A DNA stretch of 59,071 nucleotides from the NCBI GenBank assembly GCA_017456055.1, contig JAFTKC010000023.1:1-59071 (forward strand), read 5' to 3'. A program made the translations under genes and the position numbers. The notes beneath the pieces were generated by a model. It ran no database searches. It worked only from the letters and a program-made list of their open reading frames with translations, and was not told the DNA's origin. Source of the DNA: Clostridia bacterium (lineage in GTDB: Bacteria > Bacillota > Clostridia > Christensenellales > Borkfalkiaceae). Shown here in pieces: positions 1 through 59,071 of this stretch; position 1 is the stretch's first letter; each line of letters starts with the position of its first letter.

Positions 1-12
1 GAGATATACCAT

Positions 13-128
13 TGCGGTGACGTTAGCGATGAGGTCCCACCTGTTCTCATACCGAACACAGAAGTTAAGCTCATCAGCGCCGACAATACTTAGCTGGAGA
101 CGGCTCGGGAAGATAGGTCGTTGCTGCA
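13..128 (+). rRNA. rrf: 5S ribosomal RNA
   Basis: The stretch carries the conserved 5S core (GAGGTCCCACCTGTTC, then CCGAACACAGAAGTTAAGC). Its ends pair as helix I: GCGGTGACG at 14-22 with CGTTGCTGC at 119-127, including G-U pairs. About 116 nt long, as usual. It is the last gene of an rRNA operon whose 23S gene lies upstream of the window. Exact ends are inferred from the closing helix. Confidence 0.93.
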
Positions 129-140
129 TCCATTAAAAAG

Positions 141-170
141 AGAACTACCAAAAGGTAGTTCTTTTTCTTT
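141..170 (+). terminator. Rho-independent terminator of the rRNA operon
   Basis: A 9-bp stem (AGAACTACC / GGTAGTTCT) with an AAAA loop is followed by a T-rich run, directly after the 5S gene. Confidence 0.9.
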
Positions 171-232
171 AGCAACGAGCGCGATCTTCCCAAGATAAAT
201 TCCTTAATCTTCTATACTATAATTAATTTGTC

Positions 233-261
233 TTGACGAAAAATAAGTAAAGTGCTAAAAT
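233..261 (+). promoter_or_regulatory. Promoter of mazG, predicted leaderless
   Basis: TTGACG at 233-238, a 17-bp spacer, and TAAAAT at 256-261. Only six bases separate the -10 box from the ATG at 268, so transcription should begin at or within a few bases of the start codon. No Shine-Dalgarno sequence precedes the ATG. Confidence 0.7.
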
Positions 262-267
262 AAAAAC

Positions 268-696
268 ATGAGAGAAATTAATGGAAAAACTTATATAGAA
301 AACGAAAAGCACGACATAGCAGAACTTTTAGAAATCGTTAATATACTTCGTAGTCCAGAGGGGTGTTCGTGGGATAGAGAGCAAACTTTTGAGAGTATGA
401 GAGAGTGCTTAAAAAACGAATCTCAAGAAGTTATCGATGCTATTGATAAAAAGGATTACGACAACTTAAAAGAAGAACTTGGCGACGTTTTACTTCAAGT
501 ATTACTTAACGCTGAGATTGCGAGCGAAAAAGGTTTATTTGATTTTGGCGACGTTGTTCAAACGTTATCGGAAAAGTTAATTCGCCGTCATCCACACGTT
601 TTTGGGGATATAAAGCCACCCGAAACGCCCGAAGAAGCGCTTGCTCTATGGAAATCTGTAAAGCAAAAAGAAAGAGAAATAAATGAAAAAAAATAA
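268..696 (+). CDS. mazG: MazG-type nucleoside triphosphate pyrophosphohydrolase
   Basis: Single-domain MazG protein of 142 residues, which hydrolyses (d)NTPs to the monophosphate and pyrophosphate and serves as a house-cleaning enzyme. The family signature PEGCSWDREQT is at residues 30-40, the metal-binding acidic residues are E51/E54 and the EELGD motif at 69-73, and the conserved RRHPHVFGD lies near 106-114. E. coli MazG has two such domains; this short form matches many Bacillota. The gene stands alone between its own promoter and a terminator. The ATG is placed six bases after a -10 box and has no ribosome binding site, so the mRNA is probably leaderless. Confidence 0.92.
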   Translation: MREINGKTYIENEKHDIAELLEIVNILRSPEGCSWDREQTFESMRECLKNESQEVIDAIDKKDYDNLKEELGDVLLQVLLNAEIASEKGLFDFGDVVQTLSEKLIRRHPHVFGDIKPPETPEEALALWKSVKQKEREINEKK

Positions 697-703
697 CTAG
701 TAA

Positions 704-733
704 AAGCCCCCAATCTAAAAGGATTGGGGGCTT
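704..733. terminator. Bidirectional terminator between mazG and azlD
   Basis: A 12-bp G+C-rich stem (AAGCCCCCAATC / GATTGGGGGCTT) with a short loop serves the converging mazG and azlCD transcripts. Confidence 0.88.
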
Positions 734-749
734 AAAATTTACAACAAAA

Positions 750-1058
750 TTAAATAATAAATCCAAAAATTAAAACAGCAAGGCAAGAAAAGATTGCAAC
801 GGTGAGCAAAGATCTCTTAAAGAAAGCAAGAATTAGAGCAACAGCCGTGCCGATAAGAGCCGTATAGAGATTTCCCGTAGAATAGAAAATTGCGGGGAAA
901 GTCATAGCAGATAAAACGGCGTAAGGTATATAGTATAAAACGCTTTTAATATATCTAGACTTGATTTTACGCTTAAAAAAGGTAAGCGGAATCATTCTCA
1001 CGATATAGGTGACAAGCGCCATAGTGATAACCATTAAAAGCATTTGCATCTCACTCAT
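750..1058 (-). CDS. azlD: AzlD-type subunit of a branched-chain amino acid exporter
   Basis: Small hydrophobic protein of 102 residues with three to four predicted membrane segments, the size and pattern of AzlD (the small partner of AzlC, also called LivH/YgaH type). It contains the PLTFF segment near residue 24, typical of AzlD. The start overlaps the end of azlC by 8 bp, so the two are translated as a coupled pair. AzlCD complexes export branched-chain amino acids and analogues such as azaleucine; the substrate here is inferred from the family only. Confidence 0.85.
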   Translation of the reverse strand: MSEMQMLLMVITMALVTYIVRMIPLTFFKRKIKSRYIKSVLYYIPYAVLSAMTFPAIFYSTGNLYTALIGTAVALILAFFKRSLLTVAIFSCLAVLIFGFII

Positions 1059-1773
1059 TGTCGTTTTCCTCCTTTATAGGAAAGAAATACGCTACGATAA
1101 GAGCGGTTAAAACGGCGCAAATAATAGTAGCAAAGCCTGCTGAAATTTGATTTAGGTAAGGAATATAATAAAAGCCACAACTAAAAAGGGTGCTTAGGAT
1201 AACGGCAAATAGAATGCCCCTTTCTTTTTTTGCAGGGGGAATTACTATAGCAATAAACATAGCGTAAAGGGCAATTCCCAAAGCAGAAGTAATAAAGGTG
1301 GGCATAAAATTGCCTAAAGTTGCACCTATAAGAGTACCAACCGACCAACCGATATAAGGAAGTAATGCTAGTCCGTAAACGTATTTTGGGTTAATTTTTT
1401 GTGGACGAGAAGATGCAACTGCGTAAATTTCGTCGGTAATAAAGGTGGAACACAATAGTTTTGATTTTACGTTAAAAGTGCTATCAATTTTTTGCGTTAA
1501 CGTTAAACTCATCAAAAAATATCTAGAATTTATAACAAGTTGCGTCAAAATTATCTCGATAATAGTGCCTGCGCCTGCAATAATTTCTATACCTGAAAGT
1601 TGACCAGCCGAAGTCAAATTGGTCATAGAAATAAGCACGGTTATCCAAATAGGAATTTGGAGTAAACTTGCTTTAACGCCGAAAGCAACGGACACTGAAA
1701 GATATCCTAAACCTATAGGAAGTCCGTCTTTAACGCCTTGTTTAAATTTTAAATTCGATATAGATTTACTCAT
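1051..1773 (-). CDS. azlC: AzlC-type branched-chain amino acid export permease
   Basis: Membrane protein of 240 residues with the AzlC N-terminal block (GLPIGLGYLSVSVAFG near residues 17-32) and the conserved LTSAGQLSG and NSRYFLMS segments. AzlC is the large subunit of the two-gene exporter and forms the transport path with AzlD, which follows at once with overlapping codons. A good sigma-A promoter lies at 1795-1823 on the same strand. The ribosome binding site (GTGAG) is weak. Substrate specificity cannot be read from sequence. Confidence 0.9.
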   Translation of the reverse strand: MSKSISNLKFKQGVKDGLPIGLGYLSVSVAFGVKASLLQIPIWITVLISMTNLTSAGQLSGIEIIAGAGTIIEIILTQLVINSRYFLMSLTLTQKIDSTFNVKSKLLCSTFITDEIYAVASSRPQKINPKYVYGLALLPYIGWSVGTLIGATLGNFMPTFITSALGIALYAMFIAIVIPPAKKERGILFAVILSTLFSCGFYYIPYLNQISAGFATIICAVLTALIVAYFFPIKEENDNE

Positions 1774-1794
1774 AATAACTCACTAATTGGAATA

Positions 1795-1823
1795 ATTTTA
1801 ACACAAAAAAAATGGACGTGCAA
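1795..1823 (-). promoter_or_regulatory. Promoter of azlCD
   Basis: On the minus strand, TTGCAC (1823-1818), a 17-bp spacer and TAAAAT (1800-1795), 21 bases before the azlC start codon. Confidence 0.65.
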
Positions 1824-1881
1824 CAAAATTGATAAACAAAGCAAAAAATGTAAAAAAATAATCAAAAAAATGGATAAACAA

Positions 1882-1910
1882 TTGATTTTTAAAAGATTAT
1901 ATACTATAAT
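1882..1910 (+). promoter_or_regulatory. Promoter of uxaB-uxaA
   Basis: TTGATT at 1882-1887, 17-bp spacer, TATAAT at 1905-1910. It lies 31 bases before the uxaB start, and an AGAGGT ribosome binding site sits between them. Confidence 0.7.
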
Positions 1911-1941
1911 AAAAATATCAAAAAAAAGAGGTAAAAAATTT

Positions 1942-3315
1942 ATGATTAAGGTACTACAATTTGGTGAGGGCAACTTTTTAAGAACTTTCGTCGACCACTA
2001 TTTTAACACTCTAAACGAAGAGGGAGGAGAATACGAAGTTAATATCGTTAAGCCTATTGACTTCGGTACGCTTGAAAAGTTTGATAAACAAAATAACGTT
2101 TATCATATCGTTCTTCGTGGCGTAAAAGAGGGAAAGGCAGTAGAGGACGTATACGAAATTACTTCAGTTAAAAATGCTATCGATCCATTTGTTGATTATG
2201 ATAAATATATTGCTTTGGCAAAAGATAAAGATTTAAAAATAGTAGTTTCAAACACTACAGAGGCAGGTATTTGCTTTAACGGGGCAGATAAGATGGATGG
2301 CTTTGACGGAATTACTTTCCCTGCAAAGTTAACCAAATTCTTATTTGAAAGATTTTCTGCTGGTTTAGACGGACTTTATATGATGCCCGTTGAACTTATC
2401 GACAACAACGCAGACGAACTAATTAAATGCGTTCTAAAATATATCGAATTGTGGGGATTATCGGCAGAATTTAAGAAATGGGTAGAAGAAGAAAACTATT
2501 TCTGCAACACCTTAGTAGACCGTATCGTTTCGGGCTATCCAAGAGACGAGCAAACTAAGGCTCACCTAACTGAACTTATTGGGGCAGAAGACAACCTTGT
2601 TTCAATTGGCGAACCTTTTGGTCTTTGGGCAGTTGAAGATAAGGGCGAAATTTCTAAGTATATTAAAGACGGATTCCACGGAATCGACGTTGTTTTAACT
2701 AAAAATATTAAATACTACAAAAAGAGAAAGGTTAGAGTTCTTAACGGAAGCCACACCAACTTAGTTCCAGCAGGCTTGTGGCTTGGCGCTAAGACTGTTG
2801 ACCAATGTATGAGTGATGCTAAGCTTTCAGCATTTTTAGAAAACACCTTAAAAGAGGAAATTATTCCTTTCGTTTCAGACGATATCGCTGCAACTACCGA
2901 ATTTGCAAATTCAGTTAAGGAAAGATTCTTAAACCCATACTTAAATCACCAATTGATAAGCATTTCGTTAAATAGCATTAGTAAATGGCGTGCAAGAGAT
3001 TTGCCAAGTTTTAGTGACTACTATGCTAAAAACGGCAAAATTGCTAAGTACTTAACTATAGGTTTTTCTTACCTTATGTGCTTATACACTAGCCTAAAGG
3101 AAGAAGACGGCAAATTCTATGCATACTTACCAAGTGGAAAAGTAGAGTATAAGGACGATCTTCCATATCTAAAATATTTTGCAGAAGGCGGTTGCCCAAT
3201 CGAATTTATGAAAGACGAGGCTGTTTGGGGCGAAGACTTAACAAAGTACGAAGGCTTTGCAAAAGCAGTAGAAGAAAATATCAAGGCAATTAAAGCGGGC
3301 GAAAATCTACTTTAA
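1942..3315 (+). CDS. uxaB: Tagaturonate reductase (altronate oxidoreductase)
   Basis: NAD-dependent enzyme of the mannitol dehydrogenase superfamily that reduces tagaturonate to altronate in galacturonate breakdown. The UxaB nucleotide-binding start QFGEGNFLRTF is at residues 6-16, followed by the UxaB hallmark SNTTEAGI near residue 105 and YPAKLT-like FPAKLTKFLFERF. The catalytic-domain segment RVLNGSHTNLVPAG is in the second half. The ATG at 1942 is chosen over one at 1870 because it has AGAGGT nine bases upstream and starts at the family N-terminus, giving 457 residues. uxaA follows 19 bp later, so the pair carries out consecutive steps. UxaC (isomerase), KdgK and KdgA are not in the window. 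Confidence 0.9.
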   Translation: MIKVLQFGEGNFLRTFVDHYFNTLNEEGGEYEVNIVKPIDFGTLEKFDKQNNVYHIVLRGVKEGKAVEDVYEITSVKNAIDPFVDYDKYIALAKDKDLKIVVSNTTEAGICFNGADKMDGFDGITFPAKLTKFLFERFSAGLDGLYMMPVELIDNNADELIKCVLKYIELWGLSAEFKKWVEEENYFCNTLVDRIVSGYPRDEQTKAHLTELIGAEDNLVSIGEPFGLWAVEDKGEISKYIKDGFHGIDVVLTKNIKYYKKRKVRVLNGSHTNLVPAGLWLGAKTVDQCMSDAKLSAFLENTLKEEIIPFVSDDIAATTEFANSVKERFLNPYLNHQLISISLNSISKWRARDLPSFSDYYAKNGKIAKYLTIGFSYLMCLYTSLKEEDGKFYAYLPSGKVEYKDDLPYLKYFAEGGCPIEFMKDEAVWGEDLTKYEGFAKAVEENIKAIKAGENLL

Positions 3316-3334
3316 TATATAACTAGGAATAACA

Positions 3335-4738
3335 ATGAAAGAACAAATAATTATAAACGAAAAGGACAATATTGCCGTTGAACTTAAGGGGAACGACAAA
3401 ATTCCAGCAGGTCATAAATTTGCTAGAGTTGATATTAAAAAGGGCGAGTTCATTATCAAATACGGAGAGATAATTGGAAGAGCCAAGGAAGATATTAAGG
3501 CTGGCGATTGGGTGCATACCCACAACGTAAAATCGCACTTAGATGAGAACTTTGAGTACGAGTATAATCCTAAATATCCAGAAGTTGAGATTAGTGAGGG
3601 TTATTTTTACGGATATAAAAGAAAGAACGGTAGAGCAGGTATAAGGAACGAAATTTACATTATTCCAACCGTTGGTTGCGTAAATAACGTTTGTATGAGA
3701 ATGGAAAAACTTGCTCAAAAATACGTGTCTGGCAGTATCGACGCAATATTTACTCTTCCACACCAATTTGGTTGCTCGCAACTTGGCGAAGATAACGAAA
3801 ACATTAAAAAGTTATTGTGTGCAATCGCACTTAACCCTAACGCTACCTACGTTTTATTCGTGGGCTTAGGCTGTGAAAACAACGGAATGGATGGCATTAA
3901 GGAATACTTAAAGCCTTATAATCGCGACAATATTGAATACTTTAACTGTCAAGACGTAGAAGACGAACTTGAATACGGCTTAAATATCATTAAGGGCTTT
4001 AGCGAAAAGGCAAAGGACTTAAAGAGAGAAAAAGTTAGTTTAAGTGAACTTTGTATTGGCTTAAAGTGTGGTGGAAGCGACGGGTATTCGGGGCTTACTG
4101 CAAACCCACTAGTTGGCAAAATATCGGATAGAATAGTTTCTAAAGGCGGAAGCGCAATTTTAACCGAAGTTCCCGAAATGTTCGGCGCAGAGCAACTTTT
4201 AATGAATAAGTGCGAAAGCAAAGAAGTATTCGAGCGCTACAAGAAAATGATAGTAGACTTTAAGAATTTCTACACTTCGCAAGGATTCCCTGTGTATGAG
4301 AACCCAAGTCCAGGCAATAAAAAAGGCGGTATAACCACCTTAGAAGAAAAATCACTCGGTTGCGTAGAAAAAGCCGGTTCAACTAAAATCGTAGACGTTT
4401 TAGCGTACGGAGAGTTGGTTAAAAAACAAGGTGTTTCAACTTTAGACGCTCCAGGCAACGACTTAATTGCTTCAACGGCTCTCGCAGCGTCTGGTTGCCA
4501 AGTAGTGCTATTCACTACGGGTAGGGGAACTCCGTTTTCTACCTTCGTACCAACTATGAAGATTGGTACAAACAACAATATTTCTTCTTATAAAGATAAT
4601 TGGATAGACTTCAACGCCTTTTCAATGGACGAAGAAGGGCTATACAATCTCTTAATTGCAACCGTTAACGGCGAATATAAAGTTAAGAGTGAAGATATAA
4701 GAGAAATTGCCTTCTATAAAAAAGGCGTGACCTTATAA
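3335..4738 (+). CDS. uxaA: Altronate dehydratase
   Basis: 467-residue enzyme that dehydrates D-altronate to 2-keto-3-deoxygluconate. It has the N-terminal SAF domain (residues about 10-85, with WVHTHNVKSHL) fused to the large UxaA dehydratase domain that starts at about residue 95 (GYKRKNGRAGIRN, then PTVGCVN). Conserved cysteines expected to bind metal appear in GCSQLGED, GLGCENN and GLKCGGSDGYSG. It lies 19 bp behind uxaB and is closed by a terminator, so the two form a short hexuronate operon. Related sugar-acid dehydratases such as galactarate dehydratase share this fold; the pairing with uxaB favours altronate. Confidence 0.9.
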   Translation: MKEQIIINEKDNIAVELKGNDKIPAGHKFARVDIKKGEFIIKYGEIIGRAKEDIKAGDWVHTHNVKSHLDENFEYEYNPKYPEVEISEGYFYGYKRKNGRAGIRNEIYIIPTVGCVNNVCMRMEKLAQKYVSGSIDAIFTLPHQFGCSQLGEDNENIKKLLCAIALNPNATYVLFVGLGCENNGMDGIKEYLKPYNRDNIEYFNCQDVEDELEYGLNIIKGFSEKAKDLKREKVSLSELCIGLKCGGSDGYSGLTANPLVGKISDRIVSKGGSAILTEVPEMFGAEQLLMNKCESKEVFERYKKMIVDFKNFYTSQGFPVYENPSPGNKKGGITTLEEKSLGCVEKAGSTKIVDVLAYGELVKKQGVSTLDAPGNDLIASTALAASGCQVVLFTTGRGTPFSTFVPTMKIGTNNNISSYKDNWIDFNAFSMDEEGLYNLLIATVNGEYKVKSEDIREIAFYKKGVTL

Positions 4739-4751
4739 AAATTAGATAGAA

Positions 4752-4778
4752 AAAGACTTGCTTTTTAGCAAGTCTTTT
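4752..4778. terminator. Bidirectional terminator between uxaA and trmO
   Basis: An 11-12 bp stem (AAAGACTTGCT / AGCAAGTCTTT) with a short loop and flanking A and T runs serves both converging genes. Confidence 0.9.
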
Positions 4779-5453
4779 TTACGTATTTATTATATCTATT
4801 ATGTTTAACGTTTTGCCGTCTACCTTAAATTTAACGTTGTAATCTTGGTAGGTAAAGCCGTATTCTCTGTCGTCATTGTGATAAGACGGTCTTGGATCGT
4901 CTTCTAAACACTCTACAATTTGCGTTAGAATTTCTTTAGACGGGGTAGAAGTGAGACTATTAGGCATAATAACTTTTAGTTTGTAGTCAATAAACTCGTC
5001 GCTAAAGCCACCGACAGCGTCCTCAATCTTATCGCTATGTGGAATATAGGGCTTAATATCGTAAATGGGCGTGCCGTCAACTAAATCAACGCCACTTACT
5101 ATTAGTTTTACGCCGTTACAAACGTCCACTCTTTCAAGTTTAACTGAGGATAGCCCTAATCCGTTGGGACGGAAAGGAGAGCGAGTGGCAAAAACGCCCA
5201 CTTTTTTATTTCCACCTAGTCTTGGCGGTCTAACCGAAAGAGTTTGAGTTTCGGGGTTTAATGAAAAACCGAAGATTAGCCAAAGGTGAGAAAAATTTTC
5301 TATTTCTCTAACTGCGTCGGGGTTATTATATTTGCCGAGAAGAGTTATCTCTCCCATAGTTGATGGGGCTCTTCCACTTTGGCGGGGAATACCGAATTTT
5401 TCCTTGAAACCCGTTTTTATTAGGGCAACGGGCTCGATAATTTTTTTGTTCAT
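4779..5453 (-). CDS. trmO: tRNA (N6-threonylcarbamoyladenosine(37)-N6)-methyltransferase TrmO
   Basis: TsaA/VirR-type beta-barrel enzyme that uses S-adenosylmethionine to methylate t6A37 of threonine tRNAs. Diagnostic blocks are GIPRQSGRAPS near residues 21-31, SHLWLIFGF, and the SAM-binding FATRSPFRPNGLGLS. Near the C-terminus is DPRPSYHND, where the family has DPRPxY. A TTG at 5471 is possible, but the ATG at 5453 fits the family N-terminus and gives 224 residues. A perfectly spaced promoter ends six bases before that ATG with no ribosome binding site, so the mRNA is predicted leaderless. tsaD, which makes the t6A substrate, is at 32,101 in the same window but not linked. Confidence 0.9.
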   Translation of the reverse strand: MNKKIIEPVALIKTGFKEKFGIPRQSGRAPSTMGEITLLGKYNNPDAVREIENFSHLWLIFGFSLNPETQTLSVRPPRLGGNKKVGVFATRSPFRPNGLGLSSVKLERVDVCNGVKLIVSGVDLVDGTPIYDIKPYIPHSDKIEDAVGGFSDEFIDYKLKVIMPNSLTSTPSKEILTQIVECLEDDPRPSYHNDDREYGFTYQDYNVKFKVDGKTLNIIDIINT

Positions 5454-5459
5454 AAAAAT

Positions 5460-5488
5460 ATTATAATTCAATAATAAATAAAAAGCAA
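5460..5488 (-). promoter_or_regulatory. Promoter of trmO, predicted leaderless
   Basis: Minus strand: TTGCTT (5488-5483), 17-bp spacer, TATAAT (5465-5460). Six bases separate the -10 box from the ATG at 5453, placing the transcript start on the start codon. Confidence 0.7.
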
Positions 5489-5493
5489 GAGCC

Positions 5494-5522
5494 TTGAAAA
5501 AATAAAAAAAGTATGCTAAAAT
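5494..5522 (+). promoter_or_regulatory. Promoter of the SASA-type esterase
   Basis: TTGAAA at 5494-5499, 17-bp spacer, TAAAAT at 5517-5522. It is divergent from the trmO promoter, with the -35 boxes about 6 bp apart. Confidence 0.65.
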
Positions 5523-5556
5523 TGTTTAGACGGAATTTAAGAAAGGAGAATATAAT

Positions 5557-6312
5557 ATGATTCACTCGTTTTTAATGATAGGACAATCTAATATGGCAGG
5601 TAGAGGATTTAAGGAGGACGTTGAGCCTATAAAGAATCAAAACGTAAAAATCCTTAGAAACGGATGGTGGATAAACTCATACGTTCCCGTTAACCCCGAT
5701 AGAGCGTTCTCTGGGGTGACGCTTGCCGAAAGTTTTGCAGACCTTTATGCTAAAGAGCACGAGGGGGTGACGGTTGGTCTTATTCCTTGTGCGGACGGAG
5801 GCTCTGACTTAGATTGTTGGAGAGTAGGGGGATTACTTTTTGACAATGCGATTTACCAAGCGAGATTAGCGAGCAGAACTTCTAATATAGTGGGAATATT
5901 GTGGCATCAAGGTGAAAGCGATAGCACAAAGGAAAAGTCAAAGGTTTACGAAGAAAAATTAAGAGAAATCATTAAGGGCTTTAGAAGTGAGCCCGTGCTA
6001 AAAGACCTTCCTTTCGTAGTTGGAGAACTTGGTGAATATCTAAAAAATTATGCTATTCCCGAACGAATGGAATGCTTTAAGGAAGTAAACGAAAAGATAT
6101 ATAAAGTTGCGTCTACTACTGAAAAAATGGCCTTCGTTTCGGCAAAGGGATTAACCGATAACGGAGATAATCTTCATTTTAACGCAAAATCGCTTAGGGA
6201 ATTAGGCGTTAGATATTATGAAGCGTTTAAGACCATAGAAGAAAAGGATAGAGTTTTTGAAGATAAGCCGACGGAGAGAGGGGCAATTAGAACGGGAATG
6301 GCGCTACTTTAA
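5557..6312 (+). CDS. SASA-domain carbohydrate/sialate O-acetylesterase
   Basis: 251-residue hydrolase of the SGNH/SASA (CE6-like) type. The nucleophile block FLMIGQSNMAGRG is at residues 5-17, with Ser in GQSNM; a second block ADGGSDLDCW and the catalytic-His region WHQGESDS follow. Enzymes of this family remove acetyl groups from xylan or from sialic acids. No signal peptide is seen, so it probably acts in the cytoplasm on imported sugars. AAGGAGAA precedes the ATG. The gene stands alone with its own promoter. The natural substrate is not evident from sequence. Confidence 0.82.
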   Translation: MIHSFLMIGQSNMAGRGFKEDVEPIKNQNVKILRNGWWINSYVPVNPDRAFSGVTLAESFADLYAKEHEGVTVGLIPCADGGSDLDCWRVGGLLFDNAIYQARLASRTSNIVGILWHQGESDSTKEKSKVYEEKLREIIKGFRSEPVLKDLPFVVGELGEYLKNYAIPERMECFKEVNEKIYKVASTTEKMAFVSAKGLTDNGDNLHFNAKSLRELGVRYYEAFKTIEEKDRVFEDKPTERGAIRTGMALL

Positions 6313-6359
6313 TAACTCTTTAAGATTAAAATTAAAGCCTAGCGGGAATAAAACCTTAT

Positions 6360-7628
6360 ATGAAAGAGAGAATTTATTGCTGTATCGATTTAAAAAGTTT
6401 TTTTGCATCAGTTGAATGTGTGGAAAGGGGGCTAGATCCGTTTACCACAAATTTGGTCGTGGCAGACCCAACTAGAACTGATAAATCGGTATGTTTAGCG
6501 ATAACTCCCGCAATGAAAGAACTCGGCATTAAAAATCGTTGCCGAGTTTTTGAAATTCCTAAAAACATAGAATATATAATGGCAAAACCACGTATGAAAT
6601 TGTATATGAAAAAGTCTGCCGAGATATATTCAATATATTTGCAGTATATTGCAAAAGAAGATATCCACGTTTACTCTATAGACGAAGTTTTTATGGATTT
6701 AACCGACTACGTAAAGATTTATGGAAAGACTGCGCACCAAGTGGCTAAAATGCTAATTGATAGAGTGTACGAAAAGATGGGGTTATGCGCAACGATAGGC
6801 ATAGGCACTAACCTGTTTTTAGCAAAGATAGCGCTAGATATAACGGCAAAAAGTTCACCTGACTTTATGGGATACTTAGATGAAGAACAATTTAAGCGCA
6901 CAATTTGGCATCATAAACCTATAACTGATATTTGGAATATAGGAATAGGCACGGCGAGAAAACTTGCCGAGTACGGAATAACTGACCTTTACGGCGTGGC
7001 TCACGCCAACGAAAAAATGCTTTATAGGTTATTTGGAGTAAACGCCGAACTTTTAATCGACCACTCTAAAGGCATAGAAACTTGCACTATTAAAGATATT
7101 CAAAACTATAAAACTAAACATAGGTCGCTTTCAAATAGTCAAATATTATTTGAAGACTATAGTTATATAAACGCCTTTACCATACTAAAGGAAATGGTAG
7201 AGAATTTGGTGATAGAGATGGTCGAAAAAGACTTAGTTGCAGACGGAATAGCGCTAGGTATAGGCTACGGCAATAGAGAGCGTTCAACCTCTGGTGGAAG
7301 CACGAGTATCGGTGGATACACTAATTCATTTAATAGAATAATGAAGTATTTTGAAGACTATTATTTTAAGATAGTAGATAGAGCAGAGCCGATTAGAAAA
7401 ATTAGCGTGGGGCTAAATAACGTCGTGCACGAAGAGTATTCTACTTTCGACCTATTTTCTTCTACAGAAAAGCAAGAAAAGGAAAAAGAACTACTAAAAA
7501 CGGTGGTTGGAATAAAGAAAAGGTATGGAAAGAACGCCCTTTTAAAAGGCACTAGTTATACTGATAAATCCACTGGAAAGGAAAGGAATAAAATGGTAGG
7601 AGGGCACGCAAGTGGAGAAGATGAGTAG
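6360..7628 (+). CDS. Y-family DNA polymerase (UmuC/UvrX-like)
   Basis: 422-residue translesion polymerase. The first catalytic block CIDLKSFFASVE is at residues 8-19, the second catalytic block YSIDEVFMDL is near 103-112, and the helix-hairpin-helix segment IWNIGIGTARKLAEYGI is near 194-210. The little-finger domain follows. The sequence resembles the UvrX/UmuC type of Bacillota rather than DinB, and it is followed with a 17-bp overlap by a YolD-like gene, the partner seen with uvrX in Bacillus. No clear SOS box lies upstream and the ribosome binding site is weak. A beta-clamp-binding peptide is not obvious. Confidence 0.88.
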   Translation: MKERIYCCIDLKSFFASVECVERGLDPFTTNLVVADPTRTDKSVCLAITPAMKELGIKNRCRVFEIPKNIEYIMAKPRMKLYMKKSAEIYSIYLQYIAKEDIHVYSIDEVFMDLTDYVKIYGKTAHQVAKMLIDRVYEKMGLCATIGIGTNLFLAKIALDITAKSSPDFMGYLDEEQFKRTIWHHKPITDIWNIGIGTARKLAEYGITDLYGVAHANEKMLYRLFGVNAELLIDHSKGIETCTIKDIQNYKTKHRSLSNSQILFEDYSYINAFTILKEMVENLVIEMVEKDLVADGIALGIGYGNRERSTSGGSTSIGGYTNSFNRIMKYFEDYYFKIVDRAEPIRKISVGLNNVVHEEYSTFDLFSSTEKQEKEKELLKTVVGIKKRYGKNALLKGTSYTDKSTGKERNKMVGGHASGEDE

Positions 7629-7929
7629 CAGTGATAGAGCCAAGCAGTTCATGCCCTTTGCCGCGCTTAGAGGATATTACGGAGAAGTTAGAAAAAAAGA
7701 AAAGATTTATAAAGAAAGACGTGAACTTTTAGAAGAAGAGGCGATAGAATTATCGAAAAAAGTAGTGGAGATAAAAAAGGGAGACGTGTATAAAATTCTC
7801 TACTATGAAAATGGTGGATATATAGAAACTATGGGTGCAATCACGCAAATTGACTTAACGTTAAAGACTTTAAGCGTCGTAAAGAAAAAAATAAATTTTA
7901 CCGATATATACGGAATAGAAAAGGCGTAA
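7612..7929 (+). CDS. YolD-like protein
   Basis: 105-residue protein with the YolD start SSSDRAKQFMPFAALRGY and a beta-rich C-terminal half. YolD-like proteins are found beside Y-family polymerases in Bacillota and are thought to be counterparts of UmuD-type partners; the biochemical role is not settled. The GTG at 7612 is preferred because AGGAGGG (7598-7604) is seven bases upstream, whereas the ATG at 7621 would be 16 bases away. The start overlaps the polymerase gene by 17 bp, which implies coupled translation. Confidence 0.82.
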   Translation: MEKMSSSDRAKQFMPFAALRGYYGEVRKKEKIYKERRELLEEEAIELSKKVVEIKKGDVYKILYYENGGYIETMGAITQIDLTLKTLSVVKKKINFTDIYGIEKA

Positions 7930-7930
7930 G

Positions 7931-8521
7931 ATGAAATTGATATTAGCGAGTAATTCGCCGAGAAGAAGGGAAATTTTAACTAAAATGGGGATAGAATTTA
8001 CCGTTTTGCCCTCCTTTTTCGATGAGAGTAAAGTGAAAGAAAAAAATAGTGAAGTGGCAGAGTTTTTTGCGATAAATAAAGCAAAGGACGTTTTTAATAG
8101 GCTAGAAGATAAAGAGGGCGTCGTTGTTCTAGGGGCTGACACCATAGTTTGTTTTGAAAACGAAGTTTTGGGTAAGCCTAAGGATAGGGAAGACGCAAAA
8201 AAAATGCTTAAGAGACTATCTGGCAACACGCATAAGGTAATAACCGGCTACGCATTTATTGGTGTTGGAGTAGAAATTAGTGGAAGCGAAGTGAGTGAAG
8301 TTATTTTTAACGATTTATCTGACGAATATATAGAAAAATACGTTGAAAACGCAAATCCCTTGGATAAAGCGGGAAGTTATGGTATTCAGGACGGCTATAA
8401 TTTGGTAAAAGAATATAGGGGAAGTTTTGACAATATCGTGGGGCTTCCGTCCGAAAAAATTGGCGAAGTTTTAAAAAAATTTTATAAATCGGTTGCCAAA
8501 ACGGATGGGTGTATGATATAA
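7931..8521 (+). CDS. maf: Maf-type nucleoside triphosphate pyrophosphatase
   Basis: 196-residue Maf/Ham1-fold enzyme that hydrolyses dTTP/UTP and some modified nucleotides. The N-terminal LASNSPRRREIL at residues 4-15, the GADTIVCFENEVLGKP block and the later DKAGSYGIQ block, with its catalytic aspartate, are all present. The start directly follows yolD (1 bp gap), so the two are probably cotranscribed. Its final codons overlap the -10 box of the pyrimidine operon promoter. Confidence 0.92.
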   Translation: MKLILASNSPRRREILTKMGIEFTVLPSFFDESKVKEKNSEVAEFFAINKAKDVFNRLEDKEGVVVLGADTIVCFENEVLGKPKDREDAKKMLKRLSGNTHKVITGYAFIGVGVEISGSEVSEVIFNDLSDEYIEKYVENANPLDKAGSYGIQDGYNLVKEYRGSFDNIVGLPSEKIGEVLKKFYKSVAKTDGCMI

Positions 8522-8522
8522 T
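8493..8522 (+). promoter_or_regulatory. Promoter of the pyrimidine operon
   Basis: TTGCCA at 8493-8498, 18-bp spacer, TATAAT at 8517-8522, embedded in the last codons of maf. The predicted start is near 8529, giving a leader of about 185 nt before the permease gene. Confidence 0.6.
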
Positions 8523-8552
8523 AAGCAAGATAAGATTTTAGGAGAAAAAGAA

Positions 8553-8651
8553 ATGGCAAGTGGCATTTTGTTTGCAACTAAATCAAGCGTAAATATATCT
8601 AGCCGTCACTATCTTTTAAAGTCTAAGTGTTTAAAAAAATCGTTTTGTTAG
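8553..8651 (+). CDS. Candidate leader peptide of the pyr operon (32 aa)
   Basis: A short ORF, ATG at 8553 to TAG at 8649-8651, preceded by TTAGGAGA. It encodes a 32-residue peptide rich in Ser (7) and Lys (6) with no recognisable domain. The stop codon sits directly against the 5' arm of a terminator hairpin (8652-8671), so a ribosome finishing this ORF would cover the hairpin. This matches the geometry of the E. coli pyrBI and pyrE attenuators, where low UTP slows RNA polymerase, the ribosome catches up and the terminator cannot fold. The leader RNA has several U-rich stretches. The role is inferred from position; the peptide itself may be unimportant. Confidence 0.6.
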   Translation: MASGILFATKSSVNISSRHYLLKSKCLKKSFC

Positions 8652-8680
8652 GAGACCTATTTTTTGGTCTCTTTTTTTAT
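8652..8680 (+). terminator. Attenuator-type terminator in the pyr leader
   Basis: A 6-bp stem (GAGACC / GGTCTC, extendable by a G-U pair) with an 8-nt loop is followed by seven T residues. It lies between the pyr promoter and the uracil permease gene, so it must be overcome for operon expression. Confidence 0.82.
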
Positions 8681-8712
8681 AACAAAAGAAAAAGTTTTAA
8701 GGAGAGAAACAA

Positions 8713-10086
8713 ATGAGTAATTTAGTTTACGGCGTAAAGGACAAACCAGGTTTATTTAAAACTATAGTGTTTGCTTTACAACAAGTGCTTGCTATTTTAG
8801 CGGCAACGATCGTAGTTCCTGTTATTATTAACACGAACGAAGGTTTAAACGCAGCGGGAATTTTCGCAAACATGAGTCAATCTGCAGCCCTTTTAGGCGC
8901 AGGTGTAGGTACTATCGTGTACTTATTGTTCACTAAATTCAAAAGTCCTGTTTTCTTAGGCAGTTCTTTTGCATTTATCGGTTCAATGTGCGCGGCTTTC
9001 GCAGGTGCTGCAAGCGTATCAGTAGGTTATATCGGTTTAATAATCGGTGCAATCATGGCTGGTTTAGTTTACGTTGTAATTGCAATCGCAATTAAATTTG
9101 CAGGTGTTAATTGGATTAACAAGATTATGCCTGCGTCAGTTATTGGACCTACCGTTGCAGTTATCGGTTTATCGCTTTCTGGCAACGCAGTTGGCGATTT
9201 AACTAAGGGCGCTATAGCAACTTGCAATCCTTATATAGCACTTCTTTGTGGTTTAGTGACTTTAGCAACCGTTATCGTATGTTCAGTATACGGCAAGAAA
9301 ATGCTTAAGATTATACCTTTCATTATCGGTATCTTAGCAGGTTATGCAGTTGCTGCAATCTTTACTTTAATCGGCACTCTAGCAGAAGTTCCAGAACTTA
9401 TGGTTATTAACTTCAGTTTGTTTGAAAATATGCAATGGGTTCCGGAATTTACTTTTGTTGAAGCGTTCAAAGGCTTTAGTGATCTCGGTGACTTCGGCAC
9501 TTATCTTGCAACCCTAGCAGTTGCTTACGTTCCAGTTGCGTTCGTGGTATTCGCTGAACATTTAGCAGACCACAAGAACATTTCTTCAATTATCGACCAA
9601 GACTTAACCGTTGATCCAGGTTTACATAGAACTTTACTTGGTGACGGCGTTGGCTCAATGGTAGGAGCTTTCTTCGGTGGTTGCCCTAACACCACTTACG
9701 GCGAATCGGTTGGTTGCGTGGCAATCTCTGGAAACGCTTCAGTTGTGACTATTTTCACCGCTGCAATCATTTGTATTTTGGCTGCTTTCGTTGCTCCGTT
9801 CGTGACATTACTCGCAACAATTCCTGCTTGTGTAATGGGTGGCGTATGCTTCACGCTTTACGGATTTATCGCAGTATCAGGCTTAAAGATGATTCAAAAG
9901 GTAGACCTTAACGATAACAAGAACTTATTCACCGTATCAGTTATTTTAATCGCAGGTGTTGGTGGTTTAGTTCTAAATATTGGCAAAGTGACCTTAACGG
10001 CTGTTGCTTGCGCATTGATTTTAGGTATCCTAGCAAACCTTTTAGGTTCAATCAAGTGCAAGAAAGACCAAGAAGAAGATGAATAA
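8713..10086 (+). CDS. uraA: Uracil permease (NCS2 family)
   Basis: 457-residue polytopic membrane protein of the nucleobase-cation symporter 2 family, with about 12-14 hydrophobic segments. The family has a conserved Q/N-rich motif in the second half; the CPNTTYGES segment near residue 325 and the AEHLADHK segment near 278 match uracil transporters of the UraA/PyrP type. Its place as first structural gene of a pyrimidine operon, directly before upp, supports uracil as substrate rather than xanthine. A strong AAGGAGAG ribosome binding site precedes the ATG. Confidence 0.9.
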   Translation: MSNLVYGVKDKPGLFKTIVFALQQVLAILAATIVVPVIINTNEGLNAAGIFANMSQSAALLGAGVGTIVYLLFTKFKSPVFLGSSFAFIGSMCAAFAGAASVSVGYIGLIIGAIMAGLVYVVIAIAIKFAGVNWINKIMPASVIGPTVAVIGLSLSGNAVGDLTKGAIATCNPYIALLCGLVTLATVIVCSVYGKKMLKIIPFIIGILAGYAVAAIFTLIGTLAEVPELMVINFSLFENMQWVPEFTFVEAFKGFSDLGDFGTYLATLAVAYVPVAFVVFAEHLADHKNISSIIDQDLTVDPGLHRTLLGDGVGSMVGAFFGGCPNTTYGESVGCVAISGNASVVTIFTAAIICILAAFVAPFVTLLATIPACVMGGVCFTLYGFIAVSGLKMIQKVDLNDNKNLFTVSVILIAGVGGLVLNIGKVTLTAVACALILGILANLLGSIKCKKDQEEDE

Positions 10087-10103
10087 ATTTAATAATTAAG
10101 TTG

Positions 10104-10128
10104 AAGGGCGAATGAAGAATTCGCTCTT
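10104..10128 (+). terminator. Weak intercistronic hairpin between permease and upp
   Basis: A 10-bp stem (AAGGGCGAAT / ATTCGCTCTT, one G-U pair) with a 5-nt loop and only a short T tail. It may act as a leaky terminator or protect an mRNA end. Confidence 0.5.
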
Positions 10129-10154
10129 TAACTATAAAAAAGGGAAGAAGAAAA

Positions 10155-10793
10155 ATGAAAAATTATTCAAACGTTCATATTTTAGACCATCCACTTATTC
10201 GTCATAAGTTGGCAATAATTAGAGATAAAAACACCAATACCAAGCAATTTAGAGAAATCATTAGCGAAATTGCTACTTTAATTGCTTACGAAAGTTTTAA
10301 GGACGTTCCTACCCAAGAAGTTGAAGTAGAAACCCCACTTGAAGTGACCAAGCAAATCGTAGTAAAAGAAAACTCTATTGCAATCGTTCCAATTTTGAGA
10401 GCAGGCTTAGGAATGGTAGACGGAATTTTATCATTATTTCCAGCGGCAAAAGTAGGTCATATCGGTTTATATAGAAACGAAGAAACCTTAGAACCACAAG
10501 AATATTACTGCAAACTTCCAGTTGGTATTGACGAAAAGGTTGTAATGGTAGTTGACCCAATGCTCGCAACGGGTGGAAGTGCTTGCGACGCAATTAAAAT
10601 GCTTAAGAAAAAAGGTTGCACTCAAATTAAACTTATGTCAATCATCGCTGCTCCAGAAGGAGTAAAGAAGGTTGCAGAAACTCATCCAGACGTAGAAATT
10701 TACGTTTCTACCCTAGATAGATGTTTAAATGAAAACGGCTACATTTTACCTGGTCTTGGCGACGCAGGCGATAGAATATTTGGCACGAAATAA
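10155..10793 (+). CDS. upp: Uracil phosphoribosyltransferase
   Basis: 212-residue salvage enzyme that converts uracil and PRPP to UMP. The N-terminal DHPLIRHKL, the [11 protein letters not shown] block, the PRPP-binding loop [11 protein letters not shown] and the uracil-binding C-terminal [13 protein letters not shown] are all present. It follows the uracil permease by 68 bp, linking uptake to capture of uracil. A long perfect hairpin separates it from pyrC. Confidence 0.95.
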
Positions 10794-10827
10794 TTAATTA
10801 TCTCCCGACTTTTCGGGAGATAATTAA
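10794..10827 (+). other. Perfect 15-bp intercistronic stem-loop between upp and pyrC
   Basis: TTAATTATCTCCCGA (10794-10808) pairs without mismatch with 10813-10827 around a 4-nt loop. It is followed by A residues rather than a T run, so it is not a classic terminator. It may set differential stability of salvage and de novo parts of the transcript. Confidence 0.65.
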
Positions 10828-10843
10828 AAAATGAGAGAATAAT

Positions 10844-12046
10844 ATGGAAAAGGGCTTAGATAAGAACTTACAATCGTTAATAGAAGAGTATAAAAAAGGC
10901 AACGCTTTGTTTTTAGAGAGCGAAGAGTATATAATTATGCCTTCTTTTTGCGACGTACACGTTCATTTTAGAGAGCCTGGTTTTTCATATAAAGAAACAA
11001 TCTATTCGGGAAGTAGGGCATCGGCAAGGGGTGGATATACTGCCGTTTGCACCATGCCAAACTTAAATCCCGTTCCCGACAGTGTGGAAAATCTAAAACT
11101 TCAACTAGATATAATCGAAAAAGACGCAGTAATCGACGTTTATCCATACGCATCCATAACTAAGGGACAAAGGGGCGAAGAACTTTCCGATATGGAGGAG
11201 TTAAAAGATTTAGTTTGTGCTTTTTCGGACGACGGAAAGGGCGTTCAAACTGAAAATATGATAATAAGCGCAATGGAAAAAGCAAAGTCATTAGATAAGA
11301 TGATTGTTGCCCATTGTGAAGATAATTCGCTACTTTTCGGTGGGTATATTCATAAAGGGGAATATGCTAAAGCGCACGGGCATAGGGGGATATGTTCGGA
11401 GAGCGAATATAAACAAATAGAGAGAGATTTAGAACTAGCAAAAAGAATAGGTTGCAAATACCACGTTTGCCATATATCCACTAAAGAGAGTGTAGAAGTT
11501 ATAAGAAAGGCAAAAAAAGAGGGAGTTGACGTCACTTGTGAGACGGGGCCACACTACTTAATTTTAACGGATGCCGACTTAAAAGAAGACGGAAACTTTA
11601 AGATGAATCCCCCTCTTAGAAGTGAGCAAGATAAACTAGCACTGATTGAGGGGCTAAACGACGGCACTATAGATATGATAGCCACAGACCACGCGCCACA
11701 TAGCCAAGAAGAAAAAAGCAAAGGGCTAGAGAAGAGCGCGTTTGGAATAGTGGGAATAGAAACTTCCTTTCCACTTTTGTATACCTATCTAGTAGAGAAG
11801 AAGTTGACGAGCTTAGAAAATTTAATAGAGAAGATGAGTATAAATCCGAGAATACGCTTCGGCTTTAGATTAGATAAATTAGATTATACGATATTTAAAA
11901 AAGGAAATTACCAAATCTTATCGCAAGAATTTTTGTCAAAGGGCAAAAACACCCCGTTTGAAAAGACGAAAGTGGGGGCAAAATGCGTTCTTACGGTTAG
12001 AAGGGGAGAGATAGTTTATAAAGACAAGGAGATAGACAATGCCTAA
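10844..12046 (+). CDS. pyrC: Dihydroorotase
   Basis: 400-residue amidohydrolase that closes carbamoyl aspartate to dihydroorotate. The metal-binding CDVHVHFREPGF block (residues about 36-47) supplies HxH, HCED and CHIST give further ligands, and the last aspartate is in IATDHAPHS. It belongs to the class I (Bacillus-type) dihydroorotases and is a little shorter than the usual 420-430 residues at its N-terminus. The end overlaps carB by 8 bp. Confidence 0.93.
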   Translation: MEKGLDKNLQSLIEEYKKGNALFLESEEYIIMPSFCDVHVHFREPGFSYKETIYSGSRASARGGYTAVCTMPNLNPVPDSVENLKLQLDIIEKDAVIDVYPYASITKGQRGEELSDMEELKDLVCAFSDDGKGVQTENMIISAMEKAKSLDKMIVAHCEDNSLLFGGYIHKGEYAKAHGHRGICSESEYKQIERDLELAKRIGCKYHVCHISTKESVEVIRKAKKEGVDVTCETGPHYLILTDADLKEDGNFKMNPPLRSEQDKLALIEGLNDGTIDMIATDHAPHSQEEKSKGLEKSAFGIVGIETSFPLLYTYLVEKKLTSLENLIEKMSINPRIRFGFRLDKLDYTIFKKGNYQILSQEFLSKGKNTPFEKTKVGAKCVLTVRRGEIVYKDKEIDNA

Positions 12047-15000
12047 GAGAACAGACTTAAAAAGAATAATGATAATCGGCTCAGGTCCAATAGTAATAGG
12101 ACAAGCAGCGGAATTCGACTATGCGGGAACTCAAGCCTGCTTGTCGCTTAAAGAAGAGGGATACGAAGTAATTTTAGTTAACTCAAACCCTGCGACTATA
12201 ATGACTGACACTGCTATTGCAGATAAGGTTTATATGGAGCCACTTACCTTAGAATACGTTGCGAGAATACTTCGCTACGAAAGACCTAACGCAATAATTC
12301 CGGGAATCGGTGGACAAACGGGACTAAACCTAGCAATGCAACTAGAACAAAAAGGCATATTAAAAGAGTGCCAAGTTGAACTTCTAGGAACTAGTAAAAA
12401 ATCTATTGAAGAGGCTGAGGATAGAGAACTATTCAAAAATCTCTGTACTAGAATAGGCGAGCCGACAATTCCATCGGAAATTACTTATGATTTAGAGCAA
12501 GCAAAAGAGGCTGCTAAAAGAATCGGCTATCCAGTAGTGTTGCGACCTGCGTTCACTTTAGGTGGAACGGGCGGCGGCTTTGCGTACGACGAAAAGCAAC
12601 TTGAAGAAATCGGCATTAACGCATTTAAACTTTCTCCCGTACATCAAGTTTTAATTGAAAAGAGCGTTAGGGGATATAAGGAAATCGAGTTTGAAATGAT
12701 GCGTGACGGAAGCGATAACGTCATCACCATTTGCGGTATGGAAAATATCGATCCAGTTGGCGTTCACACGGGCGACTCTGCCGTTGTTGCACCTATTTTA
12801 AGTCTTAACGAAAAAGACTATAAAATGCTTAACGATAGCGCCGTTAAACTTATTAAAGCACTAGAAATCGAGGGTGGTTGCAACGTTCAATTCGCTCTTT
12901 CTCCAGATAGTTCTGAGTACTATTTAATAGAAGTAAACCCAAGAGTTTCAAGGTCGTCTGCGTTAGCAAGTAAAGCGAGTGGATATCCTATCGCTAAAGT
13001 GACTGCTAAAATTGCAGTTGGTATGACTTTAGACGAAATTAAAATTGCAAACACTACGGCAAATTTTGCGCCAAGACTTGACTACGTGGTGGCAAAATTC
13101 CCAAGATTCCCATTTGATAAATTTACCAATGCTTCAAACGTTTTAGGAACTCAAATGAAGGCGACGGGCGAAGTAATGGGTATCGGTAGCACTCTAGAAG
13201 AGTGTATCTTAAAATCGGTTAGATCTCTTGAAATAGGCGTATGCCACTTGTATATGCCCAAATTTAGTAAACTCTCTACTGAAGAGATTTACGAATACAT
13301 TAAAGACTTTAGAGACGACGGCTTGTTTGCAGTGACCGAACTTATTCGTCGTGGAGAATCTATCGATAAACTCTATAAGGCAACTAAGATAACCAAACTC
13401 TTCCTAGAAAGTTTCAAAAGAATTACCGAAATGGAAGAAATTCTAAAAGAGAAGAAAGATTTAAAGACCTTAGAGTGTGCTAAAAAGTTAGGATTTTCGG
13501 ATAAATACATAGCAAAACTTTGGGACGTAAGCGAACTTGAAGTTTACGATATGAGAGTTAACAACAAGATATTCCCAAGTTATTTAATGGTAGACACTTG
13601 CCATACTAACGCTTATATTCCATATTTTTATTCGTCATATTACGGAAAAACTCAAGCAAAACTTGAAAATAAAAAGAAAATCGTTGTGTTAGGCGCAGGA
13701 CCTATCCGTATAGGTCAAGGCGTAGAGTTTGACTATTCAACCGTTCACGCCGTTCAAACCATCAAAAAAGCGGGCTACGAGGCAATTATAATCAACAACA
13801 ACCCAGAAACCGTTTCAACCGACTATACGACGGCTGATAAACTTTACTTCGAGCCTTTAACTCCAGAAGACGTTATGAATATTATTCACTTTGAAAAACC
13901 TGAAGGTGTTATAGCGTCGCTTGGTGGACAAACGGCAATCAACCTTGCTAAACCACTTATGGAAAGGGGAGTTAAAATTATCGGCACGGATTGTGATGCA
14001 ATCGACAGAGCAGAAGATAGAAAACAATTTGAAAAACTACTAGAAGATCTTGATATTCCACAACCAAGAGGTGAGGCTGTCACCAAGATTGAAGACGGCG
14101 TAAGGGCTGCCGAGGAAATCGGCTATCCCGTACTCGTTCGTCCAAGTTTCGTTTTAGGTGGTAGAGCAATGCAAATCGTTGCGAACGAAACGCAACTTCG
14201 CCACTACTTAAAAACTGCCGTTGAAGTAGACGAGGATAAGCCTGTATTAGTAGATAAATACATTATCGGTAAAGAGGTTGAAGTAGACGCTATTTGCGAC
14301 GGAAAGGACGTGTTTATTCCAGGTATTATGGAACTCGTTGAAAGAACGGGCGTTCACTCGGGCGACTCAATCAGCGTATATCCGTCGTTCAGTATTTCAA
14401 ACCAAGTAAAAGGCACTATACTTAGATATGCTAAAAAGTTAGGTCTAGGCATAGGAATCGTAGGACTCTATAATATTCAATTTATCGTTGATAAAGACGA
14501 TAACGTGTTCATCATTGAAGTAAACCCACGTTCTTCTAGAACCGTACCTTTCCTTTCAAAATCTACGGGATATAGCCTTGCAGACATTGCTACTGAAGTA
14601 ATACTCGGTAGAAGTCTAAAAGAGCAAGGAATATTTACTATGTACCCCGAAGAAAAGAAACGTTGGTACGTAAAAGTGCCGGTGTTCTCGTTTAATAAAA
14701 TAAGGGGATTAGACGCGTACTTGTCTCCTGAAATGAAATCTACGGGCGAAGCAATCGGCTACGACGATAAACTCTACAGAGCGTTATATAAGGCTCTACA
14801 AGCGTCGGGTATGAAGATTCAAAATTACGGCACGGTTTTCGTGACCGTGTGCGATAGAGATAAACTAGAAGTGTTGCCTTTAATTAGAAGATTTTATAAT
14901 CTCGGCTTTAATATTGAAGCGACGGCAGGAACGGCAAAATTCTTAAGAGCAAACGGAATAAGAACGAGAGAACTTAAGAAAATAAGCGAAGGGGCAGAAG

Positions 15001-15209
15001 AAATTTCTAACGCAATTCGTCAAGGACACATAGCGTACGTAATAAATACTAGCGACGTTGCAAACTTTGGACAAAGCAACGACGGCGTGACTATAAGAAG
15101 CCTTGCAACTGAAAACAATATAACTATGTTTACGTCTTTCGATACGGTTAAAGTACTACTCGACGTATTAGAAGAAACCACTCTAGGCGTTTCAACTATA
15201 GACGCTTAA
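12039..15209 (+). CDS. carB: Carbamoyl-phosphate synthase large subunit
   Basis: 1056-residue synthetase that makes carbamoyl phosphate from bicarbonate, ammonia and 2 ATP. It shows the two homologous halves: the first begins with IMIIGSGPIVIGQAAEFDYA, the second with VVLGAGPIRIGQGVEFDYS near residue 550. Each half has an ATP-grasp fold (EVNPRVSRSSALASKA and EVNPRSSRTVPFLSKS). The C-terminal MGS-like allosteric domain (from about 925) includes GTAKFLRANGI. The small glutaminase subunit carA, normally just upstream, is not in this operon or elsewhere in the window. It overlaps pyrC by 8 bp. Confidence 0.95.
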   Translation: MPKRTDLKRIMIIGSGPIVIGQAAEFDYAGTQACLSLKEEGYEVILVNSNPATIMTDTAIADKVYMEPLTLEYVARILRYERPNAIIPGIGGQTGLNLAMQLEQKGILKECQVELLGTSKKSIEEAEDRELFKNLCTRIGEPTIPSEITYDLEQAKEAAKRIGYPVVLRPAFTLGGTGGGFAYDEKQLEEIGINAFKLSPVHQVLIEKSVRGYKEIEFEMMRDGSDNVITICGMENIDPVGVHTGDSAVVAPILSLNEKDYKMLNDSAVKLIKALEIEGGCNVQFALSPDSSEYYLIEVNPRVSRSSALASKASGYPIAKVTAKIAVGMTLDEIKIANTTANFAPRLDYVVAKFPRFPFDKFTNASNVLGTQMKATGEVMGIGSTLEECILKSVRSLEIGVCHLYMPKFSKLSTEEIYEYIKDFRDDGLFAVTELIRRGESIDKLYKATKITKLFLESFKRITEMEEILKEKKDLKTLECAKKLGFSDKYIAKLWDVSELEVYDMRVNNKIFPSYLMVDTCHTNAYIPYFYSSYYGKTQAKLENKKKIVVLGAGPIRIGQGVEFDYSTVHAVQTIKKAGYEAIIINNNPETVSTDYTTADKLYFEPLTPEDVMNIIHFEKPEGVIASLGGQTAINLAKPLMERGVKIIGTDCDAIDRAEDRKQFEKLLEDLDIPQPRGEAVTKIEDGVRAAEEIGYPVLVRPSFVLGGRAMQIVANETQLRHYLKTAVEVDEDKPVLVDKYIIGKEVEVDAICDGKDVFIPGIMELVERTGVHSGDSISVYPSFSISNQVKGTILRYAKKLGLGIGIVGLYNIQFIVDKDDNVFIIEVNPRSSRTVPFLSKSTGYSLADIATEVILGRSLKEQGIFTMYPEEKKRWYVKVPVFSFNKIRGLDAYLSPEMKSTGEAIGYDDKLYRALYKALQASGMKIQNYGTVFVTVCDRDKLEVLPLIRRFYNLGFNIEATAGTAKFLRANGIRTRELKKISEGAEEISNAIRQGHIAYVINTSDVANFGQSNDGVTIRSLATENNITMFTSFDTVKVLLDVLEETTLGVSTIDA

Positions 15210-15232
15210 AATAATAGGGGCTAGGAGCATAA

Positions 15233-15961
15233 ATGAAGCAAGGATTTTTTGAAATAAAATCTAATAAGGGGCTAACTGCAGACGTTTTTGAAATGAAACT
15301 AGTAGGCGATACTAGTGCAATTACGGCGTCTGGTCAGTTTGTCAATATAAAGATTGACGGCGAATTTTTACGCCGTCCTATCTCAGTTTGCGACTATACT
15401 GAAAAAGAATTAACCCTAATTTATAAAGTGGTTGGCAGTGGCACGGAAAAACTTTCAAAAATGCAAGGTGGAAAACTCGATATTCTAACGGGGCTCGGCA
15501 ACGGCTACAACCTAGAAAAGAGTGGCGATAAGCCACTACTTATCGGTGGTGGGGTTGGAATTCCACCAATGTTTAACCTATGCAAGAAGTTAATTAAAAA
15601 AGGAAAAACTCCGTCAGTTATACTAGGTTTTAATACTAAAAGTGAAATTTTTTACCAAGAAGAATTTAATTCTCTCGGCGTTAACGTTTACGTTTCTACT
15701 GTAGACGGAAGTAGTGAAACTAAAGGGTTCGTCACCGACGTTATGAAAGATTTAGAATATACGTATTTCTATACTTGTGGTCCAATGCCAATGTTTTTAA
15801 GCATAGAAAAAATTGCAAAGACTAGTGGACAATATTCTTTTGAAGAGAGAATGGGTTGTGGTTTTGGTGCGTGCATGGGTTGCTCTTGCAAAACCAAATA
15901 CGGCAACAAGCGAATTTGCGTAGACGGACCGGTTTTAGAAAGGGAGGAGGTTATATGGTAG
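15233..15961 (+). CDS. pyrK: Dihydroorotate dehydrogenase B, electron transfer subunit
   Basis: 242-residue FAD and 2Fe-2S protein that passes electrons from PyrD to NAD+. The FAD-binding RRPISVCDY block is near residue 43, the NAD-binding [12 protein letters not shown] near 103, and the ferredoxin-like cluster [11 protein letters not shown] with a fourth cysteine in RICVDGP is at about residues 208-228. It overlaps pyrD by 7 bp, as expected for a class 1B heterotetramer. Confidence 0.94.
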
Positions 15962-16872
15962 ACACCAAGGTAGTATTATCGGGGCTAGAACTTGATAACC
16001 CAATTATCCCTGCGAGTGGAACTTTTGGTTTCGGCAAGGAATTTAAGGATTTTTACGATATAAATATTTTAGGAAGTTTTTCTTTTAAGGGAACTACCTT
16101 AGAAGAGAGATTCGGCAATCCTACCCCTAGAATTGCCCAAACACCAATGGGGATGCTCAACGCCGTAGGCTTGCAAAACCCTGGGGTAAAGCACGTGGTA
16201 GAGCATGAACTTCCCGAAATGAAGAAATATTTTCATAAAAAAGTAATAGCAAACGTAAGTGGTTTTTCTATTGACGAGTACGCAAAAACTTGTGAAATTT
16301 TAGACAAAGAAGAGCAAGTGGGCATACTAGAAGTCAATATAAGTTGCCCTAACGTTCACAACGGTGGCATGGCTTTTGGAACGGATGCTAAAAACGCTTT
16401 GGAAGTGACTAAAGCAGTAAAGAAAGTGACCACTAAGCCCGTATATATTAAACTATCGCCTAACGTGACGGACATAGTTTCTATTGCAAAAGCAGTAGAG
16501 GACGGCGGAGCAGACGGAATAAGTTTAATAAACACCCTTCTCGGCATGAGAATAAATTTAAAAAATAGAAAACCTATACTTGCAAATAAAACGGGTGGTT
16601 TTTCTGGAAGCGCAATTTTACCAGTGGCGTTAAGAATGGTTTACCAAGTGTACGAGGCGGTAAAAATTCCACTAATTGGTATGGGTGGAATAACTACGGC
16701 TGAAGACGTTATCGAAATGATGCTTGCAGGTGCAACGGCAGTTCAAGTAGGCGCAGCCAACTTAGTTAATCCGTACGCTTGTAAAGAGATAATCGAAGAT
16801 TTACCAAGAGTAATGGAAAAGTATAGAATAAATAGTTTAAAAGAGATTATAGGAGGAGCGCACAATGGCTAA
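15955..16872 (+). CDS. pyrD: Dihydroorotate dehydrogenase B, catalytic subunit
   Basis: 305-residue FMN enzyme that oxidises dihydroorotate to orotate. The N-terminal [13 protein letters not shown], the catalytic-Cys block [12 protein letters not shown] typical of class 1B, and the C-terminal [19 protein letters not shown] are present. The ATG at 15955 has GGGAGGAGG four bases upstream and is the family start; the longer upstream frame overlaps pyrK and is rejected. The end overlaps pyrF by 8 bp. Confidence 0.95.
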
Positions 16873-17563
16873 AGACGTTATAATTGCACTAGATTTTTCA
16901 AGCAAAGAACAAGTATTTGCTTTTTTAGATAACTTTAAGGATAGAAAGCCTTTCGTTAAAATAGGTATGGAATTATTCTATGCTGAAGGTCCTGAAATCG
17001 TAAAGGAAATAAAGAGAAGAGGACATAAAATCTTTTTAGACTTAAAACTTCACGATATTCCAAATACCGTTATGAAGGCAATGAAAGTTTTGTCTTCTCT
17101 CGACGTAGATATGACCAACCTTCACGCATCAGGCACTATTTCAATGATGGAAGGCGCTATTAAGGGGCTAACTAGAGAAGACGGAAGTAGACCAATTTTA
17201 ATAGCAGTCACCCAATTAACTTCAACCGACCAAACGGCAATGGAAAACGACCTTTTAATAAAAGAGCCAATAGATAAAGTTGTTATGCACTATGCTAGAA
17301 ATGCAAAAATTGCAGGGCTTGACGGAGTGGTGTGCTCACCACTAGAGGCAGGAAAGGTACACGAAACTTGTGGGCAAGATTTTATTACCGTCACACCAGG
17401 CGTAAGATTTGCAGATGGTGAAAAGGGCGACCAAAAGAGAGTTATGACTCCAAGCGAAGCGAGAAAAATAGGCTCTGATTATATCGTTGTTGGTAGACCT
17501 ATTACGGCTAGTGAAGATCCCGTTAAAGCATACAACAGATGTATTGAGGAGTTTTTAGGTTGA
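16865..17563 (+). CDS. pyrF: Orotidine 5'-phosphate decarboxylase
   Basis: 232-residue group 1 decarboxylase that converts OMP to UMP. The catalytic lysine-aspartate block [12 protein letters not shown] is at residues about 57-68, and the phosphate-binding VGRPITAS is near the C-terminus. It follows pyrD with overlapping codons and is followed by the HAD gene with a 4-bp TTGA overlap. Confidence 0.95.
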
Positions 17564-18210
17564 TAAAGAACATTTTCTTCGATTTAGACGGAACGCTAAA
17601 CGATTCTTCAATCGGCATAATTAAGGCAGTAAAATATGCGCTTAAAAACTTTGATATAGAGATAGAAGACAAAACGTTTTTAAGAAGATATATCGGTCCA
17701 CCCCTAGTAGATTGCTTTATGGAGTTTAATAATTTAAATAGAGAACAAGCGGAAAAAGCATTGTTTTTCTATAGGGAATATTATAACGTCGTAGGCAAGT
17801 TTGAAAACGCCGTTTACGACGGAATTAAACCTATGCTCAAGGATTTAAAGGAAAAGGGAATTAGGCTTTTCGTGGCGACTTCTAAGCCTGAAGACGTTAT
17901 GAACGATATAGTTTCGCACTTTGAGTTAAGAGAATATTTTGACGGCGTCTACGGCGCCTCTTTGGACTCAAAACGAAACAAAAAGACCATGGTTATAAAA
18001 TACGCCTTAGAAGAATCGAGAGTTAATCCTAGCGAAAGCGTAATGGTTGGAGACCATAAGCACGACGTTAACGGAGCAAAGGATAACGGCTTAAAAAGCG
18101 TAGCCGTCACCTACGGATACGGAGATCAAGAAGAATTAAAAAATAGCCAGCCTGATTATATGGTTGACACGGTAAAAGAATTAAGAGAATTACTATTTAG
18201 TTTAATATAA
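17560..18210 (+). CDS. HAD-superfamily phosphatase within the pyr operon
   Basis: 216-residue HAD subfamily IA hydrolase. Motif [12 protein letters not shown] is at residues 5-15, motif II VATSKP near 106, motif III Lys in SKRNKK, and motif [18 protein letters not shown] near 160. It resembles Gph/PpaX-type phosphoglycolate phosphatases, but HADs change substrate easily. A TTG start at 17560 is supported by GAGGAG about eight bases upstream and overlaps the pyrF stop. Its location between pyrF and pyrE suggests a role with a pyrimidine nucleotide or a damaged intermediate; this is inference only. Confidence 0.8.
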
Positions 18211-18221
18211 AGGAGAATCAA

Positions 18222-18866
18222 ATGAACGACGTACAAAGACTTATAGCAAAAGATTTATTATCAATAAAGGCGGTGTTTTTCCGTCCGGACGAGCCTTTTA
18301 CTTGGGCAAGTGGAATAAAGAGCCCTGTTTATTGTGACAATAGACTAACTCTCACCGCTCCAAAGGTAAGACTCGACGTAGAAACGAGTTTAGTTAAGAT
18401 CATAAAAGAAAATTATCCCGAAGTAGAAGTGTTGATGGGAACTTCAACTGCAGGTATTGCGCACGCAGCAATTTCTGCGCACATTATGGATTTACCAATG
18501 GGCTACGTTCGTTCGGGAGCAAAAGACCACGGCAGACAAAACCAAATTGAAGGTAAATTAGAAAAAGGTCAAAAGGTAGTAGTAGTTGAAGACCTTATTT
18601 CAACTGGTGGAAGCGTTATCGAAGTAGTTAACGTACTTAGAGAAGCAGGAGCAATCGTTTTAGGGGTAGTTAGTATATTCACCTACGGAATGAAAAAGGG
18701 AATAGTTAGACTAAGTGAAGCAGACGTAAAGAACGTAAGTCTAACCGACTTTGATTGTATCGCTGAAATTGCAGCGGAAGACGGCTACATTAAACCTGAA
18801 GACGTAAAGAAACTTTTAGCGTTTAGAGATAATCCGAGCGACGAGAGTTGGATAGGAGTAAAATAA
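18222..18866 (+). CDS. pyrE: Orotate phosphoribosyltransferase
   Basis: 214-residue enzyme that joins orotate and PRPP to OMP. The [16 protein letters not shown] block (residues about 26-41), the flexible-loop segment [15 protein letters not shown], and the PRPP loop [12 protein letters not shown] are characteristic. It ends in TAATG, sharing one base with the pyrB start. AAAGGAGAAT precedes the ATG. Confidence 0.95.
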
Positions 18867-19939
18867 TGAGACACTTAATAAACATTTTAGACTTTTCAAT
18901 CAAGGAAGTAGAAGAACTAATCGACTTAGCAGACGATATTATTGCAAATCCCGAAAAGTATAACGAAGCGTGTAAGCATAAGATTTTGGCTACGTTATTT
19001 TTCGAGCCGTCAACGAGAACGAGATTGAGTTTTGAATCGGCAATGTTATCGCTTGGTGGAACGACTTTAGGTTTTTCATCGGCTAGCAGTTCGTCTGCAT
19101 CAAAGGGTGAAAGCGTTGCTGACACTATTGCAGTAGTATCGGGATATTCGGATATTTTGGTTATGCGTCACCCTAAGGAAGGCGCTCCGTTCGTTGCGAG
19201 AAAGCACGCAAACGTTCCAATTATTAACGCAGGAGACGGCGGACATCACCACCCAACGCAGACCTTAACGGATATGCTAACCATTAAGCACGAAAAAGGA
19301 AGACTAAATAACCTAACTATCGGTCTATGTGGCGACTTAAAATACGGAAGAACAGTTCACTCTTTAATAGAAGCAATGTCGAGATATACGGGCATTAAAT
19401 TTTGCCTAATATCGCCCAAAGAACTTGCTCTTCCTGGATTTGTTAAAAAGAATTGTTTAGAAAAAGAGGGCGTTGAATATCAAGAATTTACCGATTTAGA
19501 AGAGGCAATGCCACAACTTGATATTCTATATATGACAAGAATTCAACAAGAACGTTTTATCGATAGAGACGAATATATTAGGCTAAAAGATTGTTATATT
19601 CTAACTAAAGAAAAGATGGAACTTGCTAAAGACGATATGTGCGTACTTCATCCATTGCCTAGGGTTAACGAAATTTCAGTTGACGTAGACGACGATAAGA
19701 GAGCCTGCTACTTTAAGCAAACTCTCTACGGAAAATATATGAGAATGGCGCTTATCCTTAAACTTTTATCGCTTAAAGACGAAAAGGAAAAGGACGACGG
19801 AAAGGAGATAGTATTGAGCGAAACTAAATGTTCAAATCCACATTGTATCACTACTATTGAACAAGAGATTAAGCCTTTAACCTACGTAGACGATCACGGA
19901 ACAACCCGTTGTGCATATTGCGATAAAATGATAAAGTAA
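18866..19939 (+). CDS. pyrB: Aspartate carbamoyltransferase fused to a PyrI-type zinc domain
   Basis: 357-residue protein. Residues 1 to about 305 are a complete ATCase catalytic chain, with the carbamoyl-phosphate loop [13 protein letters not shown] (45-57), the SSASKGES loop and HPTQTLTDM. After a charged linker, residues 322-357 form a small zinc motif with C322, C327, C349 and C352 (CxxxxC...CxxC), the same spacing class as the zinc domain of the regulatory chain PyrI. The nucleotide-binding allosteric domain of PyrI is missing. The ATG at 18866 has AGGAG upstream and overlaps the pyrE stop; a TTG at 18848 is less likely. The zinc domain may keep the PyrB contact function of PyrI without CTP/ATP control (inference). 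Confidence 0.9.
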
Positions 19940-19955
19940 ATACATTGAAAATAAA

Positions 19956-19980
19956 AAACTCGAGTTAAAAACTCGAGTTT
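19956..19980. terminator. Terminator of the pyr operon, shared with the converging radical SAM gene
   Basis: A 10-bp stem (AAACTCGAGT / ACTCGAGTTT) with a 5-nt loop, with A and T runs on the two sides. Confidence 0.9.
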
Positions 19981-19981
19981 T

Positions 19982-20839
19982 TTAATAATCCCAATGGGGA
20001 ATATATTCTTCGCTTGCCGATTCAAAATCTTGATAGAAAGCCTTTTCTATTTTAAGAGAAATTGCATAGTCTATAACTGAGTCATACTCACGCCTAGTAA
20101 TTTTTCTATTTAGTTCGGGGAAGTCTTTAATATCCCCAAATGGCGTGTATTGACTCATAATATTTATGTAAGCCTTATCCTTGATGGTGGAAAACCAATC
20201 TAAAATCTTTTTTGAGTCAAAAGAGCATTGTGGCAAAACTAAGTGTCTAACGATAGTGCCCTTTTTTAGTAGTCCGTCATCTCCAAAAACAATAGGTTTA
20301 TTTGCCATGAATTCTATTGCTTTGCTAGCCACTTCAAAGTAATTTTCCTTGCCTGTATATCTTTTAGATAGGGAAGAAGAGAAGAACTTAATATCTGGTA
20401 AATACACGTCTATAAAGCCATCTAAAGCTTTTAAAACGTCAAGGTTTTCGTATCCGTGAGTATTGTAAACTATTGGGATATTGGGCTTATAAATGGATAG
20501 TGCTTCTACGATTTTATTTGAGTAATGAGTAGGGCTAACTAGGTTAATATTGCTAGCGCCAAGGTCTTCAAGTTCTTTAAAAATATCTGCTAAATCATTA
20601 ACGGAAATAACTTTTCCCCTAAGATTTCTAGAGAGTTCGTAGTTTTGGCAAAACACACACTGAAGAGAGCACCCACAAAAGAAAATAGTGCCAGAGCCAT
20701 TTTTACCACTAATTATATGCTCTTCAAATTTGTGTAGATAATACTTAGCGATTTTTATTTTCCCATTAGTTTTGCAAAGCCCCGTTTTTTCAGCCTTATC
20801 TACCTTGCAAAAGTTAGGGCAAAGTGAACAATTATTCAA
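19982..20839 (-). CDS. Radical SAM protein (PflA-like, COG1313 type)
   Basis: About 285 residues with two cysteine clusters: an N-terminal CSLCPNFCKV, typical of the PflA-like COG1313 group, and the radical SAM triad CSLQCVFCQN, which binds a 4Fe-4S cluster. The family resembles pyruvate formate-lyase activating enzymes and the radical SAM member of the AMMECR1/MEMO system, but its reaction is unknown. The TTG at 20839 is chosen because GGGAG lies nine bases upstream and the reading frame overlaps the ABC gene stop by only 8 bp; an ATG at 20887 would overlap it by 56 bp. It is the last gene of the tetR-ABC-ABC operon. Confidence 0.78.
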   Translation of the reverse strand: MNNCSLCPNFCKVDKAEKTGLCKTNGKIKIAKYYLHKFEEHIISGKNGSGTIFFCGCSLQCVFCQNYELSRNLRGKVISVNDLADIFKELEDLGASNINLVSPTHYSNKIVEALSIYKPNIPIVYNTHGYENLDVLKALDGFIDVYLPDIKFFSSSLSKRYTGKENYFEVASKAIEFMANKPIVFGDDGLLKKGTIVRHLVLPQCSFDSKKILDWFSTIKDKAYINIMSQYTPFGDIKDFPELNRKITRREYDSVIDYAISLKIEKAFYQDFESASEEYIPHWDY

Positions 20840-22787
20840 GTTCAAAAGCTCCCGTGTATAATTGATAGTATTGACCGTCCTTAGCAATCAACTCTTGGTG
20901 TGAGCCACGCTCTATAATTCTGCCCTTTTCTAGCACCATAATAACGTCGGAATTTTGCACGGTAGAAAGTCTATGCGCAATAACGAAAACCGTTCTGCCT
21001 TGCATAAGCCTATCCGTGCCTTTTTGAACTAACGCTTCTGTTCTAGTGTCTATAGAAGAAGTCGCTTCGTCCATAATCATAACGGGCGCGTCTTTAACGG
21101 CTGCTCTAGCAATTGAGAGAAGTTGGCGTTGACCTTGCGATAGATTAGCCCCGTCTTGAGTTAACATGGTATTATATCCGTCAGGGAGTCTAGTGATAAA
21201 GTCGTGAGCATAAGCGAGTTTAGCCGCCTCTATGCACTCTTCGTCAGTTGCGTCTAGTCTTCCGTAGCGAATATTGTCCATAACCGTACCTGTAAATAGG
21301 TTAGTGTCTTGTAAAACTATACCGAGCGAACGTCTTAAGTCGGCTTTTTTAATTTTATTTATGTTAATGCCGTCGTATCTAATTTTGCCGTCGGCAATAT
21401 CGTAAAAACGATTTATAAGGTTGGTGATGGTGGTCTTTCCAGCACCAGTTGCTCCAACGAAAGCCACCTTTTGACCAGGGTGTGCGTATAGGGAAACGTC
21501 GTGCAAAACGATTCTATCATCTACGTATCCAAAGTCAACTTCGGTCATTTGAATATCGCCTTTAAGTTCTGTGTAGGTGATAGTTCCGTCGGCTTTATGA
21601 GGGTGTTTCCAAGCCCAATGGCCAGTGCGTTCTTGGGTTTCAGTAATAGAGCCGTCCTCGTTAATTTTGCATCTAACTAAGGTCACGTAGCCATCGTCGG
21701 TTTCTTCCTTTTCATCTAGTAAGTCGAATATTCTAGAAGCGCCTGCTAAACCCATAACAACCGAGTTAATTTGCTGAGAAATTTGGTTTATGTTTCCACT
21801 GAATTGTTTGCTTCTAGGTAGAAACGCCATAATGGTTGCTAAGAAAGTTAATTGACCACTTTCGCTAACTAGTGGCTCAAAACCCGTTATGGTTAGGTTT
21901 GGTATATTGTAGAAAACTAAAAGTCCACCTGCAAAAGCAAGTAAAACGTATAAGATGTTTCCTAAATTGTTCATTATAGGGCCTAAAACGTTAGCAAAGC
22001 CGTGCGCTTTTTCAGCGTCGCTGAATAGTTGATTATTTTTTACGTCGAAACCCTCTAAAGATTTTTGCTCGTGACAAAATACTTTAACAACCTTTTGTCC
22101 GTGCATCATTTCTTCAATGTATCCCTCTTCTTCAGCAATAGAGTGCTGTTGACGTACAAAGTATTTTGCACTATTTCCACCAACTTTTTTGGTCACCATA
22201 GCCATAATAAACACGCCTAAAAAGATTACTAGCGATAGCCAAATACTGCTAGAAAACATTATTATAAGAAGAGTAATAATGCTTATTGAAACGGAAAATA
22301 GTTGGGGAATACTTTGCGAAACCAACATTCTAAGAGCGTCGGTATCGTTAGTAAAAGAACTCATTATATCGCCCGTTTTGTGAGAATCGAAAAATCTAAT
22401 AGGGTAGTCTTGCATTTTATTAAACATTTGAGTTCTAATTTGGTGCAAGAACTTTTGAGTGAGTATAGCCATAAGTCTGTTAAACAAAAAGTTGCTTAGT
22501 ACTCCTGCAAGGAATACTGCACCCATAATGATAAATAAAGTTATTAGAGTATTTTGAACTGCGCTCATTCCTTCTCTAAGACCTTTTCCAATTTCTAGAA
22601 TAAGTCTTTCTAAAAAGATAGAAGAAGATACGCTTACTACTGCGCTAATAACAAGACAAACGAAAACTACGGCTAAAAATCCACCGTTAGATTTAAATAG
22701 CGTTTTTAGTAGCCTACCCAAAGTGCCTTTTTTAGCCTTAGGTCTATGTGGCATTGGTCCTTTTGCTCGTGGAGTCATTCTAGCCAT
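20832..22787 (-). CDS. ABC exporter half-transporter, catalytically complete NBD
   Basis: 651-residue fusion of a six-helix exporter domain (about 1-360) and an ATPase domain. Walker A is GATGAGKTT, the signature is LSQGQ, and Walker B ends in MIMDEATSS with the catalytic glutamate; the H-loop is VIAHRLST. An insertion of about 45 residues containing WAWKHP sits between the two domains, a feature of one Bacillota exporter subgroup. The N-terminus is basic and proline-rich. It overlaps the partner gene at 22780 by 8 bp, so the two probably form a heterodimer for drug, lipid or peptide export. Confidence 0.9.
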   Translation of the reverse strand: MARMTPRAKGPMPHRPKAKKGTLGRLLKTLFKSNGGFLAVVFVCLVISAVVSVSSSIFLERLILEIGKGLREGMSAVQNTLITLFIIMGAVFLAGVLSNFLFNRLMAILTQKFLHQIRTQMFNKMQDYPIRFFDSHKTGDIMSSFTNDTDALRMLVSQSIPQLFSVSISIITLLIIMFSSSIWLSLVIFLGVFIMAMVTKKVGGNSAKYFVRQQHSIAEEEGYIEEMMHGQKVVKVFCHEQKSLEGFDVKNNQLFSDAEKAHGFANVLGPIMNNLGNILYVLLAFAGGLLVFYNIPNLTITGFEPLVSESGQLTFLATIMAFLPRSKQFSGNINQISQQINSVVMGLAGASRIFDLLDEKEETDDGYVTLVRCKINEDGSITETQERTGHWAWKHPHKADGTITYTELKGDIQMTEVDFGYVDDRIVLHDVSLYAHPGQKVAFVGATGAGKTTITNLINRFYDIADGKIRYDGININKIKKADLRRSLGIVLQDTNLFTGTVMDNIRYGRLDATDEECIEAAKLAYAHDFITRLPDGYNTMLTQDGANLSQGQRQLLSIARAAVKDAPVMIMDEATSSIDTRTEALVQKGTDRLMQGRTVFVIAHRLSTVQNSDVIMVLEKGRIIERGSHQELIAKDGQYYQLYTGAFELE

Positions 22788-24585
22788 TTACTTCACCTAC
22801 CTTGTTTTGAGAGTAATAAGATTCTTGATAAATCGAGTTGTTTTTTAGAAGTTGTTCGTGCGTTCCAATATCTACTATTTTGCCGTTTTCCATAATGATT
22901 ATCTTGTCTGCATCTTCAACTGACGCTATGCGTTGGGCAATAATAATCTTGGTGGTTTCAGGAAGATATTCTCTAAAACCCTTTCTAATTAAAGCGTCGG
23001 TTTTAGTATCAACGGCGCTAGTAGAGTCGTCTAAAATAAGAATTTTAGGCTTTTTGAGTAGCGCTCTCGCAATGCAAAGCCTTTGTTTTTGTCCACCCGA
23101 AACGTTAACGCCACCTTGTTCTATGTGCCTATCTAATCCGTCGGGATTAGCTAGAATAAATTCTTCGGCTTGAGCAAGTCTACAAGCATACATAATTTCT
23201 TCGTCGGGTGCGTTTTCGTCACCCCAAAGCATATTTTCTCTAATAGTGCCTGAGAAAAGAACGTTCTTTTGCAACACCATAGCAACCGAATTTCTAAGTG
23301 CGTCAAGGTCGTATTCTCTAACGTTAAAACCACCTACCAAAACTTGACCTTGGTTAACGTCGTAGAGGCGGGGAATAAGTTGAACGAGTGAAGTCTTACT
23401 AGAGCCGGTGCTTCCTATAATGCCAATAGTTTCGCCACTTTTTATTTTTAAATTTATATCCGAAAGGGCGTATTTTTCCGCCTTAGTTGAATACTTAAAA
23501 CTAACGTTTCTAAATTCAATACTTCCGTTTTCTACTATAGTTTTAGGGTTTTTAGGCGAAGTAATAGAACTTTCTTCGTTTAATACTTCTGTAATTCTTT
23601 TAGCCGAGGCAACGCTCATAATTATTGTCACCATAATCATAGAGAGCATCATCAAACTCATAAGCATTTGGAAAGAATAGGTCATAAAACTTTGAAGTTC
23701 AGCAAGTTTTAGAACTTGTTCGTTAGAGTTAATGATGAGCGAAGAGCCCACGATAAATATTAAAATAATGCCCGTGTAAATAGAAAAACTCATTAAAGGT
23801 CCGTTAAGAGCGATAAGTTTTTCGGCTTTGGTAAAATCGTTTTTAACGTTGTCGCTAGCCTTAAAGAATTTATTTTTTTCGTAATCTTCTCTAACGTACG
23901 ACTTAACGACTCTCATGCCGTGAATATTTTCTTGCACCGATTCGTTCATAGCGTCGTATTTATGGAATATTCTATTAAAAAACGGAATTGCCTTTCTCAT
24001 AATAAGAACAAGCCCAACTGCTAAGACAGGAGTGGTGCAAAGGAATATGAGAGCCATTTTAGCGTTGATGGTAAAGGACATAACCAAAGAGAACACCAAC
24101 ATAAAAGGCGATCTTACGGCAGTTCTAATAATCATCATATAACTCATTTCTACGTTGGTCACGTCGGTGGTAAGTCTAGTCACCAAACTAGACGTAGAAA
24201 ATTTATCTATATTAGAAAATGAAAAGCCTTGAACTTTGCCGAATATATCGCGTCTTAAATTTTTAGCAAAACCACTTGAAGCAGTTGCGCATAATTTACC
24301 TGCGTATACCCCGCAAAGCAAGGATATAAGGGCCAATAGTAAAAGCACACCGCCAAATTTTAATATTTGTTCAATTAAAATTTCAGTATTGCCATCTTCA
24401 GCGATAGTTTTAATTTCGTCGAGAAGTAGCGTCATAATATAAGGAATTAGGCACTCTATAACAACTTCAATGGCAACTAAAAGTGGAGTTAAAATAGAGG
24501 GGCGTTTATATTCTCTTATAGATTTTGACATGGTTTTTATCATGGGGATAAAACTAGTGGATTTGTTTTTTTCAGTCTTAGTCAT
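22780..24585 (-). CDS. ABC exporter half-transporter, degenerate NBD partner
   Basis: 601-residue membrane-ATPase fusion. Walker A is GSTGSSKTS (Ser in place of the second-last Gly), the signature is VSGGQ, and Walker B ends in ILDDSTSAVD, where Asp replaces the catalytic Glu. Such asymmetry is typical of heterodimeric exporters with one degenerate ATP site (BmrCD, LmrCD, TM287/288 type). The start shares a base with the tetR stop (TAATG), and the end overlaps the second half-transporter. Confidence 0.9.
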   Translation of the reverse strand: MTKTEKNKSTSFIPMIKTMSKSIREYKRPSILTPLLVAIEVVIECLIPYIMTLLLDEIKTIAEDGNTEILIEQILKFGGVLLLLALISLLCGVYAGKLCATASSGFAKNLRRDIFGKVQGFSFSNIDKFSTSSLVTRLTTDVTNVEMSYMMIIRTAVRSPFMLVFSLVMSFTINAKMALIFLCTTPVLAVGLVLIMRKAIPFFNRIFHKYDAMNESVQENIHGMRVVKSYVREDYEKNKFFKASDNVKNDFTKAEKLIALNGPLMSFSIYTGIILIFIVGSSLIINSNEQVLKLAELQSFMTYSFQMLMSLMMLSMIMVTIIMSVASAKRITEVLNEESSITSPKNPKTIVENGSIEFRNVSFKYSTKAEKYALSDINLKIKSGETIGIIGSTGSSKTSLVQLIPRLYDVNQGQVLVGGFNVREYDLDALRNSVAMVLQKNVLFSGTIRENMLWGDENAPDEEIMYACRLAQAEEFILANPDGLDRHIEQGGVNVSGGQKQRLCIARALLKKPKILILDDSTSAVDTKTDALIRKGFREYLPETTKIIIAQRIASVEDADKIIIMENGKIVDIGTHEQLLKNNSIYQESYYSQNKVGEVNG

Positions 24586-25214
24586 TACTCGTTCTCCTTG
24601 TCAAAAATATCAATAATAAAATCAATAGAAGGGAAGTGTTTATTTAGCCTTATTTCCTTTGGTGAAATAACGTAGCTTAAGGTCACTCCTTGTATGATTG
24701 AAAGCAAAAGTCTACTGCACTCTCTAGGCGAATATTTTTTTGTGAAATATCCCTCTCTTTGTCCTTCGCTAAAAAGATTTTTGTAAAATATGTGGGGAGG
24801 AGGGGTTTTGTTATCCTCGCACTTGGGAGGCGCTTTTTTAGGTTTATCTCTATGTGTAAAACATTGAGAGATAAAAAAGAAGTAAAAATAGGCAAAACTA
24901 TCGTCCGTTTTTAGATTGGAAAATAGTTTATTTAGAATAACTTTTAGTTTCTCTCGATAGTCTTTAATTTTGGCAAGTTCTTCGTTGAATTCACTATTAA
25001 AGTCATTTCTTCTAATGCTTAAAATCTCGTTAAAAAGTTGTCTTTTACTCTTAAAATAATGATAGAAAAGCCCGTGACTACACTTGGCTTTTTTGGTAAT
25101 ATCGTCGATTGTGGTCGACTCATAACTTTTTTCGCAAAAGGTTTTAAGCCCTGCCATAAGTATTTCGTTTTTTCTGTCGGCGTTAGCCGATTTAGAAGTA
25201 GAATTATTTTTCAT
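24585..25214 (-). CDS. TetR-family regulator of the ABC exporter operon
   Basis: 209-residue TetR protein with an N-terminal helix-turn-helix (residues about 15-60; the recognition-helix region is KAKCSHGLFYHYFKSK). The C-terminal ligand domain is unlike any specific family I can name. It starts the operon and is preceded by AGGTGA. Its promoter region contains two identical 16-bp palindromes, one just after the transcript start and one upstream, which are the likely operators; self-repression with release by an exporter substrate is the expected logic. Confidence 0.88.
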   Translation of the reverse strand: MKNNSTSKSANADRKNEILMAGLKTFCEKSYESTTIDDITKKAKCSHGLFYHYFKSKRQLFNEILSIRRNDFNSEFNEELAKIKDYREKLKVILNKLFSNLKTDDSFAYFYFFFISQCFTHRDKPKKAPPKCEDNKTPPPHIFYKNLFSEGQREGYFTKKYSPRECSRLLLSIIQGVTLSYVISPKEIRLNKHFPSIDFIIDIFDKENE

Positions 25215-25228
25215 TTTTCACCTAAAAA

Positions 25229-25244
25229 TTGACGAAAAAGTCAA
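25229..25244. promoter_or_regulatory. Putative TetR operator O1
   Basis: The palindrome TTGACGAAAAAGTCAA (5-bp arms, 6-bp spacer) lies between the predicted transcript start and the tetR start codon. An identical copy is at 25312. Confidence 0.65.
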
Positions 25245-25252
25245 CTATAGAT

Positions 25253-25282
25253 ATTATAATAAAATTCACCGTTTTTTGTCAA
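25253..25282 (-). promoter_or_regulatory. Promoter of the tetR-ABC operon
   Basis: Minus strand: TTGACA (25282-25277), 18-bp spacer, TATAAT (25258-25253). The -35 box lies in the loop and edge of a perfect 9-bp inverted repeat (CCGTTTTTT 25269-25277 / AAAAAACGG 25285-25293). Confidence 0.7.
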
Positions 25283-25311
25283 CGAAAAAACGGGGGGAAA
25301 AGGGAAGAAAA

Positions 25312-25327
25312 TTGACGAAAAAGTCAA
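25312..25327. promoter_or_regulatory. Putative TetR operator O2
   Basis: Second exact copy of the 16-bp palindrome of O1; the flanks AAAA and C are also shared. The centres are 83 bp apart, about eight helical turns, which would allow looping. Confidence 0.6.
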
Positions 25328-25417
25328 CGATTTTTCACTTTAATTTTTATAGGTGAAAAGATGCTGTTTTCCTTAATAAATTTAATAAAAAAACAGGTAA
25401 AGCACGTAAGTATATAA

Positions 25418-25446
25418 TTGACAGGGAATTTTTTTTGTAGTATAAT
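25418..25446 (+). promoter_or_regulatory. Promoter of metK-comF-secA
   Basis: Consensus TTGACA (25418-25423), 17-bp spacer, TATAAT (25441-25446). The leader of about 47 nt is too short for a SAM riboswitch. Confidence 0.8.
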
Positions 25447-25499
25447 TAGTCGGTATAATTATATTTAAACTAGGAAAGTTTTAAACTAAAGGAAGAACT

Positions 25500-26675
25500 A
25501 TGAGAAATTTTTTTACGAGTGAAAGCGTGACCTGTGGTCACCCCGACAAAGTGTGCGACCAAGTTTCAGACGCAATATTAGATAGTTTTTTAAGTGGCGA
25601 TCCAAATTCAAGAGTTGCCTGTGAAGTCAGCGTGACTAAAAACTTTATGCTCATAATGGGCGAAGTGACTTCTAACGCTAAAGTAGACGTTAAGAAAGTT
25701 GCTAGAGAAGTAATTGAAAAAATTGGATATACGGATAAAAGTACGGGTTTTTCCAATAAAAAGGTAAAAATCGTAGTAAAATTAAATAAACAAAGCCCTG
25801 ATATAGCGCTCGGCGTAGACGCGTCTATTGAAGCAAAGGGTTGTAAAAAGGACTGCGATAGATTAAATCAAATCGGCGCAGGAGACCAAGGCATAATGTT
25901 TGGATACGCTTGCAAGGAAACCGAAGAGTTAATGCCACTTCCTATAATGCTCTCTCACAAAATGTGCGCTAAACTCGAAGAAGTTAGAGTTTCGGGAGAA
26001 GTTAGCCATTTGCGACCTGACGGAAAGGGGCAAATTACCGTTGAATACGAGATGGGCAAGCCAAAGAGAATTGAAGCAGTAGTTTTAAGTTCGCAACACG
26101 ACGAGAAAATTTCTACTGAAGAGCTTAGAAAAGAGTTAAGAGAAAAGGTAATAGATAAAATTTTACCAAAGGAATATCTTGACGAGCAAACCAAGTATTA
26201 TATAAACCCAACTGGTAGATTTGAAGTAGGTGGACCTGAAGGGGATTCGGGCTTAACTGGAAGAAAGATTATAGTAGACACCTATGGTGGAAAATGTCCA
26301 CACGGTGGTGGAGCGTTTTCGGGCAAAGACCCAACTAAAGTGGATAGGTCTGCAACCTATATGGCAAGATACGTGTGTAAGAATATAGTTGCTTCGGGGC
26401 TTGCTAGCGAGTGCCAAGTTCAATTTGCTTATGCAATCGGCGTTGCAAAGCCTGTTTCGGTTATGGTAAACACCTTTGGAACAGGAGTAAAAAGAGATGC
26501 TGAACTTGCCGACATCATAGTAAAAGAGTTCGATTTAAGACCGCTTGCAATCATAGAAAAACTTGAGTTAAGAAAGCCGATTTATCAAAAAACGGCAAGT
26601 TATGGTCACTTTGGAAGAAGTGAGTTTGCTTGGGAAAAAACCGACAAGGTCGAAGACCTAAAAAAATATTTATAA
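25500..26675 (+). CDS. metK: S-adenosylmethionine synthetase
   Basis: 391-residue enzyme that makes S-adenosylmethionine from methionine and ATP. Signature segments are SVTCGHPDKVCDQ near residues 9-21, GAGDQGIMFGYA near 123-134 and the phosphate-binding loop GGGAFSGKDPTKVDRS near 266-281. AAGGAAG precedes the ATG. comF begins one base after its stop, so it heads an operon, although secA has its own good ribosome binding site. Confidence 0.96.
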   Translation: MRNFFTSESVTCGHPDKVCDQVSDAILDSFLSGDPNSRVACEVSVTKNFMLIMGEVTSNAKVDVKKVAREVIEKIGYTDKSTGFSNKKVKIVVKLNKQSPDIALGVDASIEAKGCKKDCDRLNQIGAGDQGIMFGYACKETEELMPLPIMLSHKMCAKLEEVRVSGEVSHLRPDGKGQITVEYEMGKPKRIEAVVLSSQHDEKISTEELRKELREKVIDKILPKEYLDEQTKYYINPTGRFEVGGPEGDSGLTGRKIIVDTYGGKCPHGGGAFSGKDPTKVDRSATYMARYVCKNIVASGLASECQVQFAYAIGVAKPVSVMVNTFGTGVKRDAELADIIVKEFDLRPLAIIEKLELRKPIYQKTASYGHFGRSEFAWEKTDKVEDLKKYL

Positions 26676-26676
26676 A

Positions 26677-27414
26677 ATGAAAATCAAATTAGCGCTAAAA
26701 AAGTTCAAAAAATACATAAGAGAGCATCTTTTTAACGTAAAGTGGCGCTGTAATTGGTGTGGAGAGGAAATATTTTCAGAGCGTTGGTTTTGTCCTGAGT
26801 GTGAAAGTAAACTTCCCATAATAGACAAGGCGTATTGCAATCATTGTGGTAGGGAACTAAAAGTTAGTGATGAATATTGTTCTACGTGTAAGGGTAAAAT
26901 GATAAGCATAGACAAGGGAAGAAGCGTTTTTTCTTACCAAGAGCCAATAGATAAACATATTAAGGATTTAAAATATTTCGGCAAGCGTTATTTAGTGGAA
27001 ATGTTTGGCGAATATCTTTCTAACGTTTATTTCAAGAACTATTTTAACGCCGACTTAATCGTTTTTATTCCAATGACTAAAAAGGGTAAAAAGGAGCGTG
27101 GGTTTAATCAAGCGGAACTTTTAGCGAGAGAATTGTCTAAAAGGGTAGGCGTTCCCGTAGGAGATGTTCTAGAAAAAACAAAGCAAACTACTCGCCAAGC
27201 AAAACTTGGCAGAGAAGAAAGGTTAAAGAATTTACAAGGCACGATTAAAGTAAAAGATAAAAAAGCGGTAAAGGACAAGGTATTACTAATAGTAGACGAT
27301 GTCACTACCACGGGAGCAACTGGAGAAGTGGTTGCTGAAAGATTAAAAAAGAGTGGAGCAAAAGAGGTGTATTTATTGACCGTTGCAAGCGTTCCACCAA
27401 AAGAAAAGTATTAA
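26677..27414 (+). CDS. comF: ComF-family phosphoribosyltransferase-like protein
   Basis: 245 residues: a double zinc ribbon at the N-terminus (CNWC...CPEC, then CNHC...CSTC, residues about 25-75) and a PRTase domain with the PRPP loop LLIVDDVTTTGAT near 207-219. ComF is needed for DNA uptake during competence in Bacillus and is widespread even in non-competent bacteria. comEC is also in this window. It follows metK directly and lies 26 bp before secA. Confidence 0.88.
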   Translation: MKIKLALKKFKKYIREHLFNVKWRCNWCGEEIFSERWFCPECESKLPIIDKAYCNHCGRELKVSDEYCSTCKGKMISIDKGRSVFSYQEPIDKHIKDLKYFGKRYLVEMFGEYLSNVYFKNYFNADLIVFIPMTKKGKKERGFNQAELLARELSKRVGVPVGDVLEKTKQTTRQAKLGREERLKNLQGTIKVKDKKAVKDKVLLIVDDVTTTGATGEVVAERLKKSGAKEVYLLTVASVPPKEKY

Positions 27415-27440
27415 AGAAAACACCTAAATAGGAGAGAAAA

Positions 27441-30134
27441 ATGGGGTTATTTAAATTTTTATTAGGCGGAGAAGAGAGAAGAAACTTAAGAAGATTAGAT
27501 TATTTATCAGACCAAGTTCTTTCTTTAGAAGAAAAGTACGCAAAATATTCTGACGAAGAATTAAAGGCCCAAACTAAAGTTTTGAAAGAAAGACTTAAAA
27601 AGGGCGAAACTTTGGACGATATTTTGGTAGACGCCTTTGCAGTAGTTAGAGAAGCGTCAGCGAGAGTTCTCAATATGAGACACTATAAAGTTCAAATTAT
27701 AGGTGGTATATGTTTGCACCAAGGTAGAGTAGCCGAGATGAGAACTGGTGAAGGTAAAACCTTAGTAGCAACCTTGCCTGCATACCTAAACGCATTGTCA
27801 GGGGAAGGCGTTCATATCGTCACGGTAAACGACTATCTTGCTTCAAGAGACGCCGAGTGGATGGGTAAAATTTATAAATTTTTAGGATTAACCGTCGGCG
27901 TGACTATTTCTGGAATGGACGACGAGGACAAGAAAAAAGCCTACGCTTGCGACATTACTTACGGAACGAATAACGAAATGGGCTTTGACTATCTAAGGGA
28001 TAACCTTAAGAGCAAAGTTGAGCAAATGGTTCAAAGAAAACTTAACTTTGCCATCGTCGACGAAGTGGACTCGATTTTAATAGACGAAGCGAGAACACCT
28101 CTTATTATTTCGGGTAAAGGACAAGAATCAAGCGATAGATACGTTAAGGCAAATAAATTTGTAAAGACTTTAGTTTTGGATAAAGACTTCACTATTGATA
28201 TTAAAGAAAAGAGCGTTCAAATAACCGAATCGGGTGCGAGAAAAGCCGAGAGTTTCTTTGGACTAGCAAACTTTTCGGATATTGAAAACGCAAGTTTATC
28301 GCACAATATTCAACAAGCGTTAAAAGCAAACTTTATTTTCAAAAAGGACAACGACTACGTAGTTAGTGACGGCGAAGTTTTAATAGTAGACGAATTTACT
28401 GGTCGTCTTATGATTGGTAGAAGATATTCGGACGGCTTGCACCAAGCAATCGAAGCAAAAGAAGGCGTTAAAATTAGAAACGAAAATAAAACTTACGCAA
28501 CCATAACCTTCCAAAACTACTTTAGAATTTATTCTAAACTTTCGGGTATGACGGGTACTGCTAAATCGGAAGAAGAAGAGTTTAGGTCAATTTATAATTT
28601 AGACGTATTAGTAATTCCAACCAACAAACCCGTTCAAAGAATAGACCACCCAGACGTAATTTTTAAGACGGTAAAGGGTAAAAATAAAGCAATTATCGAC
28701 GATATTGAAAGTAGACATAAAAACGGTCAACCTGTGCTAGTTGGTACGGTGACCGTAGAAAAGTCGGAAGAAATAAGCAAACTCTTAATCAAAAAGGGCA
28801 TTAAGCACAACGTGTTAAACGCTAAAAACCACTCTCGAGAAGCAGATATCGTCGCTCAAGCGGGAAGATTCGGCGCAGTCACCATAGCAACCAATATGGC
28901 AGGACGTGGTACGGATATTTTGCTCGGTGGAAACCCTGAGTTTTTAGCAAAGAGAAAATTGCGTGAAGAGGGCGTTAGTGAAGAAATGATAGAACTTGCA
29001 ACCTCTTTCGTTGCAGATATTGGTGAAGAAGCGCAAAAAATTAGAGAGCATTATCAAGAAATATATCAAAAGTTCAAGGCGATAACCGACGCTGAAAAGG
29101 AAAAGGTTATAAACGCGGGTGGACTTCATATATTGGGAACGGAGCGTCACGAGTCACGCCGTATCGACAACCAATTGCGTGGACGAAGCGGTCGTCAAGG
29201 CGACAAGGGTTCTTCAGTTTTCTTTATCTCTCTTGAGGACGATTTAGCCAAGAGATTCGGTGGCGAGAAAATGAACAGAGTTTACGAAATGTTCAATATA
29301 GACGAATACGAGCCACTTCAATCAAAGATGCTATCTAGAAGTATTGAAAATGCGCAAAGAGCAATAGAAGGTAGAAACTTCGGTATAAGAAAACACGTGT
29401 TGCAATACGACGACGTTATGAATAAACAACGTGAAGTAATGTACGCAGAGAGAATGAAAGTTATAAAAGATGAAAACGTTCACGAAGACATCTTAAAACT
29501 TATTCCTGATTTCGTTTCTTATACGGTTAGCACGGTAATTAACAACCAAAACAAGCCTGACACTTGGGACATTGAAGCGTTAAACAATATAATTGAATTA
29601 AAGTTGTTGCCAAAGGACACTAATTTTGTCACGAAAGAGAGAATTCAAAGTTGGGATTACGAATACTTTATTTCAAAACTAACCTTAGAAACTATTAACG
29701 TTTACAATGAAAAGATTGATAGATATAGCGAAGAGGGTATCAACTTTGCAGAAGTTGAAAGGATGGTTTTACTAAAGAATATCGACACCAAGTGGATAGA
29801 CCATATCGACGCTATGGATCAACTAAAGAAAGGCATAAGTTTAAGAGGCTACGGCAACGTTGACCCCGTTATCGAATATAAAAAGGAAGGCTTTGAAATG
29901 TTTGAAGATATGACGGCGGCTATTCAAGACGATACCGTCACCATACTCTTAAAGGCAGAATTAAAGAAAATTCCCGTATTAAAACAAGAAGAAAAGAGAG
30001 ATTTCACCACTAATCAAGAAGGTGGCGATCCATCTTTAGCAAGAAAGAAAGCAAAGCAAGAAATTGGTAGAAACGATCCTTGTCCTTGTGGAAGTGGAAA
30101 AAAATACAAAAATTGTTGCGGAGCGAACAAATAA
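27441..30134 (+). CDS. secA: Preprotein translocase ATPase SecA
   Basis: 897-residue motor of Sec-dependent export. Walker A is MRTGEGKTLVA near residue 100, Walker B and DEAD-like DEVDSILIDEARTPL follow, with the helicase motifs GRGTDILLGGNP and GRSGRQGD. The C-terminus ends in the zinc-binding tail CPCGSGKKYKNCC, used for SecB or ribosome contact. Size and domain order are normal. TAGGAGAG precedes the ATG. Confidence 0.96.
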   Translation: MGLFKFLLGGEERRNLRRLDYLSDQVLSLEEKYAKYSDEELKAQTKVLKERLKKGETLDDILVDAFAVVREASARVLNMRHYKVQIIGGICLHQGRVAEMRTGEGKTLVATLPAYLNALSGEGVHIVTVNDYLASRDAEWMGKIYKFLGLTVGVTISGMDDEDKKKAYACDITYGTNNEMGFDYLRDNLKSKVEQMVQRKLNFAIVDEVDSILIDEARTPLIISGKGQESSDRYVKANKFVKTLVLDKDFTIDIKEKSVQITESGARKAESFFGLANFSDIENASLSHNIQQALKANFIFKKDNDYVVSDGEVLIVDEFTGRLMIGRRYSDGLHQAIEAKEGVKIRNENKTYATITFQNYFRIYSKLSGMTGTAKSEEEEFRSIYNLDVLVIPTNKPVQRIDHPDVIFKTVKGKNKAIIDDIESRHKNGQPVLVGTVTVEKSEEISKLLIKKGIKHNVLNAKNHSREADIVAQAGRFGAVTIATNMAGRGTDILLGGNPEFLAKRKLREEGVSEEMIELATSFVADIGEEAQKIREHYQEIYQKFKAITDAEKEKVINAGGLHILGTERHESRRIDNQLRGRSGRQGDKGSSVFFISLEDDLAKRFGGEKMNRVYEMFNIDEYEPLQSKMLSRSIENAQRAIEGRNFGIRKHVLQYDDVMNKQREVMYAERMKVIKDENVHEDILKLIPDFVSYTVSTVINNQNKPDTWDIEALNNIIELKLLPKDTNFVTKERIQSWDYEYFISKLTLETINVYNEKIDRYSEEGINFAEVERMVLLKNIDTKWIDHIDAMDQLKKGISLRGYGNVDPVIEYKKEGFEMFEDMTAAIQDDTVTILLKAELKKIPVLKQEEKRDFTTNQEGGDPSLARKKAKQEIGRNDPCPCGSGKKYKNCCGANK

Positions 30135-30163
30135 GCAAAACTATAACAAAAGACGGCGAAAAA

Positions 30164-30988
30164 ATGTTTAAGTATAGGCAAAATCTTCATACGCACACAA
30201 AGTTTTGCGACGGAAGTTATACGGTAAAGGAAATAATAGAAAAGGCAATAGAGTTAGGGTTTACCTCGATAGGATTTTCGGGGCATGCCCTAACCACTTT
30301 TTGTAGGGGCTATTGTCTAGACGAAGTGAGTACTTTAGAGTATATTAAAGAAGTAAAAGCGCAAAAACAAAATTATAAAGGTAAAATTGACGTAATTTTA
30401 GGCACGGAGTACGACTATTATTCTAGTGGCGACCTTGATGAGTTCGATTACGTAATAGGCTCGGTGCATTATCTTGAAACGAGAGATGGGTTTATTTCCA
30501 TCGACACGAGAACTCCAAAAAAACTTGAAGATATCATAAATAAATATTTTGATAACCAGCCTATAAAACTAGTGGAAGAATATTTTAGACTTTTAAGTGA
30601 CTTGCCCAACAAGTTGAAAAGAGTAGACGTAATCGGGCACTTTGACTTATTGCTTAAAAGTAGCGAAATTAAAAAGATATTTGACCAAGAGAGTAGTGAA
30701 TATAGAGCGTTTGCAAGAAAAGCGATAGAAAAGTTAGTTAGCAAGGGTTGCTTTTTTGAAGTTAATACGGGCGCTATGGCAAGGGGAGTTAGAAGTATTC
30801 CATACCCAGAGCCTTGGGCATTAAAAACCATAAGAGAATATGGTGGAAAGGTAATAATAACTAGCGATTGCCATAAAATAGACAAACTAGATTATTATTT
30901 TGACGGGGCAGTAGAGTATATAAAGCAAAACGGATTTACGGAAGTCTATACTTTTGAAAATGGAAAATTTATTGCAAATAAAATATAA
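30164..30988 (+). CDS. PHP-domain phosphatase (histidinol-phosphatase-like)
   Basis: 274-residue PHP-type metallophosphatase resembling HisJ/HisK. The metal ligands are in NLHTHTKFCDGS at residues 6-17, GFSGHA near 39-44, the EYD and GSVHYL segments, and the C-terminal TSDCHK. The ATG at 30164 is chosen because it begins the conserved fold; the upstream frame overlaps secA. The ribosome binding site is weak. No other his genes are nearby, so the function could also be against another phosphate ester. Confidence 0.8.
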   Translation: MFKYRQNLHTHTKFCDGSYTVKEIIEKAIELGFTSIGFSGHALTTFCRGYCLDEVSTLEYIKEVKAQKQNYKGKIDVILGTEYDYYSSGDLDEFDYVIGSVHYLETRDGFISIDTRTPKKLEDIINKYFDNQPIKLVEEYFRLLSDLPNKLKRVDVIGHFDLLLKSSEIKKIFDQESSEYRAFARKAIEKLVSKGCFFEVNTGAMARGVRSIPYPEPWALKTIREYGGKVIITSDCHKIDKLDYYFDGAVEYIKQNGFTEVYTFENGKFIANKI

Positions 30989-31002
30989 AAAGCGAGTAAA
31001 AA

Positions 31003-32101
31003 ATGATAAATTTTGAAGAGTACAAGCAAAAAGTTAAAGGCTTAAAGCAAATTTTAGAAGAGGCAGGGCACTCTCTTTGACCTAGCAGGAAAAAGAGAAA
31101 AACTAGAAGAATTAAAAAAACTATCGGAAAACCCTGAAATTTATTCAAATATAAAGAAATCGCAAGAGATTTCTAAAGAAATTGCCTTTTTATCGGGGCA
31201 AGTAGAGATTTTTAGCAAGGCGGAAAAAACTACTAACGACGCGCTAGATATTATAGAATTAGCCATTTTAGAGAACGAAGAATCGCTAATAATTGAACTT
31301 GATAAGGAACTAATAAATCTAGAAAAAACCATAGAAGAAATTAGATTATCTTCACTACTAAAAGGCAAATACGATAAACTAAACGCGCTACTAACTTTGC
31401 ACGCAGGAGCAGGTGGAACGGAGGCTTGCGATTGGGCAGAAATGCTATATAGAATGTACATTTGCTATGCAGAAAAAAGGGGTTATAAAATAACCGAGTT
31501 AGATAGACTAGAGGGTGACGGAGCAGGAATAAAGAGCGTTAGTTTTAAGGTGGAAGGCGACTTCGCTTACGGATATTTAAAGGCAGAAAAAGGCGTGCAT
31601 AGACTAGTTAGAATTTCACCTTTTGACGCTAACAAGAGAAGACACACTTCATTTGCTTCACTAGAAGTAATGCCAGAGATAGAAGACGACCAAGAGATAA
31701 AAGTAAAACCCGAAGAACTAAGAGTAGACACTTTTAGAGCGAGTGGAGCGGGTGGACAACACGTAAATAAAACCGATTCGGCAATAAGAATTACGCACTT
31801 GCCGACGGGGATTGTAGTTTCTTGTCAAAACGAGCGCAGTCAAACGCAAAACAGAGAAATGGCAATGAAAATGCTAATAAGTAAACTTTTAGAAAAGCGT
31901 GAAACCGAAAGACAAGAACGAGATAGCGATATTAAGGGCGAGATTAAAAAAATAGAGTGGGGCAGTCAAATACGAAGTTATGTATTCTGTCCGTACACGA
32001 TGGTAAAAGATCACCGAACGGGGTTTGAAACGAGCGACGTTAACGGTGTGATGGACGGAGATATTCAAGGTTTTATAAACGACTATTTGAGAAAATCGTA
32101 A
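31003..32101 (+). CDS. prfB: Peptide chain release factor 2, made by +1 programmed frameshift
   Basis: Class I release factor that reads UAA and UGA. The gene is in two frames: 31003-31077 codes for 25 residues ending at CTT, followed by an in-frame TGA (31078-31080), and after a +1 slip translation continues at GAC (31079) to the TAA at 32101, for about 365 residues. The CTTTGAC slip site is the classic one. The SD-like AGGG at 31065-31068 is six bases before CTT, farther than the three bases of E. coli. The SPF motif RISPFDANK and the catalytic GGQ in SGAGGQHVNK are present. The stop overlaps the tsaD start. Confidence 0.95.
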
Positions 32102-33156
32102 TGAATTATTTTGATAAGATAAAAAAAGCGCCGATAAAAAAAGACGCTATTATACTTGGCATAGAAACTTCTTGTGACGAAACGGCTGTTGCCATAATAA
32201 AAAACGGCAGAGAAATACTAGCAAATCAAGTAATTAGTTCTATGACAGAACACGTCCGTTTTGGTGGAGTAGTGCCGGAAATTGCTTCTAGAGCACACAC
32301 TACGGCGATATTAACTGCGGTAAAAGACGCGCTAGAAGAGGCAAAACTAACTAAAGATGATATAGACGCAATAGCAGTCACTCAAGGAGCAGGACTACTA
32401 GGAGCGCTACTCGTTGGCGTTTCTTTTGCTAAAGCGCTTGCTTTTGCGTGGGAAAAGCCACTAGTTCCCGTAAGTCATATAAGGGGACATATAGCGGCGT
32501 CGTATTTGGCAGATTTAACTCTAGAACCACCCTTTATAACCATTTTAGCAAGTGGCGGACACACGGCGATAGTCGAAGTAAAAGATTACTATACTACCGA
32601 CGTTTTGGGTTCTACGATAGACGACGCAGTTGGCGAAGCCTTTGATAAAGTTGCTAGAGTTTTGGGGCTTCAATATCCTGGTGGACCGAATATTGAAAGG
32701 CTTGCAAAGGAAGGGGAGAACAACGTAAAACTTCCAAAAATGTTAGCCAATAACTACCAAGGTGGAGAATACGATTTTTCGTATAGTGGTCTAAAGACTG
32801 CCGTGATAAATTACGTCCACAATAAAACCGAAAAGGGCGAGAATTTAAATAAAGCCGACATTGCTAAGAGTTTTCAATGTTCGGCGATAGACGTTTTAGT
32901 AGAAAAAGCAATAAAGGCAGTAAAAGAAAAGGGCTATAAAACGGTCACCTTATCTGGTGGAGTAGGCGCTAACGGATATTTGAGAGAAAGAATAATTGAA
33001 GAGGGAGAAAAACTAAACTTAAAATTAGTAATTCCTCAAAAGAAATATTGTACGGATAATGCGGCAATGATAGGGGCAGAGGGATATTTACAATACCTAA
33101 AAGGCAATTTTGCCGACCTATCGCTAAATGCAAAAGCCGTAGTTTCACTAAGGTAA
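32101..33156 (+). CDS. tsaD: tRNA N6-adenosine threonylcarbamoyltransferase TsaD
   Basis: 351-residue ASKHA-fold enzyme that moves the threonylcarbamoyl group onto A37 of ANN-decoding tRNAs. The start GIETSCDETAVAI, the metal-binding HIRGHIAASYL near residue 125, ILASGGHTAIV and LSGGVGANGYLR are diagnostic. It overlaps the prfB stop by one base. The next gene is a GNAT acetyltransferase 4 bp downstream; in many bacteria rimI is found here, though this protein does not look like RimI. Confidence 0.95.
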   Translation: MNYFDKIKKAPIKKDAIILGIETSCDETAVAIIKNGREILANQVISSMTEHVRFGGVVPEIASRAHTTAILTAVKDALEEAKLTKDDIDAIAVTQGAGLLGALLVGVSFAKALAFAWEKPLVPVSHIRGHIAASYLADLTLEPPFITILASGGHTAIVEVKDYYTTDVLGSTIDDAVGEAFDKVARVLGLQYPGGPNIERLAKEGENNVKLPKMLANNYQGGEYDFSYSGLKTAVINYVHNKTEKGENLNKADIAKSFQCSAIDVLVEKAIKAVKEKGYKTVTLSGGVGANGYLRERIIEEGEKLNLKLVIPQKKYCTDNAAMIGAEGYLQYLKGNFADLSLNAKAVVSLR

Positions 33157-33160
33157 AAAA

Positions 33161-33607
33161 ATGATAGAATTTTTAGAAGTTAAAGAAAATAAAGAAGAGT
33201 ATATGCCCCTTTTACTTATTGCAGACGAGCAAGAAGATATGGTAAAAAAATATCTTTATAGGGGCAGAGTTTTCCTTTTAATTGACGACGGCGTAAAAAG
33301 TATTTGCGTCGTGACGGACGAGGGAAAAGGCGAATTAGAAATAAAAAATATTGCAAGTTATCCTAGTTCTCAAAAAAAAGGCTACGGCAAAAAACTCATT
33401 GAGTTTATTGAAAAAAAGTTTAAGGGCGAGTTTAATAAAATTATCGTCGGCACGGGCAGGGGAACTAACACCGTTAACTTTTATAAAAAGTGTGGTTTTA
33501 TAGAAAGTTTTATCGTGAAAGATTTTTTCATTGATAACTACGACCACGAGATTATAGAAAACGGCGTAAAACTAATAGATATGCAATACCTAGAAAAAAC
33601 CATATAA
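33161..33607 (+). CDS. GNAT-family N-acetyltransferase
   Basis: 148-residue single-domain GNAT. The acetyl-CoA loop is at SSQKKGYGKKLIEFIE near residues 69-84 (QxxGxG pattern), followed by GTGRGTNTVNFYKKCGF. Substrate unknown. It is the last gene of the prfB-tsaD group and is closed by a terminator. Confidence 0.82.
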   Translation: MIEFLEVKENKEEYMPLLLIADEQEDMVKKYLYRGRVFLLIDDGVKSICVVTDEGKGELEIKNIASYPSSQKKGYGKKLIEFIEKKFKGEFNKIIVGTGRGTNTVNFYKKCGFIESFIVKDFFIDNYDHEIIENGVKLIDMQYLEKTI

Positions 33608-33609
33608 AA

Positions 33610-33636
33610 AAAGAGCGAAAATTTCGCTCTTTTTTG
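33610..33636. terminator. Terminator between the GNAT and SGNH genes
   Basis: A 9-bp stem (AAAGAGCGA / TCGCTCTTT) with a short loop is followed by a T run; the A run on the other side lets it serve the converging SGNH gene too. Confidence 0.88.
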
Positions 33637-33639
33637 CTA

Positions 33640-34287
33640 TTAATTTTCAAAGTTTTTATAAAAATAATCTAGGAATTTATCGGCAATAAGTTTTGCCCCT
33701 GCGGGAGCGGGGTGAACTCCGTCGAAAAGATAATTTTCCACGCCGTATTTTTTAGATACTATATTAAAATCTTCTTGTAAGGGAATAAAATTTAAGTTAT
33801 ATTCTTTAGCGAGATTTTTTACAATAACGGCAAGTTCTTCTATTTTAGAAAAACGCTCCCAAATAGTTTTGTCAGTTGGGTTAGTGGTCACGTTTCCAGG
33901 TAAGGCAAAGGGCTCGAATAAAACTATTTTCGTATCGGGAAGTTCTTTAATGGTATCTTCAATTAGCGCCCTATAAATTTTTTCAAATCTATCGTTTGAC
34001 GTGCCGTTGTTGTTAAATCTTGCCCAAATATCGTTAGTGCCTATTAATATTGCAAGTAAATCGGGCTTATGATTCCAACAATCAAGTTTTGCCCTAGCAT
34101 ATAAGTCTACTACTCTGTTTCCACTAATGCCACGATTTATAACTTGGTGCTTTCTTGGGAATTTGCTGTCAAGTTCTCCAATGACAAAGTTAGGATATCC
34201 AACTCCGTAGGAAAAAACCGAATTATCTTCAACAGTTCTTTCTCTTCTCATATCGGTAATAGAGTCGCCAAAAAATAAAATTTTCAT
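33640..34287 (-). CDS. SGNH/GDSL-family hydrolase
   Basis: 215-residue esterase-fold protein. Block I FFGDSITDMRR is at residues 4-14 with the nucleophile Ser, block II is NRGISGNRV, block III is LIGTNDIW with Asn, and block V is DGVHPAPAGA with the Asp-His pair. No signal peptide is visible, so it is cytoplasmic. Lipase/acylhydrolase or sugar deacetylase activity is possible. GGAAGG precedes the ATG. Confidence 0.87.
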   Translation of the reverse strand: MKILFFGDSITDMRRERTVEDNSVFSYGVGYPNFVIGELDSKFPRKHQVINRGISGNRVVDLYARAKLDCWNHKPDLLAILIGTNDIWARFNNNGTSNDRFEKIYRALIEDTIKELPDTKIVLFEPFALPGNVTTNPTDKTIWERFSKIEELAVIVKNLAKEYNLNFIPLQEDFNIVSKKYGVENYLFDGVHPAPAGAKLIADKFLDYFYKNFEN

Positions 34288-34413
34288 ACAAAGCCTTCCT
34301 TTTTATTGCTAAACTAAATATAACATAAAGAAATAAAAAAATCAAGTAAAAGATATTGAATAAATCATATAAATATGTTAAAATAATTTGGAAAAAAATT
34401 TTGGAGAATAATT

Positions 34414-35538
34414 TTGCAAAAAGAAATAGATAAGAGAGAAAAAGCGGGTAAAATAGCAAGCCTAATAGGAATTATTGCCAACGTAATTTTAGCAGGCGCA
34501 AAGATGACCTTAGGTATACTTACGGGAGCAATTTCAATATTAGCCGACGGGCTTAATAACCTTTCAGACTCTGGAAGTAGCGTGATGAGTTTAGTTTCAT
34601 TTAAACTCTCTAATAAGCCAGCCGATAAAGAACACCCCTTTGGTCACGAGAGAATGGAATATATTCTTTCAATGGCAGTGGCTTTCGTTATTTTAATTAT
34701 AGCGTTTGAACTTTTAAAAGAATCAATCGGCAAGATAATCTCGCCTGAAAAGGTTGAATTTTCAGTTGCTATGGTAGTCGTTTTAGTTGGTTCAATAGTT
34801 ATTAAAATGGGGCTATTTTTCTATAATAGGGCTATGGCGAAAAAGATAAATTCACAAATACTTAAAGCCACGGCAACCGATTGCCTTTCCGATTCGATTG
34901 CAACATCTTCGGTTTTAATCGGTATGATATTAAGTAAAGTCTTTAACCTTGCACTAGACGGATACGTGGGCATAATCGTCGCTATATTTATAGCCTTTTC
35001 GGGTATTGGCGTTCTAAGAGAAACAATGTCTCATTTAGTAGGCAAAGCCCCCGATAGAGAAGTGATAGACAGTATAAAAGAAAGAATTTGCGCGCATAAG
35101 GAAGTTTTTGGTATTCACGATCTATCCGTTTATTGCTACGGGCCGAACAAGTATTTTGCTAGCGTTCACATTGAACTAGACGCCGACGTAGACGTTTTAG
35201 AATCTCACGAGATAGTCGACGCTATAGAGAAAGATTTTTTTGAGAATACGAACATCGTGTTGACGGGGCATTTAGATCCAATAGTGGTAAACGACGAGCA
35301 GGTAAACGAGATGCGTAGGGTGTTAGCGGAGTGCGTATGCTCAATAGAAGATGGATTTTCCGTTCACGATTTTAGAATGGTAGTAGGACCAAATTTTACA
35401 AACCTAATATTTGACGTAGCCGTTCCGTACGAGTCAAAACTAACAGATGAGTACATTAAGGAAGAACTAAGGAAAAAAGTTAGTAAAATGGGCTCTCAGT
35501 ATAGGCTAGTTGTAAAAATAGAAAAACAAACGATATAG
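34414..35538 (+). CDS. Cation diffusion facilitator transporter
   Basis: 374-residue CDF-family metal/proton antiporter with about five to six membrane helices in the first 210 residues and a C-terminal cytoplasmic domain. Conserved metal sites are visible as ADGLNNLSDS (an Asn replaces one usual His/Asp) and HPFGHERMEY near residue 72, then ATDCLSDS. The DGLNNLSD form is common in Bacillota members of the manganese-like group; this suggests Mn2+ but does not prove it. The TTG start has TTGGAG nine bases upstream. Confidence 0.88.
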   Translation: MQKEIDKREKAGKIASLIGIIANVILAGAKMTLGILTGAISILADGLNNLSDSGSSVMSLVSFKLSNKPADKEHPFGHERMEYILSMAVAFVILIIAFELLKESIGKIISPEKVEFSVAMVVVLVGSIVIKMGLFFYNRAMAKKINSQILKATATDCLSDSIATSSVLIGMILSKVFNLALDGYVGIIVAIFIAFSGIGVLRETMSHLVGKAPDREVIDSIKERICAHKEVFGIHDLSVYCYGPNKYFASVHIELDADVDVLESHEIVDAIEKDFFENTNIVLTGHLDPIVVNDEQVNEMRRVLAECVCSIEDGFSVHDFRMVVGPNFTNLIFDVAVPYESKLTDEYIKEELRKKVSKMGSQYRLVVKIEKQTI

Positions 35539-35548
35539 GAAGAAAAAT

Positions 35549-36685
35549 ATGAAAGTTTTAATAGCAATAGATTCATTTAAGGGAAGTTTAACTTCTCTAG
35601 AAGCGGGACTAAGCGCAAAAGAGGGCGTAAAGAGAGTATATCCAAACGCGGAAGTGGAAGTTTCGCCAATAGCAGACGGCGGAGAGGGCACGGTTGAAGC
35701 GTTAATAACGGCTCTAGACGGAGAGTTAGTTAAAGTAAAAGTGCTAAATCCACTAGGCGAAGAAATATTTGCAGAATACGGCATAGTAAATAATACTGCA
35801 ATTATGGAGATGTCCACGTGCGCAGGTATTACGTTAGTTGAAAAAGAAAAACTAAACCCAATGATTGCGACGACCTACGGAGTTGGACAAATGATAGAAG
35901 ACGCGCTAAATAGGGGCGTTAGAAAGTTCATAATAGGAATAGGTGGTAGCGCTACTAACGACGGCGGGGTGGGAATGCTCTCGGCGTTAGGCTTTGAATT
36001 TTTAGATAAAAATGGAGAAAAAATCTCGTTTGGAGCAAAGGGATTAAGCGACCTTGATAAGATAAAGATAGACAAGGCAAATCCAAAACTAAAAGAGAGT
36101 CAATTTTTCGTTGCGTGCGACGTAAAAAATCCACTCTGTGGAGAGAGTGGTTGCAGTAGAGTATTTTCAAGACAAAAAGGTGCGAAAGAAGAAGATATTC
36201 CTATAATGGACGAGTGGCTATCTAACTATGCCGATATAACTAAAACGGTTATAGAAAGCGCCGATAAAAACGCTTTTGGAACGGGTGCAGCAGGTGGCAT
36301 GGGCTTTGCGTTACTAAATTATTTAAATGCAACTTTGCAATCTGGCATAGAGTTAGTTTTAAAAGAAATTAAACTTGAAGAAAAAGTAAAGGACGTTGAT
36401 TTAGTAATTACGGGAGAAGGCAAAATTGACGGGCAAACGGCTTTTGGCAAAGCGCCGATTGGCGTGGCGAAATTGGCAAAAAAATACGGCAAAACGGTAT
36501 TTGCGTTTGCAGGTGCAGTTGACGACGACGCTAAAACCAACAATGATTTTGGCTTAGACGCAATATTTTCTATAACCCCATCTGCTTGTAGTCTAGAAAA
36601 GGCTATGAATAAAGACAACGCTAAAAAGAATATGGCGAACACCGTTGAGCAAGTTTTAAGGGCGTATAAAAAGGCTAGAGAGTAA
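35549..36685 (+). CDS. glxK: Glycerate kinase
   Basis: 378-residue enzyme of the GlxK/GarK type that phosphorylates D-glycerate. The conserved start IAIDSFKGSLTSLEAG, PIADGGEGTVEAL, GIGGSATNDGGVGML near residues 130-144 and TGEGKIDGQTAFGKAP near 288-303 identify it. It lies 10 bp behind the CDF gene, although no functional link between them is known. A strong terminator follows. Confidence 0.93.
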   Translation: MKVLIAIDSFKGSLTSLEAGLSAKEGVKRVYPNAEVEVSPIADGGEGTVEALITALDGELVKVKVLNPLGEEIFAEYGIVNNTAIMEMSTCAGITLVEKEKLNPMIATTYGVGQMIEDALNRGVRKFIIGIGGSATNDGGVGMLSALGFEFLDKNGEKISFGAKGLSDLDKIKIDKANPKLKESQFFVACDVKNPLCGESGCSRVFSRQKGAKEEDIPIMDEWLSNYADITKTVIESADKNAFGTGAAGGMGFALLNYLNATLQSGIELVLKEIKLEEKVKDVDLVITGEGKIDGQTAFGKAPIGVAKLAKKYGKTVFAFAGAVDDDAKTNNDFGLDAIFSITPSACSLEKAMNKDNAKKNMANTVEQVLRAYKKARE

Positions 36686-36690
36686 ATAAA

Positions 36691-36720
36691 AAAAGTCGTA
36701 TCTATTGATACGACTTTTTT
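36691..36720. terminator. Bidirectional terminator between glxK and tRNA-Glu
   Basis: A 12-bp stem (AAAAGTCGTATC / GATACGACTTTT) with a 4-nt loop; it terminates both glxK and the converging tRNA. Confidence 0.92.
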
Positions 36721-36794
36721 GGTAGTCCCACGGAGACTCGAACTCCGGATTCAGCCTTGAGAGGGCTGCGTCTTAACCGCTTGACCATGAGACC
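36720..36794 (-). tRNA. tRNA-Glu (anticodon CTC)
   Basis: Full cloverleaf on the minus strand: acceptor GGTCTCA / TGGGACT, D-stem GTC/GAC, anticodon stem CAGCC / GGCTG with loop CTCTCAA (anticodon CTC, codon GAG), and T-arm CGGAG-TTCGAGT-CTCCG. The CCA end is encoded (36722-36720). Confidence 0.94.
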
Positions 36795-36813
36795 AAATAT
36801 TTTTAGCAAGGAT

Positions 36814-36842
36814 ATTTTAGCACAATATTTTTATAATTGCAA
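36814..36842 (-). promoter_or_regulatory. Promoter of tRNA-Glu
   Basis: Minus strand: TTGCAA (36842-36837), 17-bp spacer, TAAAAT (36819-36814), about 20 bases before the mature 5' end. Confidence 0.65.
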
Positions 36843-36861
36843 CTTTTTTTAAGCGATTTAA

Positions 36862-37064
36862 AAAAACGACCTGCATTGGCCGACGGAAAAGAAAATAATA
36901 ACCCGTTTTCTAACAGGCGAATACCTCTCCCAAAGAGTCTGCATCTCTAACAAAAAGTGTTCAGGAATACGCTGAACTAAGAGCCCCGCTTCTAATTGAG
37001 AATATGGTTTTCTTTAATATAAATTGTGGATTTTTTTTGCAATTCCTATCGCACCATGAAGGCT
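36862..37064 (-). ncRNA. ssrS: Probable 6S RNA
   Basis: A noncoding transcript of about 200 nt is delimited by a promoter (37099-37071) and a seven-T run at its 3' end. The ends pair as an interrupted helix: CCT, CAT, GG, CGA and GGA at the 5' end pair with TCC, TCG, CC, ATG and AGG at the 3' end. Inside is a large open region, an apical hairpin GTTCAG-N7-CTGAAC, and a small hairpin CTCT-TTGGG-AGAG on the 3' side. Length, rod shape with open middle, and the closing stem followed by T residues match 6S RNA, the sigma-A RNA polymerase mimic. The family call rests on shape and a partial likeness of the GCGGGGCTC region, not on a database match. Confidence 0.55.
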
Positions 37065-37070
37065 AAGATT

Positions 37071-37099
37071 ATTGTAGCAAAAAAAAGTGATTAAGGCAA
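37071..37099 (-). promoter_or_regulatory. Promoter of the probable 6S RNA
   Basis: Minus strand: TTGCCT (37099-37094), 17-bp spacer, TACAAT (37076-37071). The predicted start at 37064 coincides with the base of the closing helix. Confidence 0.65.
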
Positions 37100-37106
37100 G
37101 GAATAA

Positions 37107-37135
37107 TTGACAAATTTAAGTAAATATTGTAATAT
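37107..37135 (+). promoter_or_regulatory. Promoter of comEC
   Basis: TTGACA at 37107-37112, 17-bp spacer, TAATAT at 37130-37135; 21 bases before the comEC start. Confidence 0.65.
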
Positions 37136-37156
37136 TTTTCTTGGAAATATTTACCT

Positions 37157-39301
37157 ATGAAAAAACTACTAAATTTAAGAACTGCGCTATTTGTGGCATT
37201 GTCTATGATTTCTGGGATAACGTTCACTTATTTTGTATATAGTGAAATGGTTTTCTATTCCCTTTTAACGCTAGTAGTTTTTCTAGGGTTAGTTGCATTA
37301 TATATTACGTTATGTGTAAAGGATGGTAAAAGGCTAAAGGGCTTAATTTTATCATCTCTTTTTTTAATTGTCGCAATACTTGGTGGAAGTTATGTCACTT
37401 TTAAGTTTGAAAATTACCTAAACGCAGATTTAGGTAATCATTATTCTTCGGTGACAGGGAGAGTGGTTAGCGTCGTAGAGCAAGGCGATTACACGGTAGC
37501 CGTTTTATCCAACGTAGAAATAGGCTATCCCGAAGATATAGAGAGCAAGTATAAGGTTAGAGTTATTATCGACGGAAACGTTCAATTAGAGATAGGGGAT
37601 ATAATAAATTACGAGCAAAACCTTATTGATTTAGGAATAGTAAGCAACGGAAAAATATCCGTCTACGATTTAGGAAACGGCATAAAATATTTATCATATT
37701 TATCTCAAGATGAATATCAAATAATAGATAATCAAAAGACTATTTTTGAAAGGGTAAACGTTTTTATAAAAGACACGGCGGAAAGTGGGCTAGACCAAAA
37801 AGAATTTTCGGTAGTATACGCTCTTTTAACCGGCAACGCAGACTATATGGAAGATAGACTTATTACTAATTTTAGAGCGTCGGGCGTGGCTCATATATTT
37901 GCCGTTTCAGGACTTCATATTGGCTTTTTGTCGATGGCTTTAAGTTTTATTTTAGATAAACTAAAAACTAATAAAATCGTTAAGGCAATTCTAATAATAT
38001 TATCTCTTATATTTTACTCTGGAGTGTGTGGGTTTTCAGCGTCTTCATTAAGGGCTACTGTTATGTGCTCTGTCTCTCTTATCGCTGGAATTTTTGGCGA
38101 AAAGTACGACGGAGTAAGCGCAATGGGTGTGGCGTTATTTTTGGTTTTGCTATTAAATCCGTTTCAGTTGTTTTTTGCAGGCTTCCAGCTCTCGTTTGGC
38201 GTAGTGTTTGCTATCTTGATTATGGCAAACTCAATAGCAAAACTCTTTAAGAAGATTAAAAAACTACCCGAAAAGTGGGCGTTTTCTCTTGGAAGTGTTA
38301 TTTCTGCGCAACTAGCGAGTATGCCAATAATGATAATTCATTTCGGCACTCTTTCTTTGTGTTCGGTAATGGTAAATCTTTTATTTATACCGGCAGTTTC
38401 GTTTATATTTATATTTTCGTTAGCGTCGGTTATCTTGGCAGGAATAGTTGGCGTGTCCCACTTGCTTTTGCCACTAAATTACCTAATGAAAGGTGTGATT
38501 TTTATAATTGACGGAATAGATTTTACCGTCTTTTTAGTGAGTGGGTTAACGATAGGTGCTAGCGTAATATTTTATTATCTAGGACTACTCGTGTTATCGG
38601 GGTTTGTCAACGTAAAGGGTAAACTAAAAAAGATTACGGCGCTATCGATGTTTTCCATATTCGTTTTAACGGGTAGTATAGGTAGTTTAGTTGAGCATAA
38701 TTCTTTTAAGATTTACGCAACTTCGTCGTATTCTCTTTGCGCTTCAATGATAGACTATAAAGGTAATAGCACGTTAATAGTAAACTATTCGAGAGGAAGT
38801 GTAAATACTTCGTCCTTAAAATCAATCGCCGATTCGAAAAATATAACGAAGATAGACCACCTAATAGTTTTAGATAATCAAGCGGACATACCACAATTAC
38901 TAACTAAAATATTTAGTTTTTGCAAGGTTAATAACGTATATTACTATGGGAACAAAGATAAGAGTTTAGAGCAAGTAATAGAAAAGTCTTTTAAGGAAAC
39001 AAGCGTAAATAATTTTAACGAAAAAATCGAGGTAAAACTTCCCTTTGCCTACGAAATTTTACTAGACGGAAAGGCGTTTGAAATAGAGCATAAAAATAAA
39101 AAAGCGTTGTTCGTTAGTCAATTAAGAAACCTAAGCAATTCTATATACCAACTAAAAAGAGAAGTGGAGATAGTATTTGCCGTTGACCTAGTGGAAAACG
39201 TATTTTCTATGGTTGAGAGCGAAAGGGAATACTCATATTTCACTCAAGCGGAGTTTGAAAGCGTAAAAAATAGGGGTAATATAGTTTATTATTTAAAATG
39301 A
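37157..39301 (+). CDS. comEC: ComEC/Rec2-family DNA uptake channel
   Basis: 714-residue polytopic membrane protein. Three N-terminal helices are followed by an OB-like extracellular region (about 90-180), the competence domain with the signature FAVSGLHIGFLS near residue 250, then a string of helices to about 505. The C-terminal 200 residues occupy the place of the metallo-beta-lactamase-like domain, but the metal-binding HxHxDH motif is absent. ComEC carries single-stranded DNA across the membrane in transformation; with comF also present the strain may retain parts of this system. comEA is not in the window. Confidence 0.88.
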   Translation: MKKLLNLRTALFVALSMISGITFTYFVYSEMVFYSLLTLVVFLGLVALYITLCVKDGKRLKGLILSSLFLIVAILGGSYVTFKFENYLNADLGNHYSSVTGRVVSVVEQGDYTVAVLSNVEIGYPEDIESKYKVRVIIDGNVQLEIGDIINYEQNLIDLGIVSNGKISVYDLGNGIKYLSYLSQDEYQIIDNQKTIFERVNVFIKDTAESGLDQKEFSVVYALLTGNADYMEDRLITNFRASGVAHIFAVSGLHIGFLSMALSFILDKLKTNKIVKAILIILSLIFYSGVCGFSASSLRATVMCSVSLIAGIFGEKYDGVSAMGVALFLVLLLNPFQLFFAGFQLSFGVVFAILIMANSIAKLFKKIKKLPEKWAFSLGSVISAQLASMPIMIIHFGTLSLCSVMVNLLFIPAVSFIFIFSLASVILAGIVGVSHLLLPLNYLMKGVIFIIDGIDFTVFLVSGLTIGASVIFYYLGLLVLSGFVNVKGKLKKITALSMFSIFVLTGSIGSLVEHNSFKIYATSSYSLCASMIDYKGNSTLIVNYSRGSVNTSSLKSIADSKNITKIDHLIVLDNQADIPQLLTKIFSFCKVNNVYYYGNKDKSLEQVIEKSFKETSVNNFNEKIEVKLPFAYEILLDGKAFEIEHKNKKALFVSQLRNLSNSIYQLKREVEIVFAVDLVENVFSMVESEREYSYFTQAEFESVKNRGNIVYYLK

Positions 39302-39372
39302 AATTTATAAAAGAATAAATTTTCGTTGCAAAAAAGTTGGGTTAGTGATAAACTATAATGGAGGAAATTTGA

Positions 39373-40353
39373 GTGAATTTTAGTGAGTTTAAAAAAAATC
39401 TGCAAGATAATAATATTTTTACCGTTTATCTTATAGAGGGAGAGGACGGGTATTTTAGAGAGAAATCATTAGAAATACTTAAGAGCGCGCTAATTAGCGA
39501 GCCTTCAATAAACTTGGTTAATTTTAGTGGGGAGCAACTCAAAGATATAAACGAAGAGGGAGAGTTTTTTGCATCGCTTTCTTCCTTTCCGTTCATGAGT
39601 CAAAAGCGAATGACTGTGGTGACGGAGTTTTATCCAAAGCAAGAAGTGATAAAAAAAATAGAAAAACTCTATCAAGAGGGTAGTTTAGAAAGTAGCGTTT
39701 TGGCAATCGTAAACGAGAAAGAAAACGAACCCTTAAAAAAACTATCTAACGTCTGTGTAGTCAGTTGCAAAAAAGCCGATAATTCCACCGTTTCAAGATG
39801 GGTGAAAGGAACTTGCGAAAGGGCAGGGGTTAAAATAGAACTACAAACGGCGTCGCTTCTAGCAGAGTATTGCCTATTAGATATGGTTAGAGTTTCTACT
39901 GAAACGGAAAAACTAATATCTTATGCCATAAAAAAGGGTGAAATCACCAAAGAAGATTTAGATTTGATGGTCTATCGTGATACCGAGTATAAGATTTACG
40001 AGATGACCGATTTTATAGCAAAAAAGAACGTGGGCAAAGCCATTGAGATAATATTTGAATTAATAAACAAGGGCGAGCCACCACAAAAACTTCTAACTAG
40101 TATTTACTACTATTTTAGAAGGCTATTGCACGTAGCAATTAGTTCTATGGACGACGTAGAACTATCGAAAGCCTTTGGGATAAAAGAGTTTGCCGTAAAA
40201 AAGGCAAGGCAGCAATCTTCATACTTTAAGAAGATTTCTCTAAAGAGAGCAGTTGACGTGCTAGAAGATGCAGACTATAAATTTAAGAGTGGAAAAATAG
40301 ACGTAGACCAAGCGTTCTACGCATCGTTATTTAGAATTTTACTTGCAGAATAA
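39373..40353 (+). CDS. holA: DNA polymerase III delta subunit
   Basis: 326-residue clamp-loader subunit, identified by the N-terminal VYLIEGEDGYFREKSLEIL (delta proteins open the beta clamp) and the C-terminal helical region with EPPQKLLTSIYYYFRRLL. A GTG start at 39373 is supported by GGAGG 13-9 bases upstream. In many Bacillota holA directly follows comEC, as here, which adds support. Confidence 0.9.
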   Translation: MNFSEFKKNLQDNNIFTVYLIEGEDGYFREKSLEILKSALISEPSINLVNFSGEQLKDINEEGEFFASLSSFPFMSQKRMTVVTEFYPKQEVIKKIEKLYQEGSLESSVLAIVNEKENEPLKKLSNVCVVSCKKADNSTVSRWVKGTCERAGVKIELQTASLLAEYCLLDMVRVSTETEKLISYAIKKGEITKEDLDLMVYRDTEYKIYEMTDFIAKKNVGKAIEIIFELINKGEPPQKLLTSIYYYFRRLLHVAISSMDDVELSKAFGIKEFAVKKARQQSSYFKKISLKRAVDVLEDADYKFKSGKIDVDQAFYASLFRILLAE

Positions 40354-40364
40354 AAGGAGAGAAT

Positions 40365-41195
40365 ATGAATATAGGAGAAAGACTAAGCGAATTTTTTAGT
40401 AAAATGAGCGGAAACTCTGAAATGCTTATAGCGTTAGTCGTAGCCGTTCTAGTTTTTTCGGTTTTGTATTTTTATCTAATCAAATTTTACGTAAACCACG
40501 GCGCAAACATTTTAGTTTCCTTGTTCGTTGCCGTAATGATAATAGCGGCGGGTGTAATTTCAATGGCTCAAACAATGAATAGCGCAATGTTTTTAATCGT
40601 TCCTGCGATTTTTATCGTATTGACGGTAGTATTATACTCGGTGGAAATTAAGAGATTAATTTTAGCAAAAAAATCTATTAAGTTATACGATATGAAACAC
40701 TCTAGTAGGGCGATAGACGGCGAAAAGGTGGAAAAATGTATTAACGAAATAATCAAGGCGCTACAAAACATGTCTAAGAACGACGTGGGCGCAATTATCG
40801 TTTTGTCGTCGGGCAACGTTCCGGGACAAATAATAGATAGTGGGGTTAGAATAGAGAGCGATATTTCAAGTGAACTTATCGAAAGCGTGTTCTTTCCAAA
40901 AACCCCTCTTCACGATGGTGCAATGATAATAAATAGCACTAAAATCGTAGCGGCAGGATGCTTTTTGCCACTTTCCCAAAACGTAGACGGAATACCTAAG
41001 GATTTAGGAACTCGTCACCGTGCGGGAATAGGCGTGACTGAAACTATCGACGTTATGAGTTTAATCGTGTCTGAAGAAACGGGTATTATATCGGTAGCAA
41101 AAGCAGGTAAGATAAGTAGATACGCCGATTATGAAAAGTTAAAGCAAACCTTAAGCCAATACTATTGGCAAGAACTCGATAATATGAGTATCTAG
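40365..41195 (+). CDS. cdaA: Diadenylate cyclase CdaA
   Basis: 276-residue membrane-bound enzyme that makes c-di-AMP from two ATP. Three hydrophobic segments lie in the first 100 residues, followed by the DAC domain with LHDGAMII near residue 184 and GTRHRAGIG near 215. AAAGGAGAG precedes the ATG. The normal partner gene cdaR (YbbR) is absent; instead a 41-residue membrane protein follows 9 bp later. glmM, the usual third gene, is not in the window. Confidence 0.94.
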   Translation: MNIGERLSEFFSKMSGNSEMLIALVVAVLVFSVLYFYLIKFYVNHGANILVSLFVAVMIIAAGVISMAQTMNSAMFLIVPAIFIVLTVVLYSVEIKRLILAKKSIKLYDMKHSSRAIDGEKVEKCINEIIKALQNMSKNDVGAIIVLSSGNVPGQIIDSGVRIESDISSELIESVFFPKTPLHDGAMIINSTKIVAAGCFLPLSQNVDGIPKDLGTRHRAGIGVTETIDVMSLIVSEETGIISVAKAGKISRYADYEKLKQTLSQYYWQELDNMSI

Positions 41196-41204
41196 GAGGA
41201 AAGT

Positions 41205-41330
41205 ATGGATAAAGGTAAAATTAAAACCGATTCAAACGAAAATAGAACTAAGGAAGTGTGGAAAACTATAGGCGTTATCGCTTTATCGGTTTTTCTTGCC
41301 GTGTTAACGGTTGTGGTAATTAATATTTAA
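41205..41330 (+). CDS. Small single-pass membrane protein after cdaA (41 aa)
   Basis: ATG at 41205 has a strong TAGGAGGAAAGT site. The 41 residues comprise a charged N-terminal half (residues 1-17) and one hydrophobic helix (about 19-41, WKTIGVIALSVFLAVL...). It sits where the CdaR regulator normally lies; CdaR also begins with one membrane helix, but its YbbR repeats are missing here. It may be a remnant or a stand-alone micro-regulator of CdaA. The role is unknown. Confidence 0.7.
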   Translation: MDKGKIKTDSNENRTKEVWKTIGVIALSVFLAVLTVVVINI

Positions 41331-41346
41331 GGAAAAATTTGATTGT

Positions 41347-42570
41347 ATGAATACTGGAATAAGAGCAAAAAACATCATACTGCCTAAAGTTGAAGATTTA
41401 CAAAAATTTTCTGTAATTGCTTGTGATCAATTTACTAGTGAAAGCGAGTATTGGGAAGAATTAGAAAAATTCGTGGGGGATAGTCCATCTGCGTTAAAAT
41501 TGGTGTATCCTGAAATTTACTTAGAAAAGGACACCGAAAATACTATAAAAAATATAAACGCAAATATGAAAAAATACGCTGAAGACGGCGTGTTTTACCA
41601 ACTTGAAGAAGGTCTAATTTTAACCGTTAGATCCACGCCATTTGTAAAAAGAAGAATAGGAATCGTGGCGGCAGTTGACCTAGAGGAATATGATTTTAAG
41701 GTAGGTAAAAAACCACTAGTTAGAGCCACTGAGGGCACTATTGAAGAGAGAATTCCACCTAGAGTTAGAATAAGAAAAGACGCTATTATGGAATTCCCAC
41801 ACATAATGGTTTTATTCGACGATAAGGAAAAAACTATTGCCGAAGAACTTTATGAAAAGAGAGATTTTCTAAAAAAGGTTTACGATTTCACACTCAATAT
41901 GGGTGGTGGTAAAATAGAGGGGTATTTTATTAAAGATTACAAGCCCGTTTTAGAAAAATTCGATAGACTTTTAGATAGTAAAGTTTTAATTGAAAAATAT
42001 GGTACTGACGATAAATTTCAGTTCGCAGTAGGTGACGGAAACCACTCTCTAGCCACGGCAAAAACCCATTGGGAAAACGTTAAGAAGGGTTTGACCGAAG
42101 AAGAAATAAAAACTCACCCTGCAAGATATTGCCTAGCAGAATTCGTAAATATTTACGACGAGGGTATATATTTTGAGCCAATTTTTAGATTTGTTGACGG
42201 CGTTGATAAGAAAGATTTTATAGAGAAATTAGATAAAGTTAAAGGCAACTTTGAGATTTTTGACGGTGAGAACACTATTAAAAAGCAAGCCGACCTATCA
42301 CTCCCACAAACCATAAGAAATCTCGACGCGTTTATTAAGGAATACCTAGATGAAAATGGTGGTAAAATCGACTACGTTCACGGGGAAGAAAACCTTAAAA
42401 AACTAGTAAAAGATAGCGAAAAGGCGGTTGGAATATTCTTGCCGAAGATGGATAAGGGCGAATTATTTAGATACGTTTCTCAAAGTGGAGCGTTGCCAAG
42501 AAAGACTTTCTCGATGGGTGAAGGCGTAGAAAAGAGATATTATTTAGAAGGAAGTTATATAGTAAAATGA
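41347..42570 (+). CDS. DUF1015-family protein
   Basis: 407-residue cytoplasmic protein of the DUF1015 family, identified by its N-terminal VIACDQFTSESEYW, the RATEGTIEERIPPRV segment near 127 and the central GDGNHSLATAKTHWE near 231. DUF1015 genes are often beside serine or aspartate-family amino acid genes; here it overlaps aspartate kinase by 4 bp. The GDGNHS motif recalls the DGHHR motif of ParB/SerK-type kinases, so a phosphotransfer role is possible, but no activity is established. Confidence 0.85.
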   Translation: MNTGIRAKNIILPKVEDLQKFSVIACDQFTSESEYWEELEKFVGDSPSALKLVYPEIYLEKDTENTIKNINANMKKYAEDGVFYQLEEGLILTVRSTPFVKRRIGIVAAVDLEEYDFKVGKKPLVRATEGTIEERIPPRVRIRKDAIMEFPHIMVLFDDKEKTIAEELYEKRDFLKKVYDFTLNMGGGKIEGYFIKDYKPVLEKFDRLLDSKVLIEKYGTDDKFQFAVGDGNHSLATAKTHWENVKKGLTEEEIKTHPARYCLAEFVNIYDEGIYFEPIFRFVDGVDKKDFIEKLDKVKGNFEIFDGENTIKKQADLSLPQTIRNLDAFIKEYLDENGGKIDYVHGEENLKKLVKDSEKAVGIFLPKMDKGELFRYVSQSGALPRKTFSMGEGVEKRYYLEGSYIVK

Positions 42571-43886
42571 TTAAAGTTTGTAAGTTTGGCGGAACCAGTA
42601 TGGCAGACGCAAACGCAATCAGGAAAGTGAGAGATATAATAAATAGTGATTGCGATAGGAAGTACGTGGTGGTATCAGCACCTGGAAAAAGGAATAAAGA
42701 AGATATTAAAATAACCGATACGCTATATTCTTGCTACTCGGAAATTATGGAAAAAGGCAACTGCAACAAGTATTTTTCTCTAATTAGAGAAAGATTTATG
42801 GGAATTGTAAGCGATTTGGGGCTCGACCTTGATATAAATACTATTCTTGACAATACGGAAAAAGAGATGATAGAGAATAGAAGCGCTGATTTTTGTGCGT
42901 CAAGGGGCGAATATTTATCGGCTTTAATCTTTGCTCGCTTTATTGGCTTTGAATTTGTAGACGCAATCGATATGATTAGATTCGATAGCGAGGGAAGACT
43001 TAATATAGATTATACCGACGACAAAGTTAAAAACGTATTAAAGGGCAAAGAAAACGTAGTAATTCCAGGATTCTACGGCAAGAGTTATGAAGGAAAGGTA
43101 AAAACCTTCTCTCGTGGTGGTAGTGATATCACGGGCTCAATAATTGCAAGGGGAGTAAAGGCTGACCTATACGAAAACTTTACCGACGTTTCGGGCTTTT
43201 TAGTATGCGATCCTAGAATTGTTCCAATGGCAAAAACCATTAGACAAATTACATATAAGGAATTAAGAGAACTTTCATATATGGGAGCGAGCGTACTTCA
43301 CTCGGAAGCAATTTTCCCAGTAATGAAAAAGAAAATTCCAATCAACATAAAAAACACCTTTAGTCCTCAAGACGAAGGAACTATGATTGTGCCAAACGAT
43401 AAGTATAACTATCGTGAGGGCGATCCAATCATAACGGGTATTGCAGGCAAAAAGGACTTCACGGTAATCATTATCGAAAAGTCTATGATGAACTCGGAAG
43501 TCGGCTTTATTAGAAGAGTTTTATCAGTTATCGAACATCACGGACTTTGCGTAGAGCACTTGCCGTCAGGAATAGATACCTTATCGGTAGTAGTTTCTTC
43601 GGAACAATTAAGAAACGGTATATTATCTGACGTTATCAATGAGATAAGAGAAAACGTAAGCCCCGATTATATTCAAGTAATAGAGAACATTTCTCTAATT
43701 GCAACGGTTGGACACGGAATGACGAGAAGACCTGGTACTGCTGGTAAACTATTCACTTCACTTGCAGAAGCGGGAATTAACGTTGCTATGATAGACCAAG
43801 GCTCAAGCGAACTTAACATAATAATCGGCGTAGCGAATAGCGACTACGAAAAGACTATTAAAACAATTTATAAAGCGTTTATTTAA
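42567..43886 (+). CDS. lysC: Aspartate kinase
   Basis: 439-residue first enzyme of the aspartate pathway (lysine, methionine, threonine). The kinase domain begins KFGGTSMADANAIRKV (residues 6-21), with SRGGSDITGSII near 186 and later KIPINIKNTF. Two ACT-type regulatory segments fill the C-terminal third (MMNSEVGFIRRVLSVIEHHG and the final GKLFTSLAEAGINVAMID). It starts with an ATGA overlap of the DUF1015 gene. Confidence 0.93.
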   Translation: MIKVCKFGGTSMADANAIRKVRDIINSDCDRKYVVVSAPGKRNKEDIKITDTLYSCYSEIMEKGNCNKYFSLIRERFMGIVSDLGLDLDINTILDNTEKEMIENRSADFCASRGEYLSALIFARFIGFEFVDAIDMIRFDSEGRLNIDYTDDKVKNVLKGKENVVIPGFYGKSYEGKVKTFSRGGSDITGSIIARGVKADLYENFTDVSGFLVCDPRIVPMAKTIRQITYKELRELSYMGASVLHSEAIFPVMKKKIPINIKNTFSPQDEGTMIVPNDKYNYREGDPIITGIAGKKDFTVIIIEKSMMNSEVGFIRRVLSVIEHHGLCVEHLPSGIDTLSVVVSSEQLRNGILSDVINEIRENVSPDYIQVIENISLIATVGHGMTRRPGTAGKLFTSLAEAGINVAMIDQGSSELNIIIGVANSDYEKTIKTIYKAFI

Positions 43887-43923
43887 GAAAAAAATTTTTA
43901 TAAGGGAATTGGAGGAAATATAA

Positions 43924-45105
43924 ATGGATTACGCAAAAGAATCGTTAAGATTACACGGCGAATGGAAAGGCAAGATTGGAGTAGTATCTAAAGTTAAGGT
44001 AGAAACCAAAGAAGATTTATCTTTGGCGTATACACCAGGCGTAGCAGAGCCATGCTTAGCAATTAACAAAGACTACAGCAAATCTTTTGAATTAACTGGA
44101 AGAGGCAACTTAGTTGCAGTAGTGACTGACGGAACGGCAGTTTTAGGCTTGGGAGATATTGGTCCTGAAGCAGGAATGCCAGTTATGGAAGGAAAGTGCG
44201 TGTTATTTAAGACTTTTGGTGACGTAGATGCAATTCCACTCTGCGTTAGAAGTAAGAGTGTAGATGAAATAGTAAACACGGTAAAATTATTGGCAGGTTC
44301 TTTTGGTGGAGTTAACCTAGAAGATATTTCAGCGCCAAGATGTTTTGAAATTGAAAGAAGATTAAAGGAAGATCCAGAAGTAGATATTCCTATTTTCCAC
44401 GACGATCAACACGGAACGGCAATCGTATGCGTAGCAGCATGTATCAACGCGTTAAAATTAGTTGGTAAGAAGTGGGAAGACATTTCAATCGTATTTAGTG
44501 GAGCAGGTGCTGCAGGTGTAGCAATTGCAAAATTGATGATTTCAATGGGCGCAAAAGACGTTGTAATGTGCGATAGAAAGGGCATCATTTACAAGGGCAG
44601 AACGGAAGGCATGAACGCAAGTAAAGAAGAGATTGCAGAGTTCACTAATAAACTCGGCAAAAAGGGAACTATGGCAGAGGCTTTAGTTGGTGCAGACGTG
44701 TTTGTTGGCGTAAGTTCACCAGGAGTATTAACCGAAGAAATGGTTAGAACTATGAACAAGGGCGCAATCGTTATGCCAATGGCAAACCCAACCCCAGAAA
44801 TTATGCCAGACTTAGCAAAGAAAGCAGGCGCAGCAGTAGTTGGAACGGGTAGAAGCGACTTCCCTAACCAAATCAACAACGTATTGGCTTTCCCAGGAAT
44901 TTTCCGTGGTGCGTTAGATTGTAGAGCAACTGATATCAACGAAGAAATGAAGATTGCAGCAGCAAAAGCAATTGCAGGAATAGTTTCGGATGAAGAGTTA
45001 AATGCCGATTACATTATTCCAGCACCATTTGATCCAAGAGTTGCTAAGGCTGTTGCTAAAGCAGTTAAAGAAGCAGCAATCAAGAGTGGCTTAAACAGAA
45101 TCTAA
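43924..45105 (+). CDS. NAD(P)-dependent malic enzyme (oxaloacetate-decarboxylating)
   Basis: 393-residue short-form malic enzyme that converts malate to pyruvate and CO2. Family segments are LAYTPGVAEPCLAI (catalytic Tyr), GLGDIGPEAGMPVMEGK, the metal-binding FHDDQHGTAIV near 159-169, the dinucleotide-binding FSGAGAAGVAIAKLM near 190, and ANPTPEIMP. GGAGGAAATATAA precedes the ATG. It lies 37 bp behind lysC and is followed by a terminator. Confidence 0.93.
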   Translation: MDYAKESLRLHGEWKGKIGVVSKVKVETKEDLSLAYTPGVAEPCLAINKDYSKSFELTGRGNLVAVVTDGTAVLGLGDIGPEAGMPVMEGKCVLFKTFGDVDAIPLCVRSKSVDEIVNTVKLLAGSFGGVNLEDISAPRCFEIERRLKEDPEVDIPIFHDDQHGTAIVCVAACINALKLVGKKWEDISIVFSGAGAAGVAIAKLMISMGAKDVVMCDRKGIIYKGRTEGMNASKEEIAEFTNKLGKKGTMAEALVGADVFVGVSSPGVLTEEMVRTMNKGAIVMPMANPTPEIMPDLAKKAGAAVVGTGRSDFPNQINNVLAFPGIFRGALDCRATDINEEMKIAAAKAIAGIVSDEELNADYIIPAPFDPRVAKAVAKAVKEAAIKSGLNRI

Positions 45106-45121
45106 TTAAAAATTATAAAAA

Positions 45122-45148
45122 AAAGAACTGATTTTTTATCAGTTCTTT
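45122..45148. terminator. Bidirectional terminator between malic enzyme and the pnuC-like gene
   Basis: An 11-bp stem (AAAGAACTGAT / ATCAGTTCTTT) with a short loop, A run on one side and T run on the other. It overlaps the last codons of the minus-strand gene. Confidence 0.9.
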
Positions 45149-45825
45149 TTTTGTCTTTTTTCCATTTTAAGCCAAGTATAAAAGCCGTATAAATCGTTAA
45201 CTAAAAACACGAGAAAACACACAACGACCGAAACGTAAGAAATATCAACCACACTAGCAAAAACCCAGAGAATTATTAGTACTACGTCGTTTAGAGCGTA
45301 AACTAGAGCGAAGAAAGGGCTTCTTCTAAAGGTTAGGTAAACGGCAATAAAACTAGTGGTGATGGAAATAGTGCTAAAAACAAGGTTCGCCGTGTTAAAG
45401 TATTTTAATACAAAGTAAAAAAGAAAAGTGACAACGAGCGAAAGTAATAGCATAAATACAACTTCTTTTAGTTTTAAGTGATTAACCTTAACTTCGGGCT
45501 TGTTTTTTTCGTAAGGGTTTCTAAGCCAAGAAATAAGCGCCACGATAGCCATTGGAACGGTCATTCCAAGATATGTAATCATCTCTCCGTAATAGCGAAA
45601 AGTCCAAGAAATAATTCCGTAAAGAGCGCCGAAAATTATCATTAAAAATTGACCAAAAGGATTCCCTTTAGCACAAAAAATAAGCGAAGTTGCGCCTATT
45701 AAAGATGCGACAAGCGTTAGGTAATTGTTTCTATCGAAAAGTAGGAAAGAAACAAGAATAAAGGCAATAGATAAAGCCCATAAAAAGATTTCTTTTTTAG
45801 AAAAGTATTTGCAATAATTTTTCAT
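45139..45825 (-). CDS. pnuC: PnuC-family vitamin/nicotinamide riboside transporter
   Basis: 228-residue membrane protein with about seven helices. The helix-six block ALNDVVLIILWVFA and helix-seven block FLVNDLYGFYTWLKM match PnuC facilitators, which import nicotinamide riboside; relatives PnuT and PnuX import thiamine and riboflavin. The ATG at 45825 has TTGGAGAA upstream. The 5' leader (45846-45917) is strongly structured and may be a riboswitch. No TPP or FMN riboswitch sequence is present, which favours the nicotinamide type, but the substrate is not certain. Confidence 0.84.
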   Translation of the reverse strand: MKNYCKYFSKKEIFLWALSIAFILVSFLLFDRNNYLTLVASLIGATSLIFCAKGNPFGQFLMIIFGALYGIISWTFRYYGEMITYLGMTVPMAIVALISWLRNPYEKNKPEVKVNHLKLKEVVFMLLLSLVVTFLFYFVLKYFNTANLVFSTISITTSFIAVYLTFRRSPFFALVYALNDVVLIILWVFASVVDISYVSVVVCFLVFLVNDLYGFYTWLKMEKRQKKN

Positions 45826-45845
45826 AAAGTTCTCCAAAAAAATAA

Positions 45846-45917
45846 GCACCTGTTTTAGCGTATCTTCAAAGACCTAACGACACGCAAACAAATGCCTAGC
45901 ATTTACTACCCGGTGGC
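45846..45917 (-). promoter_or_regulatory. Structured pnuC leader, candidate riboswitch
   Basis: On the minus strand three nested or adjacent helices are visible: outer CACC/GGTG (45915-45912 with 45850-45847), inner GCGT/ACGC (45885-45882 with 45861-45858), and a 6-bp hairpin AAATGC-TAG-GCATTT (45904-45890). The outer helix ends about 20 bases before the start codon and so could control access to the ribosome binding site. TPP, FMN, NAD-I and preQ1-I consensus sequences were looked for and are not recognisable. Confidence 0.5.
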
Positions 45918-45943
45918 AGTTTAATATTAAAACAAATTAAGTG

Positions 45944-45971
45944 GCAAGATGCTTAATTTTAAGCATCTTGC
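45944..45971. other. Perfect inverted repeat between DUF308 gene and pnuC leader
   Basis: GCAAGATGCTTA / TAAGCATCTTGC, 12 bp with a 4-nt loop (longer if the A-T core is counted). There is no T run on either strand, so it is at best a weak terminator for the DUF308 gene. Confidence 0.6.
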
Positions 45972-45984
45972 TCACAAAATCTCA

Positions 45985-46452
45985 CTAAATTTTCTTGCCT
46001 AGAAAAACAAGAACGGCGTTTACTATAAAGAAAATTCCTGTAATCAAGCAAATAAGGTCAAGCAAAGCCCACTTAGAAACGATTAGCATTATTCCGATAA
46101 CTAAACAAATAATAGCTGGGAGTAATTGAGAAAAACTACTTTTGATATTCTTAAAGATATCAATAGCGCTTTTAACGACTAAAAGAACTCCAAAAACTAA
46201 TAAAACAATATCTGCAATAAGCCAACCACAAACAATTATTGCAACGCCGATGCCGATTTCAATAATGCCTTTCATAAGCGTGTTGCTTTTAAGTGCGTCG
46301 AAAACACCTAAAATAACAAACAAAGCGCCAACTATGGTCATTAAAATATCTAGAGATCCTCCTCTTAAAACTACTAATAGAACACCAATAACGGCATAAA
46401 CTAGAGCAGTAATAAGAGTGTTTGTTGAAAGACTTTTTTTCTTTTTTGTCAT
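45985..46452 (-). CDS. DUF308 (HdeD-like) membrane protein
   Basis: 155-residue protein with six hydrophobic segments in an internally repeated pattern (GVLLVVLRGGS..., GVFDALKSN...), typical of DUF308. Members include HdeD, linked to acid resistance in E. coli, but the function in Bacillota is unknown. A basic KKKKS stretch follows the start. GGAGGAAC precedes the ATG. Confidence 0.82.
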   Translation of the reverse strand: MTKKKKSLSTNTLITALVYAVIGVLLVVLRGGSLDILMTIVGALFVILGVFDALKSNTLMKGIIEIGIGVAIIVCGWLIADIVLLVFGVLLVVKSAIDIFKNIKSSFSQLLPAIICLVIGIMLIVSKWALLDLICLITGIFFIVNAVLVFLGKKI

Positions 46453-46609
46453 AAATGTTCCTCCTAAAAATACTACTAATTAAATTTTATGATATAAGAT
46501 AAAAATTGTCAACAAGTTTTTAATTTTTTTTGGGAACCCTTTTATATTGGTTCGTGTCCATTGGGGAAGCAAAAATAACAATTAATTACAAGTAAAAATA
46601 CTTTTGTTT

Positions 46610-46685
46610 TGGTCGGAGTGACAAGATTTGAACTTGCGACCTCTTGGTCCCGAACCAAGCGCGCTACCAACTGCGCTACACCCCG
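46610..46685 (-). tRNA. tRNA-Pro (anticodon CGG)
   Basis: Minus-strand cloverleaf: acceptor CGGGGTG / CACTCCG, anticodon stem CTTGG / CCAAG with loop TTCGGGA (anticodon CGG, codon CCG), T-arm GCAAG-TTCAAAT-CTTGT with one G-U pair. CCA is encoded. Confidence 0.93.
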
Positions 46686-46743
46686 ATACATAGTGTTATA
46701 TTAAACCAAATTTTCGTTTCCGTACAAGTATGATATGATGGTA

Positions 46744-46961
46744 GCGCCCAAGGCGCTTCCTCTCTCGTGCTGAAAGGCACTCGCGGGCTTTGGCTACAAA
46801 CAGTTATCAACTGTTTGCTTAACGCGTCGCCCCAACTGCGCTACACCCCGGCGTCAAAGCAAATTTCGCTTTAAGCAGTTTATCTAAAGTTAAACTGCAA
46901 AGTCGCTTCATTGCTTTTCCTTTTTCCCAAAAATCTTTTACTTTGTAAAATCTTTTTTGGG
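46744..46961. repeat. Block of five hairpins next to tRNA-Pro
   Basis: This 220-bp gene-free stretch holds successive inverted repeats: GCGCC/GGCGC (46744-46756), CAAACAGTT/AACTGTTTG (46797-46817), AAAGC/GCTTT (46856-46872), GCAGTTTA/TAAACTGC (46875-46898), and CCCAAAAA..TTTTAC/GTAAAA..TTTTTGGG (46926-46961). The first third is richer in G+C than its surroundings. A 19-nt copy of the tRNA-Pro end is in the middle. I see no ORF here. The element type is not recognised. Confidence 0.6.
46832..46850 (-). repeat. Copy of the 5' end of tRNA-Pro (19 nt)
   Basis: The 19 bases at 46832-46850 are identical to 46667-46685, the first 19 nt of the tRNA-Pro gene, in the same orientation and 165 bp upstream of it. 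The rest of the tRNA is not repeated. Confidence 0.85.
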
Positions 46962-47140
46962 AGCCCTAATTTTTTAGTGCTAATTAAATAGCCTTTATTT
47001 ATTAAGGTTTAATTCAAACTTCCAAAGTATTATAACACTTTAAAAGGCAAATATCAAACAAAAAAACTAGGGCGTAAATTATTAAAGAAAAAATATTTTC
47101 GCCATAAACCCTTTTAAATAAAGTTTTGTATCTTGAACGA

Positions 47141-47169
47141 TTGACGAGCGAATTTTTTTGAGTTATAAT
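47141..47169 (+). promoter_or_regulatory. Promoter of the PHP-domain gene
   Basis: TTGACG at 47141-47146, 17-bp spacer, TATAAT at 47164-47169, 31 bases before the TTG start at 47200. The stretch 46962-47140 holds nothing else I recognise. Confidence 0.75.
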
Positions 47170-47199
47170 CTTTATAGATTATTTTTAGGAGTAAGAGAT

Positions 47200-48459
47200 T
47201 TGAATACTATCGACAAACTTAACGATAAACTTGTAGAGAATAGGTTAGAGGGCTTAAAGGAAGTTCTTGCTAGCCAAGAAAGCGCGCCAATATTTAGAGA
47301 AAACGACGCGAATAACCATATTCACACAATATATTCATTTTCACCATATTCACCAACGAAAGCGGCGTATATGGCGTATAAATCGGGGCTAACTAGCGCT
47401 GGAATTATGGATCACGATTCCTTATCTGGCGCAAAAGAGTTTAAAAAGGCTTGCGAAATGCTTAATCTCGGCTCGACCTGTGGTGTTGAAGTTAGAGCAA
47501 AGTTTAATAAGGGCTTTGGCAGAATGAATCACCCAGACCAAACCGAATGTATTTATATGGCAGCGCACGGCGTAGCGTTAGCACACGTAGACGAATTGAA
47601 CGAATACTTAGGCTATTATAGAGCAAAGAGAAACGAGCGCAACGCGAAAATGTGCAAACTTATCACGGATAAGTTCTCTAAATTTGGTATTACCCTAGAT
47701 TTTAGAGAGGACGTTAAGCCGTTATCACAAACGGAAGAGGGAGGCTCAATCACCGAAAGGCACTTGCTATTTGCACTAGCAGTAAAACTATCAAATAGAT
47801 TTGGCAGAACGGAAAGCCTTATAAACTTCTTGGAAAACGACCTAAAACTAGGTGTTGCAGAAAAGATTAAGGGCTATTTACTAGACCAAAATAACGAACA
47901 TTTCTTGTACGATTTATTAGGCGTGTTAAAAGCCGATGCAAAATTTTTCTATATTGATGCAGACGAAGAAATGCCTGTAGCCGAAGAATTTATTAAAAAG
48001 GCAACTTCCTTGGGTGCAATTCCAGCATACGCATATCTTGGCGACGTGGGGAACTCGGTCACGGGTGATAAAAAGGCGCAAAAGTTTGAAGACGATTTCC
48101 TAGAAGAATTGATGATAGAAATCAAAAAGGCAGGCTTTAAGGCTATTGCGTATATGCCGACGAGAAATACCCCTGAACAATTAAAAAGACTTCAAGGCTT
48201 GTGCAAGAAATACGATATGTTTGAAATTAGTGGCGAAGATATAAATTCACCACGTCAACAATTTTGTTGTAAGGCGTTAGCGTTGCCTGAATACGCGCAC
48301 CTAATCGATTCTACTTGGGCTTTAATTGGGCACGAATATTTAGTAAACGAAAAGGGCGTAGAGTACGGAATGTTCTCGGCAAAAACCATAGAAGAAACGC
48401 CAAATTTGCAAGAAAGAATTAAAAAATACGCACAAATCGGTAGAAAAACCGTCAAATAA
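47200..48459 (+). CDS. PHP-domain metallohydrolase
   Basis: 419-residue protein with an N-terminal PHP domain: NNHIHTIYSFSPYSP near residue 37 supplies HxH, and MDHDSLSGAKEF and CGVEVRAKF follow. The central region is not assigned. The C-terminal part again looks PHP-like (KAIAYMPTRNTPEQL, ISGEDINSPRQQF). The TTG at 47200 has TAGGAG eight bases upstream and is preferred to a TTG at 47158, which overlaps the -10 box. A sugar dehydrogenase follows 27 bp later, so the pair may work on a phosphorylated carbohydrate; this is inference. Confidence 0.8.
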   Translation: MNTIDKLNDKLVENRLEGLKEVLASQESAPIFRENDANNHIHTIYSFSPYSPTKAAYMAYKSGLTSAGIMDHDSLSGAKEFKKACEMLNLGSTCGVEVRAKFNKGFGRMNHPDQTECIYMAAHGVALAHVDELNEYLGYYRAKRNERNAKMCKLITDKFSKFGITLDFREDVKPLSQTEEGGSITERHLLFALAVKLSNRFGRTESLINFLENDLKLGVAEKIKGYLLDQNNEHFLYDLLGVLKADAKFFYIDADEEMPVAEEFIKKATSLGAIPAYAYLGDVGNSVTGDKKAQKFEDDFLEELMIEIKKAGFKAIAYMPTRNTPEQLKRLQGLCKKYDMFEISGEDINSPRQQFCCKALALPEYAHLIDSTWALIGHEYLVNEKGVEYGMFSAKTIEETPNLQERIKKYAQIGRKTVK

Positions 48460-48486
48460 AGAAAAAAATAAAGGGAGATATAAAAA

Positions 48487-49263
48487 ATGAGTATGATTGA
48501 CTTAAAAGGTAAAGTAGCAGTTGTGACTGGCGCTAGCCAAGGCTTAGGAGAAGCGCTTGCAAAACGTCTTGATAAAGAGGGTTGCAAAGTAGCAGTTATC
48601 GACATCAACTTTGAAGGCGCAAGCAAAGTAGCATCTCAATTAAGCGACGCTATCGCAATCGCAGTAGACGTGACTAAATACGACCAATGCGAGCAAGCGG
48701 CAAAAACCGTTTTAGAAAAGTGGGGACAAGTAGACGTTCTAATTTCTAACGCAGCAATTGTAAAGAGTGGCGATATTTTCAGTTTATCGCCAGAAGCATT
48801 TAAACTTGTCACCGATATCAACCTTAACGGATATTTTAACACGGTAAAAGCGTTCGCTCCATCAATGCTTGAAAGAAAGAGTGGAAGCATTATCCAAATC
48901 AATAGTAAGTCTGGTAGAAAGGGAAGTTTCAAAAACGGCGCATACGCATCAAGTAAGTTTGGTGGCGTAGGCTTAACTCAAAGTTTAGCATTAGAGTTTG
49001 CTGAAAGTGGAGTAAGAGTAAACTGCATTTGCCCAGGCAACTTACTTAACTCACCACTTTGGGTAAATAGTTTGTTTAAGCAATACGCAGCAAACCAAGG
49101 CATCACCGAAGAACAAGTTAGAGAAAAATATATCAACCAAGTTCCAATGAAACGTTCTTGCGAATACGTTGATATCGAAAACGCAATGGTATTCTTGGCG
49201 TCAGACCTATCAAGTTATATGACTGGTCAAGCCATCAACGTGACCGGCGGCCAACAAATGTAA
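48487..49263 (+). CDS. SDR oxidoreductase, sorbitol-6-phosphate dehydrogenase-like
   Basis: 258-residue short-chain dehydrogenase. The NAD-binding TGASQGLGEALAKRL is at residues 15-29, NAAIV near 91, the catalytic Ser in QINSKSG and YASSK motif near 153-158. The C-terminal VPMKRSCEYVDIENA and TGQAINVTGGQQM closely follow the SrlD (sorbitol-6-phosphate 2-dehydrogenase) pattern. No sorbitol PTS genes are nearby. AGGGAGA precedes the ATG. Confidence 0.87.
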   Translation: MSMIDLKGKVAVVTGASQGLGEALAKRLDKEGCKVAVIDINFEGASKVASQLSDAIAIAVDVTKYDQCEQAAKTVLEKWGQVDVLISNAAIVKSGDIFSLSPEAFKLVTDINLNGYFNTVKAFAPSMLERKSGSIIQINSKSGRKGSFKNGAYASSKFGGVGLTQSLALEFAESGVRVNCICPGNLLNSPLWVNSLFKQYAANQGITEEQVREKYINQVPMKRSCEYVDIENAMVFLASDLSSYMTGQAINVTGGQQM

Positions 49264-49296
49264 TAAAAATAAAATAATACAAAAAAATACCAGCGA

Positions 49297-49325
49297 AAAG
49301 CCCTTCTAAACGGAAGGGTTTTTCT
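49297..49325 (+). terminator. Terminator after the SDR gene
   Basis: A CCCTTC/GAAGGG stem (49301-49306 / 49313-49318) extended by A-T pairs and followed by a T run. Confidence 0.82.
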
Positions 49326-49339
49326 TTTATAAAAAATGC

Positions 49340-49368
49340 TTGCAAAAAAACTCTAAAAGTGTTATAGT
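49340..49368 (+). promoter_or_regulatory. Promoter of the folded RNA upstream of the LRR gene
   Basis: TTGCAA at 49340-49345, 17-bp spacer, TATAGT at 49363-49368. The predicted transcript start at 49375 coincides with the first base of a 13-bp closing helix. Confidence 0.7.
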
Positions 49369-49374
49369 AAAAGA

Positions 49375-49535
49375 GCCAAACGAACTTAATATTGTCGCAA
49401 ATAGGCGTAGTTTATTTTTTTATGGGATAATTATGCTCCTATTTTGTCATACTATTCGAACAATCCATTTTGATAAAAGTGCGACTCCGTTCGGTAGTAT
49501 GGCTATGTCTATGCTTGCGATAAAGTTCGTTTGGC
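49375..49535 (+). ncRNA. Highly structured RNA, candidate riboswitch or stand-alone ncRNA
   Basis: The 161-nt segment is closed by a perfect 13-bp helix (GCCAAACGAACTT 49375-49387 / AAGTTCGTTTGGC 49523-49535). Next comes TCGCAA/TTGCGA (49395-49400 / 49515-49520). Inside are two hairpins: ATAGG/CCTAT (49401-49405 / 49438-49442) and the two-part stem CATACTA, CGAAC / GTTCG, TAGTATG (49448-49501). It starts at its own promoter and is followed by a terminator at 49561. I do not recognise the family. It could be a cis-regulator of the following gene or an independent RNA. Confidence 0.65.
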
Positions 49536-49560
49536 GACAACTTGGAGTTTCGCATTTTTT

Positions 49561-49590
49561 GTGCGCTAACTTCAGTTGGCGCACTTTTTT
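49561..49590 (+). terminator. Terminator between the folded RNA and the LRR gene
   Basis: GTGCGCTAACT / AGTTGGCGCAC arms pair around a TC loop and are followed by six T residues. It lies between promoter and gene, so it is either the end of an RNA gene or an attenuator. Its 3' arm (TTGGC) could also pair with the 5' end of the folded RNA (GCCAA). Confidence 0.85.
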
Positions 49591-49610
49591 TATTTTAGGA
49601 GGAGAAAAGA

Positions 49611-51566
49611 ATGCACAAATGTAGTTGTGGAACTGAATTCGAGGGAAAATTTTGCCCCGAATGCGGAGCCAAGTGGGAAGAGGACAAAGTTTGTCCAAAA
49701 TGTGGGGCAAAGAGTACTGGAAGCTCTCGCTTTTGTAATGAATGTGGGCACCCATTTGTAGGAACAAATCAAAAGGTTCAAAAAGAGCAAAAGACAAGTG
49801 GTGGAAAATTGCAAAAAATTTATGGTGTTTTGAGTAGTGTTCCAGCGTTTGCTTTTGTATTATTTGCGATTTTATTGTTTGCTTTCTACGCTGCGCCCGT
49901 TGCGATTATGCCGGAGCAGGAATTTTTAGGAGAGAAGATTGCTGCGGAGAGTTATGGAAACGTGTACTCTATGTATTCGGGAATACTAGGTGAAATGCCC
50001 GAACTTAAAAACGCAATGTTAGCGTTGATTATAGTTGCCGTAGCGTCGGCAATATACGGCGTTTTAGTTTGCGTATCGAGATTTACTACTTTTGGGGAGA
50101 AACGAGTAAATCTAGGGAAGAACGAATATGAATTAAGTAAATTGTTTTCGTTTGGCACTTTCTTATTTTACTTGGTTTATTTAGTGACAGGTATAATTAT
50201 TTGTTCAAAAATTTCTGCGCTTGACGAGGGGATGGGCGCTATCGCTGCAGGTTCTTGTCCAAAAATGCTAATAGCGTTCTCAATAATATTTGCGCTTATT
50301 GGCGCAGGCTCAATGGTTGCAAGAAATTTGTTGAATAAGAAAATACCAGAACTTGAGCAAAACGAAATAAAAATTAAAAAAGAAAAGGAATTAGCAGAAA
50401 AAAATAGAAAAGAAGAATTTTATAAAACGCACCAAAAACCAAGTTTCTCTACAACTATGAGCAAAAAGGAAAAGGTGATTTATAAACATCAACTAAGAAT
50501 GTACAATAAAGCAAAGGAAGGAACGCCTTCAAGCGCTCTCGTTTGGATAGACGGGCATAAGGCAATTATATCGCTTGTAGCAGTACTTCTCGTTGTAGCG
50601 ATTATTGGTGGAAGTATGTTGTTTACTTCTCTTGGTAATATTTTTAGGGTTAAGACCGTAGAAAAAATTGAACTTGGTTCTAGTAAACAACAAGTGACCA
50701 AGATTCTTGGAGATCCATATTTAAAAAGTGTCACCGATTATCGCTGGCAATATTTTAGTGATGAATATTTAGAAGTTCTCACTCAAATAGATAAGAATAC
50801 CGAACAACAAGAAAAAGCAATGGAAATGGGCGACGAGATGAAACTTCTTGATTTAATGAATAAAGAGGCAGAACTTCTCGAAAAGTTAGAAACTATAACG
50901 TACGCCTACATAGAAATCAACTTTGAAAAGACTAGTAGTAATGGTTTTGGTGTTTCTTCCGTTTATTTAGAACCTAATAAAAACGACTTGGCAACGACTA
51001 GTAAAAAAGTTGTTGATAAGATAACTGTTAAAAACGAGTTAAAAAGTGTGTTAGTGGATTGCTATCATGTTGATAACAGAATGATTTTCTTAAATCAAGA
51101 CGTTTCTAGTGCTAAAGTAAATTACAAGGTTAGTTTTAAGGATGGCGCTTACTACTCGGCTTATGAAAACCAATTGACGATAGAAAACAATAAAATGCTT
51201 TGGAATGATATGTTTGCATCTTATGAAAGTGAAGTTGTCTTTGCTGGAAAGTCTATAGCGTCTATAGTTAATGGCGCTTGGAATACTATTGATAAAAGTA
51301 TAACAAATGTTGTTTTGCCAGATAGTGTGACGAGTATAGGTGAAAAAGCGTTCTATGGTTGCAGTTCATTAACAAGCATAGAAATACCAAATAGTGTGAC
51401 AAGTATAGGTTCTTATGCGTTCGCTAATTGTAGTTCAATAACAAATATAATAATCCCCGATAGTGTGACGAGTATAGGTGAAAAAGCGTTCAGTGGTTGC
51501 AGTTCATTAGAAACAATAGAAATACCTAATAGCGTGACAAGTATAGGTGATTCTGCGTTTGTTTAA
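49611..51566 (+). pseudogene. Zinc-ribbon, membrane and BspA-like LRR protein, truncated by an insertion
   Basis: 651 codons remain. Residues 1-50 hold zinc ribbons (CPECGAKW, CPKCGAKS, CNECGHPF). About five to six membrane helices follow between 70 and 350. An SmpA/BamE-like segment (IELGSSKQQVTKILGDPY) is near 350, a coiled-coil near 390-430, and 23-residue BspA-type leucine-rich repeats begin near 565. The fourth repeat breaks off after GDSAF with a stop at 51564-51566, and the next gene is a large serine recombinase. The missing repeats should lie beyond the far end of the element. GGAGGAG precedes the ATG, so the shortened protein may still be made. Confidence 0.8.
51306..51563 (+). repeat. 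Tandem BspA-type LRR coding repeats
   Basis: Four 69-bp units (23 residues each) of the form PxSVTSIGxxAFxxCSSL. Units 1 and 3, and 2 and 4, are more alike (PDSVTSIGEKAF versus PNSVTSIG), giving a 138-bp super-period. The last unit is cut short. Confidence 0.9.
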
Positions 51567-51620
51567 CCCCAATTGAACACTTAATATAGTAGAAAATCAG
51601 TCTTTTTTCAGTAAAAATCA

Positions 51621-53180
51621 TCATATTTCAATAATAACAGGAATTTCGTAGGTGTCTTTGAGTCGTGGCTCAAAGCCTTTTTTTAATCCTTGAGTAGTGA
51701 AAACGTCATATTTAGTAATCATTTGCATAATAGCAAAACCCCGACGGTCTTTGTTACCATCGGGGTTATTTTTATCTTCATCGTCGGGTGATGTAGGTTT
51801 CGGCTCTGAAGTATATTTCAGTAGTAATTCAATTTTATCATTATGAACGAACACTTTCTCAACTAACAGATCGAGCATCATCTGAGGATTTTCTTTCGCT
51901 CCGTTTTTAAGATATTTCTCTATTTGAGGTTTCTCAATTCGTATCTCTTCACGCATACGTTCCATTATAAGTTTCTCTTGCAATTCTTTTTTAGTGGTTT
52001 CAAGTTCTTGCAAGCGTTCCTTTGTGGTATCCGTAAATATACCGTTTTCAATAGCGACTAAGATATTGCTTAACGATTTATTGATTTGCTGCAACTGTTT
52101 TTCGAGCATTTTTACAGGGTTCTCATTTTCGAGGCTTTTATTGTGTGCCTTATAAATCTCATCTACAAGGAACGCCAAATTATCGCCATCTATAAGATTG
52201 AATATCGTATCAATAACAATCCTATCTAAAACGTCTTTTTGAACGTGTTTAGTTTGGCAATCTCTTTTTCCAATCGCATTATAGCATTTGTAATACCTAA
52301 AGACACGACCAGTTCTTGATGTTCCAGTGTAGGAAGTAAGTCTTGCACCACATTGACCACAAAACGCTTTTCCTCTAAGTAAATATGTAACGTCTGGAAC
52401 GTGTTTACCATATCTATTAGCGTCTATTTTTTTTCTTGCTATTTCGTAAAGCTCAGGTGTAATGATAGGGTGATAAATGTCGTTATACGTTTCTCCGTGT
52501 AATACATATTTTCCTGTGTATTTTTCAACGTGAAGGATAACATACATATTAGCGGCAGTAAACGGTTTTCCACGATAGAGAATACCACGTTCGGCAAAAT
52601 CTCTTTCTATGTCAATACCACGTTCACCTGAAGCATACCTTGTGAATATCTCTTTTACAACGGCAGCCTCTTCTTCATTTATCTTTACTTTTTTCTTTTC
52701 GGTGTAATAACCGTAATTTAATTTACCAGCACAGTGTAAACCTTTAAGGCGTGTTTCTCTTTGACCACGCCTTGTTTTTTGGGATAATTCTTCTGAGTAG
52801 TATTGGTTCATACCTTCAAGCAACGATTCAAGCAAAATGCCTTCCGGTGTTTCGGGTATGTTTTCCATAGCAGACAGAATTTTAATGCCATTGTCTTTAA
52901 GGCGTTTTCTGTGCATAGCCATCTCGTATTTATTACGAGAGAAACGGTCAAGCTTATAAACCAGAACATAGTCCCAAGCACGTTTTTCACTGTCTTTCAT
53001 CATTTGTTGGAACTGCTCACGGTTATCATTCGTGCCTGTTGTAGCTCTGTCGATATACGAATGAACGATTAAAATGTCATTTCTTTCGGCAAAGTCATTA
53101 CAAACACGAACTTGACCTTCGATAGACTGCTCGGTTTGTCTATCACTTGAATAACGAGCATAAATAACTGCGGTTTTCAT
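51621..53180 (-). CDS. Large serine recombinase (integrase/excisionase)
   Basis: 519-residue site-specific recombinase. The resolvase domain begins AVIYARYSSDRQTEQSIEGQ with the catalytic Ser near residue 11, and it contains YKLDRFSRNKY and the Arg-rich block. The recombinase domain (about 160-280) follows. The zinc ribbon CGQCGARL...YYKC...C is near 300-330, and a long coiled coil (about 370-440) matches the TndX/TnpX group. The ATG at 53178-53180 has GGAGGG upstream; earlier codons are less likely. It reads towards the left element end. An inverted repeat that may be an operator lies upstream at 53223. Confidence 0.93.
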   Translation of the reverse strand: MKTAVIYARYSSDRQTEQSIEGQVRVCNDFAERNDILIVHSYIDRATTGTNDNREQFQQMMKDSEKRAWDYVLVYKLDRFSRNKYEMAMHRKRLKDNGIKILSAMENIPETPEGILLESLLEGMNQYYSEELSQKTRRGQRETRLKGLHCAGKLNYGYYTEKKKVKINEEEAAVVKEIFTRYASGERGIDIERDFAERGILYRGKPFTAANMYVILHVEKYTGKYVLHGETYNDIYHPIITPELYEIARKKIDANRYGKHVPDVTYLLRGKAFCGQCGARLTSYTGTSRTGRVFRYYKCYNAIGKRDCQTKHVQKDVLDRIVIDTIFNLIDGDNLAFLVDEIYKAHNKSLENENPVKMLEKQLQQINKSLSNILVAIENGIFTDTTKERLQELETTKKELQEKLIMERMREEIRIEKPQIEKYLKNGAKENPQMMLDLLVEKVFVHNDKIELLLKYTSEPKPTSPDDEDKNNPDGNKDRRGFAIMQMITKYDVFTTQGLKKGFEPRLKDTYEIPVIIEI

Positions 53181-53222
53181 TTCAAACCCTCCTTTTCTTA
53201 TTGTTGAACACATTGTAAAAGT

Positions 53223-53249
53223 TAAACTCGAACAATTTATTCGACTTAA
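53223..53249. promoter_or_regulatory. Candidate operator upstream of the recombinase
   Basis: TAAACTCGAA-N7-TTCGACTTAA, an inverted repeat with two mismatches. The same left arm, spacer length and TTCGA core recur at 55943. It overlaps the region expected for the -35 box of a TACAAT promoter reading into the recombinase. Confidence 0.5.
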
Positions 53250-53603
53250 AAATATTTTTTTTCAACATATCCAAACTCCATAATTTGTAGAATTGTCTTT
53301 CGACAACCACTTCCCATCGGAAAAAGGAGCAGTGGTCAAGGGTTGGGTTGAGTTATTCAGTTAAAATGCGTTCCCAAGAAAAAAATATTGTCCTATGGAT
53401 ATTTCTATTTAATGGTTTAAGCGATAATTTTTTCACTTGACAACCAGACTTTTTCTGATACCCAAACCAAAAAAAAGAAAGACAATTCCATTTAAGTATG
53501 GCTTGATTGGTGTAAGAGTATGGGTTGAGTATGGAATTAGTCTGCTTTAGGTATGGTGCAAAAAGAAAAAACACCACCTACAATAGACGTAGGAGGTGAT
53601 ACC
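53250..53603. other. Gene-free stretch with GTATGG repeats
   Basis: No convincing gene is seen between the recombinase and the small ORF at 53604. The right part contains four GTATGG units (53496, 53518, 53529, 53551); the first two extend to GTATGGCTTGA and GTATGGGTTGA. Such clusters can be protein-binding sites of an origin, excisionase or partition system. Confidence 0.4.
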
Positions 53604-53747
53604 ATGAAGAAAAACGATACAGAAAGAAAGGTAGAAACTAACGGTGTTCCCGATTTCAAAGCAATTCCCAAAGCAGTATTAGAACCGGTAATAGAAACGT
53701 TACTTGCGAATATGCTCGCTTATTTCAAAGAAAATAAGGAAGAATAG
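53604..53747 (+). CDS. Small element-encoded protein (47 aa)
   Basis: The ATG at 53604 follows a full TAGGAGGTGAT ribosome binding site, the best in the element. The 47 residues are highly charged at the start, with an amphipathic helix in the second half (AVLEPVIETLLANMLAYF). I do not recognise the family. The position after the repeat cluster and before the LexA-like gene suggests a maintenance or regulatory role. Confidence 0.6.
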   Translation: MKKNDTERKVETNGVPDFKAIPKAVLEPVIETLLANMLAYFKENKEE

Positions 53748-53860
53748 GGCATTTTTAGGGGCAAACAAATCTTTTATTATACTAAAGTATATATGACAAC
53801 TATTGTCATCATTATAATAAATTTTTATAGGAAAATTTTTCCAAAAGTCCTAAGTTGCGA

Positions 53861-53889
53861 TTGACTTTTTTGTTGCACTATGGTATATT
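53861..53889 (+). promoter_or_regulatory. Promoter of the LexA-like gene
   Basis: TTGACT at 53861-53866, 17-bp spacer, TATATT at 53884-53889. The leader is about 40 nt, with CAAGGAGC before the ATG. Confidence 0.72.
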
Positions 53890-53934
53890 ATTTGTAGGAG
53901 CAGAAAGCACCCACTAAAACCAAGGAGCAATAAA

Positions 53935-54579
53935 ATGGCACGTGGATTTGATGAAGGTATGTTAAATGAGATTCAACAGTTCATTGAGCAATACCAAACA
54001 CGATACAAAAAAGCCCCGTCTATAAGAGAAATAGGGAAGGAGTTTCAGTCTTTCTTTAAGAACTCTTATTCAAAGGTAAATAGATACGTTCACGAACTTG
54101 AAGAGTTAGACAGATTATCGTTTACAAGAAATAAAGGTATAAACGTCAAGCCTGTTTTAATCTCTGGAAAGCTAAACACGATTTCCGAAGTAGGTAGATG
54201 TCCTTGTGGAACACCGTTTTTTGCAGTAGAGAACGTTGAGGCAACATATGACTTTCCTAGTGAGCTTGTAGGTAATGAGCCACACTTCATATTAACGGCA
54301 GTCGGTCATTCAATGGTAGATGCAGGAATCTTTGATGGAGATAAAATGTTTGTTAAAAAGCAAAATTACGCTAATTCGGGCGAAATAGTAATCGCACTGA
54401 TAGGTGATGAGGCAACGGCAAAGATTTATCTTCCACAAAAGCAATATGCAATACTAAGAGCAGCCAATAGTTCAGTTAATGAAGATGGCACGAAACGTTA
54501 TCCAGATATAAAGACCAAAGAATTACAAATCTTAGGTGTAGTAGATAATGTTTTGCATAGACCAAAAGCAAAAAGATAA
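53935..54579 (+). CDS. LexA-like S24 peptidase/repressor
   Basis: 214 residues with a winged-helix-type N-terminus (residues about 5-65, PSIREIGKEFQSFFKNSYSKVNRYV) and a C-terminal S24 domain. The self-cleavage site is CG in CPCGTPF near residue 88-91, the nucleophile is Ser in GHSMVDAG near 125, and the Lys is in ATAKIYL near 162. It therefore should be cleaved on RecA-ssDNA contact and release its targets, linking the element to DNA damage. The B. subtilis LexA box is not seen in the visible promoters, so the target site is unknown. Confidence 0.88.
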   Translation: MARGFDEGMLNEIQQFIEQYQTRYKKAPSIREIGKEFQSFFKNSYSKVNRYVHELEELDRLSFTRNKGINVKPVLISGKLNTISEVGRCPCGTPFFAVENVEATYDFPSELVGNEPHFILTAVGHSMVDAGIFDGDKMFVKKQNYANSGEIVIALIGDEATAKIYLPQKQYAILRAANSSVNEDGTKRYPDIKTKELQILGVVDNVLHRPKAKR

Positions 54580-54585
54580 CAAGCA

Positions 54586-54800
54586 ATCAGTAGTATAAAA
54601 AAAAGATATAGGAGAGTAAAAGATACAATAAGAGAGAGAAAGAACAAAATTTCGTTGATTTCTGTATGAGGAAGCCCCACCTTTTGCAGCCGTCATAAAT
54701 AGTATGCGTATTAGGAAAACATACTGTGAAATTGGATTTCCCAACCGTTTCAATACAGTATGTTTAATTTAACCCCTTTTTACGTTCGGGAAAGGAGAAT
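54586..54800. other. Gene-free stretch with a long imperfect hairpin (54717-54765)
   Basis: AAACATACTGT (54717-54727) pairs with ACAGTATGTTT (54755-54765), and GAAA/TTTC and TTGG/CCAA pairs continue towards the loop. It lies between the LexA-like gene and the zinc-ribbon gene. There is no T run directly after it. It could end the upstream transcript or bind a protein. Confidence 0.55.
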
Positions 54801-54806
54801 ATAGAG

Positions 54807-55010
54807 ATGACAGGAAAGAAATTCAAGGAACAACCAATTAAGATTTTATGTAACAACTGCTTGAATGAGATTATAGGCATTCGTGATGAAAATGGTGTTA
54901 CGAAAGTGGTTTGTAAGTGGTGTGGCACAATAACGGTATCCAAAGTAATGAGCCGTAGGCACGTTCAATACGATATTTATGCTCCAAAAGGACAGGAAAA
55001 TATCCAATAA
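54807..55010 (+). CDS. Small zinc-ribbon protein (67 aa)
   Basis: 67 residues with one zinc ribbon: CNNC at residues 15-18 and CKWC at 36-39. The remainder is basic and short. Such com-like or YgiT-like ribbons are common on mobile elements; no function is known. GGAAAGGAGAATATAGAG precedes the ATG. Confidence 0.7.
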   Translation: MTGKKFKEQPIKILCNNCLNEIIGIRDENGVTKVVCKWCGTITVSKVMSRRHVQYDIYAPKGQENIQ

Positions 55011-55033
55011 GAACAAAAATTTTTAAAAAATGT

Positions 55034-55073
55034 TTGCATAATGCTTGCAAAATGCAATACAATATAGTATAAT
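55034..55073 (+). promoter_or_regulatory. Promoter and probable operator of the toxin-antitoxin pair
   Basis: TTGCAA (55045-55050), 17-bp spacer, TATAAT (55068-55073). Around the -35 box are TTGCAT (55034-55039) and ATGCAA (55052-55057), arms of a palindrome centred on the promoter, as expected for self-repression by the antitoxin. Confidence 0.65.
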
Positions 55074-55113
55074 GATAGTGCGAAAAGCTATTATAATGCA
55101 GGAGGATAATAAT

Positions 55114-55419
55114 ATGGCAAGAACAGCAAATGTAATGACGAGAATAGAACCCCAAATCAAGGAACAAGCAGAAATGGTGCTTGCACAGTTAGGCATATCA
55201 ATGTCTGCTGCTATGGAAATGTATTTAAGACAGATAGCATTACAAAGAAAAATTCCTTTTGAGGTAAAATTACCTTTAGCAGAGCCAATTTGTTATGGAT
55301 CACTTAGTGACGATGAATTTAATGCTTTAATGGATAAAGCAGCAACTTCTTATGCGAGTGGCTTATGCGTAAAGGTAGAAGATTTTGAGGAAATGCTTAA
55401 GAAGGAATTAAACGTATGA
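55114..55419 (+). CDS. RelB/DinJ-family antitoxin
   Basis: 101 residues. The N-terminal ribbon-helix-helix (VMTRIEPQIKEQAEMVLAQL, then ISMSAAMEMYLRQ) binds DNA, and the C-terminal half (about 55-101) should wrap the toxin. The ATG at 55114 has CAGGAGGATAATA upstream; codons before it are dismissed. The end overlaps the toxin gene by 4 bp. Confidence 0.88.
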   Translation: MARTANVMTRIEPQIKEQAEMVLAQLGISMSAAMEMYLRQIALQRKIPFEVKLPLAEPICYGSLSDDEFNALMDKAATSYASGLCVKVEDFEEMLKKELNV

Positions 55420-55733
55420 GTAAATATCAAGTCTTATTAACCCCTGAATCTACACAAGAGATCAGGGATATACATAGTTATATTGCGAACACGTTGCTCG
55501 TTCCAGAAACAGCAAAAAAGCAAGTGAATCGCATAATGGAAACGATAAAGTCCTTAGATGAAATGCCGGAGAGATATTCTTTGTATGAGAAAGAACCTTG
55601 GCATACAAGAGGGTTAAGAAAAGTAAGTGTAGATAATTTTATCGTGTTCTATTATGTAAACAACAATTCAAGCGAGGTTGTAATTTTCCACGTGTTTTAT
55701 GGTGGAAGGAATATAACGGAACTAATGAAGTAA
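55416..55733 (+). CDS. RelE/ParE-family toxin
   Basis: 105 residues with the RelE/ParE fold pattern: VLLTPESTQEIRDIHSYIA at the start, the middle strand GLRKVSVDNFIVFYYV, and the final VFHVFYGGRNI-type strand. ParE-like toxins inhibit gyrase and RelE-like toxins cut mRNA on the ribosome; the strand IVFYYVNNNSSEVVIFHVFYGGR fits either. Starts with ATGA overlap of the antitoxin stop. Confidence 0.87.
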   Translation: MSKYQVLLTPESTQEIRDIHSYIANTLLVPETAKKQVNRIMETIKSLDEMPERYSLYEKEPWHTRGLRKVSVDNFIVFYYVNNNSSEVVIFHVFYGGRNITELMK

Positions 55734-55855
55734 TCAAACAATTTAATATATATGGATATGTCGATGTTTATGGTCGGTCTGAAATAGGGACAATGTAAAA
55801 CCATAAAATAAACATATTTCGTCGGTTGGTTTAACCAGAGATATTATATGAGAGG

Positions 55856-55917
55856 CCACCGATAAACGATAGATAGCTATTTTTATAGTTGTCTGCCGTT
55901 TGTCGGTGGTTTTTTAT
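55856..55917 (+). terminator. Terminator after the toxin-antitoxin pair
   Basis: A 13-bp stem (CCACCGATAAACG 55856-55868 / CGTTTGTCGGTGG 55897-55909, one G-U pair) encloses a 28-nt structured loop and is followed by a T run. The gene-free stretch from 55734 has no other feature I can name. Confidence 0.85.
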
Positions 55918-55942
55918 TTGCAAAAAAATTAAAAAACTTTTT

Positions 55943-55969
55943 TAAACTCGAAAAAAACGTTCGAGTTTA
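55943..55969. promoter_or_regulatory. Candidate operator upstream of the HTH gene
   Basis: Perfect inverted repeat TAAACTCGAA-N7-TTCGAGTTTA, 46 bp before the HTH start. The same arrangement, with two mismatches, lies before the recombinase at 53223. A TTGCAA box lies 19 bp upstream of a TAAACT that overlaps this site. Confidence 0.58.
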
Positions 55970-56014
55970 GCAATTAGAATACAGCCAAGAAAACAACGAA
56001 GGAGGTGAAATCGG

Positions 56015-56353
56015 GTGACAGCAAACGAGCGTAGAAAAGCAATCATCGAAGTATTGTGCCTACGCAGATTTGATACAAGAGAAAATCTTGCATTCGAATT
56101 TGGCGTAGTTCCACGCACGATTGAAAAAGATATTGTCATTCTATCAACTGAATACCCGATTTACACAACCCAAGGACGTGGAGGTGGTATTCATGTAGTT
56201 GAAGGATTTAGGTTAAACAAGGACTATTTGAATGATGAGCAGGAAGAATTGCTCACAAGGTTAATGCCCGGACTTAAAGGTAAAGATGCAGAGGTTATGA
56301 AATCTATTCTAAAAACTTTCGGGTTAAAAGGTAAAAGGAGTAAAAAGAAATGA
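56015..56353 (+). CDS. HTH (DeoR/HTH_11-type) transcriptional regulator
   Basis: 112 residues. A winged-helix N-terminus (ANERRKAIIEVLCLRRFDTRENLAFEFGVVPRTIEKDI, split as helices near residues 4-40) resembles HTH_11/DeoR domains; the rest is a short basic tail. No ligand domain. The GTG start has AAGGAGGTGA at 56000-56009. The operator-like repeat just upstream suggests self-regulation and a common target at the recombinase. Next gene overlaps by 4 bp. Confidence 0.72.
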   Translation: MTANERRKAIIEVLCLRRFDTRENLAFEFGVVPRTIEKDIVILSTEYPIYTTQGRGGGIHVVEGFRLNKDYLNDEQEELLTRLMPGLKGKDAEVMKSILKTFGLKGKRSKKK

Positions 56354-56637
56354 AATCAATCCAAGAAATTAAAGAAGATTTGAAGATGATCCGTTACTAC
56401 TATTCGAAAGAAAAGGAATTTGAGGCAGCATCCAAAGTAACGGGTAAGAGCAACTTAACGTTATTGATAGAGAAATACAACCAAGCAGTGCGTAATGCAC
56501 CAATCAGACTATATGAGGTTTATGTTTCGTTGTATGTTCACAATAATACGCAATTAGTGCTTTCATTCGATTTAGACTGTTCGCCAGACTATGTAAGAAA
56601 GCTCAACAACAAATGCAATATCCATTTACTTTGGTAG
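56350..56637 (+). CDS. Small hypothetical protein, possible sigma-like HTH (95 aa)
   Basis: 95 residues beginning with a helical segment (residues about 3-45) and ending with LSFDLDCSPDYVRKLNN, which looks like a helix-turn-helix of the sigma-70 region 4/ArpU type. I do not recognise the family with confidence. ATGA overlap with the HTH gene implies translation as a unit. Confidence 0.55.
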   Translation: MKSIQEIKEDLKMIRYYYSKEKEFEAASKVTGKSNLTLLIEKYNQAVRNAPIRLYEVYVSLYVHNNTQLVLSFDLDCSPDYVRKLNNKCNIHLLW

Positions 56638-56731
56638 TATCTTCGTATAATGGCGAGGTTACCTATAATTTGGATTTCTGTTTCTATTTAGGTGTTACAG
56701 GGGTAGAGATTGACAAGGAGGTGATTCAGTT

Positions 56732-58723
56732 TTGATTAGTGCAGGGAAAAAGAACAAATTTCTTCTCTGCATAATCGCAATCGTAATGGTAATTTGCACC
56801 ATCTTTTCGGTGGTGCAACCTACCGTTGCTCATGCGGCGGAGAATGGAATAAGTTACGATAAAACGAACGTGTTAGATGACCTTCAATCTTCTAGTGTAA
56901 ACGGCAAACCGTTTGATATTAAGAAATATCCTTTTGATGAGAGCCGTGATATTCAAATAGTTTCTTTTGTGGAGTATTGTTATTCCTATAAAGCGAATAT
57001 GTTGGATAATTACGGGCTTTATATTTACATATATAATCCTAAGGGATTAAATCTTGATGCAGACAGTAGGCAGAACAAGATACAAATGGCAACTTCGTAT
57101 GGTGCAGACGGTGTTCCTAATGGCTATACAAAGTTTAATTTGGAATTTTGTAACACAGTAGATGAAGGAAATTATAAGCATTTATTTTACAAATTTAAGG
57201 TAGTAGATAGGCAGGTTAACGGAAAGACTTTTGCACAACGTGTAAATAGTAATGAACGTAGATACGATGTTTCTGGTGTTGAATTGCTTACCTATGGTAA
57301 GCAAAATGCTACGGAATATGGTATTGGTGGTAGTTACATATTTACCGGATATGCCGAAGGGTATGGTCCTGATGAAAATGCAAAGTCTACATTGTCTTGC
57401 GTAGTTGAGGATTTAGAAACACTTGAATTGACGGTTCATCATACTAATTTCAGAACTAACGTATCAAGCTTAGGTGCAGACCATTACAACGAAGTAAATA
57501 CGGTGTATTTTGCTGTTCCAGAGCGTGTTTTTGAAATGTATGGTAAGCTTCAAAAAATTCGTGCTGAGTGGTGGGAATACAAAACCAAAATGGCGGCTGT
57601 AACTTCTAACCAAAACTTTTACAATCAAATGTTGCAATATACCGGAACGTATACGGGGGAACATAACAGTTCCGTTCCTATATGGCTTTACTCAGGTTAT
57701 TCGGGGCAAAGCGGTCAAGGTTATTGCATCCACAATTTTGATTGGACGTTCAACAAAAGTTTGGAAACACAAAGCTCGCTTTTAATGGTTCAAACGTATT
57801 TCAGTAAAAAGGTTTCGGATATTCTTCCGTATGCTTTTTATTCACCAGCAGTAAGCGTTGATTCGGTATTTAGTTTCTTATATTCCGATCCAATTGCCGG
57901 GGATGTAGACAGCACGCAAGTTCAAGAGTGGATATATAACTATTCTAATGATTTAGGACATGGGTATATCGACTGCAATGGCAGACAGATTAGTGTTGAT
58001 TTGTTTGAGGACAGCGTTGATGAAGGTAGAACGATGGGGTATAACGATAAAACCATTGATTTATCCGACACATTTGATCTAAACAGTTATGATAGCAACC
58101 ATTCTTGGTGGGACAAGCTTTGGGATTATGGCTTCTCGTGGCCTGCAACAAATGGGGATTATAAAGACGTAGCACCTATCTACGAATTGAAGTCCCCAGA
58201 CCTTACCGGAAGTGATGGCGATATAGCATCGAGACTGCTTGTAAATAAGGACGACGTGAGCCATCTTAAAGAGTTTTATGATACCGAAGTTGCGAACGGA
58301 AATAGAGTTATTTTATTCCGTTTTGCGAACACCGATTATTACTGTGCACCAGCGTTTGCTCCACACGTAGAAAACATTACGAAAACGGACACTTACGTTG
58401 CTCAGCAGACGGTATTTTTCGACTTTGATATTATTGAATTAACCTTCAATAAAGATGGCGAATATCACGTTATTCCTGTTGTATCAAGTCCTACCGATAT
58501 AGTGAACGGATTTACTCAACCACCTGCAAGATTTCAGTGGTGGAAAGTAATATTGGCTGTGATAATGCTTATCCTTTTAGTAATCATTTTGTGGCCGGTG
58601 TTACCTTACATAATTCAAGGAATTATTTGGGTGATTTTGTTGCCGTTCAAGCTTATAAAAGCCATTATTAATGGTGTCAAAAAATCGCAAGAACAGCGAA
58701 AAAATTCTAACGAGGAGGAATAA
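56732..58723 (+). CDS. Secreted, C-terminally membrane-anchored protein of the element
   Basis: 663 residues. A signal peptide (basic start KKNK, hydrophobic core LLCIIAIVMVICTIF) ends at AHA-A near residue 36. A large extracellular part without recognisable catalytic motif follows (rich in Tyr, Asn and Asp; WWDKLWDYGF and WWEYKTKM segments). A membrane helix lies near 605-640 (VILAVIMLILLVIILW) and the basic tail (KKSQEQRKNSNEEE) is cytoplasmic. The TTG start has AAGGAGGTGATT upstream. Function unknown; the topology fits a surface component of a conjugation or adhesion apparatus. Confidence 0.7.
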   Translation: MISAGKKNKFLLCIIAIVMVICTIFSVVQPTVAHAAENGISYDKTNVLDDLQSSSVNGKPFDIKKYPFDESRDIQIVSFVEYCYSYKANMLDNYGLYIYIYNPKGLNLDADSRQNKIQMATSYGADGVPNGYTKFNLEFCNTVDEGNYKHLFYKFKVVDRQVNGKTFAQRVNSNERRYDVSGVELLTYGKQNATEYGIGGSYIFTGYAEGYGPDENAKSTLSCVVEDLETLELTVHHTNFRTNVSSLGADHYNEVNTVYFAVPERVFEMYGKLQKIRAEWWEYKTKMAAVTSNQNFYNQMLQYTGTYTGEHNSSVPIWLYSGYSGQSGQGYCIHNFDWTFNKSLETQSSLLMVQTYFSKKVSDILPYAFYSPAVSVDSVFSFLYSDPIAGDVDSTQVQEWIYNYSNDLGHGYIDCNGRQISVDLFEDSVDEGRTMGYNDKTIDLSDTFDLNSYDSNHSWWDKLWDYGFSWPATNGDYKDVAPIYELKSPDLTGSDGDIASRLLVNKDDVSHLKEFYDTEVANGNRVILFRFANTDYYCAPAFAPHVENITKTDTYVAQQTVFFDFDIIELTFNKDGEYHVIPVVSSPTDIVNGFTQPPARFQWWKVILAVIMLILLVIILWPVLPYIIQGIIWVILLPFKLIKAIINGVKKSQEQRKNSNEEE

Positions 58724-58726
58724 ACA

Positions 58727-58867
58727 GTGAAGACGATAAAAAGGATTATCGCTGTTGTCCTTCTTATCGTGGTTGTGGCTCTGGTTGGCTATCTGATTTA
58801 TACGGGTAGCCAATTATCCAAAATTACAGATATGGAGGGAACGTATGCAGCGATTACGAACATTTAA
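58727..58867 (+). CDS. Small single-pass membrane protein (46 aa)
   Basis: GTG at 58727 has GAGGAGGAA immediately upstream, overlapping the end of the secreted-protein gene. A hydrophobic helix spans residues about 6-24 (RIIAVVLLIVVVALVGYLIY), followed by a short outside segment. Unknown function; probably a partner of the preceding membrane protein. Confidence 0.6.
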   Translation: MKTIKRIIAVVLLIVVVALVGYLIYTGSQLSKITDMEGTYAAITNI

Positions 58868-59071
58868 CATTATTTTGACCGTTTTATTATCGGTTAGTTT
58901 TGTATGTATTACTACCGCATAAACATCTGGCTTATGACGGCGATAAGGTGCTTGTAGACGGAATGCCTTGCGATGGAACGAATAACCGTGAAAAGATATT
59001 AAAAGCAAGAATTGAAAACTCGATTGCTATTACCTACAAAGACTTTTTGATTATGAATCAAAGCGAGCGTA
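58845..59071 (+). pseudogene. Secreted-protein gene start with apparent frameshift, cut by window end
   Basis: ATG at 58845 has GGAGGGA upstream and opens a 25-residue signal-peptide-like sequence (MQRLRTFNIILTVLLSVS...) that meets TAA at 58920-58922. The next frame, from 58921 onwards, stays open to the window end and looks coding (DGDKVLVDGMPCDGTNNR...). The two parts join if one base is lost or two gained near 58919-58923. This may be a true mutation, an assembly error, or recoding; it cannot be decided here. Confidence 0.5.

Follow-up and report, generated by a model that had tools for sequence, protein, structure and literature searches.

Pyrimidine genes of Bacillota are usually assigned to PyrR, and PyrR attenuators terminate transcription when pyrimidines abound. 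The window, the whole stretch of 59,071 nucleotides from a Clostridia bacterium analysed here, has an intrinsic terminator between a promoter and its first pyrimidine gene, uraA (ATG at 8713). The question raised by this locus is what decides whether polymerase passes that terminator. Occlusion of the terminator by a ribosome translating a short leader ORF is the likeliest mechanism, and one that we hold with good confidence. Taking occlusion and signal jointly, the leader is probably a ribosome-coupled transcription attenuator that senses pyrimidine nucleotide supply. The parts of the locus are as follows.

8493–8522, + strand: promoter TTGCCA-18-TATAAT with extended TG, an 11/12 match; −35 TTGCCA at 8493–8498, spacer of 18 nt, −10 TATAAT at 8517–8522 with TG preceding it
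8534–8545, + strand: 5′ arm GATTTTAGGAGA of a predicted helix, which includes the leader Shine-Dalgarno sequence (SD); found in the MFE and centroid folds, SD pairing probability 1.0
8540–8544, + strand: leader SD, AGGAG
8553–8651, + strand: leader ORF of 32 codons, MASGILFATKSSVNISSRHYLLKSKCLKKSFC plus TAG, from the sequence and a shuffle test; ATG at 8553–8555, TAG at 8649–8651
8612–8623, + strand: segment TCTTTTAAAGTC, candidate anti-SD arm and pause region, from the folds
8650–8678, + strand: intrinsic terminator, AGGAGACC, 8-nt loop, GGTCTCTT and T run, starting on the ORF stop; core GAGACC at 8652–8657 with GGTCTC at 8666–8671, seven T at 8672–8678
8700–8704, + strand: uraA SD, AGGAG
8713–10086, + strand: uraA, NCS2-type uracil permease (TIGR00801, 268.2 bits, and NF007995, 269.9 bits, below the model cut-offs of 291.8 and 477)
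10155–10793, + strand: upp, uracil phosphoribosyltransferase (TIGR01091, over cut-off)
10844–19939, + strand: pyrC, carB, pyrK, pyrD, pyrF, a HAD-like ORF, pyrE and pyrB, the de novo genes, in the same orientation as uraA-upp

The initial annotation had described a promoter, a good SD, a 32-codon ORF whose TAG is flush with a terminator, and then the permease gene, and all of these parts are located. The promoter lies within the last codons of a maf-like gene that ends at 8521. It is the top-quality site among 20 promoter-like sites in 8000–17000; shuffled sequence gives 20.4, so the assignment rests on quality and place and not on count. The first two bases of the extended stem AGGAGACC are the final two of the TAG. 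This arrangement is rare by chance. In the shuffle test, dinucleotides are kept, the terminator is fixed, each leader is shuffled 400 times, and a hit is any ATG-initiated, SD-preceded ORF of 20 codons or more that ends between −6 and +18 of the stem start. Only 1 of 400 shuffles of the window leader (0.25%) yields such an SD-led ORF ending on the stem.

The same layout is found in relatives. UraA was searched in 61 genomes, namely its own, 36 of the same genus and 24 of the same order. A UraA match occurs in 28 of the 37 same-genus genomes, and the uraA start lies within the assembly in 26; left out are G014, with a C-terminal fragment of uraA only, and G036, whose match is a paralogue (30% identical). 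Of these 26, 24 have a terminator and an ATG-initiated ORF whose stop falls on or inside the terminator stem. In the two others, G003 and G028, a promoter-like box adjoins uraA, with neither ORF nor hairpin after the box; the terminator of G003 is upstream of its box. No same-genus leader has the hairpin without the ORF between promoter and uraA, the combination that the initial annotation had held against its own reading. The 24 leaders and L070, a goat cecum locus of the named collection that carries no genus label, make a set of 25, in which terminators of relatives were scored with a relaxed stem rule for AT-rich stems. Counted from the stem start, the stop codon ends at +2 in 13 of the 25 and at −6 to +1 in seven; in the remaining five it ends within the hairpin, at +10 to +18. 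ORF length ranges from 22 to 41 codons among relatives, and the peptides agree, by eye, in short stretches within subgroups only. The initial annotation had expected ORF length and stop-to-hairpin distance to be kept while the peptide drifts: the position of the stop is indeed kept and the peptide drifts, but the length varies. On its own checks, that interpretation is largely supported. The best −10-like box picked by script is 25–30 nt before the leader ATG in 15 of 25, with a varying pick in the other ten. By rule, an SD of at least four bases is present in 21 leaders; L004, L014, L019 and L024 fail the rule, and in the last three G-rich stretches precede a usable ATG.

Over the set, 21 of 25 leaders have an SD-led ORF that ends on the stem (−6 to +18), with 0.16 expected, and the narrower end range of −6 to +4 gives 17 observed and 0.07 expected. 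When 972,281 bases were scanned on both strands for the full layout plus a −10 box, all 12 matches were uraA leaders. These bases comprise the window and 59 loci picked around pyrimidine genes, not whole genomes, and the strict scan rule recovers, by coordinates, 11 of the 19 same-genus leaders in the scanned loci, together with G038. The leader layout is real and selected. Since the leaders are related, the p values given in this work are optimistic. A DNA similarity search with the leader itself was dropped for anchoring on UraA protein, as it gave almost no correctly placed matches in relatives: besides the window, only the match in G025 lies in a uraA leader, and nine other places are elsewhere by coordinates.

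The layout reaches a little beyond the genus. In L032 (G038), from another family of the same order, the ORF likewise ends on the stem. Among 80 named uraA loci, L117 (51 nt upstream) was set aside, and L054, L056 and L058 are, judged by length and place, identical with the contigs of G031, G003 and G029. One of the 75 remaining named loci, L085, has the layout; this is a lower bound, as the scan rule used there misses AT-rich stems and missed four of the 25 known leaders (L004, L019, L020 and L070). L085 is recorded as uncultured Ruminococcus sp. isolate RUG14179; its leader ORF, of 32 codons, lies about 176–77 bases before uraA. Its ORF ends in the terminator loop, with a pyrimidine fraction of 0.82 in the last 60 nt and an SD pairing of 0.88, and it is possibly an independent case.

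PyrR would be the expected regulator for such genes. The initial annotation had seen neither a pyrR gene nor a PyrR-type hairpin, and the wider search agrees: pyrR was not found in the window's own genome (93.7% complete), where the two best matches to the PyrR model, whose cut-off is 138 bits, score 29.6 and 21.6 bits. The match of 29.6 bits is the hypoxanthine phosphoribosyltransferase, and the other looks like a xanthine phosphoribosyltransferase. The PyrR-site motif of the genus, with at most three mismatches, has no match in this genome (G000), a weak negative in that the pattern misses 9 of the 17 PyrR-positive genomes of the genus. An Rfam search of the leader gives no family at gathering score, and up to E 10 over 8400–8712 no bacterial leader family and no PyrR family; what it brings up within that limit is weak and eukaryotic, far under cut-off. 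At gathering score Rfam also missed the PyrR-type leaders of relatives (ten loci), a caution on its silence here. L134, L135, L137, L144, L145 and L153 are PyrR-type leaders clear by eye that have no Rfam match at gathering score.

Elsewhere in the genus PyrR is present. pyrR scores over cut-off in 17 of the 37 same-genus genomes and in 15 of the 24 others of the order, and the PyrR-site consensus (at most three mismatches) occurs in nine same-genus genomes, always before pyrR or pyrC by position; one of the nine, G010 (69% complete), has no pyrR match. The 24 leader-bearing genomes divide into 8 with pyrR and 16 without. In the eight, a GGTACAGAGAGACCGRCAAGG-like motif, which we take to be the shape of a PyrR site, is found in the leaders of pyrR or pyrC (for G017, by consensus match and coordinates). 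The "PyrR-free switch" of the initial annotation is thus apt for the window species but does not describe a genus-wide replacement, PyrR standing alongside in 8 of 24. G031 has the order pyrR-pyrC-...-pyrB-leader-uraA-upp, while the window has leader-uraA-upp-pyrC-...-pyrB and no pyrR. The leader is therefore a salvage-operon device, placed here before de novo genes. It had been described as the leader of the pyrimidine operon; by gene order it does precede the de novo genes, but it belongs to the salvage unit uraA-upp.

The gap between upp and pyrC is 50 bases. It holds a perfect hairpin of 15 pairs (10794–10827) without a T run on the + strand; read-through to pyrB is therefore plausible, and a single transcript from uraA through pyrB may be envisaged. 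As pyrR was not found and uraA-upp is upstream of pyrC-pyrB, the salvage leader probably commands de novo synthesis in the window species. Five other PyrR-less leader genomes (G002, G005, G006, G013 and G025) keep pyrD apart from uraA, so the joining of salvage and de novo genes is seen in the window species only. Ten of the 16 PyrR-less leader genomes, some of them incomplete assemblies, are without a good pyrD match and for this reason may live on salvage alone. Upstream of pyrC in G005 (85% complete) and G013 (70% complete), in both of which pyrR was not found, L175 and L178 have leaders with a short hairpin and T run and no evident ORF or PyrR motif, perhaps yet another control.

Taken as a set, the leader ORFs are rich in U and C toward their 3′ ends. 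The T fraction rises from 0.30 in the earlier part of the ORF to 0.42 in its last 60 nt, and this final stretch is also richer in T than the uraA coding region of the locus that it comes from (24 loci, L194 left out; Wilcoxon p 5e-5). The window leader itself is moderately U-rich, with T of 0.40, a value reached by 17% of uraA windows, and its pyrimidine fraction of 0.53 against 0.54 shows no excess; in seven of the 24 leaders, T is no more than 0.03 above the mean of their own uraA. The most pyrimidine-rich 24-mer, for example TACTTCTCTTTCTCTTTCCCCTTT in L031 and TCTTTTTCTCTTTTTTCGGATATT in L026, has its end 16–49 bases short of the ORF end in 21 of 25. Codon choice follows the same direction for serine (TCT/TCC in 49 of 85, background 36%) and arginine (CGT/CGC in 16 of 19, background 36%), while leucine runs opposite (CTT/CTC in 26 of 77 against 47%, p 0.03). 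Given the amino acids, tail codons hold 892 pyrimidines where 850 are expected (p 0.0014), above expectation in 20 of the 24 leaders compared (L070 left out). Because codon choice leans to pyrimidines in this way, it points to selection on the bases rather than on the peptide.

Individual words within the tract are less uniform. TTNTTT, which we take to be a pause motif, is not clearly enriched: it is found in 19 of 25 leaders where 14.9 are expected, with 30 occurrences against 26.7. CTTT(T)AAA occurs in 13 of 25 ORFs, with 1.9 expected, and overlaps the anti-SD segment in several. In this subgroup TTA-AAN is in frame in 17 of 18 copies, and there may be some selection on the peptide there. 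A conserved LK/LN peptide motif was ranked second, as K and N alternate at the same bases, with the in-frame copies as the counterpoint. The TTTAAA-N9-TTTAAA at 8615–8635, inside the leader ORF, was tried as a protein operator and rejected; besides the leader the genome has one further site, and a reversed control matched more.

The tract has a predicted partner in the SD. In the window leader, folding pairs the SD with TCTTTTAAAGTC in the ORF. For the 21 leaders whose SD satisfies the rule (the other four were left out), the SD pairing probability averages 0.86; for 157 ordinary genes, drawn from 11 genus loci and the window, it is 0.53 (p 1.5e-8). The partner is located 43–90 bases into the leader ORF. 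Compared with shuffled ORFs, the excess is smaller, 0.80 against 0.69 over all 25 leaders (p 0.01). U/C-rich sequence pairs with any SD, and exchanging tracts between leaders weakens the pairing with the SD very little (p 0.037 by permutation, 0.13 and 0.35 by Wilcoxon tests), a marginal outcome for the test of SD-tract co-evolution. The 5′ arm of the terminator, on average, pairs with the ORF more weakly than in shuffles (p 0.02, 25 leaders), and a trp-type antiterminator switch is therefore unlikely; L030 and L025, with fairly good antiterminator-like pairing (reached by 4% and 10% of shuffles), are possible exceptions. An outer stem TCGTTTT/AAAACGA around the terminator, striking by eye in L003, L006, L009, L010, L011 and L030, was rejected at p 0.13 over the 25.

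From these features we infer leader translation, polymerase pausing and UTP as the signal, and the switch might work in the following way. Polymerase would leave the promoter and transcribe the leader, SD included, as far as the middle of the ORF. With UTP (perhaps also CTP) plentiful, it would cross the U/C tract at once, and the tract would fold onto the SD. With the SD sealed, no ribosome would load, the terminator would form, and uraA-upp and the pyr genes would be off. With UTP short, polymerase would pause in the tract before the SD is sealed, and a ribosome could load. This ribosome would follow to the stop and cover the 5′ arm of the terminator, letting polymerase enter uraA-upp and the de novo genes. 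The most tentative element, which we put forward at less than even chances, is the double role of the U/C tract as nucleotide sensor and anti-SD gate, in which a paused polymerase would delay the SD-sealing strand so that low UTP favours ribosome loading. If true, such a gate would make ribosome-coupled attenuation workable where polymerase outruns ribosomes. A portion of PMC13323073 describes transcription in B. subtilis and other species as outpacing the ribosomes, and this goes against the proposed coupling.

Other readings of the same leader have to be weighed. The ORF might be translated and sense nothing specific, read-through being constant or linked to growth rate. Only layout and composition are conserved, which fits this reading, as does the general effect of translation on stop-proximal terminators; in E. 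coli, an excerpt of PMC4824070 reports, a terminator a few bases past a stop codon is nearly silenced by translation. It is nevertheless unlikely, given that the layout is on uraA alone (12 of 12 matches in the 972 kb of loci around pyrimidine genes) and that the synonymous pyrimidine enrichment would be left without a reason. That enrichment also bears on a leader peptide sensing serine or leucine, where codon-specific stalling of the ribosome would decide termination. All 25 leaders have two or more serines among their final 20 codons, the same holds for leucine in 22 of them, and a few leaders have SSS. But no single-residue run is common to the leaders, no general pairing competes with the terminator, and a uracil permease would be an odd target; with serine skewed to TCT/TCC and arginine to CGT/CGC, bases and not residues seem to be kept. 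We regard amino acid sensing as improbable.

A metabolite riboswitch or a protein-bound leader, whose closed form hides the SD and whose ORF is incidental, would account for the window leader folding better than its shuffles (z −3.3 with the terminator, −2.1 without). The enclosed sequence, however, varies among relatives by eye and the ORF is kept, and no Rfam match, pyrR gene or PyrR-site match was found in the searches above, which makes this reading quite improbable. We give the least credit of all, very little indeed, to Rho, rather than the hairpin, ending untranslated leaders, with the U/C tract as a Rho target shielded by ribosomes. The genome does have a Rho homologue (475.7 bits, cut-off 509.45), and the Rho of B. 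subtilis has a preference for RNA rich in C and T (PMC13323073, in part). Against it, the hairpin and T run are kept in 24 of the 26 same-genus genomes and the ORF stop tracks the hairpin. The leader has only about 120 nt before the stem, which is short for Rho action. Ribosome-coupled attenuation on pyrimidine supply is thus the reading that we prefer.

Several known systems resemble ribosome-coupled attenuation as proposed here. PyrR attenuators of Bacillota share the pathway and the logic of termination under abundant pyrimidines, but they need PyrR and its RNA site, neither of which was found in this genome by the searches above, and those of relatives are on pyrR or pyrC. In the E. coli pyrE attenuator, translation stops just before the terminator and the translated frame is the upstream gene rph, whereas here the ORF is a dedicated leader ORF. 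E. coli pyrL is alike in having a leader ORF near the promoter, a U-rich tract, an intrinsic terminator and a pyrimidine operon. It differs in that its frame runs 29 nt past the hairpin; of the 25 present leaders, 20 have the stop at the hairpin foot. The present host, too, is clostridial, uraA-upp comes first in the present target, and no sequence relation is shown. The initial annotation had likened the locus to the geometry of pyrBI and pyrE. The meeting of ORF and terminator stands; pyrL departs from it in that its frame reads through the terminator and does not end at it. In pyrL, too, folding predicts an SD paired with the U-rich tract, at the CTTCCCG segment; the pairing probability is 0.999, a value that 1.3% of 300 shuffles attain (one sequence). 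The candidate gate, if true, would add an element to this textbook attenuator, its SD being predicted as paired with the pause tract. The mechanism of the pyrBI leader pyrL, attenuation that senses UTP, is taken from a portion of PMC10135430.

Leader-peptide attenuation has also been described in Gram-positive bacteria. For B. subtilis tlrB (yxjB), an extract of PMC6851288 describes a polymerase pause that buys time for leader translation and a ribosome near the stop that blocks the terminator. Leader peptide, pause and stop-proximal ribosome would be common to both systems; in tlrB, going by the same extract, tylosin provides the signal through its action on the ribosome, and there is a defined arrest motif. 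The histidine leader peptides of bacilli are likewise Firmicutes attenuators, and as far as the partial source goes they differ in having a stretch of His codons and an amino acid as signal. In 2010, a passage of PMC2965389 stated that no leader-peptide attenuation was known outside Proteobacteria and Actinobacteria, except ermC. No ribosome-coupled pyrimidine attenuator in Bacillota appears, among the matches listed, in open-licence titles and abstract openings, a scope outside which subscription papers mostly fall. The present leader would place pyrBI-like ribosome-coupled nucleotide sensing in Clostridia. It would also mean two regulators in one genus, with PyrR-type leaders on synthesis and a ribosome-type leader on salvage, and in the window species synthesis seems to have come under the salvage leader.

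Some features of the de novo genes are of separate note. carB lies at 12039–15209, and carA has 0 matches in the genome (controls 14/14). Among the 37 same-genus genomes, carA scores over cut-off only in G002, G012, G016, G025 and G026, and several members of the genus that have the pathway seem to have a carbamoyl phosphate synthase without the glutaminase subunit. The C-terminal segment of PyrB (18866–19939), a zinc site, resembles the end of PyrI, the regulatory subunit, of which the rest is absent; residues 316–356 match NF002063, below the model cut-off. The ORF at 17560–18210, between pyrF and pyrE, reads as a HAD-like phosphatase.
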